This document shows positions 1 through 64,000 of a stretch of DNA of 64,000 bases, one piece after another. A program made the position numbers and the translations under genes. The notes under the pieces are model-generated. The model was not told where the DNA came from. It did no database searches and worked only from the letters and a program-made list of their open reading frames with translations. Origin of the DNA: Thiohalobacter sp. IOR34 (GTDB taxonomy: Bacteria; Pseudomonadota; Gammaproteobacteria; Thiohalobacterales; Thiohalobacteraceae); NCBI RefSeq assembly GCF_030406045.1, contig NZ_CP128988.1, forward strand, positions 655,438-719,437, given 5' to 3'. Each line of letters starts with the position of its first letter. The first letter of the stretch is position 1.

Positions 1-169
1 TGCACCGTTGCCGCCCCTCGCCGGCTTCGCAGCCGACCCCTTCCCGATCGGCCAGGCAGAAGCGGCGCATCCGGCTGCAGCTGGCGCGGCGGCTGTTGAT
101 CGCTTTCTCGAAGATGCAGCGGTTGGCATTGACGGCCCGGTAGGCGGCGCGGTATTCGTCCTCGTCCAT
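1..169 (-). CDS. small cysteine-rich conserved hypothetical protein, N-terminal part
   Basis: The gene runs off the left edge, so only the first 56 codons are visible, from an ATG at 169. The translation begins MDEDEYRAAY and has cysteines at residues 18, 31, 38, 47 and 56 in an Arg-rich context, suggesting metal or Fe-S binding, or disulfides. From memory it resembles a small conserved protein of Chromatiales-type gammaproteobacteria with no assigned function. It is co-directional with the next three small genes and 13 bp from the nearest, so it is probably the last of a small operon. Confidence 0.6.
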   Translation of the reverse strand, partial: MDEDEYRAAYRAVNANRCIFEKAINSRRASCSRMRRFCLADREGVGCEAGEGRQRC

Positions 170-182
170 GGGCGCCGCGCGG

Positions 183-422
183 CTATTTCTCCCATTCCAT
201 GAGAATGGGTTTCTCGCGCTTCTCCATCAGCAGCTCCTCGGCGGCCAGCCGGCTGGCGGCGAAGACCACCTTGACGATGATCTCCGTGTCCCGGCCCAGC
301 TCGGCACGCTGGCCACGGGCGAAGTTGCGGGCCTCCTTGTAGCTCTCGAAGCTCTGCTGGAAGTCGAGGTTCTTGACCAGGCCAGTGGGGTCGCCGGTGA
401 TGTGGAAGACGTAGTACGGCAT
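183..422 (-). CDS. conserved hypothetical protein, 79 aa
   Basis: A 79-residue soluble protein starting MPYYVFHITG. It is rich in Lys, Arg and Glu, has a coiled-coil-like central helix (around residues 25-45) and no signal peptide or membrane segment. I recognise the N-terminus as a small protein conserved in many gammaproteobacteria but know no function. The start is the ATG at 422, with a GAGG about 12 nt upstream; a longer upstream reading frame has unlikely composition and was not used. It lies between the cysteine-rich gene downstream and the DUF3301 gene upstream. Confidence 0.7.
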   Translation of the reverse strand: MPYYVFHITGDPTGLVKNLDFQQSFESYKEARNFARGQRAELGRDTEIIVKVVFAASRLAAEELLMEKREKPILMEWEK

Positions 423-455
423 GACGGGTGATACCTCGTGCTGGGTCGATGGAGG

Positions 456-480
456 CCGCCGGCGGCTCTGCTGCCGGCGG
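456..480. terminator. GC-rich hairpin downstream of the DUF3301 gene
   Basis: CCGCCGGC and GCCGGCGG form a perfect 8-bp stem with a 9-nt loop. It lies between the DUF3301 stop and the next minus-strand start. There is no T-tract, so it could be an RNA stabiliser or weak pause rather than an intrinsic terminator. Confidence 0.3.
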
Positions 481-558
481 GAGTCGAATGGGCGAAGTGT
501 ACCTTCTGCCGTCGACTGCCGCATTATTCCGCTCGGTGGCGGGGGTTTGCGGGTGTGT

Positions 559-870
559 TCAACCGGCCTCCTCGGCCGCCAGGCCGACCGCCTCCAGGCG
601 GCGGCCGAGCAGTACCACGAACCCCTGCCGGCGGCTGGCGCCGTCGCTGCTGTAGTCGAAACGGAAGCTGCGCTGCAGGGTGACGCGCCCGGCCGGGTTG
701 CGCCGCAGCCGCAGGGCGCTGAGGCTGACGGTGCCGTCCAGCAACTGGACGCCGCTGCGCTCACAGGTGTCGCGGGCCAGGGCCACGGCACGGTCGCGGG
801 CTGCCAGGCCGTCGAGCCAGAACCAGCCGCCGGCGGCGAGCAGCAGGAGCAGCCACAGGGTGTTGTCCAT
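559..870 (-). CDS. DUF3301 family membrane-anchored protein
   Basis: A 103-aa protein with an N-terminal hydrophobic segment (residues 4-19, LWLLLLLAAGGWFWLD). A cytoplasmic or periplasmic Arg-rich domain follows, with the DUF3301 signature of a CERSGVQLLDGTV-like helix, an RLRRNPAGRV strand and a C-terminal GRRLEAV. Function is unknown; the family is widespread in Gamma- and Betaproteobacteria. It is 5 bp from the upstream DUF465 gene, so the two are probably cotranscribed. Confidence 0.8.
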   Translation of the reverse strand: MDNTLWLLLLLAAGGWFWLDGLAARDRAVALARDTCERSGVQLLDGTVSLSALRLRRNPAGRVTLQRSFRFDYSSDGASRRQGFVVLLGRRLEAVGLAAEEAG

Positions 871-875
871 CGGGA

Positions 876-1082
876 TCAGGCGTCGAGGTCGGGGATGAGG
901 CGGCTTTCCAGGCGGCTGATCATGTCCTTGAGCAGCAGCTTGCGTTTCTTCATGCGGTTCAGCGCCAGTTGGTCCATCTGTGGGTCGAGAGCCAGACGGG
1001 TGATGGCCTGGTCGAGATCCTGATGCTCGAGCCTGAGCTGTTCCAGGCGCTGCCGGATCGCGGTGGCTTCGCTATCTTGCAT
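876..1082 (-). CDS. DUF465 (YdcH-like) protein
   Basis: A 68-aa, almost entirely helical protein. LEQLRLEHQDLDQAI is followed by a basic NRMKKRKLLLKDMI stretch, the typical DUF465/YdcH pattern of two short amphipathic helices forming a small coiled coil. It is the first gene of the small minus-strand cluster. Its start is only 15 bp from the inserted repeat element at 1097, so that insertion sits directly in its promoter or leader region. Function unknown. Confidence 0.85.
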   Translation of the reverse strand: MQDSEATAIRQRLEQLRLEHQDLDQAITRLALDPQMDQLALNRMKKRKLLLKDMISRLESRLIPDLDA

Positions 1083-1096
1083 GACGGTTTCCGCTG

Positions 1097-1349
1097 CTAG
1101 CCCGCATATTGCACGAAGGCGGCCTTGAATGCGTAATTTTTCCGGTATTCATCAAGGCAGTGATCACCTATGCGAGCATTTGTGCCCTGTTACGGTTTGT
1201 GCCTGTTCGAGTTCAGACCAAATCTGGCGTCGCATTTTGCCCGATCGCCCTTGAACCATAGCTACGGCTATGCTTCGGCGGGCGATCGAACAAACTGCTT
1301 GGCCAGATTCGCCCTGAAACTCGAATCCTTCGCGCAATATGCGGGCTAG
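1097..1349. mobile_element. MITE-like hairpin element, complete single copy with CTAG target duplication
   Basis: A 245-bp element flanked by direct CTAG on both sides (1097-1100 and 1346-1349). Terminal inverted repeats are CCCGCATATTGCACGAAGG on the left and its complement on the right, with one mismatch. The interior is a long imperfect palindrome centred on CATAGC-TACG-GCTATG. AAATCTGGC pairs with GCCAGATTT, and the GATCGCCC and GGGCGATC arms pair further in. A separate left-hand stem, GCCTTGA...TCAAGGC, breaks the symmetry. No transposase is encoded. It fills most of the divergent gap between the DUF465 gene and ygiQ; the rest of this gap (1350-1504) shows nothing I can name. Confidence 0.8.
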
Positions 1350-1504
1350 GGGTCGGCTCCCGGCCGAATCGGCGGCTCGGCTCCTGGGATACGGCGGGCC
1401 GGCGGGCGGGGATGCCATGGGGTGCTATAATGCCTCGGCGGGTCCCGTCTGCGGCTTCGCACCCATTCTCCACGGCTGATCCCCCAATCTCAAGCATCAC
1501 CACC

Positions 1505-3631
<2,127 letters not shown>

Positions 3632-3638
3632 CCCCCGG

Positions 3639-4290
3639 ATCGCGGCCTGGAGGCCGCTCCTACAACAAAACGTACCGCGATGTCCCGTAGGAGCGGCGTC
3701 CACGCCGCGATTGGGCCGGGGGACGAGGAGCTGGCAGGTGCTGTCCGCTCGCGATCGCGGCCTGGAGGCCGCTCTTGCAACAAAACGTACCGCCATGTCC
3801 CGTAGGAGCGGCGTCCACGCCGCGATTGGCCTGGGGGAGAGGGGGCTGGCGGGTGGTGTCCGCTCTCGATCGCGGCCTGGAGGCCGCTCCTACAACAAAA
3901 CGTATCGCCATGTCCCGTAGGAGCGGCGTCCACGCCGCGATTGGGCCGGGGGACGAGGAGCTGGCGGGTGGTGCCCGCTCGCGATCGCGGCCTGGAGGCC
4001 GCTCCTGCAACAAAACGTACCGCGATGTCCCGTAGGAGCGGCGTCCACGCCGCGATTGGCCTGGGGGAGAGGGGGCTGGCAGGTGGTGTCCGCTCTCGAT
4101 CGCGGCCTGGAGGCCGCTCCTGCAACAAAACGTACCGCCATGTCCCGTAGGAGCGGCGTCCACGCCGCGATTGGCCTGGGGGAGAGGGGACTGGCGGGTG
4201 GTGCCCGCTCGCGATCGCGGCCTGGAGGCCGCTCCTGCAACAAAATGTCCCACCATGTCCCGTAGGAGCGGCGTCTACGCCGCAATTGGC
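3639..4290. repeat. tandem array of six 115-bp units built from GTAG-type palindromes
   Basis: Units start at 3639, 3754, 3869, 3984, 4099 and 4214, exactly 115 bp apart. Each contains a reverse palindrome (ATCGCGGCCTGGAGGCCGCT then CCTAC), 23 nt around AACAAAACGTACC, and a forward palindrome (GTAGGAGCGGCGTCCACGCC then GCGAT). About 40 nt of G-rich linker follows. Linkers come in two kinds, arranged A-B-A-B-B, with the sixth diverging. The layout fits REP/BIME elements of the GTAG class. No REP-associated transposase is present in the window. The array fills the convergent gap between ygiQ and the DUF2934 gene. Confidence 0.92.
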
Positions 4291-4334
4291 CCGAGGTGGC
4301 GGGGCGGGCTGGATCCAGCAGTTCCTGGGACGGT

Positions 4335-4610
4335 CTACTGGGCAGTGCCTGCCGCCCGCCCGGCGAGACCGGCGTCGACCTCCTTTTCCGCTGCCAGCCA
4401 GTCCTCCACCGGATCGCCCGCAAAGCCCTGGCGTTCGGCCCTCAGGTAGGCGACCTCGGCGATCATCTGGTAGCGCTGTTCGGGGGTGATCTCCGGCGTC
4501 TTGGCGGCCGTCTTCCTGCGTCGTGTGGTCTTGGTGCTGGCCGCCTTGCTGCTCTTGGCCGCTGTCTTGGCGGGGGACTTACGGCGGGGCTGCTTGCTTG
4601 TCGTGGTCAT
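4335..4610 (-). CDS. DUF2934 protein with histone-H1-like basic N-terminus
   Basis: A 91-aa protein in two parts. Residues 1-40 are a disordered Lys/Ala/Thr/Ser-rich tail (PRRKSPAKTAAK, like histone H1 or AlgP), likely to bind nucleic acid. Residues 43-80 form the DUF2934 motif RYQMIAEVAYLRAERQGF...DPVEDWLAAE. No signal peptide. Function unknown; the basic tail suggests a nucleoid-associated or stress role, which is inference. It stands alone, with about 220 bp to the next gene downstream of it on the map. Confidence 0.8.
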   Translation of the reverse strand: MTTTSKQPRRKSPAKTAAKSSKAASTKTTRRRKTAAKTPEITPEQRYQMIAEVAYLRAERQGFAGDPVEDWLAAEKEVDAGLAGRAAGTAQ

Positions 4611-4816
4611 GGTGACGTCCTGCTGAGGCTTTCCACAAGGTGATGGCCCGTTGCCGGGTTCCGAAAGGCGGGTCCGCCGGCATTCCTGCGCGAACCTCGC
4701 CCGAAGTGTAGACCAAGGGAAAGAGGCTGCAAGCCGCCGTCACCTGCAGCTGACATGCATCAGGCCGGATGGCCGGCTATGCAACTCCCGACCGGCCAGG
4801 TAGTCGAAGGTTTCTT

Positions 4817-4835
4817 GCCTAGCAGGCTGCTAGGC
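4817..4835. terminator. perfect hairpin overlapping the stop of the ParS/MbcA-like gene
   Basis: GCCTAGCA and TGCTAGGC form a perfect 8-bp stem with a 3-nt loop. It overlaps the stop codon of the minus-strand gene that ends at 4830. There is no U-tract downstream on that strand, so intrinsic termination is only possible, not certain. Confidence 0.35.
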
Positions 4836-5231
4836 GGAGGAACCGCTCATGTCCCAGGCATAGGTGCAGTCGAGGTGGGTGCGGACCCGGATCATGCCGC
4901 TCATGCCGTCCTCGATCATGCAGCTGGCGGGACTGCGGCGCAGGTGCTTGTTGCGCTTGCGCATCCAGACCTGGCCCATGCGCGGATTGTGGGGGAAGGT
5001 GGTGCGCAGGGCGTCGGCGATGCCGAGCAGTTGCTCGATGCGCTGCATGATCCGCTCGTCCTCCGGCAGCGGCTCGTTCATGCTGCGGTAGCGGTTGATC
5101 TTGCGCGGCGGCGTGCCATCCGGCAGGGCCAGCAGCCGGACCTGGGCCGGGTTGTCGAAGCCCCAGCTGTCCAGCAGGTTGATGATCGAGCGGGTCAGGA
5201 TGATGCGCTCTTCAAGGGTCAGGTTCTGCAT
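4830..5231 (-). CDS. Xre/MbcA/ParS toxin-binding-domain (DUF2384-like) protein
   Basis: A 133-aa soluble protein. The central part has the DUF2384-like pattern RIEQLLGIADALRTTFPHNPRMGQVWMRKRNKHL, then a C-terminal region with MIEDGMSGMIRVRTHLDCTYAWD. The N-terminus (ERIILTRSIINLLDSWGF) is helical and could be the reduced DNA-binding part. In type II RES/Xre modules such proteins are antitoxins, but no RES toxin is adjacent. The upstream neighbour (9 bp away) is a conserved 99-aa protein. A housekeeping regulator role is as likely as an antitoxin role. Confidence 0.65.
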   Translation of the reverse strand: MQNLTLEERIILTRSIINLLDSWGFDNPAQVRLLALPDGTPPRKINRYRSMNEPLPEDERIMQRIEQLLGIADALRTTFPHNPRMGQVWMRKRNKHLRRSPASCMIEDGMSGMIRVRTHLDCTYAWDMSGSSA

Positions 5232-5240
5232 GCTGTACTC

Positions 5241-5540
5241 CTAGTCGGTCTCGGCGTCCTTCCTGGCGCGCATCGCGGCCAGGTCGATGGGCACGGCCAC
5301 TTCTTTCCTGGGTTCGTCGATGAAGCGGGGGCGCATGTCCATCGGCCGGCCATGTTCCTCGGCCAGTTCCCGTTCGCGGGCCGAAATCAGGCTCAGGCAG
5401 TCGCGGATGCCGAGGATGGTCTGCTCGGACAGGGGGTGCCGGAAGCCGGGTTTGGCATGGGTGTCCCGGGCGACGTCGGTCAGGACCTTCTTCATCATGC
5501 GCAGGATGCGCTCTTCCTTCGTCAGTTCATTGTCTGTCAT
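5241..5540 (-). CDS. conserved hypothetical protein, 99 aa
   Basis: A 99-residue soluble, charged protein: MTDNELTKEERILRMMKKVLTDV, then HPLSEQTILGIRDCLSLISARERELAEE and an acidic/basic tail. It is conserved in many gammaproteobacteria, as I recall without an assigned function. It starts at the ATG at 5540. It lies 9 bp upstream of the ParS/MbcA-like gene on the same strand, so the two probably form one transcript and may interact. It has no RES toxin motifs. Confidence 0.65.
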   Translation of the reverse strand: MTDNELTKEERILRMMKKVLTDVARDTHAKPGFRHPLSEQTILGIRDCLSLISARERELAEEHGRPMDMRPRFIDEPRKEVAVPIDLAAMRARKDAETD

Positions 5541-5629
5541 CGGTGATCCGCCTGGGGCACGTACTTGATTAAAACGGTAGGTTATTATGCCACAGATCCC
5601 GGCGGGGCGCATCCGCCGGCCCGTAGCGG

Positions 5630-6202
5630 CTATTCGCGCAGATAGAAATACTGCCAGTCGCTCCCGCCGAGCGCGGCCAGCGCCTCCAGCAGTGTCGTCT
5701 GCGGCACCACCTCTGCCGGGTGTATCCCCCAGATATCCAGGAAGAAGACCGCCCGGCCGCCGCCCTGGCGCCAGAGCCAGTCGCCGGGTCCCCAGTGAGC
5801 CTGGCAGCGCGGGCAGGGCAGGGGCGCCTCCTGGCCGGCGCGAATCCGGGCCAGGGGTGCCGCGGCGCGGCAGGCCGGGCAGCGGGGACGGGCGTTGGCA
5901 TCGCAACGCAGGGTCGGTGGCCCGATCCGCGGTTGCAGATGGATGTGGCAGAAGCGACCCAGCCGAGCGGCCTCCTCACGCGCCGCCGGCTCGTCTGGTG
6001 GGTCCAGTTCCAGATAGGGTGAGCAACCGAGGAAGCTGAAGTGGCCGAGGAAGCCGTCGCCGGTCCGGTGGTGGCGACGGCCGTCGAGTTCGAAGGGGGC
6101 GCCGAGCACGCCCAGCTCTTCCAGACAGTGTTGCACGGTTGCCGGGAAGTCCGCCGCCAGCTCGGTGGCGACCGGGTGCAGGATCAGTTTGTGTGCGGCC
6201 AT
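5630..6202 (-). CDS. conserved hypothetical protein with a zinc-ribbon-like CPxC pair
   Basis: A 190-aa soluble protein. The N-terminal half is HKLILHPVATELAADFPATVQHCLEELG, then HRTGDGFLGHFSFLGCSPYLELDPP. A zinc-ribbon-like element RCPACRAAAP...PCPRCQAHW follows near residues 107-140, and the C-terminal strand region VFFLDIWGIHPAEVVP closes it. This combination is a conserved hypothetical family; metal binding is inferred only from the two CPxC pairs. It is co-directional with the DnaJ-related gene upstream, 36 bp away. Confidence 0.65.
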   Translation of the reverse strand: MAAHKLILHPVATELAADFPATVQHCLEELGVLGAPFELDGRRHHRTGDGFLGHFSFLGCSPYLELDPPDEPAAREEAARLGRFCHIHLQPRIGPPTLRCDANARPRCPACRAAAPLARIRAGQEAPLPCPRCQAHWGPGDWLWRQGGGRAVFFLDIWGIHPAEVVPQTTLLEALAALGGSDWQYFYLRE

Positions 6203-6238
6203 GAACGCTCGTCCTGGAGGGGATGGAGGCGGATTCTA

Positions 6239-6823
6239 TCAGCCCCGCCCCAGCAGGGTCGCCAGCGCCGCGTTGATCTCCTGCAACCGGGCCGCGTCAC
6301 CGCCACGGTCCGGGTGATGCTGCATGGCCAGCCGCCGGTAGCGCTGGCGGATGGCCGCCTCGTCGGCCCCCGCTTCGAGACCGAGCACGGCCAGCGCCTC
6401 GGCCCGGGCGTCCTGGCGCAGGTAGCGCCGCCAGAAGCCGTCCAGCAGCCGGTTCACCTCCTCGCGGCCGGTGTCGAGATTGGCCAGGTCGAGATAGTAG
6501 TCGCGCAGGGGATCTGGGCTGCCGAGCGCCTGCGAGGCGTCGCCTGTGGTCGACGGCAGCAGGCGGATGCACAGGGCACCGATCTCCAGCCGGCCCTCAC
6601 CCATCCGCGACAGCCGCTGGTCGATCCGGTACAGGCAGTGGAAGAGCAGGAAATGGGTCTGGAACAGGCTCAGCTCGTCATCCAGCCGCTCGGGCACCAG
6701 CCCGGCATCGCTCTCGCGCAGCGCCTGCAACAGGGCATACTCGCCGAGTCCCTGGGGATGGGCGCGCAGCCGTGCCTCGATGGCCTGTTCCAGGCGGGCC
6801 CGTGCCCTGTCGCTCGTGGTCAT
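6239..6823 (-). CDS. DnaJ-related protein with C-terminal J domain
   Basis: A 194-aa protein. Residues 1-115 match the DNAJ-related N-terminal domain (QGLGEYALLQALRESDAG, FQTHFLLFHCLYRIDQRL). The C-terminal 60 residues are a J domain, LEAGADEAAIRQRYRRLAMQHHPDRGGD, with an intact HPD motif, so it should stimulate a DnaK-type ATPase. I chose the ATG at 6823; an ATG nine codons further upstream is in frame, but its start lies inside the adjacent repeat element. The promoter region has been replaced by the tandem MITE-like elements. Confidence 0.82.
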   Translation of the reverse strand: MTTSDRARARLEQAIEARLRAHPQGLGEYALLQALRESDAGLVPERLDDELSLFQTHFLLFHCLYRIDQRLSRMGEGRLEIGALCIRLLPSTTGDASQALGSPDPLRDYYLDLANLDTGREEVNRLLDGFWRRYLRQDARAEALAVLGLEAGADEAAIRQRYRRLAMQHHPDRGGDAARLQEINAALATLLGRG

Positions 6824-6836
6824 GGCGCCATGCCAG

Positions 6837-7578
6837 CCCGCATCTTGCACGAAGGCGGCCTTGAAAGCGTAATTTTTCCGGTATTTATCAAGGCAGGATC
6901 ACCTATGCGAGCAATTGTGCCCTGTTACAGTTTGTGCCTATTCGAGTTCAGACCAAATCTGGCGTCGCATTTTGCCCGATCCCCCTTGAACCATAGCTAC
7001 GGCTATGCTTCGGCGGGCGATCGAACAAACTGCTTGGCCAGATTTGCCCTGAAACTCGAATCCTTCGTGCAATATGCGGGCTAGCTGCATCTTGCACGAA
7101 GGCGGCCTTGAAAGCGTAATTTTTCCGGTATTTATCAAGGCAGGATCACCTATGCGAGCAATTGTGCCCTGTTACAGTTTGTGCCTATTCGAGTTCAGAC
7201 CAAATCTGGCGTCGCATTTTGCCCGATCCCCCTTGAACCATAGCTACGGCTATGCTTCGGCGGGCGATCGAACAAACTGCTTGGCCAGATTTGCCCTGAA
7301 ACTCGAATCCTTCGTGCAATATGCGGGCTAGCTGCATCTTGCACGAAGGCGGCCTTGAAAGCGTAATTTTTCCGGTATTTATCAAGGCAGGATCACCTAT
7401 GCGAGCAATTGTGCCCTGTTACAGTTTGTGCCTATTCGAGTTCAGACCAAATCTGGCGGCGCATTTTGCCCGATCCCCCTTGAACCATAGCTACGGCTAT
7501 GCTTCGGCGGGCGATCGAACAAACTGCTTGGCCAGATTTGCCCTGAAACTCGAATCCTTCGTGCAATATATGGGCTAG
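6837..7578. mobile_element. three tandem copies of the MITE-like hairpin element
   Basis: Copies span 6837-7080, 7085-7327 and 7332-7574, with period 247. Each is followed by CTAG (7081, 7328, 7575); the base before the first copy is CCAG rather than CTAG. The copies are almost identical and share a GCATCTTGCAC left end, where the single copies have GCATATTGCAC. The last copy ends with a changed AATATATGGG. The shared variant shows local duplication rather than three separate insertions. The array lies in the divergent gap between the DnaJ-related and HhH genes. Confidence 0.85.
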
Positions 7579-7640
7579 CAGTCTGCCGGAGCCAGGACGA
7601 ATCCACGGGGCTCTCTCCACCTGGCAGTCTGTCGGACTCG
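7578..7640. repeat. short imperfect direct repeat next to the tandem elements
   Basis: GCAGTCTGCCGGAGCCAGGA (7578) recurs 46 bp on as GCAGTCTGTCGGACTCGGGA (7624). The remainder up to the HhH start at 7786 shows nothing else I can name. It may be the remnant of another mobile sequence. Confidence 0.35.
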
Positions 7641-7785
7641 GGACTGATCGACTGCGCCGGCGGGCCGCCGCTTGTGGCGGGTCCGTTGCGAAGCCGGCGT
7701 TTTGCGGCCGCCTTCACGGTTCGCCGCTGGCGATTCGGCGAGTATGGCCGATATCCCCTGTAGGCAGACAGCTGGAGATCCCGCC

Positions 7786-8328
7786 ATGTTGCCCGAGACC
7801 TATGCCCTGTATGAAGAGCCGACGCTCTTCGACCGGCTGGTTGCAAAATGCCGCCGCTGGCTGCTGGACCGGCTGCCGGCCGACACCGAGCTGCGCTGGG
7901 CGCTGCTGCTGGCGGCCTTCGGCATGCTGCTCGGGGTCTGCGGGGTGCTGGGCCTGATCCGGCTGGCGGTCGCCGACCTGCCCTGGAACCAGGAACTGGC
8001 GCAGCTGCTCGCCGCCACCCTGCTGCTGGCCGGTGGCCATCACCTGCTGGGTGCGGCCGAGACCGCGGCACGGCAGCGGGCGCGGCCCGCCCCGGTCCCG
8101 CAGCGCCTGCGCGCCGTGCCGCCGCCAGCGGCCGAGGCCGCGGCGGAATGCCGTGCCTTCTTCGCCCTGCTGCGCGAGGCCGGCATCAATGTGCGTATCG
8201 CCCGAGCCCTGTTCGATGCCGGCGTGCGGCGGCCGCAGCAGGTGCGCGCGCTGGACGACGCGGCCCTGCTGGCGATCCGCGGTGTCGGCCCGGCGACCCT
8301 GCGCAAGCTGCGCCAGCAGTTCAGCTAG
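7786..8328 (+). CDS. membrane protein with C-terminal helix-hairpin-helix motif
   Basis: A 180-aa protein. Two hydrophobic segments (about residues 39-64, WALLLAAFGMLLGVCGVLGL; and about 72-90, LAQLLAATLLLAGGHHLL) are followed by an Ala/Pro/Arg-rich linker. A C-terminal helix-hairpin-helix unit (ALLAIRGVGPATLRKLRQQF) ends the protein. HhH motifs bind DNA non-specifically, so a membrane-tethered DNA-binding protein is plausible; the family is unknown to me. The ATG at 7786 follows GCTGGAGAT, a good ribosome site. The stop TAG is part of a CTAG that begins a relic of the MITE-like element. Confidence 0.65.
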   Translation: MLPETYALYEEPTLFDRLVAKCRRWLLDRLPADTELRWALLLAAFGMLLGVCGVLGLIRLAVADLPWNQELAQLLAATLLLAGGHHLLGAAETAARQRARPAPVPQRLRAVPPPAAEAAAECRAFFALLREAGINVRIARALFDAGVRRPQQVRALDDAALLAIRGVGPATLRKLRQQFS

Positions 8329-8360
8329 CCCGCATATTACAGGTTGCGCCTATTCGATTG
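8325..8360. mobile_element. relic of the MITE-like element
   Basis: CTAG then CCCGCATATT matches the left end of the element. It is followed directly by GTTGCGCCTATTCGA, which resembles an internal part of the element (GTTTGTGCCTATTCGAG) about 90 bp further in. The rest is missing. The CTAG also provides the stop codon of the HhH gene. Confidence 0.6.
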
Positions 8361-8369
8361 ACTCCGGGC

Positions 8370-8442
8370 ATCGCGGCCTGGAGGCCGCTCCTACGGGGCG
8401 TGGCGGCACAATATGTTGTAGGAGCGGCCTCCAGGCCGCGAT
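8370..8442. repeat. GTAG-type palindrome pair
   Basis: A reverse copy (8370-8394) and a forward copy (8418-8442) face outward with a 23-nt spacer containing GTGGCGGCACAATATG. It lies between the convergent HhH and cupin genes. The architecture is the same as one unit of the arrays at 3.6 and 36.7 kb. Confidence 0.85.
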
Positions 8443-8456
8443 TGGTGTGGTCCTGG

Positions 8457-8595
8457 CAGGCTGTTGAAAAACCCTCTGACGGCAGGATACGACGTTGAAA
8501 AATGGCTCAAAATGCTCATTCACGGCCATGTTAACTGCGCTTTTTCGCCATTTTTGCCTTGTCTCGCACTCGCCAGAGACTTTTGCAACAGCCTG
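8457..8595. mobile_element. 139-bp MITE-like element with CAGGCTGTTG ends
   Basis: Ends are CAGGCTGTTGAAAAAC on the left and TTTTGCAACAGCCTG on the right, an inverted repeat with ten perfect outer base pairs. The AT-rich interior contains AAAAATGGC and GCCATTTTT, themselves inverted. No coding capacity. Ends of this type occur on several IS families in proteobacteria, so it is probably a non-autonomous derivative. A target duplication is not clear. Confidence 0.6.
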
Positions 8596-8605
8596 GCTCG
8601 ATTCT

Positions 8606-8977
8606 TCAGTCCTCTGCCAGGGCCTCGTAGCAGTCCGGGGTGAAGCGCGGGGTGCAGAGGGCGTAGAAGATCAGTGCCCGGGGGCCGGGGTTGTGGATCC
8701 GCTGCCGCACGCCCGCCGGGATCACCACCAGATCGCCGGGACCGACCGCCGTGGGTGGTGATTCGCCGACCTCCACCACGCCCTGGCCGGCGACGATCAG
8801 ATAGCGCTCCGCCACGCCCCGCAGCCGGTGCCAGCGGGTGGTGACGCCGGCCTCCACCCGGGCGCGAGCGACGGACAGCGCCGGATCCCCCGGGTCGTTC
8901 CAGGTCTCGATGATGAAGCAGTCTTCCTCGGTGGCGAATTCGCTCTGTGGCCGGTGGCGGGCGATGGTGGCATCCAT
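8606..8977 (-). CDS. cupin-domain protein
   Basis: A 123-aa single-domain cupin. ARVEAGVTTRWHRLRGVAERYLIVAGQGVVEVG provides cupin motif 1, and VGPGDLVVIPAGVRQRIHNPG motif 2, with His in both as possible metal ligands. Small cupins of this type include sugar isomerases, dioxygenase-like proteins and ligand-binding regulators; the substrate cannot be told here. The start is the second of two close ATGs (8977). It is divergent from the metallo-hydrolase gene, with 41 bp between starts. Confidence 0.8.
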   Translation of the reverse strand: MDATIARHRPQSEFATEEDCFIIETWNDPGDPALSVARARVEAGVTTRWHRLRGVAERYLIVAGQGVVEVGESPPTAVGPGDLVVIPAGVRQRIHNPGPRALIFYALCTPRFTPDCYEALAED

Positions 8978-9018
8978 GGCGGGGTGTCCTCGCGGCTGGG
9001 AGGCACTATGATAGGGGC

Positions 9019-9765
9019 ATGAACAGCCTCTCCGCCACGCCCGGCTGCGGTCCCGACGCCAACGCCCCCTACCGCATCCATGCCCTCGAACTGGGACCGA
9101 TGGAGAACTTCGTCTATCTGATCGAGGACCGTGCCAGCGGCAGGGCGGCGGTGGTCGACCCCGCCTGGGAGGTGGAGGAGGTGCTGCGACTGGCCCGTGA
9201 ACGGGGGCTGCGTATCACCGACATCCTGCTCACCCACAGCCATCACGACCACATCAACGGTATCGAGACGGTGCTGGCGGCCCAGGATGCCCAGCTGCAT
9301 CTGCTGAAACCGGAGGCCCGTTTCTGGGGCCAGGCGCTGGATCTGCCGACCCTGCATCACGGCGGGGACCTGATCGAGCTCGGCGAGACGCCGATCGAGG
9401 TGCTGCACACCCCCGGTCACACGCCGGGCTCGGCCTGCTACCGGCTGGGCAACGATCTGATCACCGGGGATACGCTGTTCGTCTTCGGTTGTGGCCGCTG
9501 CGACCTGAAAGGCGGCGATCCGGAACAGATGTTCCACACCCTCAAGGACATGGCCGAGCGGCTGCCGCCCGAGACCTGCATCCACCCCGGCCACAACTAC
9601 TCGGTGGCCGAGACCTCGACCCTGGCCGAGCAGGTCGAGGGCAACCCCTTTCTGCATTTCGACGATCCGGCCCGCTTCGTCTACTACCGGATGCACTACC
9701 ACGACCGCCACCGCCACGACCCCTACGGCCCGGTGCCGAAGGGCGAGGAGATGCCGGAAGAGTAA
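9019..9765 (+). CDS. metallo-beta-lactamase-fold hydrolase (glyoxalase II-like)
   Basis: A 248-aa MBL-fold enzyme. The binuclear metal motif is THSHHDH (around residues 75-81), followed by the conserved HTPGHTPGSACY His (around 136) and GDTLFVFGCGRCDL with its Asp; the last His is in IHPGHNYS. Overall it fits the glyoxalase II / persulfide dioxygenase-like subgroup of thiolesterases; the exact substrate is undetermined. The downstream boundary is convergent with ispG, with two GTAG palindrome pairs in between. Confidence 0.85.
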   Translation: MNSLSATPGCGPDANAPYRIHALELGPMENFVYLIEDRASGRAAVVDPAWEVEEVLRLARERGLRITDILLTHSHHDHINGIETVLAAQDAQLHLLKPEARFWGQALDLPTLHHGGDLIELGETPIEVLHTPGHTPGSACYRLGNDLITGDTLFVFGCGRCDLKGGDPEQMFHTLKDMAERLPPETCIHPGHNYSVAETSTLAEQVEGNPFLHFDDPARFVYYRMHYHDRHRHDPYGPVPKGEEMPEE

Positions 9766-9847
9766 GGGCGGGCGCCGTCAGCCGTGGTGCCAGCTGCGGG
9801 GGGCGCGGCAGGGGCGCATCCTGCTGAATCCTCTCCGTGATGGGGCA

Positions 9848-9920
9848 ATCGCGGCCGGGAGGCCGCTCCTACCGGAGATGGCGGCACGATCTGGTGTAGG
9901 AGCGGCCTCCCGGCCGCGAT
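9848..9920. repeat. GTAG-type palindrome pair
   Basis: Reverse copy 9848-9872 and forward copy 9896-9920, separated by a 23-nt spacer with GATGGCGGCACGATCTGG. First of two pairs in the convergent gap between the metallo-hydrolase and ispG. The rest of that 331-bp gap holds no other recognisable feature. Confidence 0.85.
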
Positions 9921-10012
9921 CGAAAACGGATGTGATCCGCCACGCTGAGTCGCAAGGTGGGCAGGGCGCGCGCTATGCACGCTGCGGGCGAATCCTCTCG
10001 GCTGCGGGGGCA

Positions 10013-10088
10013 ATCGCGGCCTGGAGACCGCTCCTACGGGGCGTGGCGGCACGATCAGGTGTAGGAGCGGTCTCCCACCGGCCGTGAT
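10013..10088. repeat. GTAG-type palindrome pair, right copy extended
   Basis: Reverse copy 10013-10037 and forward copy 10061-10088 with the same 23-nt spacer type. The right palindrome carries a 3-nt insertion (GGTCTCCCACCGGCCGTGAT), so its stem is weakened. It ends 8 bp before the ispG stop codon. Confidence 0.8.
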
Positions 10089-10096
10089 CACACGGG

Positions 10097-11320
10097 CTAG
10101 CTGCCATAGCGGCGCGCCACATAGGCCTCGACGATGGCCTGGAATTCCTCGGCGATGTGTTCGCCCTTCAGGGTGACGTCCTTCTCACCGTCGATGTAGA
10201 CCGGCGCCACCGGCCGTTCGCCGGTGCCGGGCAGGCTGATGCCGATGTCGGCGTGGCGGCTCTCGCCAGGGCCGTTGACCACGCAGCCCATGACCGCCAC
10301 GCGCAGGTTCTCGACCCCCGGGTAGCGGCCACGCCAGTGCGGCATCTGCTCCTGCAGGTAGCCCTGGATGTCCTGGGCCAGGCGCTGGAAGTAGGTACTG
10401 GTGGTGCGGCCGCAGCCGGGGCAGGCGATCACCGCCGGGGTGAAGGCACGCAGCCCCATGCTCTGCAGCAGCTCCTGCGCGACCTGCACCTCCAGGGTGC
10501 GGCTGCCGCCCGGTTCGGGGGTGAGGGAGATGCGCAGGGTGTCGCCGATGCCCTCCTGGAGCAGCACCGCCAGCGCGGCGCTGGAGGCGACGATGCCCTT
10601 GCTGCCCATGCCGGCCTCGGTCAGGCCGAGGTGCAGGGGATAGTCGCAGCGGGCGGCCAGCTTGCGGTAGACGGCGATCAGGTCCTGCACGCCGCTCATC
10701 TTCACCGAGAGGATGATGCGATCATGGCCAAGGCCCAGGGCCTCGGCCTGGCGGGCACTGTCCAGCGCCGAGCTGATCAGCGCCTCGTGCATCAGCGCCG
10801 CCGGGTCGCGCGGGGTGGCGGCACGGGCGTTCTCGTCCATCATCCGCGCTACCAGGGCCGGATCCAGGCTGCCCCAGTTGACGCCGATGCGCACCGGCTT
10901 GTCGTGCCGGCAGGCCAGCTCGATGATGGTGGCGAACTGTTCGTCCTTCTTCCTGCCCCGTCCGACGTTGCCCGGGTTGATGCGGTACTTGGCGAGGGCC
11001 GCAGCGCAGTCCGGGTACTTGTCGAGCAGGCGGTGGCCGTTGAAATGGAAGTCGCCGATCAGCGGTACCGCCAGCCCCTCGGTCTCGAGGCGTTCGCGGA
11101 TCCGCGGCACGGCGCGCGCGGCGTCCTCGCTGTTGACCGTGATGCGCACCAGCTCGGAACCGGCGCGCGCCAGCGCGGCGACCTGCTGCGCGGTGGCCTC
11201 GGCATCGGCCGTGTCGGTGTTGGTCATCGATTGCACCACCACGGGGGCGTTGCCGCCGACCGTCACCGGACCGATGCGGACCGGCACGCTGCGACGTCTG
11301 TGGATCTCGGGCTGGTTCAT
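10097..11320 (-). CDS. ispG: 4-hydroxy-3-methylbut-2-enyl diphosphate synthase (flavodoxin)
   Basis: A 407-aa enzyme of the MEP isoprenoid pathway, reducing methylerythritol cyclodiphosphate to HMBPP with a 4Fe-4S cluster. Cluster cysteines C300, C303 (CPGCGRT) and C346 (GCVVNGPGE) are all present. The N-terminus [24 protein letters not shown] is diagnostic. The length is slightly above the E. coli enzyme (372). It is a single gene here, separated by 75 bp from the sulfurtransferase gene upstream on the same strand. Confidence 0.97.
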
Positions 11321-11395
11321 GGGGCGGGTTTCGCGGGGCTCGTCGGGGCCGGAATTATCGCAGGAACCAGGGCGGCTGGAAACGTCCGCCGATGC

Positions 11396-12286
11396 TCAGT
11401 CGCCGGCGCCGATGGCCACCGGCCGGCCGGGGTCGCGGATCCACTCGCTCCAGGAGCCGGCATAGAGGCGGGCGCCGGGCAGGCCGGCCAGCTCCATCGC
11501 CAGCAGGCTGTGGCAGGCCGAGACGCCGGAGCCGCACATCAGCACGGCGTCGGCGGGGGCGCGACCGTCGAGCAGCCGCAGGTACATCTTGCGCAGCGCC
11601 TCGGCCGGCAGGAAGCAGCCGCTGGCGTCCAGGTTCTTGCCGAAGGGCAGGTTGACGGCGCCCGGAATGTGGCCGGCCACCGGGTCGAGGGGCTCGCGTT
11701 CGCCGGCGAAGCGGTCCGTCTCGCGCACGTCGATCAGGCACAGGGCATCGCTGTCCAGCACGGCGCCCAGGCCTCCGCTGTCGATGGTCATTCCCGGCCG
11801 CGGGGCGGCGGGCAGGGCGGGGCCCGGGGTCGAGGTCGCTGATTCGTCCCCCTGCCGGTGGAGGGGACGCTGTTCCGCCGTCCACTTCGCCAGGCCGCCG
11901 TCCAGTACCGCGACCCGTTCGTGACCCAGCCAGCGCAGCAACCACCACAGACGGCTGGCGAACACCCCGTCCCGGGCGTCGTAGCAGACCACCTCGGTAT
12001 CCGGTCCGATCCGCCAGTCGGCGAGCCGTTGCGCCAGCCGGCCCGGGTCTGGCAGCGGGTGACGGCCGGAGACCGGCGTCACCGGCCCGGCGAGGTCTTC
12101 GTCGAGGTGGGCGTAGACCGCGCCCGGCAGGTGCCCCTGCCGATAGGCCGTGCGTCCGGCCTCGGTGTGCAGCAGGTCGAAGCGGCAGTCGACGAGACGC
12201 GGCCCGGGCTCCTCCTGGTCGAGGCGGGCGGCGAGCGTCTCGGTGGAGATCAGACAGGGTCTGGCTGCGGGGGCGGACGAACTCAC
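11396..12286 (-). CDS. sseA: sulfurtransferase, 3-mercaptopyruvate type
   Basis: A 296-aa protein of two rhodanese domains. The C-terminal domain carries the active-site loop CGSGVSA with C251. CGSGV(T/S)A is the mercaptopyruvate sulfurtransferase form, whereas thiosulfate sulfurtransferases usually have CRKGVTA. It moves sulfur from mercaptopyruvate to thiol or cyanide acceptors. I propose the GTG at 12286; the ribosome site is poor, and TTG starts further upstream would overlap the divergent mak promoter, so the exact N-terminus is uncertain. It is divergent from mak. Confidence 0.87.
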   Translation of the reverse strand: MSSSAPAARPCLISTETLAARLDQEEPGPRLVDCRFDLLHTEAGRTAYRQGHLPGAVYAHLDEDLAGPVTPVSGRHPLPDPGRLAQRLADWRIGPDTEVVCYDARDGVFASRLWWLLRWLGHERVAVLDGGLAKWTAEQRPLHRQGDESATSTPGPALPAAPRPGMTIDSGGLGAVLDSDALCLIDVRETDRFAGEREPLDPVAGHIPGAVNLPFGKNLDASGCFLPAEALRKMYLRLLDGRAPADAVLMCGSGVSACHSLLAMELAGLPGARLYAGSWSEWIRDPGRPVAIGAGD

Positions 12287-12355
12287 GGTGATATGATGGC
12301 GGTGGACCCGTTGGCGGGTCTCCCTGCGGACAATGAAAGGATAAAGATAGACCAA

Positions 12356-13297
12356 ATGCGCTTCGGCATCGACCTCGGCGGCACCAAGATCGAACTCCTC
12401 GCCCTGGACGACGACGGCCGGGAACGGCTGCGTCGGCGGGTGGCCACGCCCCAGGGTGACTACCGGGCCACCCTGGCCGCCATCGCCGGGCTGGTGGAGG
12501 AGGCCGAGCGCGAGCTGGGCGTGCGCGGCCGTGTCGGTGTCGGTACGCCGGGGGCGCTGTCGCGGGTCACCGGCCGGCTGAAGAACGCCAATTCACAGTG
12601 CCTGAACGGCCAGCCGCTGCGGGAGGATCTGGCGGCGCTGCTCGGGCGGCCGGTGCGCATCGCCAACGATGCCGACTGTTTCGCCCTGTCCGAGGCCAGC
12701 GACGGCGCGGCGGCGGGGGCGCGGGTGGTGTTCGGTGTCATCCTCGGCACCGGGACCGGCGCCGGCATCGTGGTCGACGGCCGGCTGCTGAACGGACCCA
12801 ACGCCATCGCCGGGGAATGGGGTCACAACCCCTTGCCCTGGCCGGCAGACGAGGAACGACCGGGACCCGCCTGCTACTGCGGCCGCCGGGGCTGCATCGA
12901 GACCTGGCTCTCCGGCCCCGGGCTGGCCGCCGATCACCGGCGCCGTCATGCCGAGGCACTGGATGCGGCACGGATCGCGGCCCGGGCCGCCGCCGGTGAT
13001 GCCGCCTGCCAGGCCAGTCTGGCGCGGTATGTGGATCGCCTGGCCCGGGCCCTGGCCCATGTCATCAATCTGCTCGATCCGGATGTCATCGTGCTCGGCG
13101 GCGGCCTGGGGCGCATCGAGGCACTGTACCGGGAGGTACCGGCTTGCTGGGGGCGCTACGTCTTCTCGGACCGGGTCGACACCCGGCTGCTGGCGCCGCG
13201 CTTCGGCGATGCAAGCGGGGTGCGTGGCGCGGCCTGGCTGTGGCCGGTGGATGGAGCGGACGGTCGGGAGGGGCTGCCAGGGCTGCGTCCCGCCTAG
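12356..13297 (+). CDS. mak: fructokinase, ROK family
   Basis: A 313-aa ROK kinase that closely follows the E. coli Mak pattern. Seen here are N-terminal ATP-binding MRFGIDLGGTKIELLALDD, KNANSQCLNGQPL, ANDADCFALSEA with the catalytic Asp, and VILGTGTGAGIVV. The GEWGHNPLPW motif and a zinc-binding CYCGRRGCIETWLSG follow. It phosphorylates fructose or another hexose in the cytoplasm. The ATG at 12356 follows GAAAGGA. It is divergent from the sulfurtransferase, with a 69-bp shared promoter region. Confidence 0.9.
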   Translation: MRFGIDLGGTKIELLALDDDGRERLRRRVATPQGDYRATLAAIAGLVEEAERELGVRGRVGVGTPGALSRVTGRLKNANSQCLNGQPLREDLAALLGRPVRIANDADCFALSEASDGAAAGARVVFGVILGTGTGAGIVVDGRLLNGPNAIAGEWGHNPLPWPADEERPGPACYCGRRGCIETWLSGPGLAADHRRRHAEALDAARIAARAAAGDAACQASLARYVDRLARALAHVINLLDPDVIVLGGGLGRIEALYREVPACWGRYVFSDRVDTRLLAPRFGDASGVRGAAWLWPVDGADGREGLPGLRPA

Positions 13298-13388
13298 AAT
13301 GTCGCCGGCCGGATGGTATAGTAAGCCACAGCGGCCGGGGCGGCTCGGCTGGATAACAACTTGATACCTAATAAGGAAGGAGGATGCC

Positions 13389-14342
13389 GTGAGTCTCAAG
13401 CGATATGGAATACAGACGGTTGCTGGTGCGGTGGCGTTGACGTTGGCTGGCTGTGTGAATACCCAGACCAAGCTCGGCGGGGGAGGGTCGGAGGTCACGG
13501 GTTCCGGCGGCAACGCCGGCGCCCAGGGGCAGTCCACCCAACTGGTGCACTGTGCCCGGCCGATCGGCACCGCCGCCCTGCTGGAGCCGGAGGACAGGGG
13601 CTATGCCCAGTACGGTTTGAGCAGCCCGGTGCCGCTGATCCGCCTGATGATGGCGCAGAGCAACTGTTTCCGCGTGGTGGACCGCGGTGCCGCGTCCAGC
13701 GCCCTGCAGCGCGAGCGCGCCCTGGCCGCCGGTGGTGAGCTGCAGAAGGGCAGCTCGATGGGCGGTGGTCAGATGGTGGCTGCCGACTACATCATCACGC
13801 CCAGTATCATCTTCCAGGATGCCAATGCCGGCGGTGGCTTCGGAGGCCTGGGTGCCCTGCTGCCGGGCGTGGCCGGTGCCGTAGCGGGGGGGATCAGGAC
13901 CCAGAATCTGGAATCCCAGGTCACCCTGTTCGTGACCAATGTCCGCACCGGTGTGCAGGAAGCGGTCGCCGAGGGTAGCGCCAAGAAGTCCGACATCAGC
14001 TTCGGCGGATTTGGCTGGATGGGCGGCGTGGCCGGTGGCGGCGGTGCCTACCAGAGCACCGATATCGGCAAGATCACGGCTGCGGCCTTCATGGATGCCC
14101 ACAACAAGCTGGTCGCCCAGCTCCAGGCCACCCAGCCGGCGGCCATGGCTCCGGATGCGGCTGGCTACATGACCAGCACCGGGGTCAACTTCCGCTCGGG
14201 ACCCACCACCTCGGCACCGATCCTGGCCAAGCTGCCCAAGGGGACGCCGGTCCGTCCGACCGGCACCAAGCGGGGTGACTGGTGGGAGGTCGAGGCCAGG
14301 GGGCTGACCGGCTGGCTGCACTCCAACTTCATCACCCGCTGA
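13389..14342 (+). CDS. lipoprotein with CsgG-like domain and C-terminal SH3 domain
   Basis: A 317-aa predicted outer-membrane or periplasmic lipoprotein. The lipobox LTLAGC ends at Cys22. Residues about 50-240 resemble the CsgG/curli-assembly-like fold (CFRVVDRG, ADYIITPSIIFQ, LFVTNVRTGVQEAVAEGSA), with several Gly-rich loops. Residues about 255-317 are a bacterial SH3 domain (GVNFRSGPTTSAPILAKLPKGTPV...GWLHSNFI). The GTG at 13389 is preceded by an excellent AAGGAAGGAGG. It might bind peptidoglycan through SH3 and be secretion- or envelope-linked; no curli genes are nearby. Confidence 0.8.
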   Translation: MSLKRYGIQTVAGAVALTLAGCVNTQTKLGGGGSEVTGSGGNAGAQGQSTQLVHCARPIGTAALLEPEDRGYAQYGLSSPVPLIRLMMAQSNCFRVVDRGAASSALQRERALAAGGELQKGSSMGGGQMVAADYIITPSIIFQDANAGGGFGGLGALLPGVAGAVAGGIRTQNLESQVTLFVTNVRTGVQEAVAEGSAKKSDISFGGFGWMGGVAGGGGAYQSTDIGKITAAAFMDAHNKLVAQLQATQPAAMAPDAAGYMTSTGVNFRSGPTTSAPILAKLPKGTPVRPTGTKRGDWWEVEARGLTGWLHSNFITR

Positions 14343-14365
14343 TCACCATCCGGCGTCAACCCATG

Positions 14366-14387
14366 ACGGCGGCCTGCGGGCCGCCGT
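14366..14387. terminator. perfect GC hairpin after the CsgG/SH3 lipoprotein gene
   Basis: ACGGCGGCC and GGCCGCCGT form a 9-bp perfect stem with a 4-nt loop, 23 bp past the stop codon. Only a weak TTGCC follows, but its position between two genes supports a termination role. Confidence 0.5.
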
Positions 14388-14414
14388 TGCCTATGGTCGT
14401 CCGAGTGCAGCGAT

Positions 14415-14981
14415 ATGCCCCAAGGGACAGGTGATACGGAAACCCTGCCGGACCTGTTGGCCGACGGCCTGGACATCGTCTCCGTCGGTCTCAATCCGTC
14501 TCCGCCCTCGGTGCGTGCCGGGACCTACTTCGCCAATCCGCGCAACCGCTTCTGGCCGGCCCTGAATGGCAGCGGTCTGATCGACGAAGCGTTGCAGCCG
14601 GGGCCCGAGGCCATGCGGCGTCTGCTCGAACGTCACCGCATCGGTTTTACCGATCTGGTGAAGCGGCCGACGCCCGGCGCCGCCGGCCTGCGCGCGGCGG
14701 ACTACCGGACGGGGGCGCCCCTGCTGCAGACCAAGCTGTTGAGCCACCGGCCGCGCCTGATCTGGTTCCACGGCAAGGTCGCCTGGGCCAACTTCCTGAA
14801 GTACGGACCCGGCGGCGTGGCGCGCATCGACTGGGGCTTGCAGCCGATGGCGATCGGTGCCAGCCCGGTGTTCGTCACCCCCAATCCCAGCCCGGCCAAT
14901 GCGGCCTTCTCCCTGGAGCTGTTGATCGAGCACTATCGGGCGCTGAAGCGCCTGCGCGATGCCCTGTTGACGGCAGATTGA
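14415..14981 (+). CDS. mug: mismatch-specific uracil/thymine-DNA glycosylase
   Basis: A 188-aa G:U/G:T mismatch DNA glycosylase. The active-site block is IVSVGLNPSPPSVRAGTYFA, followed by NPRNRFWPALNGSGL and GFTDLVKRPTPGA; the C-terminal FVTPNPSPANAAFS resembles the family NPS loop. It removes uracil and ethenocytosine opposite guanine in base-excision repair. The length is slightly greater than E. coli Mug (168). It is probably transcribed separately from the lipoprotein gene because of the hairpin between them. Confidence 0.92.
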   Translation: MPQGTGDTETLPDLLADGLDIVSVGLNPSPPSVRAGTYFANPRNRFWPALNGSGLIDEALQPGPEAMRRLLERHRIGFTDLVKRPTPGAAGLRAADYRTGAPLLQTKLLSHRPRLIWFHGKVAWANFLKYGPGGVARIDWGLQPMAIGASPVFVTPNPSPANAAFSLELLIEHYRALKRLRDALLTAD

Positions 14982-15012
14982 CCCGTCAGGGGGTGCTGGG
15001 TGGGGCCGCCGT

Positions 15013-15411
15013 TCAGCGGCCGCGACAGATGGGGCCATCGTCCGGGTTTTCCACGGCGCGGACCACGGCCTGCAGCAGTTCCTGGAATTCCTCCAGACTG
15101 AGACATTCCAGGGCCCTGGACAGCAGATCGGGCCGGAAGCGGACGGTGCAGGGACGGCCGTCGCCCAGCTGGATGCGGATGCCGGCCACACTTTTCTCCA
15201 GTTCATCCTCGAACAGCCCGGCCTGTTCGCCGAGCAGCCGGTCATAGCAGCCGTCGATCTCGTCGGCGTGGGTTTCATCGATGTCGTCCGCAATGCGGAC
15301 CAGAAGCACCTCCCTGCCGTCATCCGCCAGTTGACAGTCGATGCCGCGTCCACGCACGAAGCGGACGAACCGTTCGCGTAGTCCGGTATCGAAGAATGCG
15401 TATTCGAGCAC
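15013..15411 (-). CDS. conserved hypothetical protein, 132 aa
   Basis: An acidic, soluble 132-residue protein beginning at a GTG (LEYAFFDTGLRERFVRFVRG). The central part DDIDETHADEIDGCYDRLLGEQAGLFEDELE is strongly acidic; the end (LLSRALECLSLEEFQELLQAVVRAVENPDDGPICRGR) contains two Cys. No known domain is recognised. It is convergent with mug (31 bp between stops). The 166 bp between its start and the PEBP gene show no recognisable feature. Confidence 0.6.
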   Translation of the reverse strand: MLEYAFFDTGLRERFVRFVRGRGIDCQLADDGREVLLVRIADDIDETHADEIDGCYDRLLGEQAGLFEDELEKSVAGIRIQLGDGRPCTVRFRPDLLSRALECLSLEEFQELLQAVVRAVENPDDGPICRGR

Positions 15412-15577
15412 GGCCTTCCCTCGTTCCCGTCATGGCCCGATAGATGATAACGGCCGGTGAGAGTCGCCGAAACTGACTGTTGCTGCCAGCCGGCGCCCCC
15501 ACCGGACCGCGTGGCACTTCTGCAGCCCGCTCATCATTGCTCGGCCAGGGAGTAGATTTCGGTGCGGACGGGAGGGT

Positions 15578-16156
15578 TCAGCGCCGGTAGGTGCCAACCA
15601 GCTCGGCGGCCTCCAGCACGTGGCCGCGCATGGCCTGTTCCACCTCGGTCTTGGTTGGCCGGCCGAGATCCGGCAGCCGGGTATCCAGGGCGTAGAGCTT
15701 GAAGAAGTAGCGGTGCCGGCCGATCGGCGGGCAGGGGCCGCCATAGCCGGTTCGCTTCCAGTCGTTGAGGCCCTCACCGCTGCCGGCTGGCAGCTTGTCG
15801 ACCGCCTCGGGCAGCCCGCTCAGCTCCGCCGGCAGGTTGTACAGGACCCAGTGCACCCAGGTCATCTTCGGGGCCGCCGGGTCCGGGGCGTCCGGGTCGT
15901 CGACGATCAGCACCAGGCTGCGGGCCTCGCCGGGCACACCGGACCAGGACAGGGGCGGCGAGACGTCCTCGCCGTCGCAGGTGTAGCGGCGGGGAATCTC
16001 GCCACCGGGTTCGAAGACGCTGGAAGAGAGGGTCAGGCTCATGCTCGTGGTACTCCCGGGATGTGTGTCCTCGGCGACCCCGCCGGAGGCTGCGAGGAGC
16101 AGCCCCGCGGCCAGCAGCCAGCCGAGGCGGCGGGGGGCTTGTCGCGCTTGGTGCAT
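15578..16156 (-). CDS. exported YbhB/YbcL family (PEBP-like) protein
   Basis: A 192-aa protein. The N-terminal signal peptide (residues 1-28, LGWLLAAGLLLAASGGVAE) directs it to the periplasm. The PEBP fold is recognised from CDGEDVSPPLSWSGVPGEARSLVLIVDDPDAPDP, WVHWVLYNLPAELSGLPEAV, DWKRTGYGGPCPPIGRHRYFFKLYALD. These contain the DPDAP and GPCPP...H anion-pocket motifs. Most bacterial members lack a known function. It is divergent from the oxidoreductase gene with 42 bp between starts. Confidence 0.9.
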   Translation of the reverse strand: MHQARQAPRRLGWLLAAGLLLAASGGVAEDTHPGSTTSMSLTLSSSVFEPGGEIPRRYTCDGEDVSPPLSWSGVPGEARSLVLIVDDPDAPDPAAPKMTWVHWVLYNLPAELSGLPEAVDKLPAGSGEGLNDWKRTGYGGPCPPIGRHRYFFKLYALDTRLPDLGRPTKTEVEQAMRGHVLEAAELVGTYRR

Positions 16157-16198
16157 GCGCTAAGCTTAGCGCATCGTCAGCGGTGTGCGGGAGGCGGC

Positions 16199-17191
16199 AT
16201 GAAGGCCTATGTAATCAATCGTTTCGGTGGACCCGAGGTGTTCGAGGCGGCCGAGCTGCCGCGCCCCGAGCCGGGGCCGGGCGAGGTGCTGATCCGGGTC
16301 GTGGCGAGCAGCGTCAACCCGATCGACTGCAAGATCCGCCGTGGCGAGGTGCCGGTGGGCCCGGATTTTCCGGCCGTGCTGCATGCCGACGTGGCCGGGG
16401 TGATCGAGGCCCTGGGCGAGGGAGTGGATGCTTTCCGGGTCGGGGACGAGGTCTACGGCTGTGCCGGTGGCATGAAGGGGCTGCCGGGTGCGTTGGCGGA
16501 GTACATGCGGGCCGATGCCCGGCTGATCGCGCCGGCACCCCGCCGCCTGCCACTGGAGGAGGCCGCGGTGCTGCCGCTGGTCGCCATCACCGCCTGGGAG
16601 GCGGTGATCGACAAGCTCGATCTGCAGGCCGGTCGGCGGCTGCTGGTCTATGGCGGCAGCGGGGGCGTGGGGCACATCGGTGTGCAGCTCGGCCGCTGGC
16701 GCGGTGCGATCGTGCACGCCACCGGCAGCCGCGAGGACAAGCGCCGGGCAGCGCGTGAGCTGGGGGCGGTGGAGACCATCGACTACCGGCAGGAGGCGGT
16801 GGAGGACTTCGTTGCGCGGCTCACGGGGGGCGAGGGTTACGACGCCGTGTTCGACACCGTCGGGCAGCCGGTGCTGGCCGATGCCATCAGCGCCGCGGCC
16901 TTCTGGGGGCAGGTGGTCACGGTCAGCGGGCGCGCCACCCTGGATCTCAAGCCGGCCTTCCAGAAGAGTCTCTCCCTGCACACGGTGTTCATGCTGATCC
17001 CCATGCTGCACAACCGCCGCCGCGAGGCGCACGGTGCCATCCTGCGCCAGGTGGCGGCGCTGGTCGATGCCGGTGAGCTGCGGCCGTTGATCCATGAACG
17101 GCGCTTCGGTTTCTCCGAGGTGGGCGCGGCCCATGCCCTGCTGGAGTCGGGCCAGGCGCTGGGCAAGATCGCGCTGCGGGCCGACTGGTGA
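16199..17191 (+). CDS. zinc-type alcohol dehydrogenase / quinone oxidoreductase family protein
   Basis: A 330-aa medium-chain dehydrogenase/reductase. The GroES-like N-terminus has EVLIRVVASSVNPIDCKIRRGE and LHADVAGVIEALGEGV. The Rossmann domain has YGGSGGVGHIGVQLGRWRGA for NAD(P)H, and GYDAVFDTVGQP. The zinc ligands of true alcohol dehydrogenases are absent, so a zeta-crystallin-like NADPH:quinone/enone reductase is more likely. Substrate unknown. It is convergent with the PilZ gene. Confidence 0.85.
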   Translation: MKAYVINRFGGPEVFEAAELPRPEPGPGEVLIRVVASSVNPIDCKIRRGEVPVGPDFPAVLHADVAGVIEALGEGVDAFRVGDEVYGCAGGMKGLPGALAEYMRADARLIAPAPRRLPLEEAAVLPLVAITAWEAVIDKLDLQAGRRLLVYGGSGGVGHIGVQLGRWRGAIVHATGSREDKRRAARELGAVETIDYRQEAVEDFVARLTGGEGYDAVFDTVGQPVLADAISAAAFWGQVVTVSGRATLDLKPAFQKSLSLHTVFMLIPMLHNRRREAHGAILRQVAALVDAGELRPLIHERRFGFSEVGAAHALLESGQALGKIALRADW

Positions 17192-17204
17192 GCCGCCCGC
17201 GGGC

Positions 17205-18794
17205 TCAGATGTCCTCGTAGATGAAGCGTTCGAAGCTGGCGTTGGCTTCCAGCAGCTGCAGGCAGCGGACCTGCTTGCGCTCGCCATCGATGTCCATCTC
17301 CAGGGTGCGCTGCTCGCGGTACAGGCCCTTGGGTCCGATGAGGATCAGGTAGCGCTGGCCCTCGTGATTGATCAGGGTGCCGAGCGCCGGCTGGAAGCGG
17401 GTCTTGACGTCGCCGGTCAGCGGCCGGACGGCGACCGGGAAGGCATCCTTGGCGATGTATTGTACGCCTGCCTCGATGCCTGATTCGGGATGGTTGATCT
17501 CCCAGCGCACCGCCCCTGCCAGCCATTCGCCGCTGGGGTTCTGGATGCTGAGCAGCTGCCCCACCGACAGTTTCAGCCGGCCTTCCGGCAACAGGTGCAG
17601 GGCCAGGCCGCCGGCACTGCGGTTGAGGGTGGCGCAGCGCAGGGTCTCGGGCGGCTTCGCCGGGCCGGCGTTCCCGGCTTCCAGGGGGTAGCCGAGATCG
17701 ATCTCGTCTTCGTCATCGAAGGCCAGGTAGTCCGCCGGGTTGAAGGGGCGGTTGCCGTTGTGCAGTGCGAAGGCCGCCTCCAGTCCTACCGCCACCCGTA
17801 CCGGTGCGTCGCTGTCGACCCGCGGCAGCTTGCGTTCCGGGGGTTGCTGTTGCCACTGGGCCAGCAGATGGTTGAGCAGCTGTCGCGCGTCGCTGGCGAG
17901 CAGATGGTCCGAGAGCCCCAGTTGGCGGGGGCTGCTGCCTGCCTTGAGGCGGGCCAGGTCGGCCTGCAGATCCTCCAGCAAGGGATTGACGTCGAGCATC
18001 AGCCAGCTGTGTTCCTCGCTGTCGTTGTCGTGTCCGGGGCGGACCGCTTGCGAGGCGTCGCAGTTCATGCACAGGGCGAGTTCCCCGGGGCGGCTCTTGT
18101 GATCGGCCCCGACCCGGTAGTGGACGACCGCCTCGATGCGCGGACAGAGGTATTGCAGGATGTCCCACACCCGATCGGCGGGCAGGTGATAGGGGTCGGC
18201 CAGGCGCAGCAGGCCGAGCAGCTTGTAGGCACTGGCCGCGCCGAGCTGGCCGGGACTGAAGGGAAAGTCCGCATCCGGGGTGGGCGGCACCGATTCGCTC
18301 TCCGCCAGCTGCTGCAGCAGGCCGGCCTCGCTCCAGAGCGTGGGATCGGTCGGCAGGTAGGCCTGGTAGCGGCAGGCGAGCAGCAGGGTGGTCAGCTGGG
18401 CCGCGTAGTTGATGGCGCCGAACAGATGCCGGGGACGCCCCCACAGCCGCCGTTCGCCGGGGGCGCCGTTGATGATGTATTTGTAGCCGAACAGCAGTTG
18501 TTCGGTGAGCGCGTCGAGCAGTTGCAGGCTGCTGGCGGGCAACCGGTCCTGGGCGCGTGCCGGGTGGCGCAGCCCCTCGTGCAAGCGGGTGAAGGCGCGG
18601 TTGAACTCGAGCATCAGCTCGTAGCGCTGCGGCCCCGGCAGGATCTGGTGGTTGATGTCGGTCAGGCGCTCCAGCAGCCGGTCGGCGGTGTTGCCGATCT
18701 CGGTGTAGGGCAGGCCGTCCAGCCATTCGCGCAGGGTGCTGGGCCGGGTGTCGACACCGGGAATGACGTCCTGTCGTGGTACGGATAGAAACAC
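17205..18794 (-). CDS. PilZ-domain protein with large uncharacterised N-terminal region
   Basis: A 529-aa cytoplasmic protein. The N-terminal 380 residues are helical with no domain I recognise. The C-terminal part resembles PilZ (TLNRSAGGLALHLLPEGRLKLSVGQLLSIQ, then WEINHPESGIEAGVQYI), including an NxSxxG box. The upstream RxxxR that normally grips cyclic-di-GMP is not visible, so ligand binding is doubtful. The GTG at 18794 has GGAGGGGAAGG at good spacing and avoids overlap with fumarase, 31 bp upstream. It is probably cotranscribed with fumarase. Confidence 0.7.
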   Translation of the reverse strand: MFLSVPRQDVIPGVDTRPSTLREWLDGLPYTEIGNTADRLLERLTDINHQILPGPQRYELMLEFNRAFTRLHEGLRHPARAQDRLPASSLQLLDALTEQLLFGYKYIINGAPGERRLWGRPRHLFGAINYAAQLTTLLLACRYQAYLPTDPTLWSEAGLLQQLAESESVPPTPDADFPFSPGQLGAASAYKLLGLLRLADPYHLPADRVWDILQYLCPRIEAVVHYRVGADHKSRPGELALCMNCDASQAVRPGHDNDSEEHSWLMLDVNPLLEDLQADLARLKAGSSPRQLGLSDHLLASDARQLLNHLLAQWQQQPPERKLPRVDSDAPVRVAVGLEAAFALHNGNRPFNPADYLAFDDEDEIDLGYPLEAGNAGPAKPPETLRCATLNRSAGGLALHLLPEGRLKLSVGQLLSIQNPSGEWLAGAVRWEINHPESGIEAGVQYIAKDAFPVAVRPLTGDVKTRFQPALGTLINHEGQRYLILIGPKGLYREQRTLEMDIDGERKQVRCLQLLEANASFERFIYEDI

Positions 18795-18825
18795 GCTGTT
18801 GCCTTCCCCTCCTCGTTGCCGCGGT

Positions 18826-20352
18826 CTATGACCGGCTCTCGACCGGAATCCTGCCGATGCGCCCCCGCCATTCGGCGGGGCCGGTGCGATGGATGGATTC
18901 TCCGCTGGCATCCACCGCCACCGTCACCGGCATGTCGACCACCTCGAACTCGTAGACCGCCTCCATGCCCAGGTCCTCGAAGGCCAGCAGCCGGGCGCTG
19001 CGGATCGCCTTGGACACCAGGTAGGCGGCGCCGCCGGTGGCGATCAGGTAGACCGCGCGATGGCGGCGGATGGACTCGATCGCCTCCGGACCGCGTTCCG
19101 CCTTGCCGATCATACCGAGCAGACCGGCCTTTGCCAGCATCGGCTCGGTGAACTTGTCCATGCGGGTGGCGGTGGTGGGGCCGGCCGGTCCCACGGCCTC
19201 GCCGTCGACCGGGTCCACCGGTCCCACGTAATAGATGAAGCGATCGCGGAAATCGAGCCCCTCCGGGAGGGGTTCGCCCCGTTCCAGCAGCTCGACGATG
19301 CGCTTGTGGGCGGCGTCGCGTCCGGTCAGCAGGCGGCCGGTCAGCAGCAGCGTCTCGCCTGCCCGCCAGTCGAGCACGTCCTCGCGTTGCAACCGGTCGA
19401 GGTCGACGCGCCGGCTGCCCGCGCCGGGCTGCCAGTCGATCTCCGGCCAGTCGGCCAGCGAGGGCGGCTGCAGCACGGCCGGGCCGCTGCCGTCGAGCTG
19501 GAAGTGGATGTGACGGGTGGCGGCGCAGTTGGGAATAAGCGCCACCGGCTTGGAGGCGGCGTGGGTGGGGTAGTCCAGCACCTTCACGTCCAGCACCGTG
19601 GTCAGCCCGCCCAGCCCCTGGGCGCCGATACCGAGGGCGTTGACCTTGTCGTAGAGTTCCAGGCGCAGGGCCTCGGCCCGGTTGCCGGGGCCGCGCGCGG
19701 CAAGCTGCTGGATGTCGACCGGTTCCATCAGCGAGCGCTTGGCGAGCAGCATGGCCTTCTCCGGGGTACCGCCGATGCCGATGCCGAGCAATCCCGGCGG
19801 GCACCAGCCGGCGCCCATGGTCGGTACCTGCTGCAGCACCCAGTCGACCAGGTCGTCGCCGGGATTGAGCACGGCGAAGCGCGCCTTGTTCTCGGAGCCG
19901 CCGCCCTTGGCGGCGAGGATCACCTCCACCCGGTCGCCGCTCACCAGCTCAGTGTGGATCACCGCCGGGGTGTTGTCGCCGGTGTTGCGCCGTGCCCCGT
20001 CCGGGTCGGTCACCACCGAGGCGCGCAACGGATTGTGCGGATCGGTGTAGGCCCGGCGCACCCCCTCGTTGATCATGCCTGCGAGGTCCAGCTCGGCATC
20101 CCAGCGCACCTCCATGCCGATCTTGAGGAAGGCCACCACGATGCCGGTGTCCTGGCAGATCGGCCGATGGCCTTCGGCGCAGAGGCGCGAGTTGACCAGG
20201 ATCTGGGCGATGGCGTCGCGTGCCGCGGCTGCCTCCTCGCGGCGCCAGGCCTCGGCCAGGGCGCGGATGAAGTCCGGTGGATGATAGTAGGAGATGTACT
20301 GCAGGGCATCGGCGATGCTGGCGATGAAGTCGTCCTGTCTGATGGTGGTCAT
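18826..20352 (-). CDS. fumA: class I fumarate hydratase (4Fe-4S)
   Basis: A 508-aa Fe-S fumarase of the TCA cycle, interconverting fumarate and malate. Cys-containing blocks ICQDTGIVV, MGAGWCPPGLLGIGIGG and IPNCAATRHIHF supply the cluster ligands. The C-terminal domain has YVGPVDPVDGEAVGPAGPTTATRMDKFTEPML and GKAERG. The length fits class I, and alpha- and beta-type halves are fused in one chain. It is divergent from the thioredoxin operon across about 180 bp with no named feature. Confidence 0.95.
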   Translation of the reverse strand: MTTIRQDDFIASIADALQYISYYHPPDFIRALAEAWRREEAAAARDAIAQILVNSRLCAEGHRPICQDTGIVVAFLKIGMEVRWDAELDLAGMINEGVRRAYTDPHNPLRASVVTDPDGARRNTGDNTPAVIHTELVSGDRVEVILAAKGGGSENKARFAVLNPGDDLVDWVLQQVPTMGAGWCPPGLLGIGIGGTPEKAMLLAKRSLMEPVDIQQLAARGPGNRAEALRLELYDKVNALGIGAQGLGGLTTVLDVKVLDYPTHAASKPVALIPNCAATRHIHFQLDGSGPAVLQPPSLADWPEIDWQPGAGSRRVDLDRLQREDVLDWRAGETLLLTGRLLTGRDAAHKRIVELLERGEPLPEGLDFRDRFIYYVGPVDPVDGEAVGPAGPTTATRMDKFTEPMLAKAGLLGMIGKAERGPEAIESIRRHRAVYLIATGGAAYLVSKAIRSARLLAFEDLGMEAVYEFEVVDMPVTVAVDASGESIHRTGPAEWRGRIGRIPVESRS

Positions 20353-20532
20353 CCGCTGCGAATCCCGTGCTGGATGGAAACTTTTCGGGGGCTGAGGCGT
20401 CTTCCTGATGGTACCACCGGGGATTGTAGTCCCCCCGGGCGGTGCGAGAAACCGCTTTTTTACCCGATGCTTGCAAGCCCTGCCAGCGGGTGGCAGGGTA
20501 TGCGTCGAGCCGACAGGAGGCGAAGGATATTC

Positions 20533-21015
20533 ATGAAGACGTTATGGTTGGTGTTCACCCTGCTGTGCAGCCCGCTGGTGCTGGCCGAGCCGGTCGATTT
20601 CACCCTGCCGGACCTCGAGGGCAAGAGTCGCAGCCTGTCCGAGTTCCGCGGCAAGTGGGTGATACTCAACTACTGGGCGACCTGGTGTCCGCCCTGCCTG
20701 GAGGAGATACCGGATCTGGTGGCGTTCCACGAGCGGCACCGCGACAAGGATGCGGTGGTGCTGGGCATCAACTACGAGGACATCCCGCTGGAACAGTTGC
20801 GGACCTTCGTCGACGAGTATTTCATCAGCTATCCGGTGCTGGTCAACGGTGACCTCAGCGCGCCCGATCCGCGGCTCAGCGTCGGCGGCCTGCCCACCAC
20901 CTACATCATCTCGCCCCAGGGGGAACCGGTGGCCCGCCAGGTGGGAGGGATCACCGCCAAGGCCCTGGAGGACTACCTGGCGCGCAAGCTGCGTGATGCC
21001 GAGGGGGGCAGGTAA
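20533..21015 (+). CDS. TlpA-type periplasmic thioredoxin
   Basis: A 160-aa protein with a signal peptide (MKTLWLVFTLLCSPLVLAEP). The TlpA/ResA-type fold is recognised from FTLPDLEGKSRSLSEFRGKWVILNYWATWCPPC, with redox WCPPC, and GGLPTTYIISPQGE, with the cis-Pro. It should reduce or exchange disulfides in periplasmic targets, for example during cytochrome or Sox maturation. It is the first gene of a tightly packed operon; its stop overlaps the next start (TAATG). Confidence 0.9.
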   Translation: MKTLWLVFTLLCSPLVLAEPVDFTLPDLEGKSRSLSEFRGKWVILNYWATWCPPCLEEIPDLVAFHERHRDKDAVVLGINYEDIPLEQLRTFVDEYFISYPVLVNGDLSAPDPRLSVGGLPTTYIISPQGEPVARQVGGITAKALEDYLARKLRDAEGGR

Positions 21016-21557
21016 TGAGAGTGCCTGGCGCAGCGGCGGCCTGGCTGTTGATCGTCTGCTGGGTCGGCGTGGCCCTTGCCGCGGCGCCACCGCGCGATCC
21101 GCAGACCCACTTCTTCGATCAGACCCTGGGTGATTTCCAGGAAGAGCTGGCCACGGCCCGCGAGCAGGGCAAGCAGGGCATCCTGATCTTCTTCGAAATG
21201 GAGGAGTGCCCCTTCTGCCAGCGGATGCGCGAGACGGTATTGAATCGCCCCGAGGTGCAGGACTACTTCAGGCAGCACTTCCTGATCTTCAGCGTCGACA
21301 TCGAGGGCGACGTGCCGATCACCGATTTCCAGGGGCATGCCACCACCGAGAAGGATTTTGCCTTCCGCCAGTACCGGGTGCGGGCCACGCCGGTGATCCT
21401 GTTCTTCGATCTCCAGGGACGGCCGGTGGTGCGCTATACCGGCGCCACCCGGGATGCAGAGGAATTCCTCTGGCTGGGCGAGTACGTGGTCAGCGGGGGG
21501 TATCAGGAGATGCCCTTCGCGCGCTACAAGCGGCTGAAGCGACGCGGGCAGCGCTGA
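21015..21557 (+). CDS. exported thioredoxin-like protein (SoxW/DsbD-like family)
   Basis: A 180-aa exported thioredoxin-fold protein: signal peptide residues 1-23, then GILIFFEMEECPFCQRMRETVLN with redox CPFC. FSVDIEGDVPITDFQGH and the cis-Pro strand VRATPVILFFDLQGRPV follow, and the C-terminus is basic. It resembles the thioredoxin-fold proteins found with sulfur-oxidation or cytochrome maturation genes. The start ATG overlaps the tlpA-like stop by one base, indicating translational coupling. Partner unknown. Confidence 0.82.
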   Translation: MRVPGAAAAWLLIVCWVGVALAAAPPRDPQTHFFDQTLGDFQEELATAREQGKQGILIFFEMEECPFCQRMRETVLNRPEVQDYFRQHFLIFSVDIEGDVPITDFQGHATTEKDFAFRQYRVRATPVILFFDLQGRPVVRYTGATRDAEEFLWLGEYVVSGGYQEMPFARYKRLKRRGQR

Positions 21558-21561
21558 GCCT

Positions 21562-22887
21562 ATGCGGGGCTTGCGCACAGCGGGGGGGCTCCTGGGCCTG
21601 ATGTTGCTGGGCTGTCTTGTGGCCGGTCTGCTGCCGGCTGCGGAACCCCTGCCCGAACCCCTGACCCTGGCGGCAGCCCTGCGCTTCGCCGACGCCGGTC
21701 ATCCGGATCTGCAGCTGGCCGCCGCTGGCATCGAGGCGGCGCGGGCCGAGGGGCTGCGGGCCCGCGCGCTTACCGGCGTGCGGGCCAGCCTGGAAGCCGA
21801 GGCGCGCTATGTCGGGGTTTCGCCGCTGGCCGCCGACACCTCCCCCAACGATTCCCGGGCCAGGCTGCAGCTCAACAAGCGGCTCTACGACTTCGGCCGC
21901 AGCCGGGCCTCGCTGGCGGCCGCGGCGGCGGCCCAGCGTGCCCAGCAGGCCCGTTATCTCGATACCCGCCTGCAGCGTCGCCTCGACATCCTCGGCCGCT
22001 ATCTCGACGTGCTGCTCGCCGACCTCGACTTCCGTGTCCAGGACGAAGCGATGTCCATCGCCTATGTGCGCCTGGACCGGGCCCGTGACCGCTTCGAACT
22101 GGGGCAGATCTCGGAGATCGAGCTGTTGCGGCGGGAGAACGACTATCAGGTGCTGCGCAGCCGCCGCTATGCCGCCGAGGCCGCCAGGCGCACCCGCCGG
22201 GTGCGCCTGGCCGAGGCCCTGGGCCGCCCCGGCGAACTGTCGCGGACCCTGGTCGAGCCGGGTTGGCGGGTGGACGCGCTGGAACTGCCTGAGCTGGAGG
22301 CCCTGACCCGCGAGGTGCTGGCGGCGAACCCCGGGCTGCGTGCGCTGCAGGCCGAGCTGGAACAGGCCCGCCAGCGGGTGCAGGCAGCACGTGCCGGACG
22401 GCGGCCGGTATTGAGTGGCGAACTCGCCACCAGCCGCTATGCGCGCGACTATGGTTTCCGTGACCGCTGGGAGGCCGGGCTGGTGCTGGAGGTGCCGCTG
22501 TTCACCGGGGGGCGGGTGGCCGCCGAGCTGGCCGCGGCCCAGGCGAGGCGCCAGGAGGCCGAGGCTGAACTGGCGCTGGCGCAACGCGACCTGCGCCAGC
22601 GGGTGGCCGAGCTGTGGGAGGAGATCCGGGTACTGCGGGCCCAGCGCCAGGAGACGCAGACGCGGCTCGATTACCGGGACCTCTATCTGGATCGCAGCCG
22701 TGCCCTCTATGAGCTGGAGGTGGAGACCGATCTGGGCGATGCCATGACCCTGTCCACCGAGGCCCGGCTGCGCGAGGCACAGCGCGGGTACCGGCTGCTG
22801 CTGGCCTGGGCGGAGCTGGATGCCCTGCGCGGAAAAAACCGCTGGCTGCCCCTGGCCGCGACGGAAGAGGAAGGAGTGAAGCCATGA
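21562..22887 (+). CDS. TolC-family outer membrane efflux protein
   Basis: A 441-aa TolC-like protein: exported N-terminus (hydrophobic residues 8-26), LTLAAALRFADAGHPDLQLAAAGIEAARAEGL, then two long coiled-coil helices and the paired repeat AANPGLRALQAELEQARQRVQAARAGRRPVLSGE. It should form the trimeric outer-membrane channel of an efflux or type I export system. It starts 4 bp after the thioredoxin-like gene and overlaps the adaptor gene by 4 bp. No inner-membrane pump or ATPase is adjacent. Confidence 0.9.
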   Translation: MRGLRTAGGLLGLMLLGCLVAGLLPAAEPLPEPLTLAAALRFADAGHPDLQLAAAGIEAARAEGLRARALTGVRASLEAEARYVGVSPLAADTSPNDSRARLQLNKRLYDFGRSRASLAAAAAAQRAQQARYLDTRLQRRLDILGRYLDVLLADLDFRVQDEAMSIAYVRLDRARDRFELGQISEIELLRRENDYQVLRSRRYAAEAARRTRRVRLAEALGRPGELSRTLVEPGWRVDALELPELEALTREVLAANPGLRALQAELEQARQRVQAARAGRRPVLSGELATSRYARDYGFRDRWEAGLVLEVPLFTGGRVAAELAAAQARRQEAEAELALAQRDLRQRVAELWEEIRVLRAQRQETQTRLDYRDLYLDRSRALYELEVETDLGDAMTLSTEARLREAQRGYRLLLAWAELDALRGKNRWLPLAATEEEGVKP

Positions 22888-23654
22888 AAAGACTCTGCAG
22901 GGGGCTGCTGGGCCTGTATCTGGGACTGACGGCCGCGTTCTGCCAGGCCGGCGAGTATCCGGCCGTTCTCGACTGGGCCGGACGCCTGGCGCTGGGTCTG
23001 CCGGTATCCGGGGTGGTGGAGCGTGTGGCAGTGCGGCCCGGGGCCGGCGTCGCTGCCGGCGAGGAGCTGCTGCGGCTCGAGCCCGAGGTGTTCGAGGCGC
23101 GCTTGGCGGCCGCCCGGGCGGTGCTGCGCGAGCGGGAGGACGACCGGGCCGAGGCCGCGCGGGAGCTGGAGCGGGCCCGGGAACTCTATGAGCGCACCGT
23201 GCTCTCTGATCACGATCTGCGCCTCGCCGAGATCGGCTGGCGCCGCGCCGAGGCCGCCTGGCGGAAGGCGCGGGCCGAGCAGGTGGCGGCTGCCTTCGAA
23301 CTCGAACACAGCCGGTTGCGGGCGCCGTTCGACGCACGGGTGATCGCGGTGCGCATCCAGCCGGGCCAGCCGGTGGTCAGCCGGGACCGGGCCGAGCCGC
23401 TGCTGGTGCTGGCCCGTCGTGGCCGGATGCTGGCCCGCGCCTGGCTGCCGGCCAGGGAGCTGGTCGGGGCGGAGCCGGGGCAGGTGGTCAGGGTGCGGCT
23501 GGACGGGCGGCGTTACGCCGGGACCCTGGTCACCCTGGGCCTGGAGCCCGATCCCGGCGCCGCCGAGCCGCGCTATGCGCTGGAGGCGGAATTCGAGGTG
23601 GCCGATGAGGCCGGCTTGCGTCCCGGCCTGCCCGCGGTGCTGGAGTTGCCATGA
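22884..23654 (+). CDS. HlyD/RND-type periplasmic adaptor protein
   Basis: A 256-aa membrane-fusion protein: signal peptide residues 1-22, half-lipoyl [29 protein letters not shown], a helical hairpin ([30 protein letters not shown]) and a second half-lipoyl [17 protein letters not shown] beta-barrel domain [23 protein letters not shown] follows. It is shorter than usual adaptors (about 350) and lacks a full membrane-proximal domain. It overlaps both tolC-like and acyP genes by 4 bp (ATGA). Confidence 0.87.
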
Positions 23655-23923
23655 GCCGGGCCGCGCTGCGCTGCTGGGTGAGTGGCCGGGTGCAGGGGGT
23701 GTTCTTCCGTGCCTCCACCCGCGATCAGGCGCGCCGGTTGGGACTGACCGGTTATGCCCGCAACCTGCCGGACGGCCGGGTGGAGGTGGTCGCGGTGGGC
23801 GAGCCTGCCGCCCTGGAGCGCTTGCGCGACTGGCTGTGGCAGGGGCCGCCGGCGGCGCGGGTCGAGGATGTGCGCTGCGAGCCCGTCGAGCCGCGGCCCT
23901 TTGCGGACTTCACCACGGCCTGA
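23651..23923 (+). CDS. acyP: acylphosphatase
   Basis: A 90-aa acylphosphatase. [40 protein letters not shown] contains the catalytic Arg (in GVFFR) and Asn (in ARNLPDG). It hydrolyses carboxyl-phosphate bonds in the cytoplasm. Its ATG overlaps the adaptor stop by 4 bp, so it is the last gene of the thioredoxin/TolC operon. It ends 3 bp from the convergent nadB stop region. Confidence 0.93.
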
Positions 23924-25588
23924 TCAGGCCGTGGGGCGGGCGTCCTCCTGCTGGTTGCCGGCCCAGGCCAGGCGGCTTGCCGCCTGGCGCCTGTCCGGGA
24001 CCAGCACCGTGTCCCGTGCCTGCCCGCTGTCGGTCTGTGGATAGTCCAGGGTGTAGTGCAGGCCGCGGCTCTCCTTGCGCGACTGGGCCGAGCGGATGAT
24101 GAGTTCCGCCACCTGTACCAGGTTGCGCAGCTCGATCAGGTCGTTGGTGACCCGGAAGTTGCTGTAGTACTCGTGGATCTCGTGCTGCAGCAGCTCGACG
24201 CGGCGCAGTGCCCGTTCCAGCCGCTTGTCGGTGCGCACGATGCCGACATAGTCCCACATGAAGCGCCGCAGCTCGTCCCAGTTGTGGCTGACCACCACCT
24301 CCTCGTCGGAGTCGGTGACCCGCGATTCGTCCCAGGGCGGCAGCTCGGGTGGTGCCTCCAGCCGCGGCAGTTCCTGGCGGATGTGCCGGCCGGCCGCCTG
24401 GCCGAACACCAGGCATTCGAGCAGGGAATTGCTGGCCAGGCGGTTGGCGCCGTGCAGCCCGGTATGGGTGGTCTCGCCGATGGCATAGAGGCCGGGGATG
24501 TCGGTGCGGCCGTGGATGTCGGTCATCACCCCGCCGCAGGTGTAGTGGGCGGCCGGCACCACCGGGATGGGTTCGCGGGTGATGTCGATGCCGTAGGCCA
24601 GGCAGCGCTGGTAGACGGTGGGGAAGTGCTCACGGACGAAATCGGCCGGCCGGTGGCTGATGTCGAGCAGCACGTGATCGACGCCGAGGCGTTTCATCTC
24701 GTGATCGATGGCCCGCGCCACGATGTCCCGCGGTGCCAGCTCCCCGCGCGGGTCGAAGCGCTGCATGAAGGGCTCGCCGTCCGGCAGCAGCAGTCGCCCG
24801 CCCTCGCCGCGTACTGCTTCGGTGATCAGGAAGGACTTGGCCTTGGGGTGGTAGAGGCAGGTCGGATGGAACTGATTGAATTCCAGGTTGGCGACCCGGC
24901 AGCCGGCCCGCCAGGCCATGGCGATGCCGTCGCCGGTGGCGGTGTCCGGGTTGCTGGTGTAGAGGTAGACCTTGCTGGCGCCGCCGGTGGCCAGCACCAC
25001 GCAGCGCGCCGCCAGGGCTTCCACCCGCCCGGCGTCGCGGTCCAGCACATAGGCGCCGAGGCAGCGCTGGCCCGGCAGGCCGAGCTTGCTGCGGGTGATC
25101 AGGTCGATGGCGATGTGGCGCTCGAAGAGGCTGATGTTGGGGTGGCGGCGGGCCGCTTCGATGAGGGCAGTCTCCAGCACCTGGCCGGTGGCGTCCGCGG
25201 CATGGATCACCCGGCGGTGACTGTGGCCGCCCTCGCGGGTCAGGTGGTAGCCCGCCTCGCCACCGGCTTCCGCGTCACGGGTGAAGTTCACTCCCAGGTC
25301 GATCAGCCAGTGGATCGCCGCCGGGCCCTGTTCCACGGTGAAGCGCACCACCTCGGGGTGGCACAGCCCGGCGCCGGCGTTGAGGGTGTCCTGGACATGG
25401 CTCTCGAAGCTGTCGTCTGGCGCCAGCACGGCGGAGATGCCGCCCTGGGCGCGGAAGCTGCTACCGTCGGTGAGCCGGCCCTTGGCGAGAACCGCCACCG
25501 GTCCGTTGCCGGCCAGCTCCAGGGCCAGGCGCAAGCCGGCGGCCCCGCTGCCGATCACCAGCACATCGAAGGTCTGCTGACGACTCAC
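23924..25588 (-). CDS. nadB: L-aspartate oxidase
   Basis: A 554-aa FAD enzyme for the first step of NAD synthesis (aspartate to iminoaspartate). The FAD-binding start is [20 protein letters not shown], followed by [36 protein letters not shown] and [23 protein letters not shown] are typical. I chose GTG at 25588 because it gives the expected N-terminus; the ribosome site is weak. It is divergent from rpoE, the same arrangement as in E. coli. Confidence 0.93.
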
Positions 25589-25844
25589 GCCGCGCGGCTC
25601 CGGGAGACGCCGGGCCGCTGTCTGGATGTGTCGCTGTTGGCTTCGCTGTTCATGCCCTGTCGCTGTGCCACCGACCCCGGCTTGTGGTCGGCGAGTCAAA
25701 TCGGTTAAGGTTCCGAGCGCCGGAACTGTCTGATTAATAGGGCCAACCTTACCGCAATCGGGCCAGACAGGCGAACCATCCCGGCCGCCACCGGTCAACT
25801 GACAGCGGGCGGCAGGCAATCCCGGCAGAGGCGGGCAATGACGG

Positions 25845-26420
25845 ATGAGCGAAAAAAGCGCGGATCAACTGCTGGTCAAACGTGTCCAGCAGGGTGACAA
25901 GCGGGCCTTCGATCTGCTGGTCCGCAAGTACCAGCACAAGATCGTTCAACTGGTCACCCGCTATGTCCACAATCCCGCCGACGCCCTAGACGTTGCCCAG
26001 GAGGCCTTCATCAAGGCCTATCGTGCGCTGCCCTCCTTTCGCGGCGACAGTGCCTTCTACACCTGGCTGTACCGGATCGCCATCAATACGGCCAAGAACT
26101 ACCTGGTGGCGCAGGGCCGCCGGCCGCCCGCCGAGGACATCGATGTCAGCGATGCGGAACATTTCGAGGGTGAGTCCGGTCTCAAGGAATACGGCACCCC
26201 CGAGCACATGGTGCTCAAGGACGAGATCGGACAGACGATCAACGATGCCATAGAGGCCCTGCCCGAGGACCTGCGGACCGCCATCACCCTGCGGGAGCTG
26301 GAAGGGCTCAGCTACGAAGAGATCGCCAATGCCATGGACTGCCCGATCGGCACGGTGCGTTCCCGCATCTTCCGGGCGCGCGAGGCGATCGAGAACAGAC
26401 TCCGGCCGTTGCTGGAGTGA
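25845..26420 (+). CDS. rpoE: RNA polymerase sigma-E factor (AlgU/RpoE)
   Basis: A 191-aa extracytoplasmic-function sigma factor that controls the envelope-stress regulon. Region 2 is [44 protein letters not shown]; region 4 is [44 protein letters not shown]. The length matches E. coli RpoE exactly. It is followed by rseA, rseB, rseC and mucD, the usual operon. I could not find a convincing sigma-E autoregulatory promoter upstream. Confidence 0.97.
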
Positions 26421-26443
26421 ATCAGGGCGTGGAGCGAGCGACC

Positions 26444-27007
26444 ATGAACGACAAGATCTCAGAACAGGTATCGGCACTGGTCGACGATCAGTTGCCGGAG
26501 GCCGAACAGGACATGTTGCTGGCCCGGCTGGAACGTGATCCGGCGCTCAGGGCGCAGTGGACCCACTATCAGCTGATCAGCGACGCCCTGCGCAACCAGC
26601 TGCCGGAACAGGTCGATCTCGGCCTGGCCGGGCGGGTGATGGCCGAACTCGAGGCGGAGCCGGCGCACCATGGCCGCGCAGGGCTCGGCCGGCTGTTGCG
26701 CCCCCTGGCCGGTGCGGCGGTGGCGGCCTCGGTGGCGGTGGTCGCCGTGCTCGCCCTGCAGGACCGGGAGGCGGCCCTGCCCTCTGCCGGTGGCCAGCTG
26801 GCCGAGGCCACGATGCCCGCGGCGGATCAGTATCGGCGTGTCGCCGGCACCCGCTGGGACGTCAAGCGGCCGCAGCTCGGTGAGGAACTCAACCAGTACC
26901 TGGTCAATCACAACGAATACGCGGCGCGCAGCGGCCTGCCGGCCATGTCGCCTCATGTGCGGATCGTCGGCTACGCCAGCCAGCGGCCCCTTCAGCAGCA
27001 AAGATAG
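26444..27007 (+). CDS. rseA: anti-sigma-E factor RseA
   Basis: A 187-aa single-pass inner-membrane protein. The cytoplasmic sigma-binding domain is residues 1-80 (ISEQVSALVDDQLPEAEQDMLLARL). A transmembrane helix lies at about residues 86-106 (LLRPLAGAAVAASVAVVAVLAL), and a periplasmic tail with YLVNHNEYAARSGLPAMSPHVRIVGY follows. The tail is expected to bind RseB and be cut by DegS in stress. I used the ATG at 26444; an earlier start at 26417 exists. Directly after rpoE. Confidence 0.93.
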   Translation: MNDKISEQVSALVDDQLPEAEQDMLLARLERDPALRAQWTHYQLISDALRNQLPEQVDLGLAGRVMAELEAEPAHHGRAGLGRLLRPLAGAAVAASVAVVAVLALQDREAALPSAGGQLAEATMPAADQYRRVAGTRWDVKRPQLGEELNQYLVNHNEYAARSGLPAMSPHVRIVGYASQRPLQQQR

Positions 27008-27019
27008 AAAACCTACCGG

Positions 27020-28015
27020 ATGGGCCGACGACAGACCGTGATGCCTTCGAGAATCCTGCTTTGCCTGGCACTGCTGGCGCCCGCCTGGGCCATGGCGGCG
27101 GATGCGGTGCAATGGTTGCAGCAGATGGCGCGCGCGGTCCACGAACTGAACTATCGCGGCACCTTCGTCTACGCCACGCCGGCCAGCCTGGAGGCGATGC
27201 GTCTGGTGCACCGCGCCGGGCCGGAGGGTGGCGAGCAGCGCCTGCTGGCCCTCAGCGGGGCGGCGCGGGAGGTGATCCGCGACCGGCAGGGGGTGACCTG
27301 CATCCTGCCCGACAGCCGGGAGGTGATGGTCGATACCAATCTGCCACATGACCTTCTGCCGCGTGACTTTCCCGGTGATCCGCAACGACTCAAGGCCAAC
27401 TACGACTTTCTGCTGATCGGTGCGGACCGGGTGGCCGGCCGCCCCTGCATGGTGGTGGCGGTGCGCCCCCGTGACCGCTACCGTTACGGATACCGCGTCT
27501 GGGTGGACGAGGCCAGTCATCTGCCGTTGCGTTTCGAGCGCCTGGATGCCGAGGGCAGTCCCATCGAACGGATGATGTTCACCGCCATCGAGGTGGTGGA
27601 GCGTATCGAGGACAGGGAACTGCTGCCCTCGCTGAGTGGCGAGGGTTTCGTGCGCCTCGGTGACGGGGCGGACCCCGGCCGCATCCGCGAGGAGGAAGAG
27701 AAGACCGAACCGAGCTGGACGGTGGCCTGGCTGCCGCCCGGCTTCGAACTGATGCACCATTCGCTGCACGGGATGCCCACCGGTCACGGCCGGGTCGAGC
27801 ACCTGGTCTACAGCGATGGCCTGGCGACTCTCTCGGTCTACGTGGAACAGGCGGGGCGCTCGCATGAACACCTGGAGGGCTTGTCCAGCATGGGGGCGGT
27901 GAACGCCATGGGGGTGATGGTGGACGGGCATCAGATCACCGTGGTCGGCGAGTTGCCGGCGCTGACGGTGCAGCGGGTCGGGGAATCGGTGCGGCGCCTG
28001 GCGGCTACCCCATGA
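27020..28015 (+). CDS. rseB: periplasmic sigma-E regulator RseB (MucB)
   Basis: A 331-aa periplasmic protein that shields RseA from DegS and senses mislocalised lipopolysaccharide and porins. Signal peptide near residues 8-26 (MPSRILLCLALLAPAWAMAA). The lipoprotein-carrier-like domain (ELNYRGTFVYATPASLEAMRLVHRAGPEGGEQRL) is followed by the C-terminal domain with AWLPPGFELMHHSLHGM. An alternative ATG at 27041 fits the signal peptide equally well. It overlaps rseC by 4 bp. Confidence 0.93.
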   Translation: MGRRQTVMPSRILLCLALLAPAWAMAADAVQWLQQMARAVHELNYRGTFVYATPASLEAMRLVHRAGPEGGEQRLLALSGAAREVIRDRQGVTCILPDSREVMVDTNLPHDLLPRDFPGDPQRLKANYDFLLIGADRVAGRPCMVVAVRPRDRYRYGYRVWVDEASHLPLRFERLDAEGSPIERMMFTAIEVVERIEDRELLPSLSGEGFVRLGDGADPGRIREEEEKTEPSWTVAWLPPGFELMHHSLHGMPTGHGRVEHLVYSDGLATLSVYVEQAGRSHEHLEGLSSMGAVNAMGVMVDGHQITVVGELPALTVQRVGESVRRLAATP

Positions 28016-28503
28016 TCGAGGAACAGGGCACCGTACTCGCCGTCGACGGCGACTTTGCCTGGGTCGAGACCCGGCGGCAGAGCAGCTGCGGCAGCTGCGC
28101 CGCCAAGGCCGGTTGCGGCACCCGGGTGCTGGGACGGCTGATGGGCGGCAGGCCGGGTCGGCTGCGGGCCCTGAACCGCGGCCATGCGCGGCCGGGTGAT
28201 CCGGTGGTGATCGGTATCCCCGAGGCGGGTCTGCTGCGCGGTTCCCTGGCCGTCTACCTGCTGCCCCTGCTCGGCCTCATCGGCGGTGGCCTGCTCGGTG
28301 AGCTGCTGGCCTCACGGCTGTTTGCGCCGGCTGCCGAGTGGCCCGCCATGCTCGGCGGGGTGTTCGGTTTCCTCGCCGGCCTCCGTTGGGTACAGCGCTT
28401 TTCCCGCCGGATCCGCGACGATGCGCGTTTCCAGCCGGTGGTCCTGCGTCGCGTCAGCCGGCAGGTCGCGATCCCCCTGCAGCGGCTGTCCCGTTCCTCG
28501 TGA
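28012..28503 (+). CDS. rseC: SoxR-reducing/RseC family protein
   Basis: A 163-aa inner-membrane protein. The N-terminal Cys-rich box CGSCAAKAGCG is near residues 27-37. Two central transmembrane helices follow (SLAVYLLPLLGLIGGGLLGELLA and WPAMLGGVFGFLAGLRWVQ). Family members interact with sigma-E regulation and, in other bacteria, SoxR reduction. Its start overlaps the rseB stop by 4 bp. The C-terminus is basic and cytoplasmic. Confidence 0.9.
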   Translation: MIEEQGTVLAVDGDFAWVETRRQSSCGSCAAKAGCGTRVLGRLMGGRPGRLRALNRGHARPGDPVVIGIPEAGLLRGSLAVYLLPLLGLIGGGLLGELLASRLFAPAAEWPAMLGGVFGFLAGLRWVQRFSRRIRDDARFQPVVLRRVSRQVAIPLQRLSRSS

Positions 28504-28600
28504 GGGGCTGCCTCCCTCTGCCGGTGACGGCGGGGCGCTTCCGCCGGGTCACGAATCTCGAGAATCATTGGATATCGCAACACGTTTTACAGGAGAAGCT

Positions 28601-30037
<1,437 letters not shown>

Positions 30038-30165
30038 GGGTCGACCGGTCCGGCAAGCGGGGGCGGCTTCGGTCGTCGCCGTTCGCCGGACCGTTGTCCC
30101 GGGCTGGCCTGGCTGAATGAGTCTTGACTGCAGTGGCAGGGCCGGATGACGATGCCAGGGCGAGG

Positions 30166-30408
30166 ATGATGAAGAAACTGCTGCTCTATGGTCGCCCCGA
30201 CTGCCATCTGTGCCAGGACATGGAGGCCGAGCTGCGCCGCCTGCAGCCCGAGGCGGGGTTCCGGCTCGAGGTGTACGACGTCGACCGCGATCCGGCCTGG
30301 GCCGAGCGCTATGGCCGCTGGGTGCCGGTGCTGGAGGCCGAGGGGCGGGAGATCTGTCACTACTTCCTCGACCTGGTCGCCCTGCAGCGCTATCTGCAGG
30401 GCCCCTGA
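30166..30408 (+). CDS. glutaredoxin-family protein
   Basis: An 80-aa glutaredoxin-like domain protein. MKKLLLYGRPDCHLCQDMEAEL has the redox CHLC; VYDVDRDPAWAERYGRWVPVLEA holds the cis-Pro (VPVL). Members of this DUF836-like branch are often found near mucD and lepA and have no assigned substrate. The ATG-ATG at 30166/30169 suits the fold. A TTG at 30124 would add a 14-residue tail of no similarity. Confidence 0.87.
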   Translation: MMKKLLLYGRPDCHLCQDMEAELRRLQPEAGFRLEVYDVDRDPAWAERYGRWVPVLEAEGREICHYFLDLVALQRYLQGP

Positions 30409-30438
30409 ATGTGTATAATCCCTTTCCCGGACAACGAG

Positions 30439-30692
30439 TTAGCCCGCATATTGCACGAAGGCGGCCTTGAAAGCGTAATTTTTTTCGTTATTTATCAAGG
30501 CAGTAATTCCCTATGCGAGCGATTGTGCCCTGTTACGGTTTGTGCCTATTCGAGTTCAGACCAAATCTGGCGTCGCATTCTGTCCGATCCCCCTTGAACC
30601 ATAGCTACGGCTATGCTTCGGCGGGCGATCGAACAAACTGCTTGGCCAGATTTGCCCTGAAACTCGAATCCTTCGTGCAATATGCGGGTTAG
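30439..30692. mobile_element. MITE-like hairpin element, complete single copy with TTAG target duplication
   Basis: A 246-bp element (30443-30688) with the same ends and interior as the 1097 copy, flanked by direct TTAG on both sides. Because TTAG is not palindromic, this copy shows a true target-site duplication rather than an extended inverted repeat. It lies in the 385-bp space before lepA, after the glutaredoxin gene. The remaining 100 bp upstream of lepA show nothing else I can name. Confidence 0.85.
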
Positions 30693-30793
30693 TCCGGCAA
30701 TACCGCTGATTTTCCCGTGACTTTCCCTGCCCTTGCCGCCCTGAGCCGCCATTGCCGGGGGTGCCGGGACATCTGCGGGCCTGTTTCGAGTGA

Positions 30794-32602
<1,809 letters not shown>

Positions 32603-32635
32603 CAAGGTGCCGGAGCACCGCACACAGGACACGAT

Positions 32636-33445
32636 ATGAACTTCGATTTTCCACTCATCCTGGTACTGGCCACCCTCATTACCGGCGGCCTGTGGCTGCT
32701 CGATACCCTGCTGTTCGCGCCACGCCGCCGGGCCCGGGCCGCCGCCGCGGCCGACGAGAGCCAGCGCGAGGCGGCGCTCAAGGAGCCGGTGCTGGTGGAA
32801 TACGCCAAGGCCTTCTTCCCGGTCATCTTCATCGTCCTGCTGCTGCGCTCCTTCCTGGCCGAGCCGTTCCGCATCCCCAGTGGCTCGATGATCCCCACCC
32901 TGCTGGTGGGTGACTTCATCCTGGTCAACAAGTTTGCCTACGGTATCCGCCTGCCGGTGTTGAACACCAAGATCATCGATCTCGGTGAGCCCAAGCGCGG
33001 TGACGTGGTGGTGTTCCGCTACCCCGAGGATCCCTCCATCGATTACATCAAGCGAGTGGTGGGGCTGCCGGGTGACCGCATTGCCTATCACGAGAAAAAG
33101 CTCTATATCAATGGCAAGCTGATGCCACAGCGGGTGGTCGGCAGCTACGTTGGCAGCGGCGCAGCCATGGCCAGCACCGGAGCCAGCCTGCGTATCGAGA
33201 ACCTGGACGGCGTTGAGCACGAGATCCTGGTGCGACCGGGGGTGCGCGGCGTGGAGGGGGAGACGGTGGTGCCGGAGGGACAATATTTCATGATGGGCGA
33301 CAACCGGGACAACAGCCGGGACAGTCGCTACTTCGGTCCGGTGCCCGAGGCGAACCTGGTGGGCAAGGCGTTCATGATCTGGATGAGCTGGGATGCAGCC
33401 GACAAGCGTGTGGTATGGGAGCGCATCGGCCAGACCATTCACTGA
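32636..33445 (+). CDS. lepB: signal peptidase I
   Basis: A 269-aa inner-membrane serine/lysine protease that removes Sec and Tat signal peptides. Two N-terminal membrane segments (residues 7-26 and 57-77) precede catalytic S84 in PSGSM and K139 in YIKRVVGLPGD. The C-terminal GDNRDNSRDSRYFGPVPEANLVGKA box is typical. It follows lepA by 33 bp. Confidence 0.97.
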   Translation: MNFDFPLILVLATLITGGLWLLDTLLFAPRRRARAAAAADESQREAALKEPVLVEYAKAFFPVIFIVLLLRSFLAEPFRIPSGSMIPTLLVGDFILVNKFAYGIRLPVLNTKIIDLGEPKRGDVVVFRYPEDPSIDYIKRVVGLPGDRIAYHEKKLYINGKLMPQRVVGSYVGSGAAMASTGASLRIENLDGVEHEILVRPGVRGVEGETVVPEGQYFMMGDNRDNSRDSRYFGPVPEANLVGKAFMIWMSWDAADKRVVWERIGQTIH

Positions 33446-33462
33446 CCAAGCGAGGTAAGGCT

Positions 33463-33837
33463 ATGCAGTTACGCGACCGACAACAGGGGATGACGCTGAT
33501 CGGCTGGCTGTTCGTACTCGGACTGATTGGTTTCTTTGCCATCCTGAGCCTGCGCCTGATGCCCAACTACCTGGAGTTCTTCAAGGTGTCCTCCTCGCTG
33601 GAATCCCTGAGCAGCGAACCGGGCATCACCCAGAAGCCCAAGACCGAGATCCGCAAGCTGCTGAACCGGCGTTTCGAGGTCAACGATGTTGAACACGTCA
33701 GCGCGGACGACATCAGGATCAGCAAGGAAGATGGCCGGCTCAAGGTCCGGGTGGAGTACGAGGTGCGGGTGCCGGTGATGGGTAACGTCGATGCGGTCAC
33801 CCGCTTCGAAAAAGAAGTCGAGATCATCCGTAATTGA
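33463..33837 (+). CDS. DUF4845 membrane protein
   Basis: A 124-aa protein with a pilin-like N-terminus: short basic leader, then GMTLIGWLFVLGLIGFFAILSLRLMPNYLEFF. A periplasmic domain follows (FEVNDVEHVSADDIRI, RVEYEVRVPVMGNV). DUF4845 genes almost always lie between lepB and rnc in Beta- and Gammaproteobacteria; the function is unknown. The stop overlaps the TTG start of rnc. Confidence 0.9.
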   Translation: MQLRDRQQGMTLIGWLFVLGLIGFFAILSLRLMPNYLEFFKVSSSLESLSSEPGITQKPKTEIRKLLNRRFEVNDVEHVSADDIRISKEDGRLKVRVEYEVRVPVMGNVDAVTRFEKEVEIIRN

Positions 33838-34544
33838 AGACTGCCGTCGCGCGTCTGATCCGGACGCTGGGCCACGAGTTCCGCGATCCGGCCCTGCTGG
33901 AGCAGGCACTCACCCATCGCAGTGCCGGCAGCCGTAACAACGAGCGGCTCGAATTCCTGGGTGACGCCGTGCTCGGCCACGTGATCGCCGACGAGCTATA
34001 CCGGCGTTTTCCGGACAGCCCGGAAGGTGAGCTGAGCCGTCTGCGGGCCAGCCTGGTGCGCAAGCAGACCCTGGCCGAGATCGCCCGCGAGCTGTCGCTC
34101 GGCGACTGCCTGAAGCTCGGCTCGGGGGAGCTGAAGAGCGGCGGTTACCGGCGTGATTCCATTCTCGCCGATGCCCTGGAGGCGCTGTTCGGCGCGCTCT
34201 ACCTGGATGGCGGCTTCGAGGTCTGCCGTGGCGTCATTCGCCGCCTGTTCCGGGGGCGGCTGGCCGCCGCGGCATCACGCGGCATCGAGAAAGACCCCAA
34301 GACCCGTCTGCAGGAATATCTGCAGGCCCGGCAGTTGCCGCTGCCCGTCTACCGGGTCGCCGCGGTACATGGCGAGGCCCATGCCCAGACCTTCGAAGTC
34401 GAGTGCCGGGTCGATGCCCTGGAGCGGCTTACCCTGGCCAGTGGCAGCAGCCGGCGGCGCGCCGAGCAGCAGGCGGCGGCGCAGATGCTCGCCGAGCTGG
34501 ACGCCGATCAGGCGGCGCCGACACAGCAGGAGGAGGGTTCATGA
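33834..34544 (+). CDS. rnc: ribonuclease III
   Basis: A 236-aa double-strand-specific endoribonuclease for rRNA and mRNA processing. [21 protein letters not shown] is the catalytic signature, followed by [20 protein letters not shown] with its second metal Asp/Glu. The dsRNA-binding domain occupies the last 70 residues ([20 protein letters not shown]). It begins at TTG 33834, overlapping the DUF4845 stop. It overlaps era by 4 bp. Confidence 0.95.
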
Positions 34545-35446
34545 GCAGCGATGGGACGACGGATTTCCACTGCGGCTATGTCGCTCTGGTCGGCCGGCCC
34601 AATGTCGGCAAGTCGACCCTGCTCAACCGCATCCTCGGCCAGAAGATCAGCATCACCTCGCGCAAGCCGCAGACCACCCGCCACCGGATCCTCGGTATCA
34701 AGACCGGCGACGACTGGCAGGTGGTCTATGTCGATACCCCGGGCCTGCACCGCAAGGCGAAGCGGGCGCTGAACCGGGCGTTGAACCGGGCTGCCAGCGA
34801 TGCCCTGTTCGATGTCGATCTGGTGGTATTCCTGGTCGAGGCCGGGGCCTGGACCGAGGAGGACGAGATGGTGCTGGCCAAGCTCCGGCGACTGGAGGTG
34901 CCGGTGATCCTGGCCGTGAACAAGGTCGACCGGCTGCGCGACAAGACCCGCCTGCTGCCCTATCTGCAGGAGGTCTCGCAGCGCTATCCCTTCGCCGCCG
35001 TGGTGCCGCTGTCGGCAGCACGCGGGGACAATGTCGATGCGCTGGAGGATGAGGTCCGGCAGCGTCTGCCCCAGTCCGGGCCCTTCTTCCCCGAGGACCA
35101 GTTGACCGACCGTAGCGAGCGTTTCCTGGCCGCCGAGCTGGTGCGTGAGAAACTGTTCCGCAAGCTTGGCCAGGAGCTGCCCTACGGTCTGACGGTGGCC
35201 ATCGAACAGTTCCGCGAGGAAGGTGAGCTGCTGCGCATCCATGCCCTGATCTGGGTCGAGCGCCCGAGCCACAAGTCGATCGTCATCGGACGGCAGGGAC
35301 GGTTGCTGAAGGAGGTGGGCCGTGAGGCGCGGCTCGACATGCAGCGACTGTTCGGGCGCAAGGTGTTCCTCGAACTCTGGGTCAAGGTCAAGGAAGGCTG
35401 GGCGGACGACGAGCGGGCGCTGCGCAGCCTCGGTATCGAGGAATGA
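34541..35446 (+). CDS. era: GTPase Era
   Basis: A 301-aa GTPase for 16S rRNA maturation. G motifs are [16 protein letters not shown] and NKVDRL; the C-terminal KH domain has [28 protein letters not shown] at 34541 follows AGGAGGG and overlaps rnc. It overlaps recO by 4 bp. Confidence 0.97.
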
Positions 35447-36162
35447 GTGCGCCGCGGCGGGTCGAGCTGCAGCCGGGCTTTCTTCTCCACGCCCGCGCCT
35501 ACCGCGACAGCAGTCTGCTGCTGGAGGTGTTCAGCCGCGAGCAGGGACGCCTGGGGCTGGTCGCCCGCGGCGGGCGCGGGCCGCGTTCCAGGTTGCGGGC
35601 CCTGCTGCAGCCCTTCCGTCCCCTGCTGCTCTCCTGGTCGCAGCGCGGCGAACTGGGCAGCCTGCACGGCGCCGAGGCCGGCGGCGCGCCCTGTGCCCTG
35701 CAGGGGCAGGCGCTGTTCGCCGGCTTCTATCTGAACGAACTGTTGTTGCGTCTGCTGCAGCGCCAGGATCCGCATCCCGAGGTCTATGCGCTGTATGAAA
35801 CCGCCCTGGCGGGGTTGCAGGAGGGCGCATTGGAGGCCGCGCTGCGGGGTTTCGAGAAGCGTCTGCTGGAGGCCTTGGGTTATGGCCTGCTGCTCGACCG
35901 GGAGGCAGAGCACGGGCAGCCGCTGCAGGCGGCGGGCTGCTACCGCTACGAGCTGGAGCGCGGCCCGGTGGAGGTGCCGCCCGGCAGCAGCGGCGGGCTG
36001 GTGTTCAGTGGCGCCAGCCTGCTGGCGCTGCACGAGGGGCGGCTGGAAGAGGCGGCGGTGCTGGCTGACGCCAAGCGCCTGATGCGCGCCGCCCTGGCGC
36101 TGTACCTGGGTGGCCGCCCGCTGAAGACGCGCGAGGTGCTGCAGGCCATGGGGCGGCAGTGA
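35443..36162 (+). CDS. recO: DNA repair protein RecO
   Basis: A 239-aa recombination mediator: OB-fold N-terminus ([32 protein letters not shown]) and a helical C-terminal half ([41 protein letters not shown]). A zinc-type Cys set is not complete. It overlaps era by 4 bp. The usual next gene, pdxJ, is missing; acpS follows after 79 bp. Confidence 0.94.
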
Positions 36163-36241
36163 GAATAATGCTGGTACCGGGGTCGCCGATGCAGGCTGCA
36201 TGTGTCACTGGAAGCCGTAATTCGTCCGCTTGGAGCCGCCG

Positions 36242-36631
36242 ATGATCTATGGCATCGGCACCGACCTGGTCGAGGTGGCGCGTATCGAGGCCATCCTGGA
36301 GCGCCACGGGCGGCGCTTCGCCGCCCGCGTGCTGAGTCCGGCCGAACTCGACGACTTCGATGCCAGCCAGAGTCCAGCCCATTTCCTGGCCCGCCGCTTT
36401 GCGGTCAAGGAGGCGGTCGCCAAGGCATTTGGTACCGGTTTCCGGAATGGCCTCAGCCTGCGCCATATCGCGGTCCGTCACGATCCCCTCGGCCGGCCAC
36501 GGATCGAGCTTTCCGGCCAGGCACTGGCGTTCGCCGAGCAGCGGGACATCGGCGAAATGCACGTTTCGATCGCCGACGAAAGGCATTATGCGTTGGCCTT
36601 CGTGACCTTGCTGGTTGGGGGAGGGGGGTAG
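36242..36631 (+). CDS. acpS: holo-[acyl-carrier-protein] synthase
   Basis: A 129-aa phosphopantetheinyl transferase that activates acyl carrier protein. MIYGIGTDLVEVARIEAILERHG contains the metal Asp, and FLARRFAVKEAVAKAFGTG the conserved Glu/Lys block. ATG at 36242 follows a weak TTGGAG. It closes the lepA cluster and is followed by a heptamer repeat and the second palindrome array. Confidence 0.96.
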   Translation: MIYGIGTDLVEVARIEAILERHGRRFAARVLSPAELDDFDASQSPAHFLARRFAVKEAVAKAFGTGFRNGLSLRHIAVRHDPLGRPRIELSGQALAFAEQRDIGEMHVSIADERHYALAFVTLLVGGGG

Positions 36632-36656
36632 AAGTCAGAATTCAGAATTCAGAAGA
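36632..36656. repeat. short heptameric repeat after acpS
   Basis: GAAGTCAGAATTCAGAATTC, then AGAAG: about three degenerate 7-bp units of the (A)AxTCAG type. The same motif occurs at 47.5 kb. It immediately precedes the second palindrome array. Confidence 0.6.
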
Positions 36657-36665
36657 TATGAAGTG

Positions 36666-37829
36666 GTAGGAGCGGCCTCCCGGCCGCGATCGGGGTGGCA
36701 CGGCCTGTCACGATGGCGCGGTGGAGGTCGGGGTGCGGCCGGTGGTGAATCCCGGCCTTCATGGGGGGGCAATCGCGGCCTGGAGGCCGCTCCTACGGGG
36801 CGTGGCAGCAGGTGTAGGAGCGGACTCCCGGCCGCGATCGGGGTGGCACCGCCTGTCACGATGCCGCGGTGGTGGTCATGGGATGCGGCCGGTGGTGAAT
36901 CCGGCCTTCATGGGGTCCAATCGCGGCCTGGAGGCCGCTCCTACGGGGTGTGGTGGCAGGTGTAGGAGCGGCCTCCCGGCCGCGATCGAGGCGGCACGGT
37001 CCGTCACGATGCCGCGGTGGTGGCCATGGGGTGCGGCCGGTGGTGAATCCAGGCTGCTGCGGGACCCAATCGCGGCGTGGACGCCGCTCCTACGGGGTGT
37101 GGTGGCAGGTGTAGGAGCGGCCTCCCGGCCGCGATCGAGGCGGCACGGTCCGTCACGATGCCGCGGTGGTGGTCATGGGGTGTGGCCGGTGGTGAATCCC
37201 GGCCTTCATGGGGGCCAATCGCGGCCTGGAGGCCGCTCCTACGGGGTGTGGTGGCAGGTGTAGGAGCGGCCTCCCGGCCGCGATCGAGGCGGCACAGTCC
37301 GTCACGATGCCGCGGTGGTGGCCATGGGGTGCGGCCGGTGGTGAATCCGGCCTTCATGGGGTCCAATCGCGGCCTGGAGGCCGCTCCTACAACGTGTGGC
37401 GGCAGTTGGTGGTCCCGGCCGCGATCGAGGCGGCACGGCCTGTCACGATGGCGCGGTGGAGGTCGGGGTGCGGCCGGTGGTGAATCCCGGCCTTCATGGG
37501 GGGGGCAATCGCGGCCTGGAGGCCGCTCCTACGGGGCGTGGCAGCAGGTGTAGGAGCGGACTCCCGGCCGCGATCGGGGTGGCACCGCCTGTCACGATGC
37601 CGCGGTGGTGGTCATGGGATGCGGCCGGTGGTGAATCCGGCCTTCATGGGGTCCAATCGCGGCCTGGAGGCCGCTCCTACGGGGTGTGGTGGCAGGTGTA
37701 GGAGCGGCCTCCCGGCCGCGATCGAGGCGGCACGGTCCGTCACGATGCCGCGGTGGTGGCCATGGGGTGCGGCCGGTGGTGAATCCCGGCCTTCATGGGG
37801 GCCAATCGCGGCCTGGAGGCCGCTCCTAC
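36666..37829. repeat. array of about eight 148/149-bp GTAG palindrome units with an internal large duplication
   Basis: Forward palindromes start at 36666, 36814, 36962, 37111, 37260, (degenerate near 37410), 37550 and 37698; the final reverse palindrome ends at 37829. The linkers hold GTCACGATGCCGCGGTGG and GTGCGGCCGGTGGTGAATCC. The stretch 36697-37050 recurs at 37432-37786, identical except for one extra G in a run of G. One unit lacks the first half of its forward palindrome. The array fills the convergent gap between acpS and the BarA-type kinase gene and shows no coding potential. Confidence 0.92.
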
Positions 37830-37851
37830 AACGTGAGGCGGCAGGATTTGG

Positions 37852-37912
37852 CTCCTGACTTCCAGCTCCTAGCTCCTAGCTCCTGGCTCCTGGCTCTTGG
37901 CTCCTGGCTTCT
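37852..37912. repeat. heptameric AGCCAGG-type repeat overlapping the kinase gene end
   Basis: On the minus strand AGCCAGG, AGCCAAG, AGCCAGG, AGCCAGG, AGCTAGG, AGCTAGG follow one another with a strict 7-bp step. The repeat covers the last codons (SQEPGARS) and stop of the kinase gene, so part of that protein's tail is encoded by the repeat. Confidence 0.75.
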
Positions 37913-40590
37913 TCCAGAAGCTCGTCGATGGCCTGCATGGCGAGATGGAAGGCGGCCTCGACGGCCGCCGGATTGCCGGCGTGGCTGGTTTCCTCGAGGG
38001 AGGCGGCAGCCTTCTCCAGTAGCGCCAGCTGGCAATAGGCGGCGGAGCCGCGCAGCTTGTGGGCCTCGGCCTGCAGCAGATCCCAGTCCCGCTTCTGATA
38101 GGCCTGAACCAGGGCCAGACGCTGCTCCGGCAGTTCGCGGCGCAGGCCCTCGCGCAGCGTCGCTATGACCTCCTGGTGACGTCCTGCCTTCTCTGGGGGC
38201 GGTCCGGCGTGACGGTGGGTCCAGCGCCGGATCACTTCCCATAGCCGGTATTCGGAGACCGGTTTGATCAGTACCTCGTCGATGCCGCTTCCCCGCAGGC
38301 GTTCGTTGTCGCCCGAGAAGATGTTGGCGGTGAGGGCGATGATCGGGGTGCGGCGGTTGGGCCCATCTCCCTCGCGCAGCCGGCGGCAGATCTCGTCGCC
38401 GTTCATGCCCGGCATATGCACATCCAGCAGGATCAGGTCGTAGCGGCGGTGGTTGGCGAGGCGCAGCGCCTCTGTGCCGTCGACCGCGCTGTCGACCTGG
38501 ACCCCCAGCGACTTCAGTTGCAGGGTGATCAGTCGGCGATTGATCTCGTTGTCGTCGGCCAGCAGGATGTGCGCGCCGCGCAGATCCGGCATCTCCGGCC
38601 GTGGTGTCCGGCGCCGTTCGACGAAGCCGCCGCTGCCGGGCTCGGCCCAGCCGAGCAACTGCCAGAGGGTGCTGCGCAGGCTCTCGCGCCGCGGTGGCTT
38701 GGGCAGGCAGGCGTCGGCACCCAGTTCCACCACCTTCTTCAGGCGCTCGCGTTCCACGCTGTTGATCAGCAGCAGCAGCGGCCGGCCGTCGGGCTTGAAC
38801 AGCGCCAGCAGCTCGGCGATCTGCGGATCATCGGAGGTCTGGGACGAGAGGCCGATCAGAATCAGGTCGATATCCAGGCGGCCGTCCGCCACCCGGGCGG
38901 CGGCCTCCTGCAGCCGTACCTTGTCCTCGATTTCGATCACCTCCAGCCCCCAGGCTTCCAGTGGATGGCGGACCGCGAGGCGGGCCAGCGGATGGGTATC
39001 GAAAAGCAGGATCCGCGCCCGGCGCGGGGCCCGGATCTCGTCGTCCGGCAGTTCGCCTTCCGCCTGCAGCGGGCACTTGAGGGTGAACCAGAAGGTCGAG
39101 CCTTCCGCCGGCTGGCTCTCGACACCGATGCTGCCACCCATCTGTTCGATCAGCCGCCGGGAGATGAACAGGCCGAGGCCGGTGCCACCGAAGCGGCGGG
39201 TAAGGGAGGCATCGGCCTGGCTGAAGGCCTGGAACAGGCGGGACTGCTGTTCGTCGGTCATGCCGATGCCGGTATCGGTGATGCTGATGCGCAACGAGGT
39301 GTGGTCGCTGGGGCAGTCCGCGTCGTCCTCCAGCATCACCCGCACCACCACGCTGCCGCTGCTGGTGAATTTGATGGCGTTGCCGACCAGGTTGAGCAGC
39401 ACCTGGCGGATGCGGTTGGAATCGCCGTACAGCTGCAACGGCACGTCGCCATAGATCAGCAGCACCAGTTCCAGGCCCTTCTGGTGGGCGACCGGCGCCA
39501 TCAGGTCGACGCTGTCTTCCAGCGCTTCACGCAGGTCGAAGGGGGCCACCTCCAGGCTGAGCTTGCCGGACTCGATCTTCGACAGGTCGAGGATGTCGTT
39601 GACGATCACCAGCAGGTTGGTGGCGGACTTGCGGATGGTGGTGGTGTAGTCGCGCTGTTCCTCGTTCAGTGGCGTGCGCAGCAGCAGGTCGACGAAACCG
39701 AGCAGGCCGTTCATCGGCGTGCGGATCTCGTGGCTCATGCTGGCCAGGAACTCGGTCTTGTCGCGGCTGGCCTGCAGGGCGCGCTTTCGCGCCAGATCCA
39801 GTTCGACGTTCTGGATCTCCACCGCCTCCAGGGTCTCGCGCAGGTCCGCGGTGGCCTGTTCCACCTGTTCCTGCAGTTCGGCGTGAACGTTCTCCAGTTC
39901 CGCCGCCATGGCATTGATGCCCTGTTCCAGGGTGCCCAGCTCGCCGGTGGAGCGGGCCTCGGCGCGGGCCCTGAGGTCGCCCGTGCCGAGGGCCTCGACG
40001 ACCCGGGTCAGGTCGACGATGGGCTGGGCCACGCTGCGGCTGATCTTCAGGGCGAAGAGGATGCTGGCGAGGATCACCGACAGGGTGATCAGCAGGCTGG
40101 TCAACAGCGCCTGCAGCTGGCGGGCCTCGGTGGCGGCATTGGAGAGCGAGATCTCCACCTGGCCGATGGGTTTCGTCTGCAGGTTCTGGCCGGCGTCCTC
40201 CTCGGCACCGAAATCGCCGATGGAGATGTCGCTGGCATGGATATCGGCGCGGAACAGCAGCAGCTGGCTGTCGTCCTCCGGTGGCGGGGTGCGCTGTGCC
40301 TCGGCCAGCAGCGTCCGGTTGCTGTCGTAGATGCGGATGCGGATCACGTCCGGATCCTTGAGCGCGGCCTCCGCCAGGCCATTGAGCAGCTGTCGGTAGC
40401 GGATGAACACGCCGTATTCGGCCGCCGCCGCGAGCTGCTCGGCAACCGCCTGACCACGGTCTCGCAGGGCGGCATTGAGATCCTCGATGCGGGTGTGGGC
40501 GAAGTAGCTGCCAAGCACGGCGGCGATGGTCACAGCCGGCAGCAATGCCGCGAGCAGGATGCGGTTGCGGATTCCCCGGGGCAGGATCAT
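37876..40590 (-). CDS. barA: BarA/GacS-type hybrid sensor histidine kinase
   Basis: A 904-aa tripartite kinase. Two membrane segments (residues 11-30 and 161-182) enclose a periplasmic sensor; HAMP (about 183-235) and a coiled coil follow. The HisKA domain has H287 in SHEIRTP; HATPase is about 390-505 with GGTGLGLFIS. A degenerate receiver lies at about 525-645, an intact receiver has D723 (LLDVHMPG), and an HPt domain has H844 (AHKLRGSA). The layout matches BarA/GacS of the Gac/Csr pathway. It overlaps the binding-protein gene by 4 bp and ends inside a heptamer repeat. Confidence 0.9.
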   Translation of the reverse strand: MILPRGIRNRILLAALLPAVTIAAVLGSYFAHTRIEDLNAALRDRGQAVAEQLAAAAEYGVFIRYRQLLNGLAEAALKDPDVIRIRIYDSNRTLLAEAQRTPPPEDDSQLLLFRADIHASDISIGDFGAEEDAGQNLQTKPIGQVEISLSNAATEARQLQALLTSLLITLSVILASILFALKISRSVAQPIVDLTRVVEALGTGDLRARAEARSTGELGTLEQGINAMAAELENVHAELQEQVEQATADLRETLEAVEIQNVELDLARKRALQASRDKTEFLASMSHEIRTPMNGLLGFVDLLLRTPLNEEQRDYTTTIRKSATNLLVIVNDILDLSKIESGKLSLEVAPFDLREALEDSVDLMAPVAHQKGLELVLLIYGDVPLQLYGDSNRIRQVLLNLVGNAIKFTSSGSVVVRVMLEDDADCPSDHTSLRISITDTGIGMTDEQQSRLFQAFSQADASLTRRFGGTGLGLFISRRLIEQMGGSIGVESQPAEGSTFWFTLKCPLQAEGELPDDEIRAPRRARILLFDTHPLARLAVRHPLEAWGLEVIEIEDKVRLQEAAARVADGRLDIDLILIGLSSQTSDDPQIAELLALFKPDGRPLLLLINSVERERLKKVVELGADACLPKPPRRESLRSTLWQLLGWAEPGSGGFVERRRTPRPEMPDLRGAHILLADDNEINRRLITLQLKSLGVQVDSAVDGTEALRLANHRRYDLILLDVHMPGMNGDEICRRLREGDGPNRRTPIIALTANIFSGDNERLRGSGIDEVLIKPVSEYRLWEVIRRWTHRHAGPPPEKAGRHQEVIATLREGLRRELPEQRLALVQAYQKRDWDLLQAEAHKLRGSAAYCQLALLEKAAASLEETSHAGNPAAVEAAFHLAMQAIDELLEEARSQEPGARS

Positions 40591-41549
40591 GGGGTCCCTT
40601 CCTCAAGTTTCCTCAGACGTTCCAGAAGCCGCTGCTCATGGGGGAGGCTGATCCCCAGCGAACGGGCCACCTGGCGGTTGACGCTGACCGAGAAGTATCT
40701 CGGGTAGGCCGGGGGCGGAAGTGACGCTCTCTTCCCCTCGCTCAGCTCACGGACCCATTCGGCTGCCTGCCGGCCGATCTGCAGGCCGGTGGAGTAGCTG
40801 GCAGCCAGCGCTCCGGCGCGCACATAGGCGCGGGAAAAGCCGATCACCGGCACGCGGAAGCGGAAGGTGGTGAGCAGGATCGGCTTGATGGTGCGGCGAT
40901 TGAAGATCCGGGGTTCGGGCATGGCGAACAGCACGTCGATGTCGTCGAGCACGTTGCCGAGTCTGTCGATCAGGCGTCGGGGATCGTCGATATCGATGAC
41001 CACCGCCTGCAGTCGGCGCTGTTCGAGCAGTTGCAGCAGTTCCGGATCGGCCTCATCCCCCGCGGTCAGGATGCCGATGCGCTGGCTGGCAGGGAGGATG
41101 AGCTGCAACAGGTTGAGGCGGCGGCGGACCGGCTGATCGAGGAAGATGGCGCTGTTCTGGCGTGCCGGTCCGACATGGTCGGCGGTCAGCCGGCGATAGG
41201 CCTGGCGGGGGATCAGCACGCTGAGCAGCGGGACCGGCGGGGTGTGCTGCAGGGCCCAGTGGGTGGCCCGGGTGCCGACGCTGATCACCAGTTGCGGATT
41301 GCCTGGCGGCTGGTCCGGTCGCCCCCGGGCGTTGTCCAGCCGGGCGATGCGCAGCCGTGCCTGTGGAGCCAGATGTTCACGCAGGGCGTCCGCCACCTCG
41401 GTGTAGGGGCCGTTGTCGTGACTGAGCAGAACCCAGATGTCCTGGGCCAGCGCCTGGCCGGCATGGGCCAGGCCGCAGAGCAGCAGGCACAGCACGGCCA
41501 GGGCGGGCGGCCGCAGGCGGCGGGCAGAGCGCGTGCTCCAGGGACTCAT
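40587..41549 (-). CDS. ABC-type substrate-binding protein (PF04392-like)
   Basis: A 320-aa periplasmic protein: signal peptide residues 1-35, then a two-lobe binding-protein fold with LVISVGTRATHWALQHTPPVPLLSVLIP, RIGILTAGDEADPELLQLLEQRRLQAVVID and LLTTFRFRVPVIGFSRAYVRAGALAASYSTGLQIGRQAAEWV. The family pairs with ABC permeases or with sensor proteins. No permease or ATPase is present. It lies between the TonB receptor gene and the kinase gene and overlaps the latter, suggesting a role in signalling. Confidence 0.87.
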   Translation of the reverse strand: MSPWSTRSARRLRPPALAVLCLLLCGLAHAGQALAQDIWVLLSHDNGPYTEVADALREHLAPQARLRIARLDNARGRPDQPPGNPQLVISVGTRATHWALQHTPPVPLLSVLIPRQAYRRLTADHVGPARQNSAIFLDQPVRRRLNLLQLILPASQRIGILTAGDEADPELLQLLEQRRLQAVVIDIDDPRRLIDRLGNVLDDIDVLFAMPEPRIFNRRTIKPILLTTFRFRVPVIGFSRAYVRAGALAASYSTGLQIGRQAAEWVRELSEGKRASLPPPAYPRYFSVSVNRQVARSLGISLPHEQRLLERLRKLEEGTP

Positions 41550-41569
41550 GGCGGGGTTGGCGTCCGTCT

Positions 41570-43678
41570 TCAGTTCAGGTCGATGCCGAGTTCCGCATAG
41601 ACGCGGGTGTCGAAGATGTTCTCATCGCGGAAATCCCGGTATTCGTCCAGTGCGTTCTGTACCACCAGGGCCAGGGTGGAACGGCTGCCGCCTGCCCGGA
41701 ACTGCTTGGCGATGCGCAGGTCGAGACGGTCCTGGTCGCCCAGCTTGTCGCCGTCGCCCAGCCACTTCATGGCGCTGATCTTGTAGTAGAGGGCGCTGAC
41801 GTCCACCGCATGGGGCAGGCGGTGCATCACGAACAGGCTGCGGGTAAGGGTCGGCACGTCGTCCTGCAGGTTCTCCACGTCCCAGGGATTGAAGGGGTTG
41901 TTGATGGCATTCAGGGCCCACCCCTTGGCATGGGCATAGGCGTAGTTGAAGACCACCATGGTGCGCAGCGAGGGCCGGTAGCTGATCGCCGCCTCGAAGC
42001 CGTTGACGGTGAGTTCACCCGAGTTGACCGAGACCAGGGCATTGGTGCGGCCATCGCCGTCCAGATCCGGTTCCGGAAAGGCCTTGTCCTTGACGGTGGT
42101 GATGCGGTCGCGCATCCGGTCGTGGAAGAGCTTGAGATCGAGGTTCAGCCGATAGGCCGGCAGATGCCCCAGATAGCCGATTTCCAGGGAAGTCAGCTGT
42201 TCCGGCTTGAGGTCGGCTGAGCCATAGGTGATCTGGTCGATGAGCGTCCCGGTGCTGAAACGAAAGGCGGCATCGTTGCGTTCCTCGTAGAGGGTGGGGA
42301 TGCGCAGGGCATGCGAGGCACTGGCGCGCAGGCTGTGTTGTTCGGAGAACTGGTAGTTGATGGCCAGGCGGGGTGAGATGTGCTCGCGGATCAGTGAGCT
42401 GCTCTCCAGCATGGCCCCCAGGTTGAGCGTGAGATCGGGGGTGGCCTGGACCTCGAGGTTGCCGAACAGGCGGTGCAGGCGGCTCTCGATGCGGTCCGTG
42501 CGGTTGAACCAGTCTTCGCCGCGGCTGCGGTCGAGGCGGCTGCCAAGCCCCCAGACGGCGCGCAGGGTGCCATTGATCCGCAGGCTGTGCTGGAATTCGA
42601 CCTCCAGACGCTGGTCGGTGACACCGTTGTTGATGGACAGGGCCTCATCCTGTTCGCCGGGGAAGACCACGCCGACCAGCGCGGGGGGGACGCCGAGCAG
42701 GGTGGACAGCAGCGGCGTGCTGTAGCCTTCGCGCTGCTTCAGGTAGTTGTGGTAGATCTGCAGGCTGTATTCGTTGTCACCCTGCTGGCGGTGCCATTTC
42801 AGTTGCTGGAAATGACTCTGGACCTTGCGGTCACGGGTCGGGTCGGTCACATCGGTCGGGTCGCCGGTGCCGCGCGGTCCGCCGTTGTAACCGAACTGGA
42901 GTTGCAGCTTGTCCTGGTTGGACAGCCGGTAATCGGCCCGGAAGTTGAGCAGCGAGACGCGCTTGCTGTCGTAGCGCTGCTGGTAGCTGTACACGCCATT
43001 GTTCTCGTTGAGGTACTTCTTGAAGCCGTCGTCATGGCGCCTGGCCAGGGTCAGCCGATAGTCCAGGCGACCGTTGCTGCCGCCATGGCGCAGGTAGTAT
43101 TTCTGGGTGTCCTTGTTGCCGGCGAGCAGCTTGGCGCGGGTGCCGGCGGCCTGGGCGGGATGCAGGGTGACGATGTTGATGGCGCCGAGAAAGGCATTGG
43201 CGCCGTAGGCGGCGCTGTTCGGGCCGCGGATCACCTCGATGCGGTCGATGTCCTCGATGTCCAGTGGCAGGTCGGTCCAGAACACCCCGCCCAGGGTCGA
43301 GATGTAGACCGGCCGGCCATCGACCATCACCTGCATGCGGCGCGCCGTCTCGTCGGCCAGACCGTGGTAGGTGGCCGACACCGTGTGGCCGTCGGCATGG
43401 GCCACCTGGAAGCCCGGCACCAGGCGCAGCAGGTCGGGGATATCGAGGGCGCCGCTGGCATCGATCATGGCCCGGTCGATGATGGTCACGGCGATCGGTG
43501 TCTCGTACTGCGGCTGGGCCAGGCGGGTGGCGGTCAGCACCACCGGCACCTCGCCCAGAAAGTAGTCTTCCTCGGTCAGTTCCGCCAGTTGCAGGGCATG
43601 GCCGGCGCGGGATGCGGGGGGAAGAAGGCACAGGGTCGTGGCCAACAACAGGGGCAGGGGAAGCGGCGATTTCTTCAT
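41570..43678 (-). CDS. TonB-dependent outer membrane receptor
   Basis: A 702-aa receptor: signal peptide residues 1-25, plug domain with PIAVTIIDRAMIDASGALDIPDLLRLVPGFQV and the classic DRIEVIRGPNSAAYGANAFLGAINIVT, and a beta-barrel ending in ELGIDLN. Similar plug sequences belong to the vitamin B12/siderophore-like group, but the ligand is unknown. ATG at 43678. It is first in a three-gene minus-strand operon with a periplasmic binding protein and hybrid kinase. It is divergent from cysM. Confidence 0.93.
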   Translation of the reverse strand: MKKSPLPLPLLLATTLCLLPPASRAGHALQLAELTEEDYFLGEVPVVLTATRLAQPQYETPIAVTIIDRAMIDASGALDIPDLLRLVPGFQVAHADGHTVSATYHGLADETARRMQVMVDGRPVYISTLGGVFWTDLPLDIEDIDRIEVIRGPNSAAYGANAFLGAINIVTLHPAQAAGTRAKLLAGNKDTQKYYLRHGGSNGRLDYRLTLARRHDDGFKKYLNENNGVYSYQQRYDSKRVSLLNFRADYRLSNQDKLQLQFGYNGGPRGTGDPTDVTDPTRDRKVQSHFQQLKWHRQQGDNEYSLQIYHNYLKQREGYSTPLLSTLLGVPPALVGVVFPGEQDEALSINNGVTDQRLEVEFQHSLRINGTLRAVWGLGSRLDRSRGEDWFNRTDRIESRLHRLFGNLEVQATPDLTLNLGAMLESSSLIREHISPRLAINYQFSEQHSLRASASHALRIPTLYEERNDAAFRFSTGTLIDQITYGSADLKPEQLTSLEIGYLGHLPAYRLNLDLKLFHDRMRDRITTVKDKAFPEPDLDGDGRTNALVSVNSGELTVNGFEAAISYRPSLRTMVVFNYAYAHAKGWALNAINNPFNPWDVENLQDDVPTLTRSLFVMHRLPHAVDVSALYYKISAMKWLGDGDKLGDQDRLDLRIAKQFRAGGSRSTLALVVQNALDEYRDFRDENIFDTRVYAELGIDLN

Positions 43679-43891
43679 CAGGGTCTCCGGCTGGGTATGG
43701 CGATGCGCTCGGCAGCATTCTCCTTGAGACTGGGGGACCGGTGCCGCCCGGGCTGTTGTTGTTGGTTCTTCCCCCCGCGGCCGGCGTCGGGCGCTGCACC
43801 TGCTATGGTGCAGGCAAAGGGCAGTGCCGTCAAAATATCGCCGGGCTGGTGGCCGTTGGTTGGCCCCAGGCGATGCAGTACACTGCCCGCC

Positions 43892-44782
43892 ATGGACTTT
43901 CCGACTCTCGAAGCCTTCGTCGGCAACACCCCCCTGGTCCGCCTGCAAAGACTGCCGGGCGAGACATCCAACCGCCTGCTGGTCAAGCTGGAGGGCAACA
44001 ATCCCGCCGGCTCGGTGAAGGACCGGCCGGCCCTGTCCATGATCCGCCAGGCCGAGGCCCGCGGCGACATCCGTCCCGGGGATACCCTGATCGAGGCGAC
44101 CAGTGGCAACACCGGCATCGCCCTGGCCATGGTCGCGGCGATCAAGGGTTACCACATGGTGCTGATCATGCCGGAGAACATGAGTGTCGAGCGCCGGGCG
44201 GTGATGAAGGCCTATGGCGCGGAGATCGTGCTGGTCAGTCGCGAGGCGAGCATGGAAGGAGCGCGCGACCTCGCCGAGCAGATGGCGGCCGAGGGCCGCG
44301 GCAAGCTGCTCGACCAGTTCGGCAACCCGGACAACCCGCTGGCCCACTACGAGACCACCGGGCCGGAGATCTGGCGTGATACCAACGGCAGCGTCACCCA
44401 TTTCGTCAGCGCCATGGGCACCACCGGCACCATCATGGGCACCTCGCGCTATCTGAAGGAGCGCAACCAGGGCGTGCAGGTGATCGGCGTGCAGCCCAGC
44501 GAGGGGGCCTCCATTCCCGGTATCCGTCGCTGGCCGAAGGAGTACCTGCCCAGCATCTACGACGCGGCGCGCGTCGATCGCATCCTCGAGGTCGACCAGC
44601 AGACCGCCGAGGAGACCACCCGGGCGCTGGCCGCGCAGGAGGGTATCTTCTGCGGCATCTCCTCGGGCGGCGCGGTGGCGGCGGCGCTGCGCCTCTCCCG
44701 GCAGCTGGAGAACGCGGTGATCGTGGCCATCATCTGCGACCGCGGCGACCGCTATCTGTCGACGGGCGTGTTTCCCGCCTGA
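43892..44782 (+). CDS. cysM: O-acetylserine sulfhydrylase B / cysteine synthase
   Basis: A 296-aa PLP enzyme of cysteine synthesis (thiosulfate or sulfide with O-acetylserine). Lys43 in AGSVKDRPALSM binds PLP; EATSGNTGIALAMVAAIKGY and VSAMGTTGTIMGTSRYLKE form the phosphate and substrate loops. Sequence style (GNPDNPLAHYETTGPEI) supports CysM over CysK. The start ATG at 43892 lies close to the divergent TonB operon. It is followed by the ydbH-like gene 3 bp later. Confidence 0.95.
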   Translation: MDFPTLEAFVGNTPLVRLQRLPGETSNRLLVKLEGNNPAGSVKDRPALSMIRQAEARGDIRPGDTLIEATSGNTGIALAMVAAIKGYHMVLIMPENMSVERRAVMKAYGAEIVLVSREASMEGARDLAEQMAAEGRGKLLDQFGNPDNPLAHYETTGPEIWRDTNGSVTHFVSAMGTTGTIMGTSRYLKERNQGVQVIGVQPSEGASIPGIRRWPKEYLPSIYDAARVDRILEVDQQTAEETTRALAAQEGIFCGISSGGAVAAALRLSRQLENAVIVAIICDRGDRYLSTGVFPA

Positions 44783-44785
44783 GCG

Positions 44786-46840
44786 GTGCGCCGCCCGCTC
44801 TTTCCCTCCCTGCTTCTGCTGCTGTTGCTGATCCCCGCTGCGGCAGGGGCCGTGCAGCTCGTCGATCTGCGCCTTGCCGAGCTGGCCGGCGATGGCTGGC
44901 AGGCCCGCGGCATCCATCTGCAGCTCGGGTTCGGCAGCGACGCCCGCCTTGGCGGCCGGCTGCATATCGACCGGTTGCGCCTGTCGGCGCTGGACCAGGA
45001 ACTGCGTGATCTGCGCCTCGACTGCCCGGAGGTGGTGCTGCAGGTGGATGGCTATGCCTGCCCCCGGGGACGCCTGCAAGGGGCCGACGGCCTGCTGCCG
45101 GCGGCGCGCGTCGAGGTCGACTACCAGACCGTCAGCGGCCGGCTGCGGCTCCGGCTGAGGGCCGCGGACTTCGCCGGTGGCCGGCTCGACCTGCGCCTCG
45201 ACTACCGGCCGGCGGGCTGGGAGCTGCAGCTCGAGGGGCGGCGGCTGGATGCCGACCGGCTGCTGGCGCTGGCCCGCCGGCTCGGCCAAACGCTCGATTA
45301 CAGTGCCTCCGGCCGCCTCGATCTGCAGGCAGAGCTCGCCGCGCCGGCCGGCCGCCTGCAGTGGCTGCGCCTGCAGCTGGTGCCGCACGGCCTGGGATTC
45401 AGCAACCCGGACAGCACCCAGGCCGCGGAGCAGCTTGGCGGCCGGTTCGAGGCCCGCTTGCGGCGCGGCCGCGGGCGCTGGCAGATCCGCCTCGATGCCG
45501 CCGTGGACGGCGGCTTTCTCTACCTCGATCCGCTGGGCGTGGATTTCGAGGCCGATCCGGCGCGGCTGCGCGGGCGCCTCGCCTGGCATGACGGGGGACG
45601 GCTCAGCGTCGAGGGCCTGGAACTGGATCAGCCGGGGCTGCTGCGCGCCGTGCTGCACGGCGAGTGGCGGCCCGGCGAGGCCCGGCCGCTGGCGGCGATG
45701 GATCTGGAGCTGGCGGAGCTGCGCCTGCCCGGTGCCTACCGGACCTATCTCCAGCCCTGGCTGTTCGGTACCCTGGGCGGCGATCTGGAGAGCAGCGGCC
45801 GCCTCAGCGGCCGGCTGCGGGTGCAGGAGGGACGGCTGCAGGCCCTGCAGCTCGATCTCGAAGGGCTCGATCTGCATGACCGCCAGGGCCGCTTCGGCCT
45901 GCGCCAACTGGCCGGGCGGCTGGACTGGGCCGACGATGGCGCCGGGCACCGCTCACAGATCAGCTGGAGCGGCGGCCAGATCTACCGCATCGAGCTGGGC
46001 GCGGCCAGCCTGCCGGTGGTCAGCCGCGGCCAGCATTTCGAGCTGGCCGCGCCGGCACGCATCCCGGTGTTCGACGGCGCGCTGCTGATCGACGACTGGC
46101 GCATCGAGCACCCGGGAACGTCCCGTATGGCCTGGCAGTTCGACGGGGTGCTCACCCCCCTGTCGCTGACGGCAGTGAGCCGCGCGCTCGACTGGCCGCC
46201 CTTCGCCGGCCAGCTCTCGGGGATGATTCCCGAGGTGCGTTATGCGGACGGCGAACTCAGGGTCGGCGGCGTGCTTCTGGTGCGGGTGTTCGACGGCGAC
46301 ATCACATTGCGCAACCTGCGCCTGCAGCGACCCTTCGGCCGGGTGCCGGCGCTGAGTGCCGACCTGGAGATCAAGGGCCTGGATCTGGAGACCCTCACCC
46401 GCACCTTCTCCTTTGGTAAGATCGAGGGCCGGCTGGATGGCCGGGTGCGCGGGCTGCGCATGCTGGCCTGGAAACCGATCGCCTTCGATGCCTGCTTCGC
46501 CACCCCCGAGGGGGACCGCTCGCGGCATCGCATCAGTCAGCAGGCGGTGGACACCCTGTCCAACATCGGCGGGGGTGGTTTCTCCGGCGCCCTGTCACGG
46601 ACCTTCCTCGGACTGTTCGAAGAATTTCCGTACCGTCGGCTCGGCCTCTGCTGCCGGCTGGAGAACGGCGTCTGCCAGATGCGCGGTGTGGCGCCGGCCG
46701 CCAGCGGTTACTATATCGTCCAGGGGCGGCTGTTGCCGCCGCGGCTGGACATCGTCGGCTATGCCGAGCGGGTCGACTGGCAGACCCTGCTGGCGCGGCT
46801 GAAGGCCGCGGTCACCGAGGGCGCGCCGACCCTGCGCTGA
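44786..46840 (+). CDS. ydbH: YdbH family AsmA-like intermembrane lipid-transport protein
   Basis: A 684-aa protein with an N-terminal signal/anchor (residues 3-22) and a long beta-rich body of repeating RLxLxL strands typical of AsmA-like bridge proteins. The C-terminal block VDTLSNIGGGGFSGALSRTFLGLFEEFPYRRLGLCCRLENGVCQMRGVAP is characteristic of YdbH. In E. coli YdbH acts with lipoprotein YnbE and chaperone YdbL in phospholipid transport to the outer membrane. GTG start, 3 bp after cysM. A YdbL relative follows. Confidence 0.82.
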   Translation: MRRPLFPSLLLLLLLIPAAAGAVQLVDLRLAELAGDGWQARGIHLQLGFGSDARLGGRLHIDRLRLSALDQELRDLRLDCPEVVLQVDGYACPRGRLQGADGLLPAARVEVDYQTVSGRLRLRLRAADFAGGRLDLRLDYRPAGWELQLEGRRLDADRLLALARRLGQTLDYSASGRLDLQAELAAPAGRLQWLRLQLVPHGLGFSNPDSTQAAEQLGGRFEARLRRGRGRWQIRLDAAVDGGFLYLDPLGVDFEADPARLRGRLAWHDGGRLSVEGLELDQPGLLRAVLHGEWRPGEARPLAAMDLELAELRLPGAYRTYLQPWLFGTLGGDLESSGRLSGRLRVQEGRLQALQLDLEGLDLHDRQGRFGLRQLAGRLDWADDGAGHRSQISWSGGQIYRIELGAASLPVVSRGQHFELAAPARIPVFDGALLIDDWRIEHPGTSRMAWQFDGVLTPLSLTAVSRALDWPPFAGQLSGMIPEVRYADGELRVGGVLLVRVFDGDITLRNLRLQRPFGRVPALSADLEIKGLDLETLTRTFSFGKIEGRLDGRVRGLRMLAWKPIAFDACFATPEGDRSRHRISQQAVDTLSNIGGGGFSGALSRTFLGLFEEFPYRRLGLCCRLENGVCQMRGVAPAASGYYIVQGRLLPPRLDIVGYAERVDWQTLLARLKAAVTEGAPTLR

Positions 46841-46879
46841 GGATCCGGAGAACGGGGCCCGCCCCGTAAAGAGAGGACC

Positions 46880-47497
46880 ATGATGAAGACGACAAGGCAT
46901 TCATTCTTCCCGGCCCTGCTGGCACTGCTGCTGTTGGCCGGCTGCGTGACCATCAACGTCTATTTCCCCGCCGCCGCGGCCCAGGAGGCGGCGGACCGCA
47001 TCATCGACCAGGTGTACGGCAGCGAGGGACAACCGGCGCCGGCCACACCACCGGCCGATGACAAGGCCGTGTCCCCGCAGTCCCGGCAGGCAAGCCCGCT
47101 GCTGATCGGTGTGCTGGAATGGGTCGTGCCGCCGGCTGTGGCTGCGCCCAACTTCGACATCCAGACGCCGGCCATCCAGGCCATCACCGCCGGCATGGAG
47201 GCACGCCATGCGCGGCTCGCGCCCTATTACCAGAGCGGTGCCGTCGGCATGACCGGCGACGGCCTGATCCGGGTGCGCGACCTGGGAGCCGTGCCGCTGC
47301 GTGAGCGCCGCCAGCTGCAGCAGCTGGTCAGCGACGAGAACCGCGACCGCCAGGCGTTGTACCGCGAGATCGCCCGGGCCAATGGCCACCCCGAGTGGGA
47401 GGCCGAGATCCGCGCCACCTTCGCCCGGCGCTGGATCGAGCGGGCGCCGTCCGGCTGGTGGTACCAGGACGCCGGTGGCAACTGGAAGCGGAAATGA
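46880..47497 (+). CDS. ydbL: DUF1318 (YdbL-like) lipoprotein
   Basis: A 205-aa lipoprotein: lipobox LLLAGC with C22, followed by VTINVYFPAAAAQEAADRIIDQVYG, a Pro/Ala-rich linker and the DUF1318 domain (AITAGMEARHARLAPYYQSGAVGMTGDGLIRVRD...RQALYREIARANGHPEWEAEI...GWWYQDAGGNWKRK). It is about twice the length of E. coli YdbL (108), which is periplasmic and not lipidated. No separate YnbE gene lies between it and ydbH. Good GAGAGGA ribosome site. Confidence 0.85.
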   Translation: MMKTTRHSFFPALLALLLLAGCVTINVYFPAAAAQEAADRIIDQVYGSEGQPAPATPPADDKAVSPQSRQASPLLIGVLEWVVPPAVAAPNFDIQTPAIQAITAGMEARHARLAPYYQSGAVGMTGDGLIRVRDLGAVPLRERRQLQQLVSDENRDRQALYREIARANGHPEWEAEIRATFARRWIERAPSGWWYQDAGGNWKRK

Positions 47498-47508
47498 GTG
47501 GCTTGGGG

Positions 47509-47575
47509 AATTCAGAAGTCAGAATTCAGAGTTCATAGGGCAGAGGTCAGGAGAAAAAACATTCTGACTCCTGGT
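47509..47575. repeat. heptameric repeat between ydbL and the exonuclease gene
   Basis: AATTCAGAAGTCAGAATTCA, then GAGTTCA with later AGAGGTCAGG: degenerate 7-bp steps of the same (A)AxTCAG class seen after acpS. It fills the short gap before the exonuclease start. Confidence 0.6.
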
Positions 47576-47592
47576 CGAGAGATCACACACGA

Positions 47593-48366
47593 ATGAACGT
47601 CTTCGTATTCGACATCGAGACCGTACCGGACGTCGAGGCCGGCCGCCGCCTGCACGGGCTGGAGGGGCTGTCCGACGCGGACGTCGGCAAGGCCATGTTC
47701 CACCTTCGCCAGCAGGAGAGCGGCAGCGACTTCCTGCGCCTGCACCTGCACCGGGTGGTGGCCATTTCCGCGGTCTATGCCGGTCCGGGGTCGCTGAAGG
47801 TCGCCTCGCTGGGGGCGCCGGAGGCGGACGAGCGCGAGCTGGTACAGACCTTCTTCGACGTCATCGAGAAGAAGACCCCGGTGCTGGTCTCCTGGAACGG
47901 CGGCGGCTTCGATCTGCCGGTGCTGCACTACCGGGCCCTGCGCCACAAGATCCAGGCGCCGCGCTACTGGGACATGGGCGGTGACGACCGCGACTTCAAG
48001 TGGAACAACTACATCAGCCGCTACCATACCCGGCATCTCGACCTGATGGACCTGATCGCCCTCTACCAGCCACGGGCCAACGCCCCGCTGGACCAGATCG
48101 CCAGCCTGCTCGGCTTCCCCGGCAAGATGGGCATGAGCGGGGCGAAGGTCTGGGACAGCTTCCTGGCCGGCGACATCGAGGGCATCCGCAACTACTGCGA
48201 GACCGATGTGCTCAACACCTACCTGGTCTACCTGCGTTTCCAGCTGATGCGCGGCCAGCTGATGCCCGAGCAGTACGAAAGCGAGTGCCGCCGGTTGCGC
48301 GACTACCTGGCCGCCGAGGGGCGACCGCACTTCGACGAATTCCTCGCTGCCTGGCAGGAGGACTGA
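47593..48366 (+). CDS. 3'-5' exonuclease, PolB-like predicted nuclease
   Basis: A 257-aa DEDDy-type exonuclease. ExoI motif FDIETVPD (residues 5-12); ExoII VLVSWNGGGFDLPVLHYRAL; RHLDLMDLIALYQP; ExoIII region VWDSFLAGDIEGIRNYCETDVLNTYLVY. It matches the PolB-like predicted 3'-5' exonuclease family (PF10108-like). Role in DNA repair or tRNA trimming is unknown. It precedes rlmD by 4 bp. Confidence 0.87.
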   Translation: MNVFVFDIETVPDVEAGRRLHGLEGLSDADVGKAMFHLRQQESGSDFLRLHLHRVVAISAVYAGPGSLKVASLGAPEADERELVQTFFDVIEKKTPVLVSWNGGGFDLPVLHYRALRHKIQAPRYWDMGGDDRDFKWNNYISRYHTRHLDLMDLIALYQPRANAPLDQIASLLGFPGKMGMSGAKVWDSFLAGDIEGIRNYCETDVLNTYLVYLRFQLMRGQLMPEQYESECRRLRDYLAAEGRPHFDEFLAAWQED

Positions 48367-48370
48367 AACC

Positions 48371-49696
48371 GTGGCCCGACGCAGGAGGAAACGCCTCCCC
48401 ACGGAGGCCGTGGCGGCACACATCGACGACCTGGCGCATGACGGGCGCGGCGTGGCCCATGTCGAGGGCAAGGCGGTGTTCATCGATGGCGCCCTGCCGG
48501 GCGAGGAGGTCACCTTCACCTACCGCTCGATGCGTCGCAGCCACGACGAGGGACGGGTGGCGGAGGTGCTGCGCCCATCGCCGCACCGGGTCGAGCCACG
48601 CTGTCCTCACGCGGGCCTCTGCGGTGGTTGCAGCCTGCAGCACCTGGACCCCGGGCAGCAGATCATCGCCAAGCAGGCGGTGCTGCTGGAGAACCTCGCC
48701 CGGCTCGGCGGCGTGGCGCCCGCGCAGGTCCTGGAACCGCTGCGCGGACCGCACTGGGGCTACCGGCGCAAGGCGCGCCTGGGCGTCAAGCACGTGCTGA
48801 AGAAGGGCCGGGTGCTGGTCGGCTTCCGTGAGAAGGGCTCCTCCCTGGTGGCGGACATCGGCCGCTGCGAAGTGCTGCATCCGGCGGTCGGCGGGCGCAT
48901 CGAGGCCCTCGCCGCGTTGATCGAGGGGCTGTCGATCTCCTCCGCTGTGCCGCAGATCGAGGTCGCCCTCGGCGACGAGCTCGGGGCCCTGGTGTTCCGC
49001 GTGCTGGAGCCGCCCGGCGAGGCGGACCTGGAGCGGCTGCGTGCCTTCGGTGAAGCCAGCGGGCTGCACATCTATCTGCAGCCCAAGGGGCCGGACAGCG
49101 TCAGCCTGCTCTGGCCGGAGCAGTCACGGCTCAGCTACCGGTTGCCGGCCTTCGGTCTGGAGTTCGAGTTCCTGCCCACCGATTTCACCCAGATCAACAG
49201 CGACATCAACCGCGCCATGGTCGAGCGGGCGCTGGATCTTCTGGACGTGGAGGGGGAGCATCGGGTGCTGGACCTGTTCTGCGGCCTGGGCAACTTCACC
49301 TTGCCGCTGGCGACACGGGCGGCGCAGGTGACCGGTGTCGAGGGTGAGGCCGGACTGGTGCAGCGCGCCCGCGACAACGCGGCGCGCAACGGCATCGACA
49401 ACGTCGACTTCCATGTCGCCGATCTGATGGAGGACGTCGGCGGGGCGCCCTGGCTGAAGGCCGGCTATGATCGTATCCTGCTCGACCCGCCGCGCAGCGG
49501 GGCCCAGGCGATGATCCTCCATCTGGCCGGACTGGGTGCGGAGCGGATCGTCTATGTCTCCTGCCACCCCGGTTCCCTGGCACGCGACGCCGGCCTGCTG
49601 GTGAAGGAACACGGCTACCGGCTGGCCAGCGCCGGGGTGATGGACATGTTCCCGCATACCGCCCACGTCGAGTCCATCGCGCTGTTCGTTCGTTAG
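48371..49696 (+). CDS. rlmD: 23S rRNA (uracil-1939-C5)-methyltransferase
   Basis: A 441-aa SAM-dependent methyltransferase. N-terminal TRAM domain (IDDLAHDGRGVAHVEGKAVFIDGALPGE), Fe-S cysteines in CPHAGLCGGCSLQHL, SAM motif VLDLFCGLGNFTLPLA, catalytic YVSCHPGSLARD and DPPRSGA. GTG start, close behind the exonuclease gene. Ends just before a large inverted repeat. Confidence 0.95.
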   Translation: MARRRRKRLPTEAVAAHIDDLAHDGRGVAHVEGKAVFIDGALPGEEVTFTYRSMRRSHDEGRVAEVLRPSPHRVEPRCPHAGLCGGCSLQHLDPGQQIIAKQAVLLENLARLGGVAPAQVLEPLRGPHWGYRRKARLGVKHVLKKGRVLVGFREKGSSLVADIGRCEVLHPAVGGRIEALAALIEGLSISSAVPQIEVALGDELGALVFRVLEPPGEADLERLRAFGEASGLHIYLQPKGPDSVSLLWPEQSRLSYRLPAFGLEFEFLPTDFTQINSDINRAMVERALDLLDVEGEHRVLDLFCGLGNFTLPLATRAAQVTGVEGEAGLVQRARDNAARNGIDNVDFHVADLMEDVGGAPWLKAGYDRILLDPPRSGAQAMILHLAGLGAERIVYVSCHPGSLARDAGLLVKEHGYRLASAGVMDMFPHTAHVESIALFVR

Positions 49697-49702
49697 GGGG
49701 AT

Positions 49703-49808
49703 GGCCACGAAATCCACGAAACCCACGAAAGTGATTATTGTGGATCGGGCTTCGGGCAGACCCTTCAACACTTCCAAAATTTTCGTGGATTTCGTGGGTT
49801 TCGTGGCC
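49703..49808. repeat. CCACGAAA-type inverted repeat after rlmD
   Basis: Left arm GGCCACGAAATCCACGAAAC then CCACGAAA (49703-49730); right arm is its complement with two transposed bases (49781-49808); 50-nt loop. Each arm is itself three CCACGAAA-like units. It lies between convergent rlmD and lytic transglycosylase genes and might end transcription on both sides. Confidence 0.7.
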
Positions 49809-49837
49809 GTTTGTTTTGGTGCCTTCCCTGTGTGGCC

Positions 49838-50428
49838 CTACTGCCGGTACCAGCGTCGGTTGAGGGCGCTGAACACGCGCTGCGGGTACCAGAGCTGACC
49901 GCTGCTGCCGTTGTAACGGGCCAGGGCACGTCGCAGGTCGCCGTTCTCCCGTTCCAGGTAGAGCTTGAGGATGGTGCAACCGTAGCGGATGTTGGTGCGG
50001 ACCTGGAACAGGTCGTCGTCCGGCCGGCCCAGCTCCTCCAGCCAGAAGGGCATCACCTGCATCAGGCCGCGGGCGCCAGCGCTGGAGATGGCGAAACGGT
50101 CGAAGTTGCTTTCCACCTCGATCAGCGACAGCACCAGCTCCGGCGGCAGGCCGGCCCGGCTGGCCTCCTGGTGGACGATGCGCAGGATCTCCAGGCGTTC
50201 CCCGGCGGGGATGCCCTCCCAGGGCTGCAGCCGGCGGGCCATGTCGGCCAGCCAGACCTCGGCCTCGAAGCGGTCCTCGAAGCTCTCGGCGCGGGTGATG
50301 GCCTGGGCGAGCAGGTCGCGCAGCGCGGCATCCGGCCGTGCCTGGCTGGCGGCATCCGCCGTGGCCGGTAGCACCATGGCGAGAGCGAGCAGCAGACGCA
50401 GCAGGAACGGGCTGTGATATACCGGCAT
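49838..50428 (-). CDS. lytic transglycosylase, SLT domain
   Basis: A 196-aa exported muralytic enzyme: signal peptide residues 1-26, helical lead, then SLT domain LVLSLIEVESNFDRFAISSAGARGLMQVMPFWLEELG with the catalytic Glu in IEVES. YGCTILKLYLERENGDLRRALARYNGSSG follows. It cleaves peptidoglycan glycan strands. ATG at 50428; longer in-frame starts give improbable leaders. Immediately downstream of proS on the same strand. Confidence 0.92.
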   Translation of the reverse strand: MPVYHSPFLLRLLLALAMVLPATADAASQARPDAALRDLLAQAITRAESFEDRFEAEVWLADMARRLQPWEGIPAGERLEILRIVHQEASRAGLPPELVLSLIEVESNFDRFAISSAGARGLMQVMPFWLEELGRPDDDLFQVRTNIRYGCTILKLYLERENGDLRRALARYNGSSGQLWYPQRVFSALNRRWYRQ

Positions 50429-50495
50429 GGCGGGTCCTTCTGTTGCAGGTGCGGCCTCCAGGTGCCAGCTACTCCAGCTTATCGCCCCCGCCTCG

Positions 50496-52196
50496 TCAAT
50501 CCTTGAACCGGGCCAGGATCTCGCCGATCGGCACCAGCTCGGCGTCCTTCTCGTGGCCACGCTTGTGCTCGACCAGGCCCTGGTCGAGATTGCGCTCGCC
50601 GACGATCACCCGGTGGGGGATGCCGATCAGTTCCATGTCGGCGAACATCACCCCGGCGCGCACGTCACGGTCGTCGAACAGTACGTCGACGCCGGCGTCG
50701 AGGAATTCCGCATAGAGCCGTTCGGCGGCCTCGCGCACACGCTGTGACTTCTTCATGTTCATCGGGCAGATCGCCACCCGGAAGGGGGCGATGGGCTCCG
50801 GCCACAGGATGCCGCGCTCGTCGTGGTTCTGTTCGATGGCGGCGGCCACCACCCGGGAGACGCCGATGCCGTAGCAGCCCATGATCATCACCGCCTCGCG
50901 TCCGGCCTCGTCCAGCACCGTGGCCTTCATCGCCTCGCTGTACTTGGTGCCGAGCTGGAAGATGTGGCCGACCTCGATGCCGCGCAGGATGTGCAGCCGG
51001 CCCTTGCCGTCCGGGCTGGGGTCGCCCTCGACCACGTTGCGCAGGTCGGCGACCTCGGGCTCGGGCAGGTCGCGGCCCCAGTTGACGCCGGTGAGGTGGC
51101 GGCCGTCGCTGTTGGCGCCACAGACGAAGTCGGCGAGATGGGCGGCGGCGCGATCGGCGATCAGCGGGATCTCGAGGCCCACCGGACCGACCGATCCGGG
51201 CGCCGCGCCGGTGGCGGCGCGCACCTCGGCATCGGAGGCGAAGACCAGCGGTGCGGCCACCGCCGGGTGTTTTTTCGCCTTGATCTCGTTCAGCTCGTGG
51301 TCGCCGCGCAGCACCAGGGCCACCAGGCTGCCTTCCTCGCTGCCGTGCACGATCAGGGTCTTCAGGCACTGCGACGGCGGGACGTCGAGGAAGCGGCTGA
51401 CCTCCTCGATGCTGTGCTGCTGTGGCGTGTCCACCGCCTGCAGCTCGGCGGCGGCGGCTGGCCGTTCGCCTGCCGGGGCCAGGGCCTCGGCCAGTTCGAC
51501 GTTGGCGGCGTAGTCGCTGTCCGGGCAGACGGCGATGGCGTCCTCGCCGGCCTCGGCGAGGACGTGGAATTCGTGTGACAGGGCGCCGCCGATGGAACCG
51601 GGGTCGGCGGCCACGGGGCGGAAATCCAGTCCCAGCCGGGTGAAGATGCGGCTGTAGGCCTCGAACATCTGCTGATAGGTTTCATCCAGCGAGGCCTGGT
51701 CCAGATGGAAGGAATAGGCATCCTTCATCAGGAATTCGCGGGCGCGCATGATGCCGAAGCGGGGACGGATCTCGTCACGGAACTTGGTCTGGATCTGGTA
51801 GAAGTTGACCGGCAGCTGCTTGTAGGAGCGCAGTTCGCGGCGGGCGATGTCGGTGATCACCTCCTCGTGGGTGGGGCCGAGGCAGAACTCGCGCTGGTGG
51901 CGGTCGTGGAAGCGCAGCAGCTCCGGACCGTACTGCTCCCAGCGGCCGGATTCCTGCCAGAGTTCGGCCGGCTGCACGGTGGGCATCAGCAGCTCCAGGG
52001 CGCCGGCGCGGTCCATCTCCTCGCGCACGATGGCCTCGACCCGGCGCAGCACGCGCAGCCCGAGCGGCAGCCAGTTGTAGACACCGGCGGCCAGCTTGCG
52101 GATCAGGCCGGCGCGCAGCATCAGCTGGTGGCTGGCGATCTCGGCGTCGGCGGGGACTTCCTTGAGGGTGGAGAGCGGGAATCGGGATGTGCGCAT
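50496..52196 (-). CDS. proS: prolyl-tRNA synthetase
   Basis: A 566-aa class II synthetase of the bacterial type with the editing (YbaK-like) insertion around residues 225-400. Motif 2 is [26 protein letters not shown]; motif 3 [28 protein letters not shown]-terminal anticodon domain with [26 protein letters not shown]. Charges tRNA-Pro. Transcribed alone or with the lytic transglycosylase. Confidence 0.97.
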
Positions 52197-52272
52197 GGTC
52201 TCAGAGGTCGGCTATCGGCAAGGGAAGGGCATTCTACCCCAAGCGCCGCGGCGGATTCACGGTTGCCGCCCT

Positions 52273-53127
52273 TCACTCGCCGTGCGGACGGATGAAGGGG
52301 TCGTCTGTCTTCTTCTTTGTGCCGGTTGTTGGCTGGATGAAGGGTTCCTCTCCGTCCGCCGTCCCCTTGCCGGCGGCGGCAGGGGTGCGGATGAAGGGGC
52401 CCTCGTCAGCACGGCTGTCGGCAGCCGCTGGTTCGCCCGGGCTGTCGCCGTTGCCGGCTGGCGCGGCTGGCCGGGCGAGCGCCTTCAGTCGCGCCTCGAT
52501 CAGCCGGCGGATTGCCGGGGCGCGGCCGAGGGCCGTCTCGCGCCGCTCGAGGATCATCTGCAGGGTGTCGGCGTTCATGCCGGGCAGGAGCAGGCCGGCC
52601 AGCTCGGGGTCGCGGATGCGGAGCGGACCGTCCAGGGCGGTGATCAGCAGCTCGTCGTCGATGACCCGGTTGGGGTCGGCGCCGGCCTCCAGCAGCAGCT
52701 GCAGGGTCTCCTTGAGCAGCGCCGGCTCGGCACCGGCGCGGCGCAGGTCCGGCAGGCGGCGGCTGAAGGCCAGCAGCGGCGTGAGCCCATCCAGATCGGC
52801 GCGATTGGGATCGGCGCCGGCCCGCAGCAGGGACCGCAACAGGGCCAGGGTGCGCGGCGAGGGGCGCTGTTCGAGGATGTTGTTGAGCAGGGTGATGCCG
52901 TTGCAGTCACTGGCATTGAGAAACAGGCCGGCGTGGATCTTGCGCTTGATGACGTCGTAGCGGCGATAGTCCAGGTCGTCGTTGATGCGCGGATCCTTGG
53001 CCAGATGCAGCCGTTCCCAGCGCTGGATGGAGGCCAGCACCTCTGCCACGAAGCGCGCCTCGCGCGGATCGCAGGCGGAGGCCGGAGCGGTCAGCAGCAG
53101 GGCGAGCAGGGGAAGCAGACGCAGCAT
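52273..53127 (-). CDS. exported ankyrin-repeat protein with PFI(R/Q)P tail repeats
   Basis: A 284-aa periplasmic protein: signal peptide residues 1-18, then two to three ankyrin repeats (GITLLNNILEQRPSPRTLALL, AGADPNRADLDGLTPLLAFSRRLP, AGADPNRVIDDELLITAL). The tail is Pro/Gly-rich and contains DEGPFIRTP, GEEPFIQPT and DDPFIRPHG, a motif repeated three times. Ankyrins suggest protein binding; the tail repeats may be a multivalent binding motif. Function unknown. Confidence 0.75.
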   Translation of the reverse strand: MLRLLPLLALLLTAPASACDPREARFVAEVLASIQRWERLHLAKDPRINDDLDYRRYDVIKRKIHAGLFLNASDCNGITLLNNILEQRPSPRTLALLRSLLRAGADPNRADLDGLTPLLAFSRRLPDLRRAGAEPALLKETLQLLLEAGADPNRVIDDELLITALDGPLRIRDPELAGLLLPGMNADTLQMILERRETALGRAPAIRRLIEARLKALARPAAPAGNGDSPGEPAAADSRADEGPFIRTPAAAGKGTADGEEPFIQPTTGTKKKTDDPFIRPHGE

Positions 53128-53145
53128 GGAGGGGGCAGGACGGGC

Positions 53146-53487
53146 TCAGAAGGTCGATCCGTTCCAGCCCCAGAGGGCACGCGGCGCGTCGCTGAACTCG
53201 ATGTAGATACGCTCCGTCGGGATCTCCAGCGCCTCGCCGATCAGTCGGCAGAGGCTGGCCGAGTAGTCGCGGGTGGCGTCCTGTGGCAGGCCGATGCTCT
53301 TCAGTTCCAGGTAGGCGAGCGGCGCGTCGCTGCCGGCGAACAGCATGTCCGGGTTGTGTTCCAGTGACACCATGACGTAGCGTTCCGGCTTGCCGAGCAT
53401 CCCGGCGACCTCGGCCGAGAGGCGCTGCAACAGCGCGCTCCGCTCGTCGGGGAGGGGTTGGTTGGTCTTGATCTGCAGCAGGGGCAT
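53146..53487 (-). CDS. MIF-like / phenylpyruvate tautomerase family protein
   Basis: A 113-aa MIF-fold protein. The catalytic-type N-terminal Pro2 is kept (MPLLQIKTNQPLPDE), with MVSLEHNPDMLFAGSDAPLAYLELKSIGLPQD and ERIYIEFSDAPRALWGWNGSTF. Trimeric tautomerases use Pro as base; the natural substrate is unknown. The true start is the ATG at 53487, not the longer reading frame that overlaps the DUF4124 gene. Confidence 0.87.
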   Translation of the reverse strand: MPLLQIKTNQPLPDERSALLQRLSAEVAGMLGKPERYVMVSLEHNPDMLFAGSDAPLAYLELKSIGLPQDATRDYSASLCRLIGEALEIPTERIYIEFSDAPRALWGWNGSTF

Positions 53488-53491
53488 GGGC

Positions 53492-53950
53492 TTAGTCGCA
53501 GTATTTCTCGATCTGTTTGCGGGTTTCGGCGATCCGTGCCTGACGTTCCTTCTCGTCCATGTGGTAGGCCACCCCGTCGGGGCCGCGCACCATCCGGCGT
53601 CCGGTGGCGGCCTGCAGCTTGACCAGATTGCTGCGTGCCGCCTTGCAGTTTTCCTGGCGCTGCTGGCGGGCCGCCTTGTCCGCCTTGGCCTCGGCCTTCG
53701 CCTTGCGCCGGGCCTCGCCGGCCTCCTCCAGCCGGCGCAGATTCTCCTCCAGGCGCTGCTGGGCGCGGCCGGCGTCGCTGGACGGTGGCGGGGGCGGCAC
53801 CAGGGTCTGGAATTCGCGGTCCCTCGGCGGATACTGGCTGTAGTGAGTGCGGCCCTCCGCATCGACCCATTTGTACATCGCCGCCAGGGTCGGCAGGGCG
53901 CAGAGCAGCAGGCCGAGGGCCAGGCTGAGGCGGAATGTCGGGTGCCGCAT
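53492..53950 (-). CDS. DUF4124 exported protein
   Basis: A 152-aa exported protein: signal peptide residues 1-23 and the DUF4124 core AMYKWVDAEGRTHYSQYPP, then a long Lys/Glu/Ala-rich coiled coil (LEENLRRLEEAGEARRKAKAEAKADKAARQQRQENCKA). Periplasmic, function unknown. ATG at 53950; a longer upstream extension reads into the ilvI leader. 4 bp from the tautomerase gene. Confidence 0.85.
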   Translation of the reverse strand: MRHPTFRLSLALGLLLCALPTLAAMYKWVDAEGRTHYSQYPPRDREFQTLVPPPPPSSDAGRAQQRLEENLRRLEEAGEARRKAKAEAKADKAARQQRQENCKAARSNLVKLQAATGRRMVRGPDGVAYHMDEKERQARIAETRKQIEKYCD

Positions 53951-54352
53951 GACGGTCTCCTGGATTGAGGGCTGCTCCCGGATTGCAACATAAGGATTCG
54001 GCCTGAAACCGAACAGGCCCAAGTGTAACCCGCCCATGCGGGTCGTGCATGGCCTTCCTGTCCTTGTTCTGCAGCCCATGCCTTCCTTCATTCGGACGAC
54101 AGGCGGGCCAAACCGGGGCGTTCGCGGGCCTGGTATTAACCCGGCATATATTTAGTTGCCGGGTCAATAGAAAGTAGCGGACAGCCGGCGGCGGGCTGAA
54201 GGGGCGGGTTGGGCACCCCACGGCGTCGGCATCGCGACTTGACCTTCCCGGCCAATATAAGTAGCTTCTAACCTTTTACGCCCCCTTTCGGGGCCTGCCC
54301 GGCCAGGGGCGGGTTTGCGGGGCGATCCCTGGGGTTGCAGGAGAGACGATTC
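53951..54352. promoter_or_regulatory. divergent region upstream of ilvI, with an 8-bp inverted repeat
   Basis: About 400 bp between the DUF4124 and ilvI genes. ACCCGGCA and TGCCGGGT (54139-54164) form a perfect 8-bp inverted repeat with a 10-nt AT-rich centre, suited to an operator or hairpin. A TTGACC at 54240 lacks a convincing -10 partner. Near 54280-54295 GCCCC-CTTTC-GGGGC can fold, and the same CCCC can pair with a later GGGG, so an attenuator is possible. No leader peptide is convincing. Confidence 0.4.
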
Positions 54353-56047
54353 GTGGAGTTGACCGGTGCCGAAATCTTTGCGCGCTGCCTGAAAGACGAG
54401 GGGGTCGAGGTGATCTTCGGCTACCCCGGCGGCGCCGTGCTGCACATCTATGATGCCCTCTACCAGCAGGACGAGGTGCAGCACATCCTGGTGCGCCACG
54501 AACAGGCCGCGACCCATGCCGCCGACGGCTACGCACGGTCCACCGGCAAGCCCGGCGTGGTGCTGGTCACCTCTGGACCCGGGGCGACCAATGCCGTCAC
54601 CGGCATCGCCACCGCCTACATGGATTCCATCCCCATGGTCTGCTTCACCGGCCAGGTGCCGACCAGCCTGATCGGCAACGACGCCTTCCAGGAGGTCGAC
54701 AGCGTGGGCATCACCCGGCCCTGCGTGAAACACAACTTCCTGGTCAAGGACGTCAGGGATCTCGCCGAGACCATCAAGAAGGCCTTCTATGTGGCCACCA
54801 CCGGACGGCCTGGCCCGGTGGTGGTCGATATCCCCAAGGACGTCACGGCGGCGCGCTGCGAATACCGCTATCCGAAGCGGGTCAAGATGCGCTCCTACAA
54901 CCCGATCACCAAGGGGCATGCGGGGCAGATCAAGAAGGCAGTGGAGCTGATCCTGACCGCCAAGCGGCCGATGATCTACACCGGCGGCGGGGTCATCCTG
55001 GACAACGCCTCCAAGGCGCTGACCGAGTTCACCCGGCTGCTGGGCGCGCCCATCACCAATACCCTGATGGGACTCGGGGCCTATCCGGCCAGCGACCGCC
55101 AGTTCGTGGGCATGCTGGGCATGCACGGCACCTACGAGGCCAACATGGCGATGCACAACTGCGATGTGCTGATCGCCATCGGCGCGCGCTTCGACGACCG
55201 GGTCACCGGCAACATCGAGAAGTTCTGTCCCACGGCGAAGATCGTCCATGTCGACATCGATCCGGCCAGCATCTCCAAGAACGTCAAGGTCGACATCCCC
55301 ATCGTCGGTCCGGTCGACAATGTGCTCAAGCAGATGGTCAAGATGATCAAGGCGGGCGATGCGCGGCCCGACGCCGAGGCGCTGGACGCCTGGTGGAAAC
55401 AGATCGACGAATGGCGGGCCATGGACTGTCTGAAATACGACCGCGACAGCGAGCTGATCAAGCCGCAGTTCGTGATCGAGACCCTGCACAAGGTCACCAG
55501 GGGCAATGCCTTCGTCACCTCCGACGTCGGTCAGCACCAGATGTTCACCGCCCAGTTCTACCCCTTCGACAAGCCGCGCCGCTGGATCAATTCCGGCGGT
55601 CTGGGCACCATGGGCTTCGGCTTCCCGGCGGCGATGGGCGTGCAGCTGGCGCATCCCAAGGACACGGTCTGCTGCGTGACCGGTGAGGGCAGCATCCAGA
55701 TGTGCATCCAGGAGCTGTCCACCTGCCGCCAGTACGGCCTGCCGATCAAGATCATCAATCTCAACAACGGATATCTGGGCATGGTCCGCCAGTGGCAGGA
55801 ATTCTTCTACCAGAAGCGTTACGCCATGTCCTACATGGAGTCGCTGCCCGATTTCGTGGCCCTGGCCGAGAGCTACGGTCATGCCGGCATGCGCATCGAG
55901 AAGCCGGGCGACGTCGAGGCCGCGCTGAAGGAGGCGATGAAGATGAAGGATCGCCTGGTGTTCATGGACTTCATCATCGACAAGACCGAGAACGTCTACC
56001 CGATGATCCCTGCCGGGGCCGGACAGAACGAGATGATCCTGATCTGA
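54353..56047 (+). CDS. ilvI: acetolactate synthase large subunit
   Basis: A 564-aa ThDP enzyme of valine/isoleucine/leucine synthesis. [41 protein letters not shown] and catalytic Glu in [18 protein letters not shown] are present; ThDP motif [32 protein letters not shown] at 54353 follows CAGGAGAG; an earlier TTG at 54335 is less likely. Works with the small subunit IlvH 82 bp downstream. Confidence 0.95.
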
Positions 56048-56129
56048 GCCACTGCCCTTGCAGCGCACGCTGGCGGATCGACTTACCGCAGCCCCGGCTG
56101 CGTCCTGAGGAACAAAACGGATAGCTGAA

Positions 56130-56621
56130 ATGCGGCACATCATATCCATCCTGCTGGAAAACGAGGCCGGCGCCCTGTCGCGGGTGGCTGGCCTGTTCTC
56201 CGCCCGCGGCTACAACATCGAGTCGCTGACCGTGGCGCCGACCGAGGACCCCTCGCTGTCGCGGATGACCATCGTCACCCGCGGCACCGAGGAGATCATC
56301 GAGCAGATCACCAAGCAGCTCAACAAGCTGATCGACGTGGTCAAGCTGATGGACATGACCGAGGGGCCGCACATCGAGCGCGAGATGATGCTGATCAAGC
56401 TGCGCGCCGAGGGGCCGGTGCGGGAGGAGATGAAGCGCCTGGCGGACATCTTCCGCGGCCGCATCATCGACGTCACCGATGTCAGCTATGTGGTCGAGCT
56501 GACCGGCGACAGCGCCAAGCTGGACGCCTTCATGGGCGCCGTCAACAAGGATTGCATCCTCGAAGTGGTGCGCTCCGGCGTGTCGGGCATCGCCCGCGGC
56601 GAGCGGCTGCTGCGCCTGTGA
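56130..56621 (+). CDS. ilvH: acetolactate synthase small (regulatory) subunit
   Basis: A 163-aa subunit. N-terminal ACT domain MRHIISILLENEAGALSRVAGLFSARGYNIESLTVAPTED binds valine for feedback inhibition; C-terminal half holds LAEGDIF-like RLADIFRGRIIDVTDVSYVVELTGDSAKLDAFM. Length identical to the E. coli subunit. In operon with ilvI and ilvC. Confidence 0.97.
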   Translation: MRHIISILLENEAGALSRVAGLFSARGYNIESLTVAPTEDPSLSRMTIVTRGTEEIIEQITKQLNKLIDVVKLMDMTEGPHIEREMMLIKLRAEGPVREEMKRLADIFRGRIIDVTDVSYVVELTGDSAKLDAFMGAVNKDCILEVVRSGVSGIARGERLLRL

Positions 56622-57698
<1,077 letters not shown>

Positions 57699-57708
57699 GC
57701 CGGCGGGC

Positions 57709-57733
57709 CACCCCGCTGCGGCGCAGCGGGGTG
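57709..57733. terminator. 11-bp perfect hairpin after ilvC
   Basis: CACCCCGCTGC and GCAGCGGGGTG form a perfect 11-bp stem with a 3-nt loop, followed by ATCTCTTTCC. Good candidate for a partial terminator separating the ilv genes from psd-pssA. Confidence 0.65.
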
Positions 57734-57763
57734 ATCTCTTTCCAGGAGCGACAGACAGCAGCG

Positions 57764-58375
57764 ATGGCCGGAACCCGCTATCCCCTGATTGCCCGCGAAG
57801 GCTGGCTGGCGGTGGCTGCCTGCGTGCTGGCGGCCTTTGCCGCGCTCAGCCTGGGCGACTGGCTCTGGTCGCTGCCCTTCTGGCTGTTGGCGGCCCTGCT
57901 GCTGTTTCTGTTCCGTGACCCTGAGCGCGAGATCCCGCCCACCCCGCTGGGCGTGATCAGTCCGGCCGACGGCGTGATCAGCGCCATCGAGCCGGTGCAG
58001 GATCCCTTTCTCAAGCGCGAGGCGATCCGCATCACCCTGACCATGAGCCACGCCGGGGTGTTCACCACCCGCAGCCCGGTGGAGGGCAAGATCGTCGACA
58101 TGGTCGATGCCGGCGAGGGCATGCCGCATGGCGTCTGGCTGCGCACCGACGAGGGCGACGACATCGTGGTGGTCATGTACCGGGGGCCGTTGCACAATGC
58201 GCCGCGCTGCTATGTGCGCTGCGGCGAGCGGGTCGGCCAGGGACAGCGCTGCGGCTACATCCACCTGGGTTCCCAGGTCGACCTCTATCTGCCGGCGAAC
58301 AGCCGCCTGCTGGTCGAGCAGGGGCAGCGGGTCAAGGGCGGTTCCAGCGTGATCGCCATGCTGGTGCACAAGTAG
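57764..58375 (+). CDS. psd: phosphatidylserine decarboxylase proenzyme
   Basis: A 203-aa short type decarboxylase: two hydrophobic N-terminal segments (residues 13-30, 33-45), LFRDPEREIPPTPLGVISPADGVISAIE, and a self-cleavage GSS in RVKGGSSVIAMLVHK near the C-terminus, giving the pyruvoyl group. Makes phosphatidylethanolamine from phosphatidylserine. Paired with pssA. Confidence 0.93.
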   Translation: MAGTRYPLIAREGWLAVAACVLAAFAALSLGDWLWSLPFWLLAALLLFLFRDPEREIPPTPLGVISPADGVISAIEPVQDPFLKREAIRITLTMSHAGVFTTRSPVEGKIVDMVDAGEGMPHGVWLRTDEGDDIVVVMYRGPLHNAPRCYVRCGERVGQGQRCGYIHLGSQVDLYLPANSRLLVEQGQRVKGGSSVIAMLVHK

Positions 58376-58442
58376 CCGCTTCGCTTGCATGCGCGCCTGA
58401 GTTGCCGCACCCTTGCAGCAGCGTACCGAGACGGATGCAGTG

Positions 58443-59207
58443 ATGGACAACGACCCTCCCCCCAAGAAACGCCCGCGCGGCATCTATCTGCTGCCCAACC
58501 TGTTTACCACGGCCGGCCTGTTCAGCGGCTTCTACGCCATCGTCGCCGCCATGGGGGACCGCTTCGAGCCGGCCGCCATCGCCATCTTCGTGGCCATGAT
58601 CATGGACGGTATCGATGGCCGCGTCGCGCGCCTGACCCATACCCAGAGCGACTTCGGTGTGCAGTACGACAGCCTGTCGGACATGGTCTGCTTCGGCCTG
58701 GCGCCGGCGCTGGTGGTCTATCAGTGGGCGTTGCGAGGCATGGCCGAGGCCGGCTGGATGTGGGCCAAGCTCGGCTGGCTGGTGGCCTTCGTCTACGCCG
58801 CGGCGGCGGCCCTGCGGCTGGCGCGCTTCAACGCCCAGGTGGAAGTGGCCGACAAGCGTTACTTCCAGGGGCTGCCCAGCCCCTCGGCGGCGGCGGTGGT
58901 GGCAGGACTGGTGTGGGTTGGCACCGAGGCCGGCCTCTCCGGTCAGGCGCTGCGTCTGCCGGCGCTGCTGGTCACCCTGGTGGCCGGGCTGCTGATGGTC
59001 AGCAATTTCCGCTACTACAGCTTCAAGGAGCTGGACTTCAAGAACCGGGTGCCCTTCGTGGTGCTGCTGGTGGTGGTGCTGGGGCTGGTGTTCGTCACCA
59101 TCAATCCGCCGACCTTCCTGTTCGTCGGCTTCCTGATCTACGTCCTCTCCGGACCGGTATTGACCATCTGGCAACTGCGGCGCAGGCGCCTGCAGCGCGG
59201 CGGCTGA
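58443..59207 (+). CDS. pssA: CDP-diacylglycerol-serine O-phosphatidyltransferase
   Basis: A 254-aa integral membrane enzyme. CDP-alcohol signature DGIDGRVARLTHTQSDFGVQYDSLSD fits DGxxARx8Gx3Dx3D. Several transmembrane helices follow. It makes phosphatidylserine for Psd. ATG at 58443; a TTG 10 codons earlier is possible. 67 bp after psd. Confidence 0.95.
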   Translation: MDNDPPPKKRPRGIYLLPNLFTTAGLFSGFYAIVAAMGDRFEPAAIAIFVAMIMDGIDGRVARLTHTQSDFGVQYDSLSDMVCFGLAPALVVYQWALRGMAEAGWMWAKLGWLVAFVYAAAAALRLARFNAQVEVADKRYFQGLPSPSAAAVVAGLVWVGTEAGLSGQALRLPALLVTLVAGLLMVSNFRYYSFKELDFKNRVPFVVLLVVVLGLVFVTINPPTFLFVGFLIYVLSGPVLTIWQLRRRRLQRGG

Positions 59208-59247
59208 GTCTCCTGCGGGGCGGCGGCGCCACCCCCGCCCTCCTGTT

Positions 59248-61323
59248 TCAGGATTTCTCCACCATGCCCTGCAGCCAGTCGCCACGGTTCTCGATGACAT
59301 GGAACAGGGCGGCGACGACCTGCCGGTCGTACTTGCTGCCGGCCTCGGCCAGCAGGCGGTCGAGGGCCGACTCCACGTCGAGTCCCTCGCGGTAGGCGCG
59401 CGGACTGACCAGCGCCACGAAGGCGTTGGCCACCGCCAGGATGCGCGCGGTGAGCAGGATCTGTTCCTCCTTCAGCCCCTGTGGATAGCCGCTGCCGTCG
59501 ATGTGTTCCTGCTTCTGGGCGATGGTCTCCAGCACCGGACCCTCGAATTCCAGGCTGGAAAGGATGTCCAGGGCGTACTGCACATGCTGGCGCAGCCGGG
59601 CCTGTTCCTCCGCGCTCAGCGGGCCGGTCTTGGTGAGGATCGCCTTGGGCACGAAGATCTTGCCGACGTTGGCCAGGTTGGCGGCGAGTTCCAGGGCGCG
59701 CAGCCGTGGCTCGTCGAGCGCCATCTCGCGGCCGATGGCCGTGGCGACCAGGGCGGTGCGCGAGGAGTGGTCGGCCGACCAGGGGTCGTGTTTGTCGACG
59801 GCACGCATCAGGGCCTGGATCAGCTGCTGCAGCAGCCGCTCGCGCCTGCGCTCGGCGTTCTGCAGCTCGGTGACGTCGTGCAATACCACCAGCAGCGTCT
59901 GCGGGTGGCCGTCGATCTCGGTCAGCGGAATGAAGCGGCTGTGGAAGCAGCCGCTGTGGCTGCCGATGTCGAGCTGCAGCAGCGGTTCGTCCGTCTTGCC
60001 GGCGATGGCGGCCTCCAGCCGTCGGCTGGTGTCCGGCCCCAGCACGCTGCGCAGCGATTTGCCGCGGACCTCGGCGGCCTGCAGGCCCACCGCCTCGGCC
60101 AGCGGCCGGTTGGCGAACAGGAACAGCCCGGCCTCGTCGAGCAGGAATACGGGGTCGTGCAGGTTGTCGGTGATGGCATGCAGCAGGCGGGTGCGCGACT
60201 CCAGTCGCCGGGTCTTCTCCCCCAGCTCGCTGGCCAGGCGCCGGGCGCGGGTGCTGGTGCCATGGTACCAGGCGGCGGCCAGGGCGGCGCTGACGAAGAA
60301 CAGCGCCAGGAAGAAGACGCTCAGCAGGAAGCGGCGGTGCTGGCGGGATTCCTTCAGGGCCTGATCGGCATCCACGGTCTGCACCAGGTACCAGGGCGCG
60401 ACCTCCAGCCGGCGGCTGGTCATCAGCACGCGACGGCCCTGGTAGTCCAGGGCCTCGGCGAACTGGCCGGGCTGGCGCACGGCGATGGCGGCGGCCAGCC
60501 GTGGTGTGGACAGCGGCATGCGCCGGCGGGTGGCCGCGATGCTGTCCCCATCCTCGCTGAGATAGACCAGGCTGTCGCCCTCGACCCGGACCAGCAGGCT
60601 GCGCTCGCCGATCTTGGCCGCTCCGCCCCCGCCGAGCAGCGGGTAGAGTTCGTCGCGGACGCTGGTGAAGCCGACGACCACGCCGATCACTTCGGGTGTG
60701 CCCGCCGGCTGCAGGCCGGGGGCGTCGAACACCGGGGCCATGAAACCGATCACCGGTTCCTCCGCGGCATTCAGACGGATCGGCAACAGCATGTGCTGCC
60801 GCTTCTCGACCAGCCGGCGCAGCCGGTTGCGGTCCGCCGTCCGCAGCGTCGGAGTGCCGGCGGTGGCCAGCAGCAGCTCGCCGTCCGGCCGCAACAGGGC
60901 CAGGCCGCGGCTGGCGATCCGCTTGACGTTGGCGTGCAGTGCCTGCCCCGGCCGCTCCCGAAAGGCCCGGTACTGCGGCGCGCTGCCGAACAGGGCCTGC
61001 ACGATGCTGCGCTGGGAGAGCACGGTTTCCGGTTCCGCAGCCAGCTCGGCTGAGGTGAGGATGCGGGTGGCGAGCTGCAGCGAGGGGTTGCCGGCAAGGC
61101 TCTCGATCTGCTCGAACTGGCGATCGATCCAGCTCGTCAGGGCGTGGGCGCGGCTGTCGGCGACGGCCTCCAGCTGGCGGCGCCAGCCGTCCAGATCGCG
61201 CTGCCGTTCCAGTTCTACATAGGAGAGGATCAGCCAGACGCCGAGGGCGACCACCAGGGTCAGCAGGCCGGCGGCGATGAGCAGGGGGGGCGGGCTGGGC
61301 TTGCCGTTGGGGGCGGGTTGCAT
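59248..61323 (-). CDS. membrane receptor with periplasmic sensor, PAS and degenerate HD-GYP domain
   Basis: A 691-aa inner-membrane protein. TM1 about residues 14-36, a periplasmic Cache-like sensor (about 40-325), TM2 about 331-352, a coiled coil, PAS domain (about 380-488) and an HD-GYP-like domain (about 495-691). The HD dyad is replaced by A551-N552 (LANVGK), the HHE motif by K604-Q605-E606, and later Asp ligands by N633 and V636, while H519, H580 and GYP (612-614) remain. Phosphodiesterase activity is therefore unlikely; ligand binding is possible. It follows the LapG-like gene by 11 bp. Confidence 0.88.
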   Translation of the reverse strand: MQPAPNGKPSPPPLLIAAGLLTLVVALGVWLILSYVELERQRDLDGWRRQLEAVADSRAHALTSWIDRQFEQIESLAGNPSLQLATRILTSAELAAEPETVLSQRSIVQALFGSAPQYRAFRERPGQALHANVKRIASRGLALLRPDGELLLATAGTPTLRTADRNRLRRLVEKRQHMLLPIRLNAAEEPVIGFMAPVFDAPGLQPAGTPEVIGVVVGFTSVRDELYPLLGGGGAAKIGERSLLVRVEGDSLVYLSEDGDSIAATRRRMPLSTPRLAAAIAVRQPGQFAEALDYQGRRVLMTSRRLEVAPWYLVQTVDADQALKESRQHRRFLLSVFFLALFFVSAALAAAWYHGTSTRARRLASELGEKTRRLESRTRLLHAITDNLHDPVFLLDEAGLFLFANRPLAEAVGLQAAEVRGKSLRSVLGPDTSRRLEAAIAGKTDEPLLQLDIGSHSGCFHSRFIPLTEIDGHPQTLLVVLHDVTELQNAERRRERLLQQLIQALMRAVDKHDPWSADHSSRTALVATAIGREMALDEPRLRALELAANLANVGKIFVPKAILTKTGPLSAEEQARLRQHVQYALDILSSLEFEGPVLETIAQKQEHIDGSGYPQGLKEEQILLTARILAVANAFVALVSPRAYREGLDVESALDRLLAEAGSKYDRQVVAALFHVIENRGDWLQGMVEKS

Positions 61324-61334
61324 CGGTGGGCGGC

Positions 61335-61976
61335 TCAGGAGCTTGGCACGTGGATCCACCAGTGCGACTCGTTGATCGAGTAGACCGGGGCGTAGTGGAC
61401 GATCTGCCGATGCGGGATGACCTGGCGGATCTGGTTGTCGAGGATCAGGATGTCGTCGGCGAGATAGACGGCGAGCACCGCGTGGGGTACCTGCAGGTTG
61501 GTGTCCTGCAGCACCACGATGCGCATCGCCTCCGCGTCGAAACCCAGCCAGCGCAGCGAGAACAGCTTGGTGATGGCATAGTCCTCGCAATCGCCATTGT
61601 TGTAGAGGAACTCGCGCGGGATGGCCCAGTAGTCCGCCAGGCCGTAGTTGTCGATATCCAGCACGTAGGGCTTGCGGTTGGCGTAGTCGTTGACCCGTTT
61701 CAGCTGTTCGCGCAGCGGCAGTCCACGCAGGCTGTCGAGGAAGCGGTACCAGGCGCGCAGATGACAGCGGTTGAGGCGCTGTTCGCCGCAGTCCGCCTCC
61801 GGCAGGTCCTGGGTGATATGGCGTTCCAGGACGTCGAGCCACTGCCGGAAGGGCTGGACATTGCGCTGGCCGATCTCGCGGTAGCCGAACAGCGCTGGCG
61901 TGGCGCCGGCTGCCAGCAGAGGCAGCAGGCAGAGCGCAAGGCACAGGCCGAGTCGGGGGTAGGTGGCGCGCCGCAT
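61335..61976 (-). CDS. lapG: LapG-like periplasmic transglutaminase-like cysteine protease
   Basis: A 213-aa exported BTLCP-family protease. Signal peptide residues 1-25; catalytic C130 in NNGDCEDYAITK, H165 in VPHAVLAV and D180 in ILDNQ; DCED also resembles the LapG calcium site. LapG releases large adhesins from the outer membrane and is normally held by the c-di-GMP receptor LapD. Here the adjacent gene is an HD-GYP-type receptor instead. ATG at 61976. Confidence 0.88.
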   Translation of the reverse strand: MRRATYPRLGLCLALCLLPLLAAGATPALFGYREIGQRNVQPFRQWLDVLERHITQDLPEADCGEQRLNRCHLRAWYRFLDSLRGLPLREQLKRVNDYANRKPYVLDIDNYGLADYWAIPREFLYNNGDCEDYAITKLFSLRWLGFDAEAMRIVVLQDTNLQVPHAVLAVYLADDILILDNQIRQVIPHRQIVHYAPVYSINESHWWIHVPSS

Positions 61977-62402
61977 GGGGGATTCTTTGTTATATCTCTC
62001 TGTATTGACTGGCAAAGTCTAACAAGCCGGGGCGCGTCGCACCAGCCGCGCCGCCGGGTCCGGGGCAGGGTGGGTGCGGCATCGGCCGGGATCGCGCTCG
62101 CGGGGCGCGGCCCGGTACAGGCCGTGTTCCCCATTTGGAAGCGCCTGTCGGTAAAGCTTACATGTCGTTGGGGCGGGCCGACCCGGAAGCTAGTTTTTAA
62201 CTTATTGTATATTTGGGTAAAAGTGTAATTTTCCGAGCCGGCTCCGCCAGTCGAATGTCGGCAGGGCTTACATTCTTTCTGTCGCTGCTTGGGGGTCTGC
62301 GCTCAACTCTATGTTTAACAAGCGTTTTTGTCCTCTGGCACAGGGCTTGCACTTTGGCCGGGAGTCCGGCATAAGCCTGCCTACCCGCGTTCTGAGGAGT
62401 CG
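61977..62402. promoter_or_regulatory. divergent region with sigma-54 promoter for the exported protein
   Basis: CTGGCACAGGGCTTGCA (62335-62351) matches the sigma-54 consensus YTGGCACGRNNNTTGCW with a single mismatch, and GG to GC spacing is exactly 10 nt. Transcription would start near 62362, 40 bp before the exported-protein ATG at 62403. Upstream DNA is unusually AT-rich (near 62190-62230) and GCTTACAT occurs twice (62155 and 62264), possible activator or IHF contacts. Confidence 0.7.
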
Positions 62403-63413
62403 ATGAAAATGAAACTGCATGTTCTGGCTGCCGCCCTAGTGCTGACCACGACCGCTGTCACCGCCAGCCGTCCGGGCGACGACGAAGCGGATTCCGTCTA
62501 CCAATGGGGACGCTGGTCGGTGCTGGCGCCGGCGGCCGGTCTGCCGCAGGGGGTGCAGGCGCCGGGGCAGCTCCGGGTGAGGGGGGTCCGCGTCGGTGAG
62601 GCCGAGCAGCTCACGCCCAAGGTGCAGCCGCTCAGCCAGGCGACCAGCGGCGACGAGGATTCGTCGCCGGATCTGCCGCTCGCTCCGCAATCGCTGGGCT
62701 GCACGGCCGGGGCGCCCTGCGGTCTTGCCTCCCGCGCCGCGGGCAGAACGGGGGGCACGGCTGCCGGGACGGTGCTGAACGCCTTCCTGCTCGAGCAGGA
62801 TGGCACGGCAGGAACGGCCGCTTTCCGGCTGAATTCAGGGGCAGCGGACGAGGCCGCCTCGGTGAGCATGGCGGCGCGGCTGATCGCCGCCAGCCGGTTG
62901 CGCGCCGGTGGCAGCGACGGTGCGGCGAATTCGACCCTGTTTTCCAGTGACCTGACCCTGGCCGGCGACGGCAGTATCGCTCGCGCGGTTGGCTTCTGGG
63001 GGCATGACGACGGTACCGGTGGCATCGAGTCGGGCCGCTTTGCCTGGGGCATCGCCACCGGCCAGGCCGATCTGGACGCCCTGAACGCCGGCAACGTCAG
63101 TGCTGCCTTCAGCGGGGCGATGGCCGGCGATCCGACGACCCGGGTGGACATCACCGTGGACTTCGGTGCCGCCGCCTCCTGGAGCGGCAGCTGGAGTGGC
63201 GGTCACAGCTTCGGTGCCAGTGGCAGCCTGAGCGGGCCGAACCTGGTTGCCGACAGCTTCAGCAACGTCGACTCGGGGCGGGTCGAGGGCGTGCTGCTGG
63301 GGCCGGCCGCCGATCAGGCTGTGGCGGTGGGGGTCGATGTGCAGATCAGCGGCCAGGGCCAGTACACCGATGTCGGCCTGATTCCGCAGGTGGTCAGCGG
63401 CGGCGCCCTCTGA
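62403..63413 (+). CDS. exported Gly/Ala/Ser-rich protein of unknown function
   Basis: A 336-aa secreted protein. Signal peptide residues 1-22 (LHVLAAALVLTTTAVTAS). Then WGRWSVLAP, a low-complexity region with two Cys (C100, C106) and a beta-rich C-terminal half (AFWGHDDGTGGIESGRFAW..., then a Ser/Gly-rich strand repeat and VEGVLLGPAADQAVAVGVDVQI). Similar strand patterns occur in outer-membrane-anchored beta-barrel binding proteins. No PEP-CTERM tail. PAAG (43-46) and TAAG (119-122) resemble LapG cleavage sites. Confidence 0.6.
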   Translation: MKMKLHVLAAALVLTTTAVTASRPGDDEADSVYQWGRWSVLAPAAGLPQGVQAPGQLRVRGVRVGEAEQLTPKVQPLSQATSGDEDSSPDLPLAPQSLGCTAGAPCGLASRAAGRTGGTAAGTVLNAFLLEQDGTAGTAAFRLNSGAADEAASVSMAARLIAASRLRAGGSDGAANSTLFSSDLTLAGDGSIARAVGFWGHDDGTGGIESGRFAWGIATGQADLDALNAGNVSAAFSGAMAGDPTTRVDITVDFGAAASWSGSWSGGHSFGASGSLSGPNLVADSFSNVDSGRVEGVLLGPAADQAVAVGVDVQISGQGQYTDVGLIPQVVSGGAL

Positions 63414-63428
63414 TCGTGACCAAGGCGG

Positions 63429-63455
63429 GCCCCCCGCTTGGCAAAGCGCGGGGGC
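63429..63455. terminator. GC-rich hairpin after the exported protein gene
   Basis: GCCCCCCGCTT pairs with AAGCGCGGGGGC with one bulged base and a 4-nt loop, 16 bp after the stop codon. It probably ends transcription of the exported-protein gene. Its loop and right arm overlap the leu promoter. Confidence 0.55.
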
Positions 63456-63466
63456 TGTTCTATAGT
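63438..63466 (+). promoter_or_regulatory. sigma-70 promoter of the leu leader
   Basis: TTGGCA (63438) and TATAGT (63461) are separated by exactly 17 nt; each is one mismatch from consensus. Expected start of RNA near 63473, 43 nt before the leader peptide. No other promoter in this gap is as good. Confidence 0.7.
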
Positions 63467-63515
63467 CGGGTTTCGTTGCCACGAGACTTTATTCGACAGC
63501 CTGCCAGATCAAACC

Positions 63516-63596
63516 ATGCAGTCAGCCAGCATCCATCGCCGTCATCTGCTGCTTCTCCGGGACGCCCTGCTGTCCCTGCGACTGCTGCTGCCCTAG
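63516..63596 (+). CDS. leuL: leu operon leader peptide
   Basis: A 26-codon ORF: MQSASIHRRHLLLLRDALLS then LRLLLP and TAG. Ten of 26 residues are Leu, mostly in runs of two to four. Such leucine-rich leaders regulate leu operons by ribosome-mediated attenuation: stalling at Leu codons favours the antiterminator. It lies between a good promoter and leuA. No strong ribosome site is seen before its ATG. Confidence 0.8.
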   Translation: MQSASIHRRHLLLLRDALLSLRLLLP

Positions 63597-63649
63597 TGCA
63601 GCGACCTCTCCCATCCCACAATCCGTGAATTTCCACCCCTGCCGGCCGC

Positions 63650-63670
63650 GGGCATGGTCGTCATGCCTTT
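63650..63670 (+). terminator. possible leu attenuator hairpin
   Basis: GGCATG and CATGCC form a 6-bp stem with a 5-nt loop and are followed by TTT. It could be the attenuator terminator of the leu leader; the U-tract is short. A second fold, CCAGGGCAA...TTTGCCTGG (about 63700-63721), lies near the leuA ribosome site. Confidence 0.4.
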
Positions 63671-63737
63671 GCTATAGTGGCGCGCCGTAGGGTCGATCCC
63701 AGGGCAAGACATTTGCCTGGCTTACTGGAGCCGGAAC

Positions 63738-64000
63738 ATGAGTCAAGAAACGCTCATCATCTTTGATACCACCTTGCGCGACGGGGAGCAGAGCCCGGGC
63801 GCATCCATGACCAGGGAAGAGAAGGTCCGCATCGCCCGCGCGCTGGAACGCATGCGCGTGGACGTGATCGAGGCGGGCTTCCCGATCGCCAGCCCCGGCG
63901 ACTTCGAGGCCGTGCAGGCGGTCGCCCAGGCGGTGCGGGAGAGCACCGTCTGCGGCCTGGCGCGTGCCCTGGACAAGGATATCGACCGCGCCGGCGAAGC
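63738..64000 (+). CDS. leuA: 2-isopropylmalate synthase, N-terminal part
   Basis: First 87 codons, running off the right edge. [24 protein letters not shown] is the HMGL-like signature with the metal Asp; [21 protein letters not shown] matches the long-form LeuA. First committed step of leucine synthesis. ATG at 63738 follows CTGGAGCCGGA. The leucine-rich leader upstream suggests attenuation control. Confidence 0.95.

Follow-up and report, generated by a model that had tools for sequence, protein, structure and literature searches.

Lap-type control has so far been described for type I giant adhesins (PMC13090378) and for a type Vb adhesin of Pseudomonas aeruginosa (PMC4694147). In the stretch of 64,000 nucleotides from Thiohalobacter sp. 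IOR34 analysed here (the window), a lapG gene lies 11 bp upstream of a receptor gene on the same strand, and the predicted receptor ends in a degenerate HD-GYP domain (Table 1). The questions raised by this locus are what governs the protease and what the protease cuts.

Table 1. Coordinates of the features discussed, as positions in the window.
Feature	Coordinates	Strand	Remarks
LapG/DvhG-type periplasmic cysteine protease (BTLCP, Peptidase_C93), 213 aa	61335..61976	-	ATG at 61976, stop ends 61335
DvhD-type receptor, 691 aa: TM, periplasmic dCache-like domain, TM, PAS, degenerate HD-GYP	59248..61323	-	ATG at 61323, stop ends 59248
Receptor PAS domain, residues 381-487	59863..60183	-	PAS E 2.7e-9, PAS_4 E 6e-10
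Receptor degenerate HD-GYP domain, residues 504-669	59317..59814	-	HD_5 E 5.6e-43 (Pfam)
Putative Slam-exported cargo, 336 aa: signal peptide, motif, beta-rich C-terminal part	62403..63413	+	homologues lie downstream of a Slam-like gene in relatives
WGRWSVLAPAAG motif of the cargo	62505..62540	+	putative LapG cleavage site between two Ala (62532-62537)

A LapG-type protease gene is paired with a degenerate HD-GYP receptor gene

The protease has a signal-peptide-like N-terminus and matches Peptidase_C93 with an E-value of 2.4e-17 (63.6 bits against a cut-off of 27), and its closest solved relatives are the LapG-type structures 4u65 (E 7e-20) and 4fgo (E 5e-19). The predicted catalytic triad comprises C130 (within GDCED), H165 (VPHAV) and D180 (LILDN), and the Asp and Glu residues that form the calcium site of LapG and DvhG are present on either side of the cysteine. 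An earlier reading, made from the sequence alone, had described a LapG-like protease with an intact Cys-His-Asp triad and a receptor gene 11 bp downstream on the same strand, and both statements held. Its description of the receptor as Cache-like, PAS and HD-GYP domains held in part: the PAS and HD-GYP domains are clear, but residues 47-314 gave only a weak Pfam match to dCache_1 (E 3e-4, below the cut-off). A Pfam search of the receptor found no LapD/MoxY periplasmic, HAMP, GGDEF or EAL domain, and PADLOC returned no match for it.

Within the HD-GYP domain, A551-N552 replace the HD dyad, K604-Q605-E606 replace HHE and AVAN633 replaces AVAD; GYP is retained. This pattern of loss and retention had also been read correctly. 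The loss of the metal ligands is fixed in more than 40 relatives, and an alignment of 11 relatives showed N552, N633 and the GYP triplet to be invariant and A551, K604 and Q605 to be nearly so. LapG-linked receptors across the loci collected carry AN/KQE/AN or close variants, and other HD-GYP proteins of the same genome (L003, L005, L006) have HD, HHE and the later Asp intact. An active phosphodiesterase was considered for the receptor and rejected, because all key ligands are lost and the loss is fixed in relatives.

The pairing of the two genes is equally persistent. LapG adjoins the receptor in relatives of this genome wherever the contig allows, and in the wider set of loci it is adjacent and co-directional for 48 of 68 receptors, with gaps mostly of 3-44 bp. 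A divergent LapG accompanies a further seven, and the remaining 13 receptors come from truncated contigs or from lineages without a LapG match. Conservation of the gene pair and of the lost ligands in relatives had been proposed as a check on the sequence-only reading, and both are conserved. Dozens of relatives have the pair together with these ligand losses, so chance does not explain it.

The receptor resembles DvhD and keeps most of its c-di-GMP contacts

Among all solved structures, the best matches of the receptor were 9rc0 (E 1.5e-59) and 9rbz (E 2.1e-46), with the next-best HD-GYP structure (E 1.6e-27) far behind 9rc0. Both entries are fragments of D. vulgaris DvhD, 9rc0 covering PAS/HD-GYP and 9rbz HD-GYP; they were identified as such because every contact residue numbered in PMC13090378 falls on the matching residue of the aligned sequence. 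According to that 2026 paper, DvhD is a dCache-PAS-HD-GYP receptor that controls the LapG-like protease DvhG in a manner analogous to LapD. It has SQ in place of HD and Met-Asn in place of His-His, and it binds c-di-GMP with an effective Kd of ~99 nM, without hydrolysis (PMC13090378).

Like DvhD, the receptor clade lacks HD, HH and the later Asp, and the segment AVANAF is common to the receptor and DvhD. In a tree of HD-GYP sequences, seven other HD-GYPs, most of them active-looking, split from the receptors with support of 100/100; DvhD fell on the receptor side, its exact place being unresolved on a long branch. As a separate observation, alphaproteobacterial PAS-HD-GYP proteins (L091-L100, for example L095:9578-11125) have lost the HD motif (MN) with no LapG found nearby, and the L095 open reading frame has an N-terminal match to an aquaporin-type MIP domain.

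The residues that contact c-di-GMP in DvhD were then compared with their counterparts. R650, Y621, L577 and P567 of DvhD, which correspond to R642, Y613, L569 and P559 of the receptor, are invariant in the alignment (A1). The counterpart of Y652 (position 644) is Tyr or Trp, and that of Y523 is usually aromatic or His. In the receptor itself K582 is replaced by Q574 and M646 by L638, and neither K520 nor R569, which belong to the DvhD bridging site, is kept. That binding residues are kept is seen directly in the alignment. Because most of the DvhD contact residues are among them, the receptor is likely to bind c-di-GMP, an inference for which there are no binding or hydrolysis data.

Taken with the published DvhD-DvhG system, these comparisons support the claim that a dead HD-GYP domain serves LapG as an equivalent of LapD, with nucleotide binding and the interaction with LapG both inferred. 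The claim was right in outline and not new in kind, because DvhD has already been published for other bacteria.

A type I adhesin system was not found in the genome

An intact lapD beside a second lapG had been named as a result that would refute the sequence-only reading. The genome has a single LapG copy, and no LapD periplasmic domain was found in it; the latter search was uncontrolled, in that no control genome gave a match either. A search for a LapA-type adhesin and its type I secretion genes had also been suggested, and neither a LapA retention module nor an LssB-type ABC transporter was found over cut-off in the genome. The best ABC match sits within an apparent msbA-lpxK-kdsB cluster. 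Elsewhere, the LapG-receptor pair at L102:2265-13586, and also at L039, lies near genes for a TolC-type outer-membrane efflux protein, an HlyD/M50 protein and a cadherin-repeat protein, an arrangement that resembles type I loci and includes the same receptor type.

A Slam-like exporter gene lies beside the pair in relatives

The flanks of relatives contain a conserved gene pair on the far side of LapG; one gene encodes a protein with TPR and beta-barrel parts, the other a secreted protein. The neighbourhood scan was extended to 61 further loci. Where the LapG-receptor pair is co-directional and the contig leaves room upstream, a divergent gene for the barrel protein, hereafter called Slam-like, lies within 1.2 kb of the pair in 42 of 47 loci, and there it is usually followed by the secreted-protein gene. 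Five loci depart from this: the window, L102, which is a type I secretion-like locus, L079, in which sequence is masked, and two second pairs of Sulfuricella type, which share a Slam gene 2.2 kb away.

Of 31 members of the Slam-like family, 28 matched the TPR_Slam profile and 16 the SlipAM profile. An AlphaFold2 model (pLDDT 91.7) has helices over residues 13-111 followed by 14 strands, and a Foldseek search with it ranked no structural match better than generic outer-membrane barrels. The identity assigned to the family rests on profiles and topology. On these grounds the linked barrel gene is of the Slam, or type XI secretion (T11SS), outer-membrane kind, Slam being the translocon by which type XI secretion exports TbpB-like surface proteins (PMC9090332); translocation of the cargo by it is inferred.

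The genome studied here has a Slam-like gene (G000:C1:1954748-1955992) that is not linked to the LapG-receptor pair. This copy passes the SlipAM cut-off (23.4 bits against 22) and stays under the cut-off of TPR_Slam. It stands alone beside a two-ORF IS-type transposase with HTH and DDE_3 domains (L105:8597-10992, equivalent to G000:C1:1953597-1955992). Because a DDE_3 transposase adjoins it, the gene has apparently moved from the LapG-receptor-cargo locus, on evidence that is no more than suggestive.

Other arrangements were also observed. In Sulfuricella-type loci (L046:2160-12055, L090:2288-12055), two LapG-receptor pairs flank one Slam-like gene and one cargo gene. The distant receptors at L083, L085, L086, L080, L081, L084 and L089 have an altered GYP (GRP, GTP or GKP), LapG divergent and not co-directional, and no Slam.

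The secreted protein carries a motif that fits the LapG cleavage consensus

The cargo gene of the window is divergent from lapG, and its WGRWSVLAPAAG motif has a single exact match in the genome. Across the cargo family the motif reads WG[RP]W..LxPAA[G/A/S], and an alignment of 26 members showed its S, W, G, W, P, A and A columns to be invariant or nearly invariant. Among 32 non-redundant cargo copies, chosen by WG[RP]W and not by PAA, Ala-Ala is found at a fixed place in 30 and the full [T/A/P]AAG in 20. The published cleavage consensus of LapG and DvhG is [T/A/P]AAG, cut between the alanines (PMC13090378), and the PAAG of the cargo fits it. While the motif itself is plain in the alignment, cleavage at it is inferred. 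The motif lies directly after the signal peptide or after a short Cys-containing N-terminal stretch. It lacks the DP and the helix described for optimal LapG sites, and some LapG-associated cargos have PLAG, PASG, PSAA or PAGG in place of PAAG.

The cargo family is otherwise highly variable, with a barrel-like C-terminus in some members and a short proline-rich tail in others; some proteins encoded downstream of Slam are short, proline-rich and without a barrel. The cargo of the window gave no direct match to TbpB-like or Slam-lipoprotein models, and its homologues gave weak ones (slam_lipo 3.6e-4, TbpB_B_D 0.0024). Its AlphaFold2 model is poor (pLDDT 49), and the fold is not established. At L031:13836-14597, in a Thiohalobacter relative, a secreted protein with a PEP-CTERM-like C-terminus is encoded beside a short cargo. 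Both neighbours of the pair, the Slam-type exporter and the secreted protein with PAAG, had escaped the sequence-only reading.

The motif, LapG and Slam co-occur across genomes

In a sample of 370 gammaproteobacterial genomes, LapG was present in 68 and the Slam-like family in 15; 14 of the latter have LapG, in 13 cases within 3 kb. The motif profile (E < 1e-4) matched once each in 12 genomes, spanning five families, and all of these have LapG and Slam. The hypergeometric chance of such co-occurrence is 6e-10 with LapG and 4e-20 with Slam, shared ancestry being ignored. Because PAA was present in the sequences that seeded the motif profile, the search favours PAA-bearing copies.

Three Slam genomes lack the motif. 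In G044, which has no LapG match, the Slam-like gene is followed by a gene for a FecR-domain protein with WGPW and no Ala pair (L122:8233-10393); a search for further LapG-free Slam genomes around it returned G044 alone. In G165 a Slam-like gene and a gene for a WGHW protein without PAA lie beside canonical LapG-LapD genes (L123:5982-10392), the receptor being a true LapD (LapD_MoxY_N E 8.6e-33, with HAMP, GGDEF and EAL domains). G356 has WGPW with PLAG. Since WG.W is kept without the Ala pair in both G044 and G165, it seems to serve a separate function. The Ala pair goes with DvhD-LapG loci, though not without exception, and G165 shows an independent swap of receptor type, with LapD in place of DvhD at an otherwise similar Slam locus.

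Discussion

Lost ligands, gene neighbourhood and co-occurrence of motif and LapG are all established by the comparisons above. The reading favoured here, with moderate confidence, is that the pair is a gammaproteobacterial DvhG-DvhD module whose LapG cleaves a Slam-exported cargo under c-di-GMP control; cleavage, interaction and binding are all inferred, and the proposal leans on the published DvhD mechanism and LapG consensus. At high c-di-GMP the dead HD-GYP domain would bind the nucleotide and signal through the PAS stalk and the membrane helices, so that the periplasmic dCache domain restrains LapG; a drop in c-di-GMP would free the protease. This direction of control is likewise an inference. 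The most likely substrate would be the protein of the divergent gene (62403-63413) and not a type I giant adhesin, with export proceeding via the Slam-like (type XI) outer-membrane translocon. Freed LapG is predicted to cut WG[RP]W..LxPAAG between the alanines, shortly after the signal peptide or after a short N-terminal domain. On the model of LapA, an N-terminal element would stay behind in the periplasm or in Slam and cleavage would free the exported part from it, an outcome of retention and release that is inferred. A bolder reading, in which Slam cargo is cut at the WG.W..PAAG site by a c-di-GMP-controlled LapG whose receptor is of DvhD type, or is LapD in one lineage or more, could at present go either way.

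The main alternative to surface release as the outcome of cleavage, and a possible one, is that LapG removes an N-terminal element from the cargo as a maturation step, either ahead of export or in its course, in which case low c-di-GMP would permit secretion. In favour of this, many cargos have the motif just 10-20 residues past the signal peptide and show no folded domain that is an obvious candidate for retention. Against it, cleavage in the Lap and Dvh systems releases an exported protein (PMC13090378), and other cargos have a Cys-containing, helical-looking N-terminal stretch before the motif that may be a retention element.

Two further alternatives are unlikely. In the first, this is an ordinary DvhDG system whose LapA-type T1SS adhesin is encoded elsewhere in the genome, the Slam neighbour being incidental. 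The substrates of LapG/DvhG studied with T1SS have all been adhesins of this sort (PMC13090378), and TolC, HlyD/M50 and cadherin-repeat proteins are encoded near the pair at L039 and L102. However, the genome yielded no retention module or over-cut-off transporter of the required kinds, the apparent msbA-lpxK-kdsB cluster claims its best ABC match, and adjacency to Slam at 42 of 47 loci is not incidental. In the second, the motif, PAA included, is a Slam-targeting or folding element and LapG acts on another target. WG.W without the Ala pair in G044 and G165 does point to a LapG-independent role for the first half of the motif, but the P-A-A half matches the LapG consensus, LapG is present in 12 of 12 motif-bearing genomes, and the sole Slam genome without a LapG match has WGPW without PAA. 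Finally, a receptor that binds no nucleotide and instead signals to LapG the presence of a ligand in the periplasm or at the PAS domain is very unlikely: dCache and PAS domains are usually sensory and the DvhD bridging-site residues K520 and R569 have no conserved counterparts here, but canonical-site R650, Y621 and L577 and an aromatic residue at Y652 of DvhD are kept clade-wide.

To return to the favoured module, its closest known counterpart is DvhD-DvhG of D. vulgaris, reported to have been reconstituted in a 2024 PNAS study (cited in PMC13090378). It likewise has an adjacent LapG-like protease and a dCache-PAS-HD-GYP receptor without the metal ligands, the dCache domain being only weakly matched in the receptor here, and gives the strongest sequence match to the receptor over PAS and HD-GYP. 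The D. vulgaris operon, however, contains T1SS and giant adhesins, whereas a Slam-like protein and a small secreted protein are found in the neighbourhood here, and DvhG has a TM anchor where the Thiohalobacter LapG has a signal-peptide-like N-terminus. LapD-LapG-LapA of Pseudomonas fluorescens has in common the protease family, the triad, the calcium motif and a dead c-di-GMP enzyme domain as receptor; that receptor is LapD/MoxY-HAMP-GGDEF-EAL, whereas here it is HD-GYP with a dCache-like domain, and no LapA retention module was found. Precedent for a LapG substrate outside type I secretion is provided by the type Vb adhesin CdrA/CdrB of P. aeruginosa (PMC4694147), with two-partner secretion and LapD in place of Slam and DvhD.

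Type XI secretion (Slam/DUF560 with TbpB-like cargo; PMC8406197, PMC9090332, PMC12282271) uses the same TPR and 14-strand barrel, and some of the cargo here resembles Slam-dependent proteins with a C-terminal beta-barrel. Unlike in those systems, the linked Slam family is divergent, the cargo is non-lipidated with an N-terminal WG.W-PAA motif, and the genes are linked to those for LapG and a c-di-GMP receptor. Neither the T11SS gene-neighbourhood papers searched nor the rest of the limited literature covered was found to connect LapG or c-di-GMP with Slam or type XI secretion. What was known is the DvhD-LapG pair; what is new is a Slam-type exporter and a PAA-bearing secreted protein as its partner, where the linkage is shown and cleavage is inferred.

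DvhD-type receptors are present in many members of the Gammaproteobacteria, a class in which LapD is the textbook receptor; how far this overlaps with the published class-level distribution is unknown. If the proposed control is correct, DvhD and LapD would be exchanged around a constant protease-exporter set, with a cleavage site predicted to the level of the residue. Type XI secretion would gain a regulator, none being mentioned in the papers searched, and the type XI (Slam) pathway would become a third secretion route under inside-out proteolysis controlled by a second messenger.
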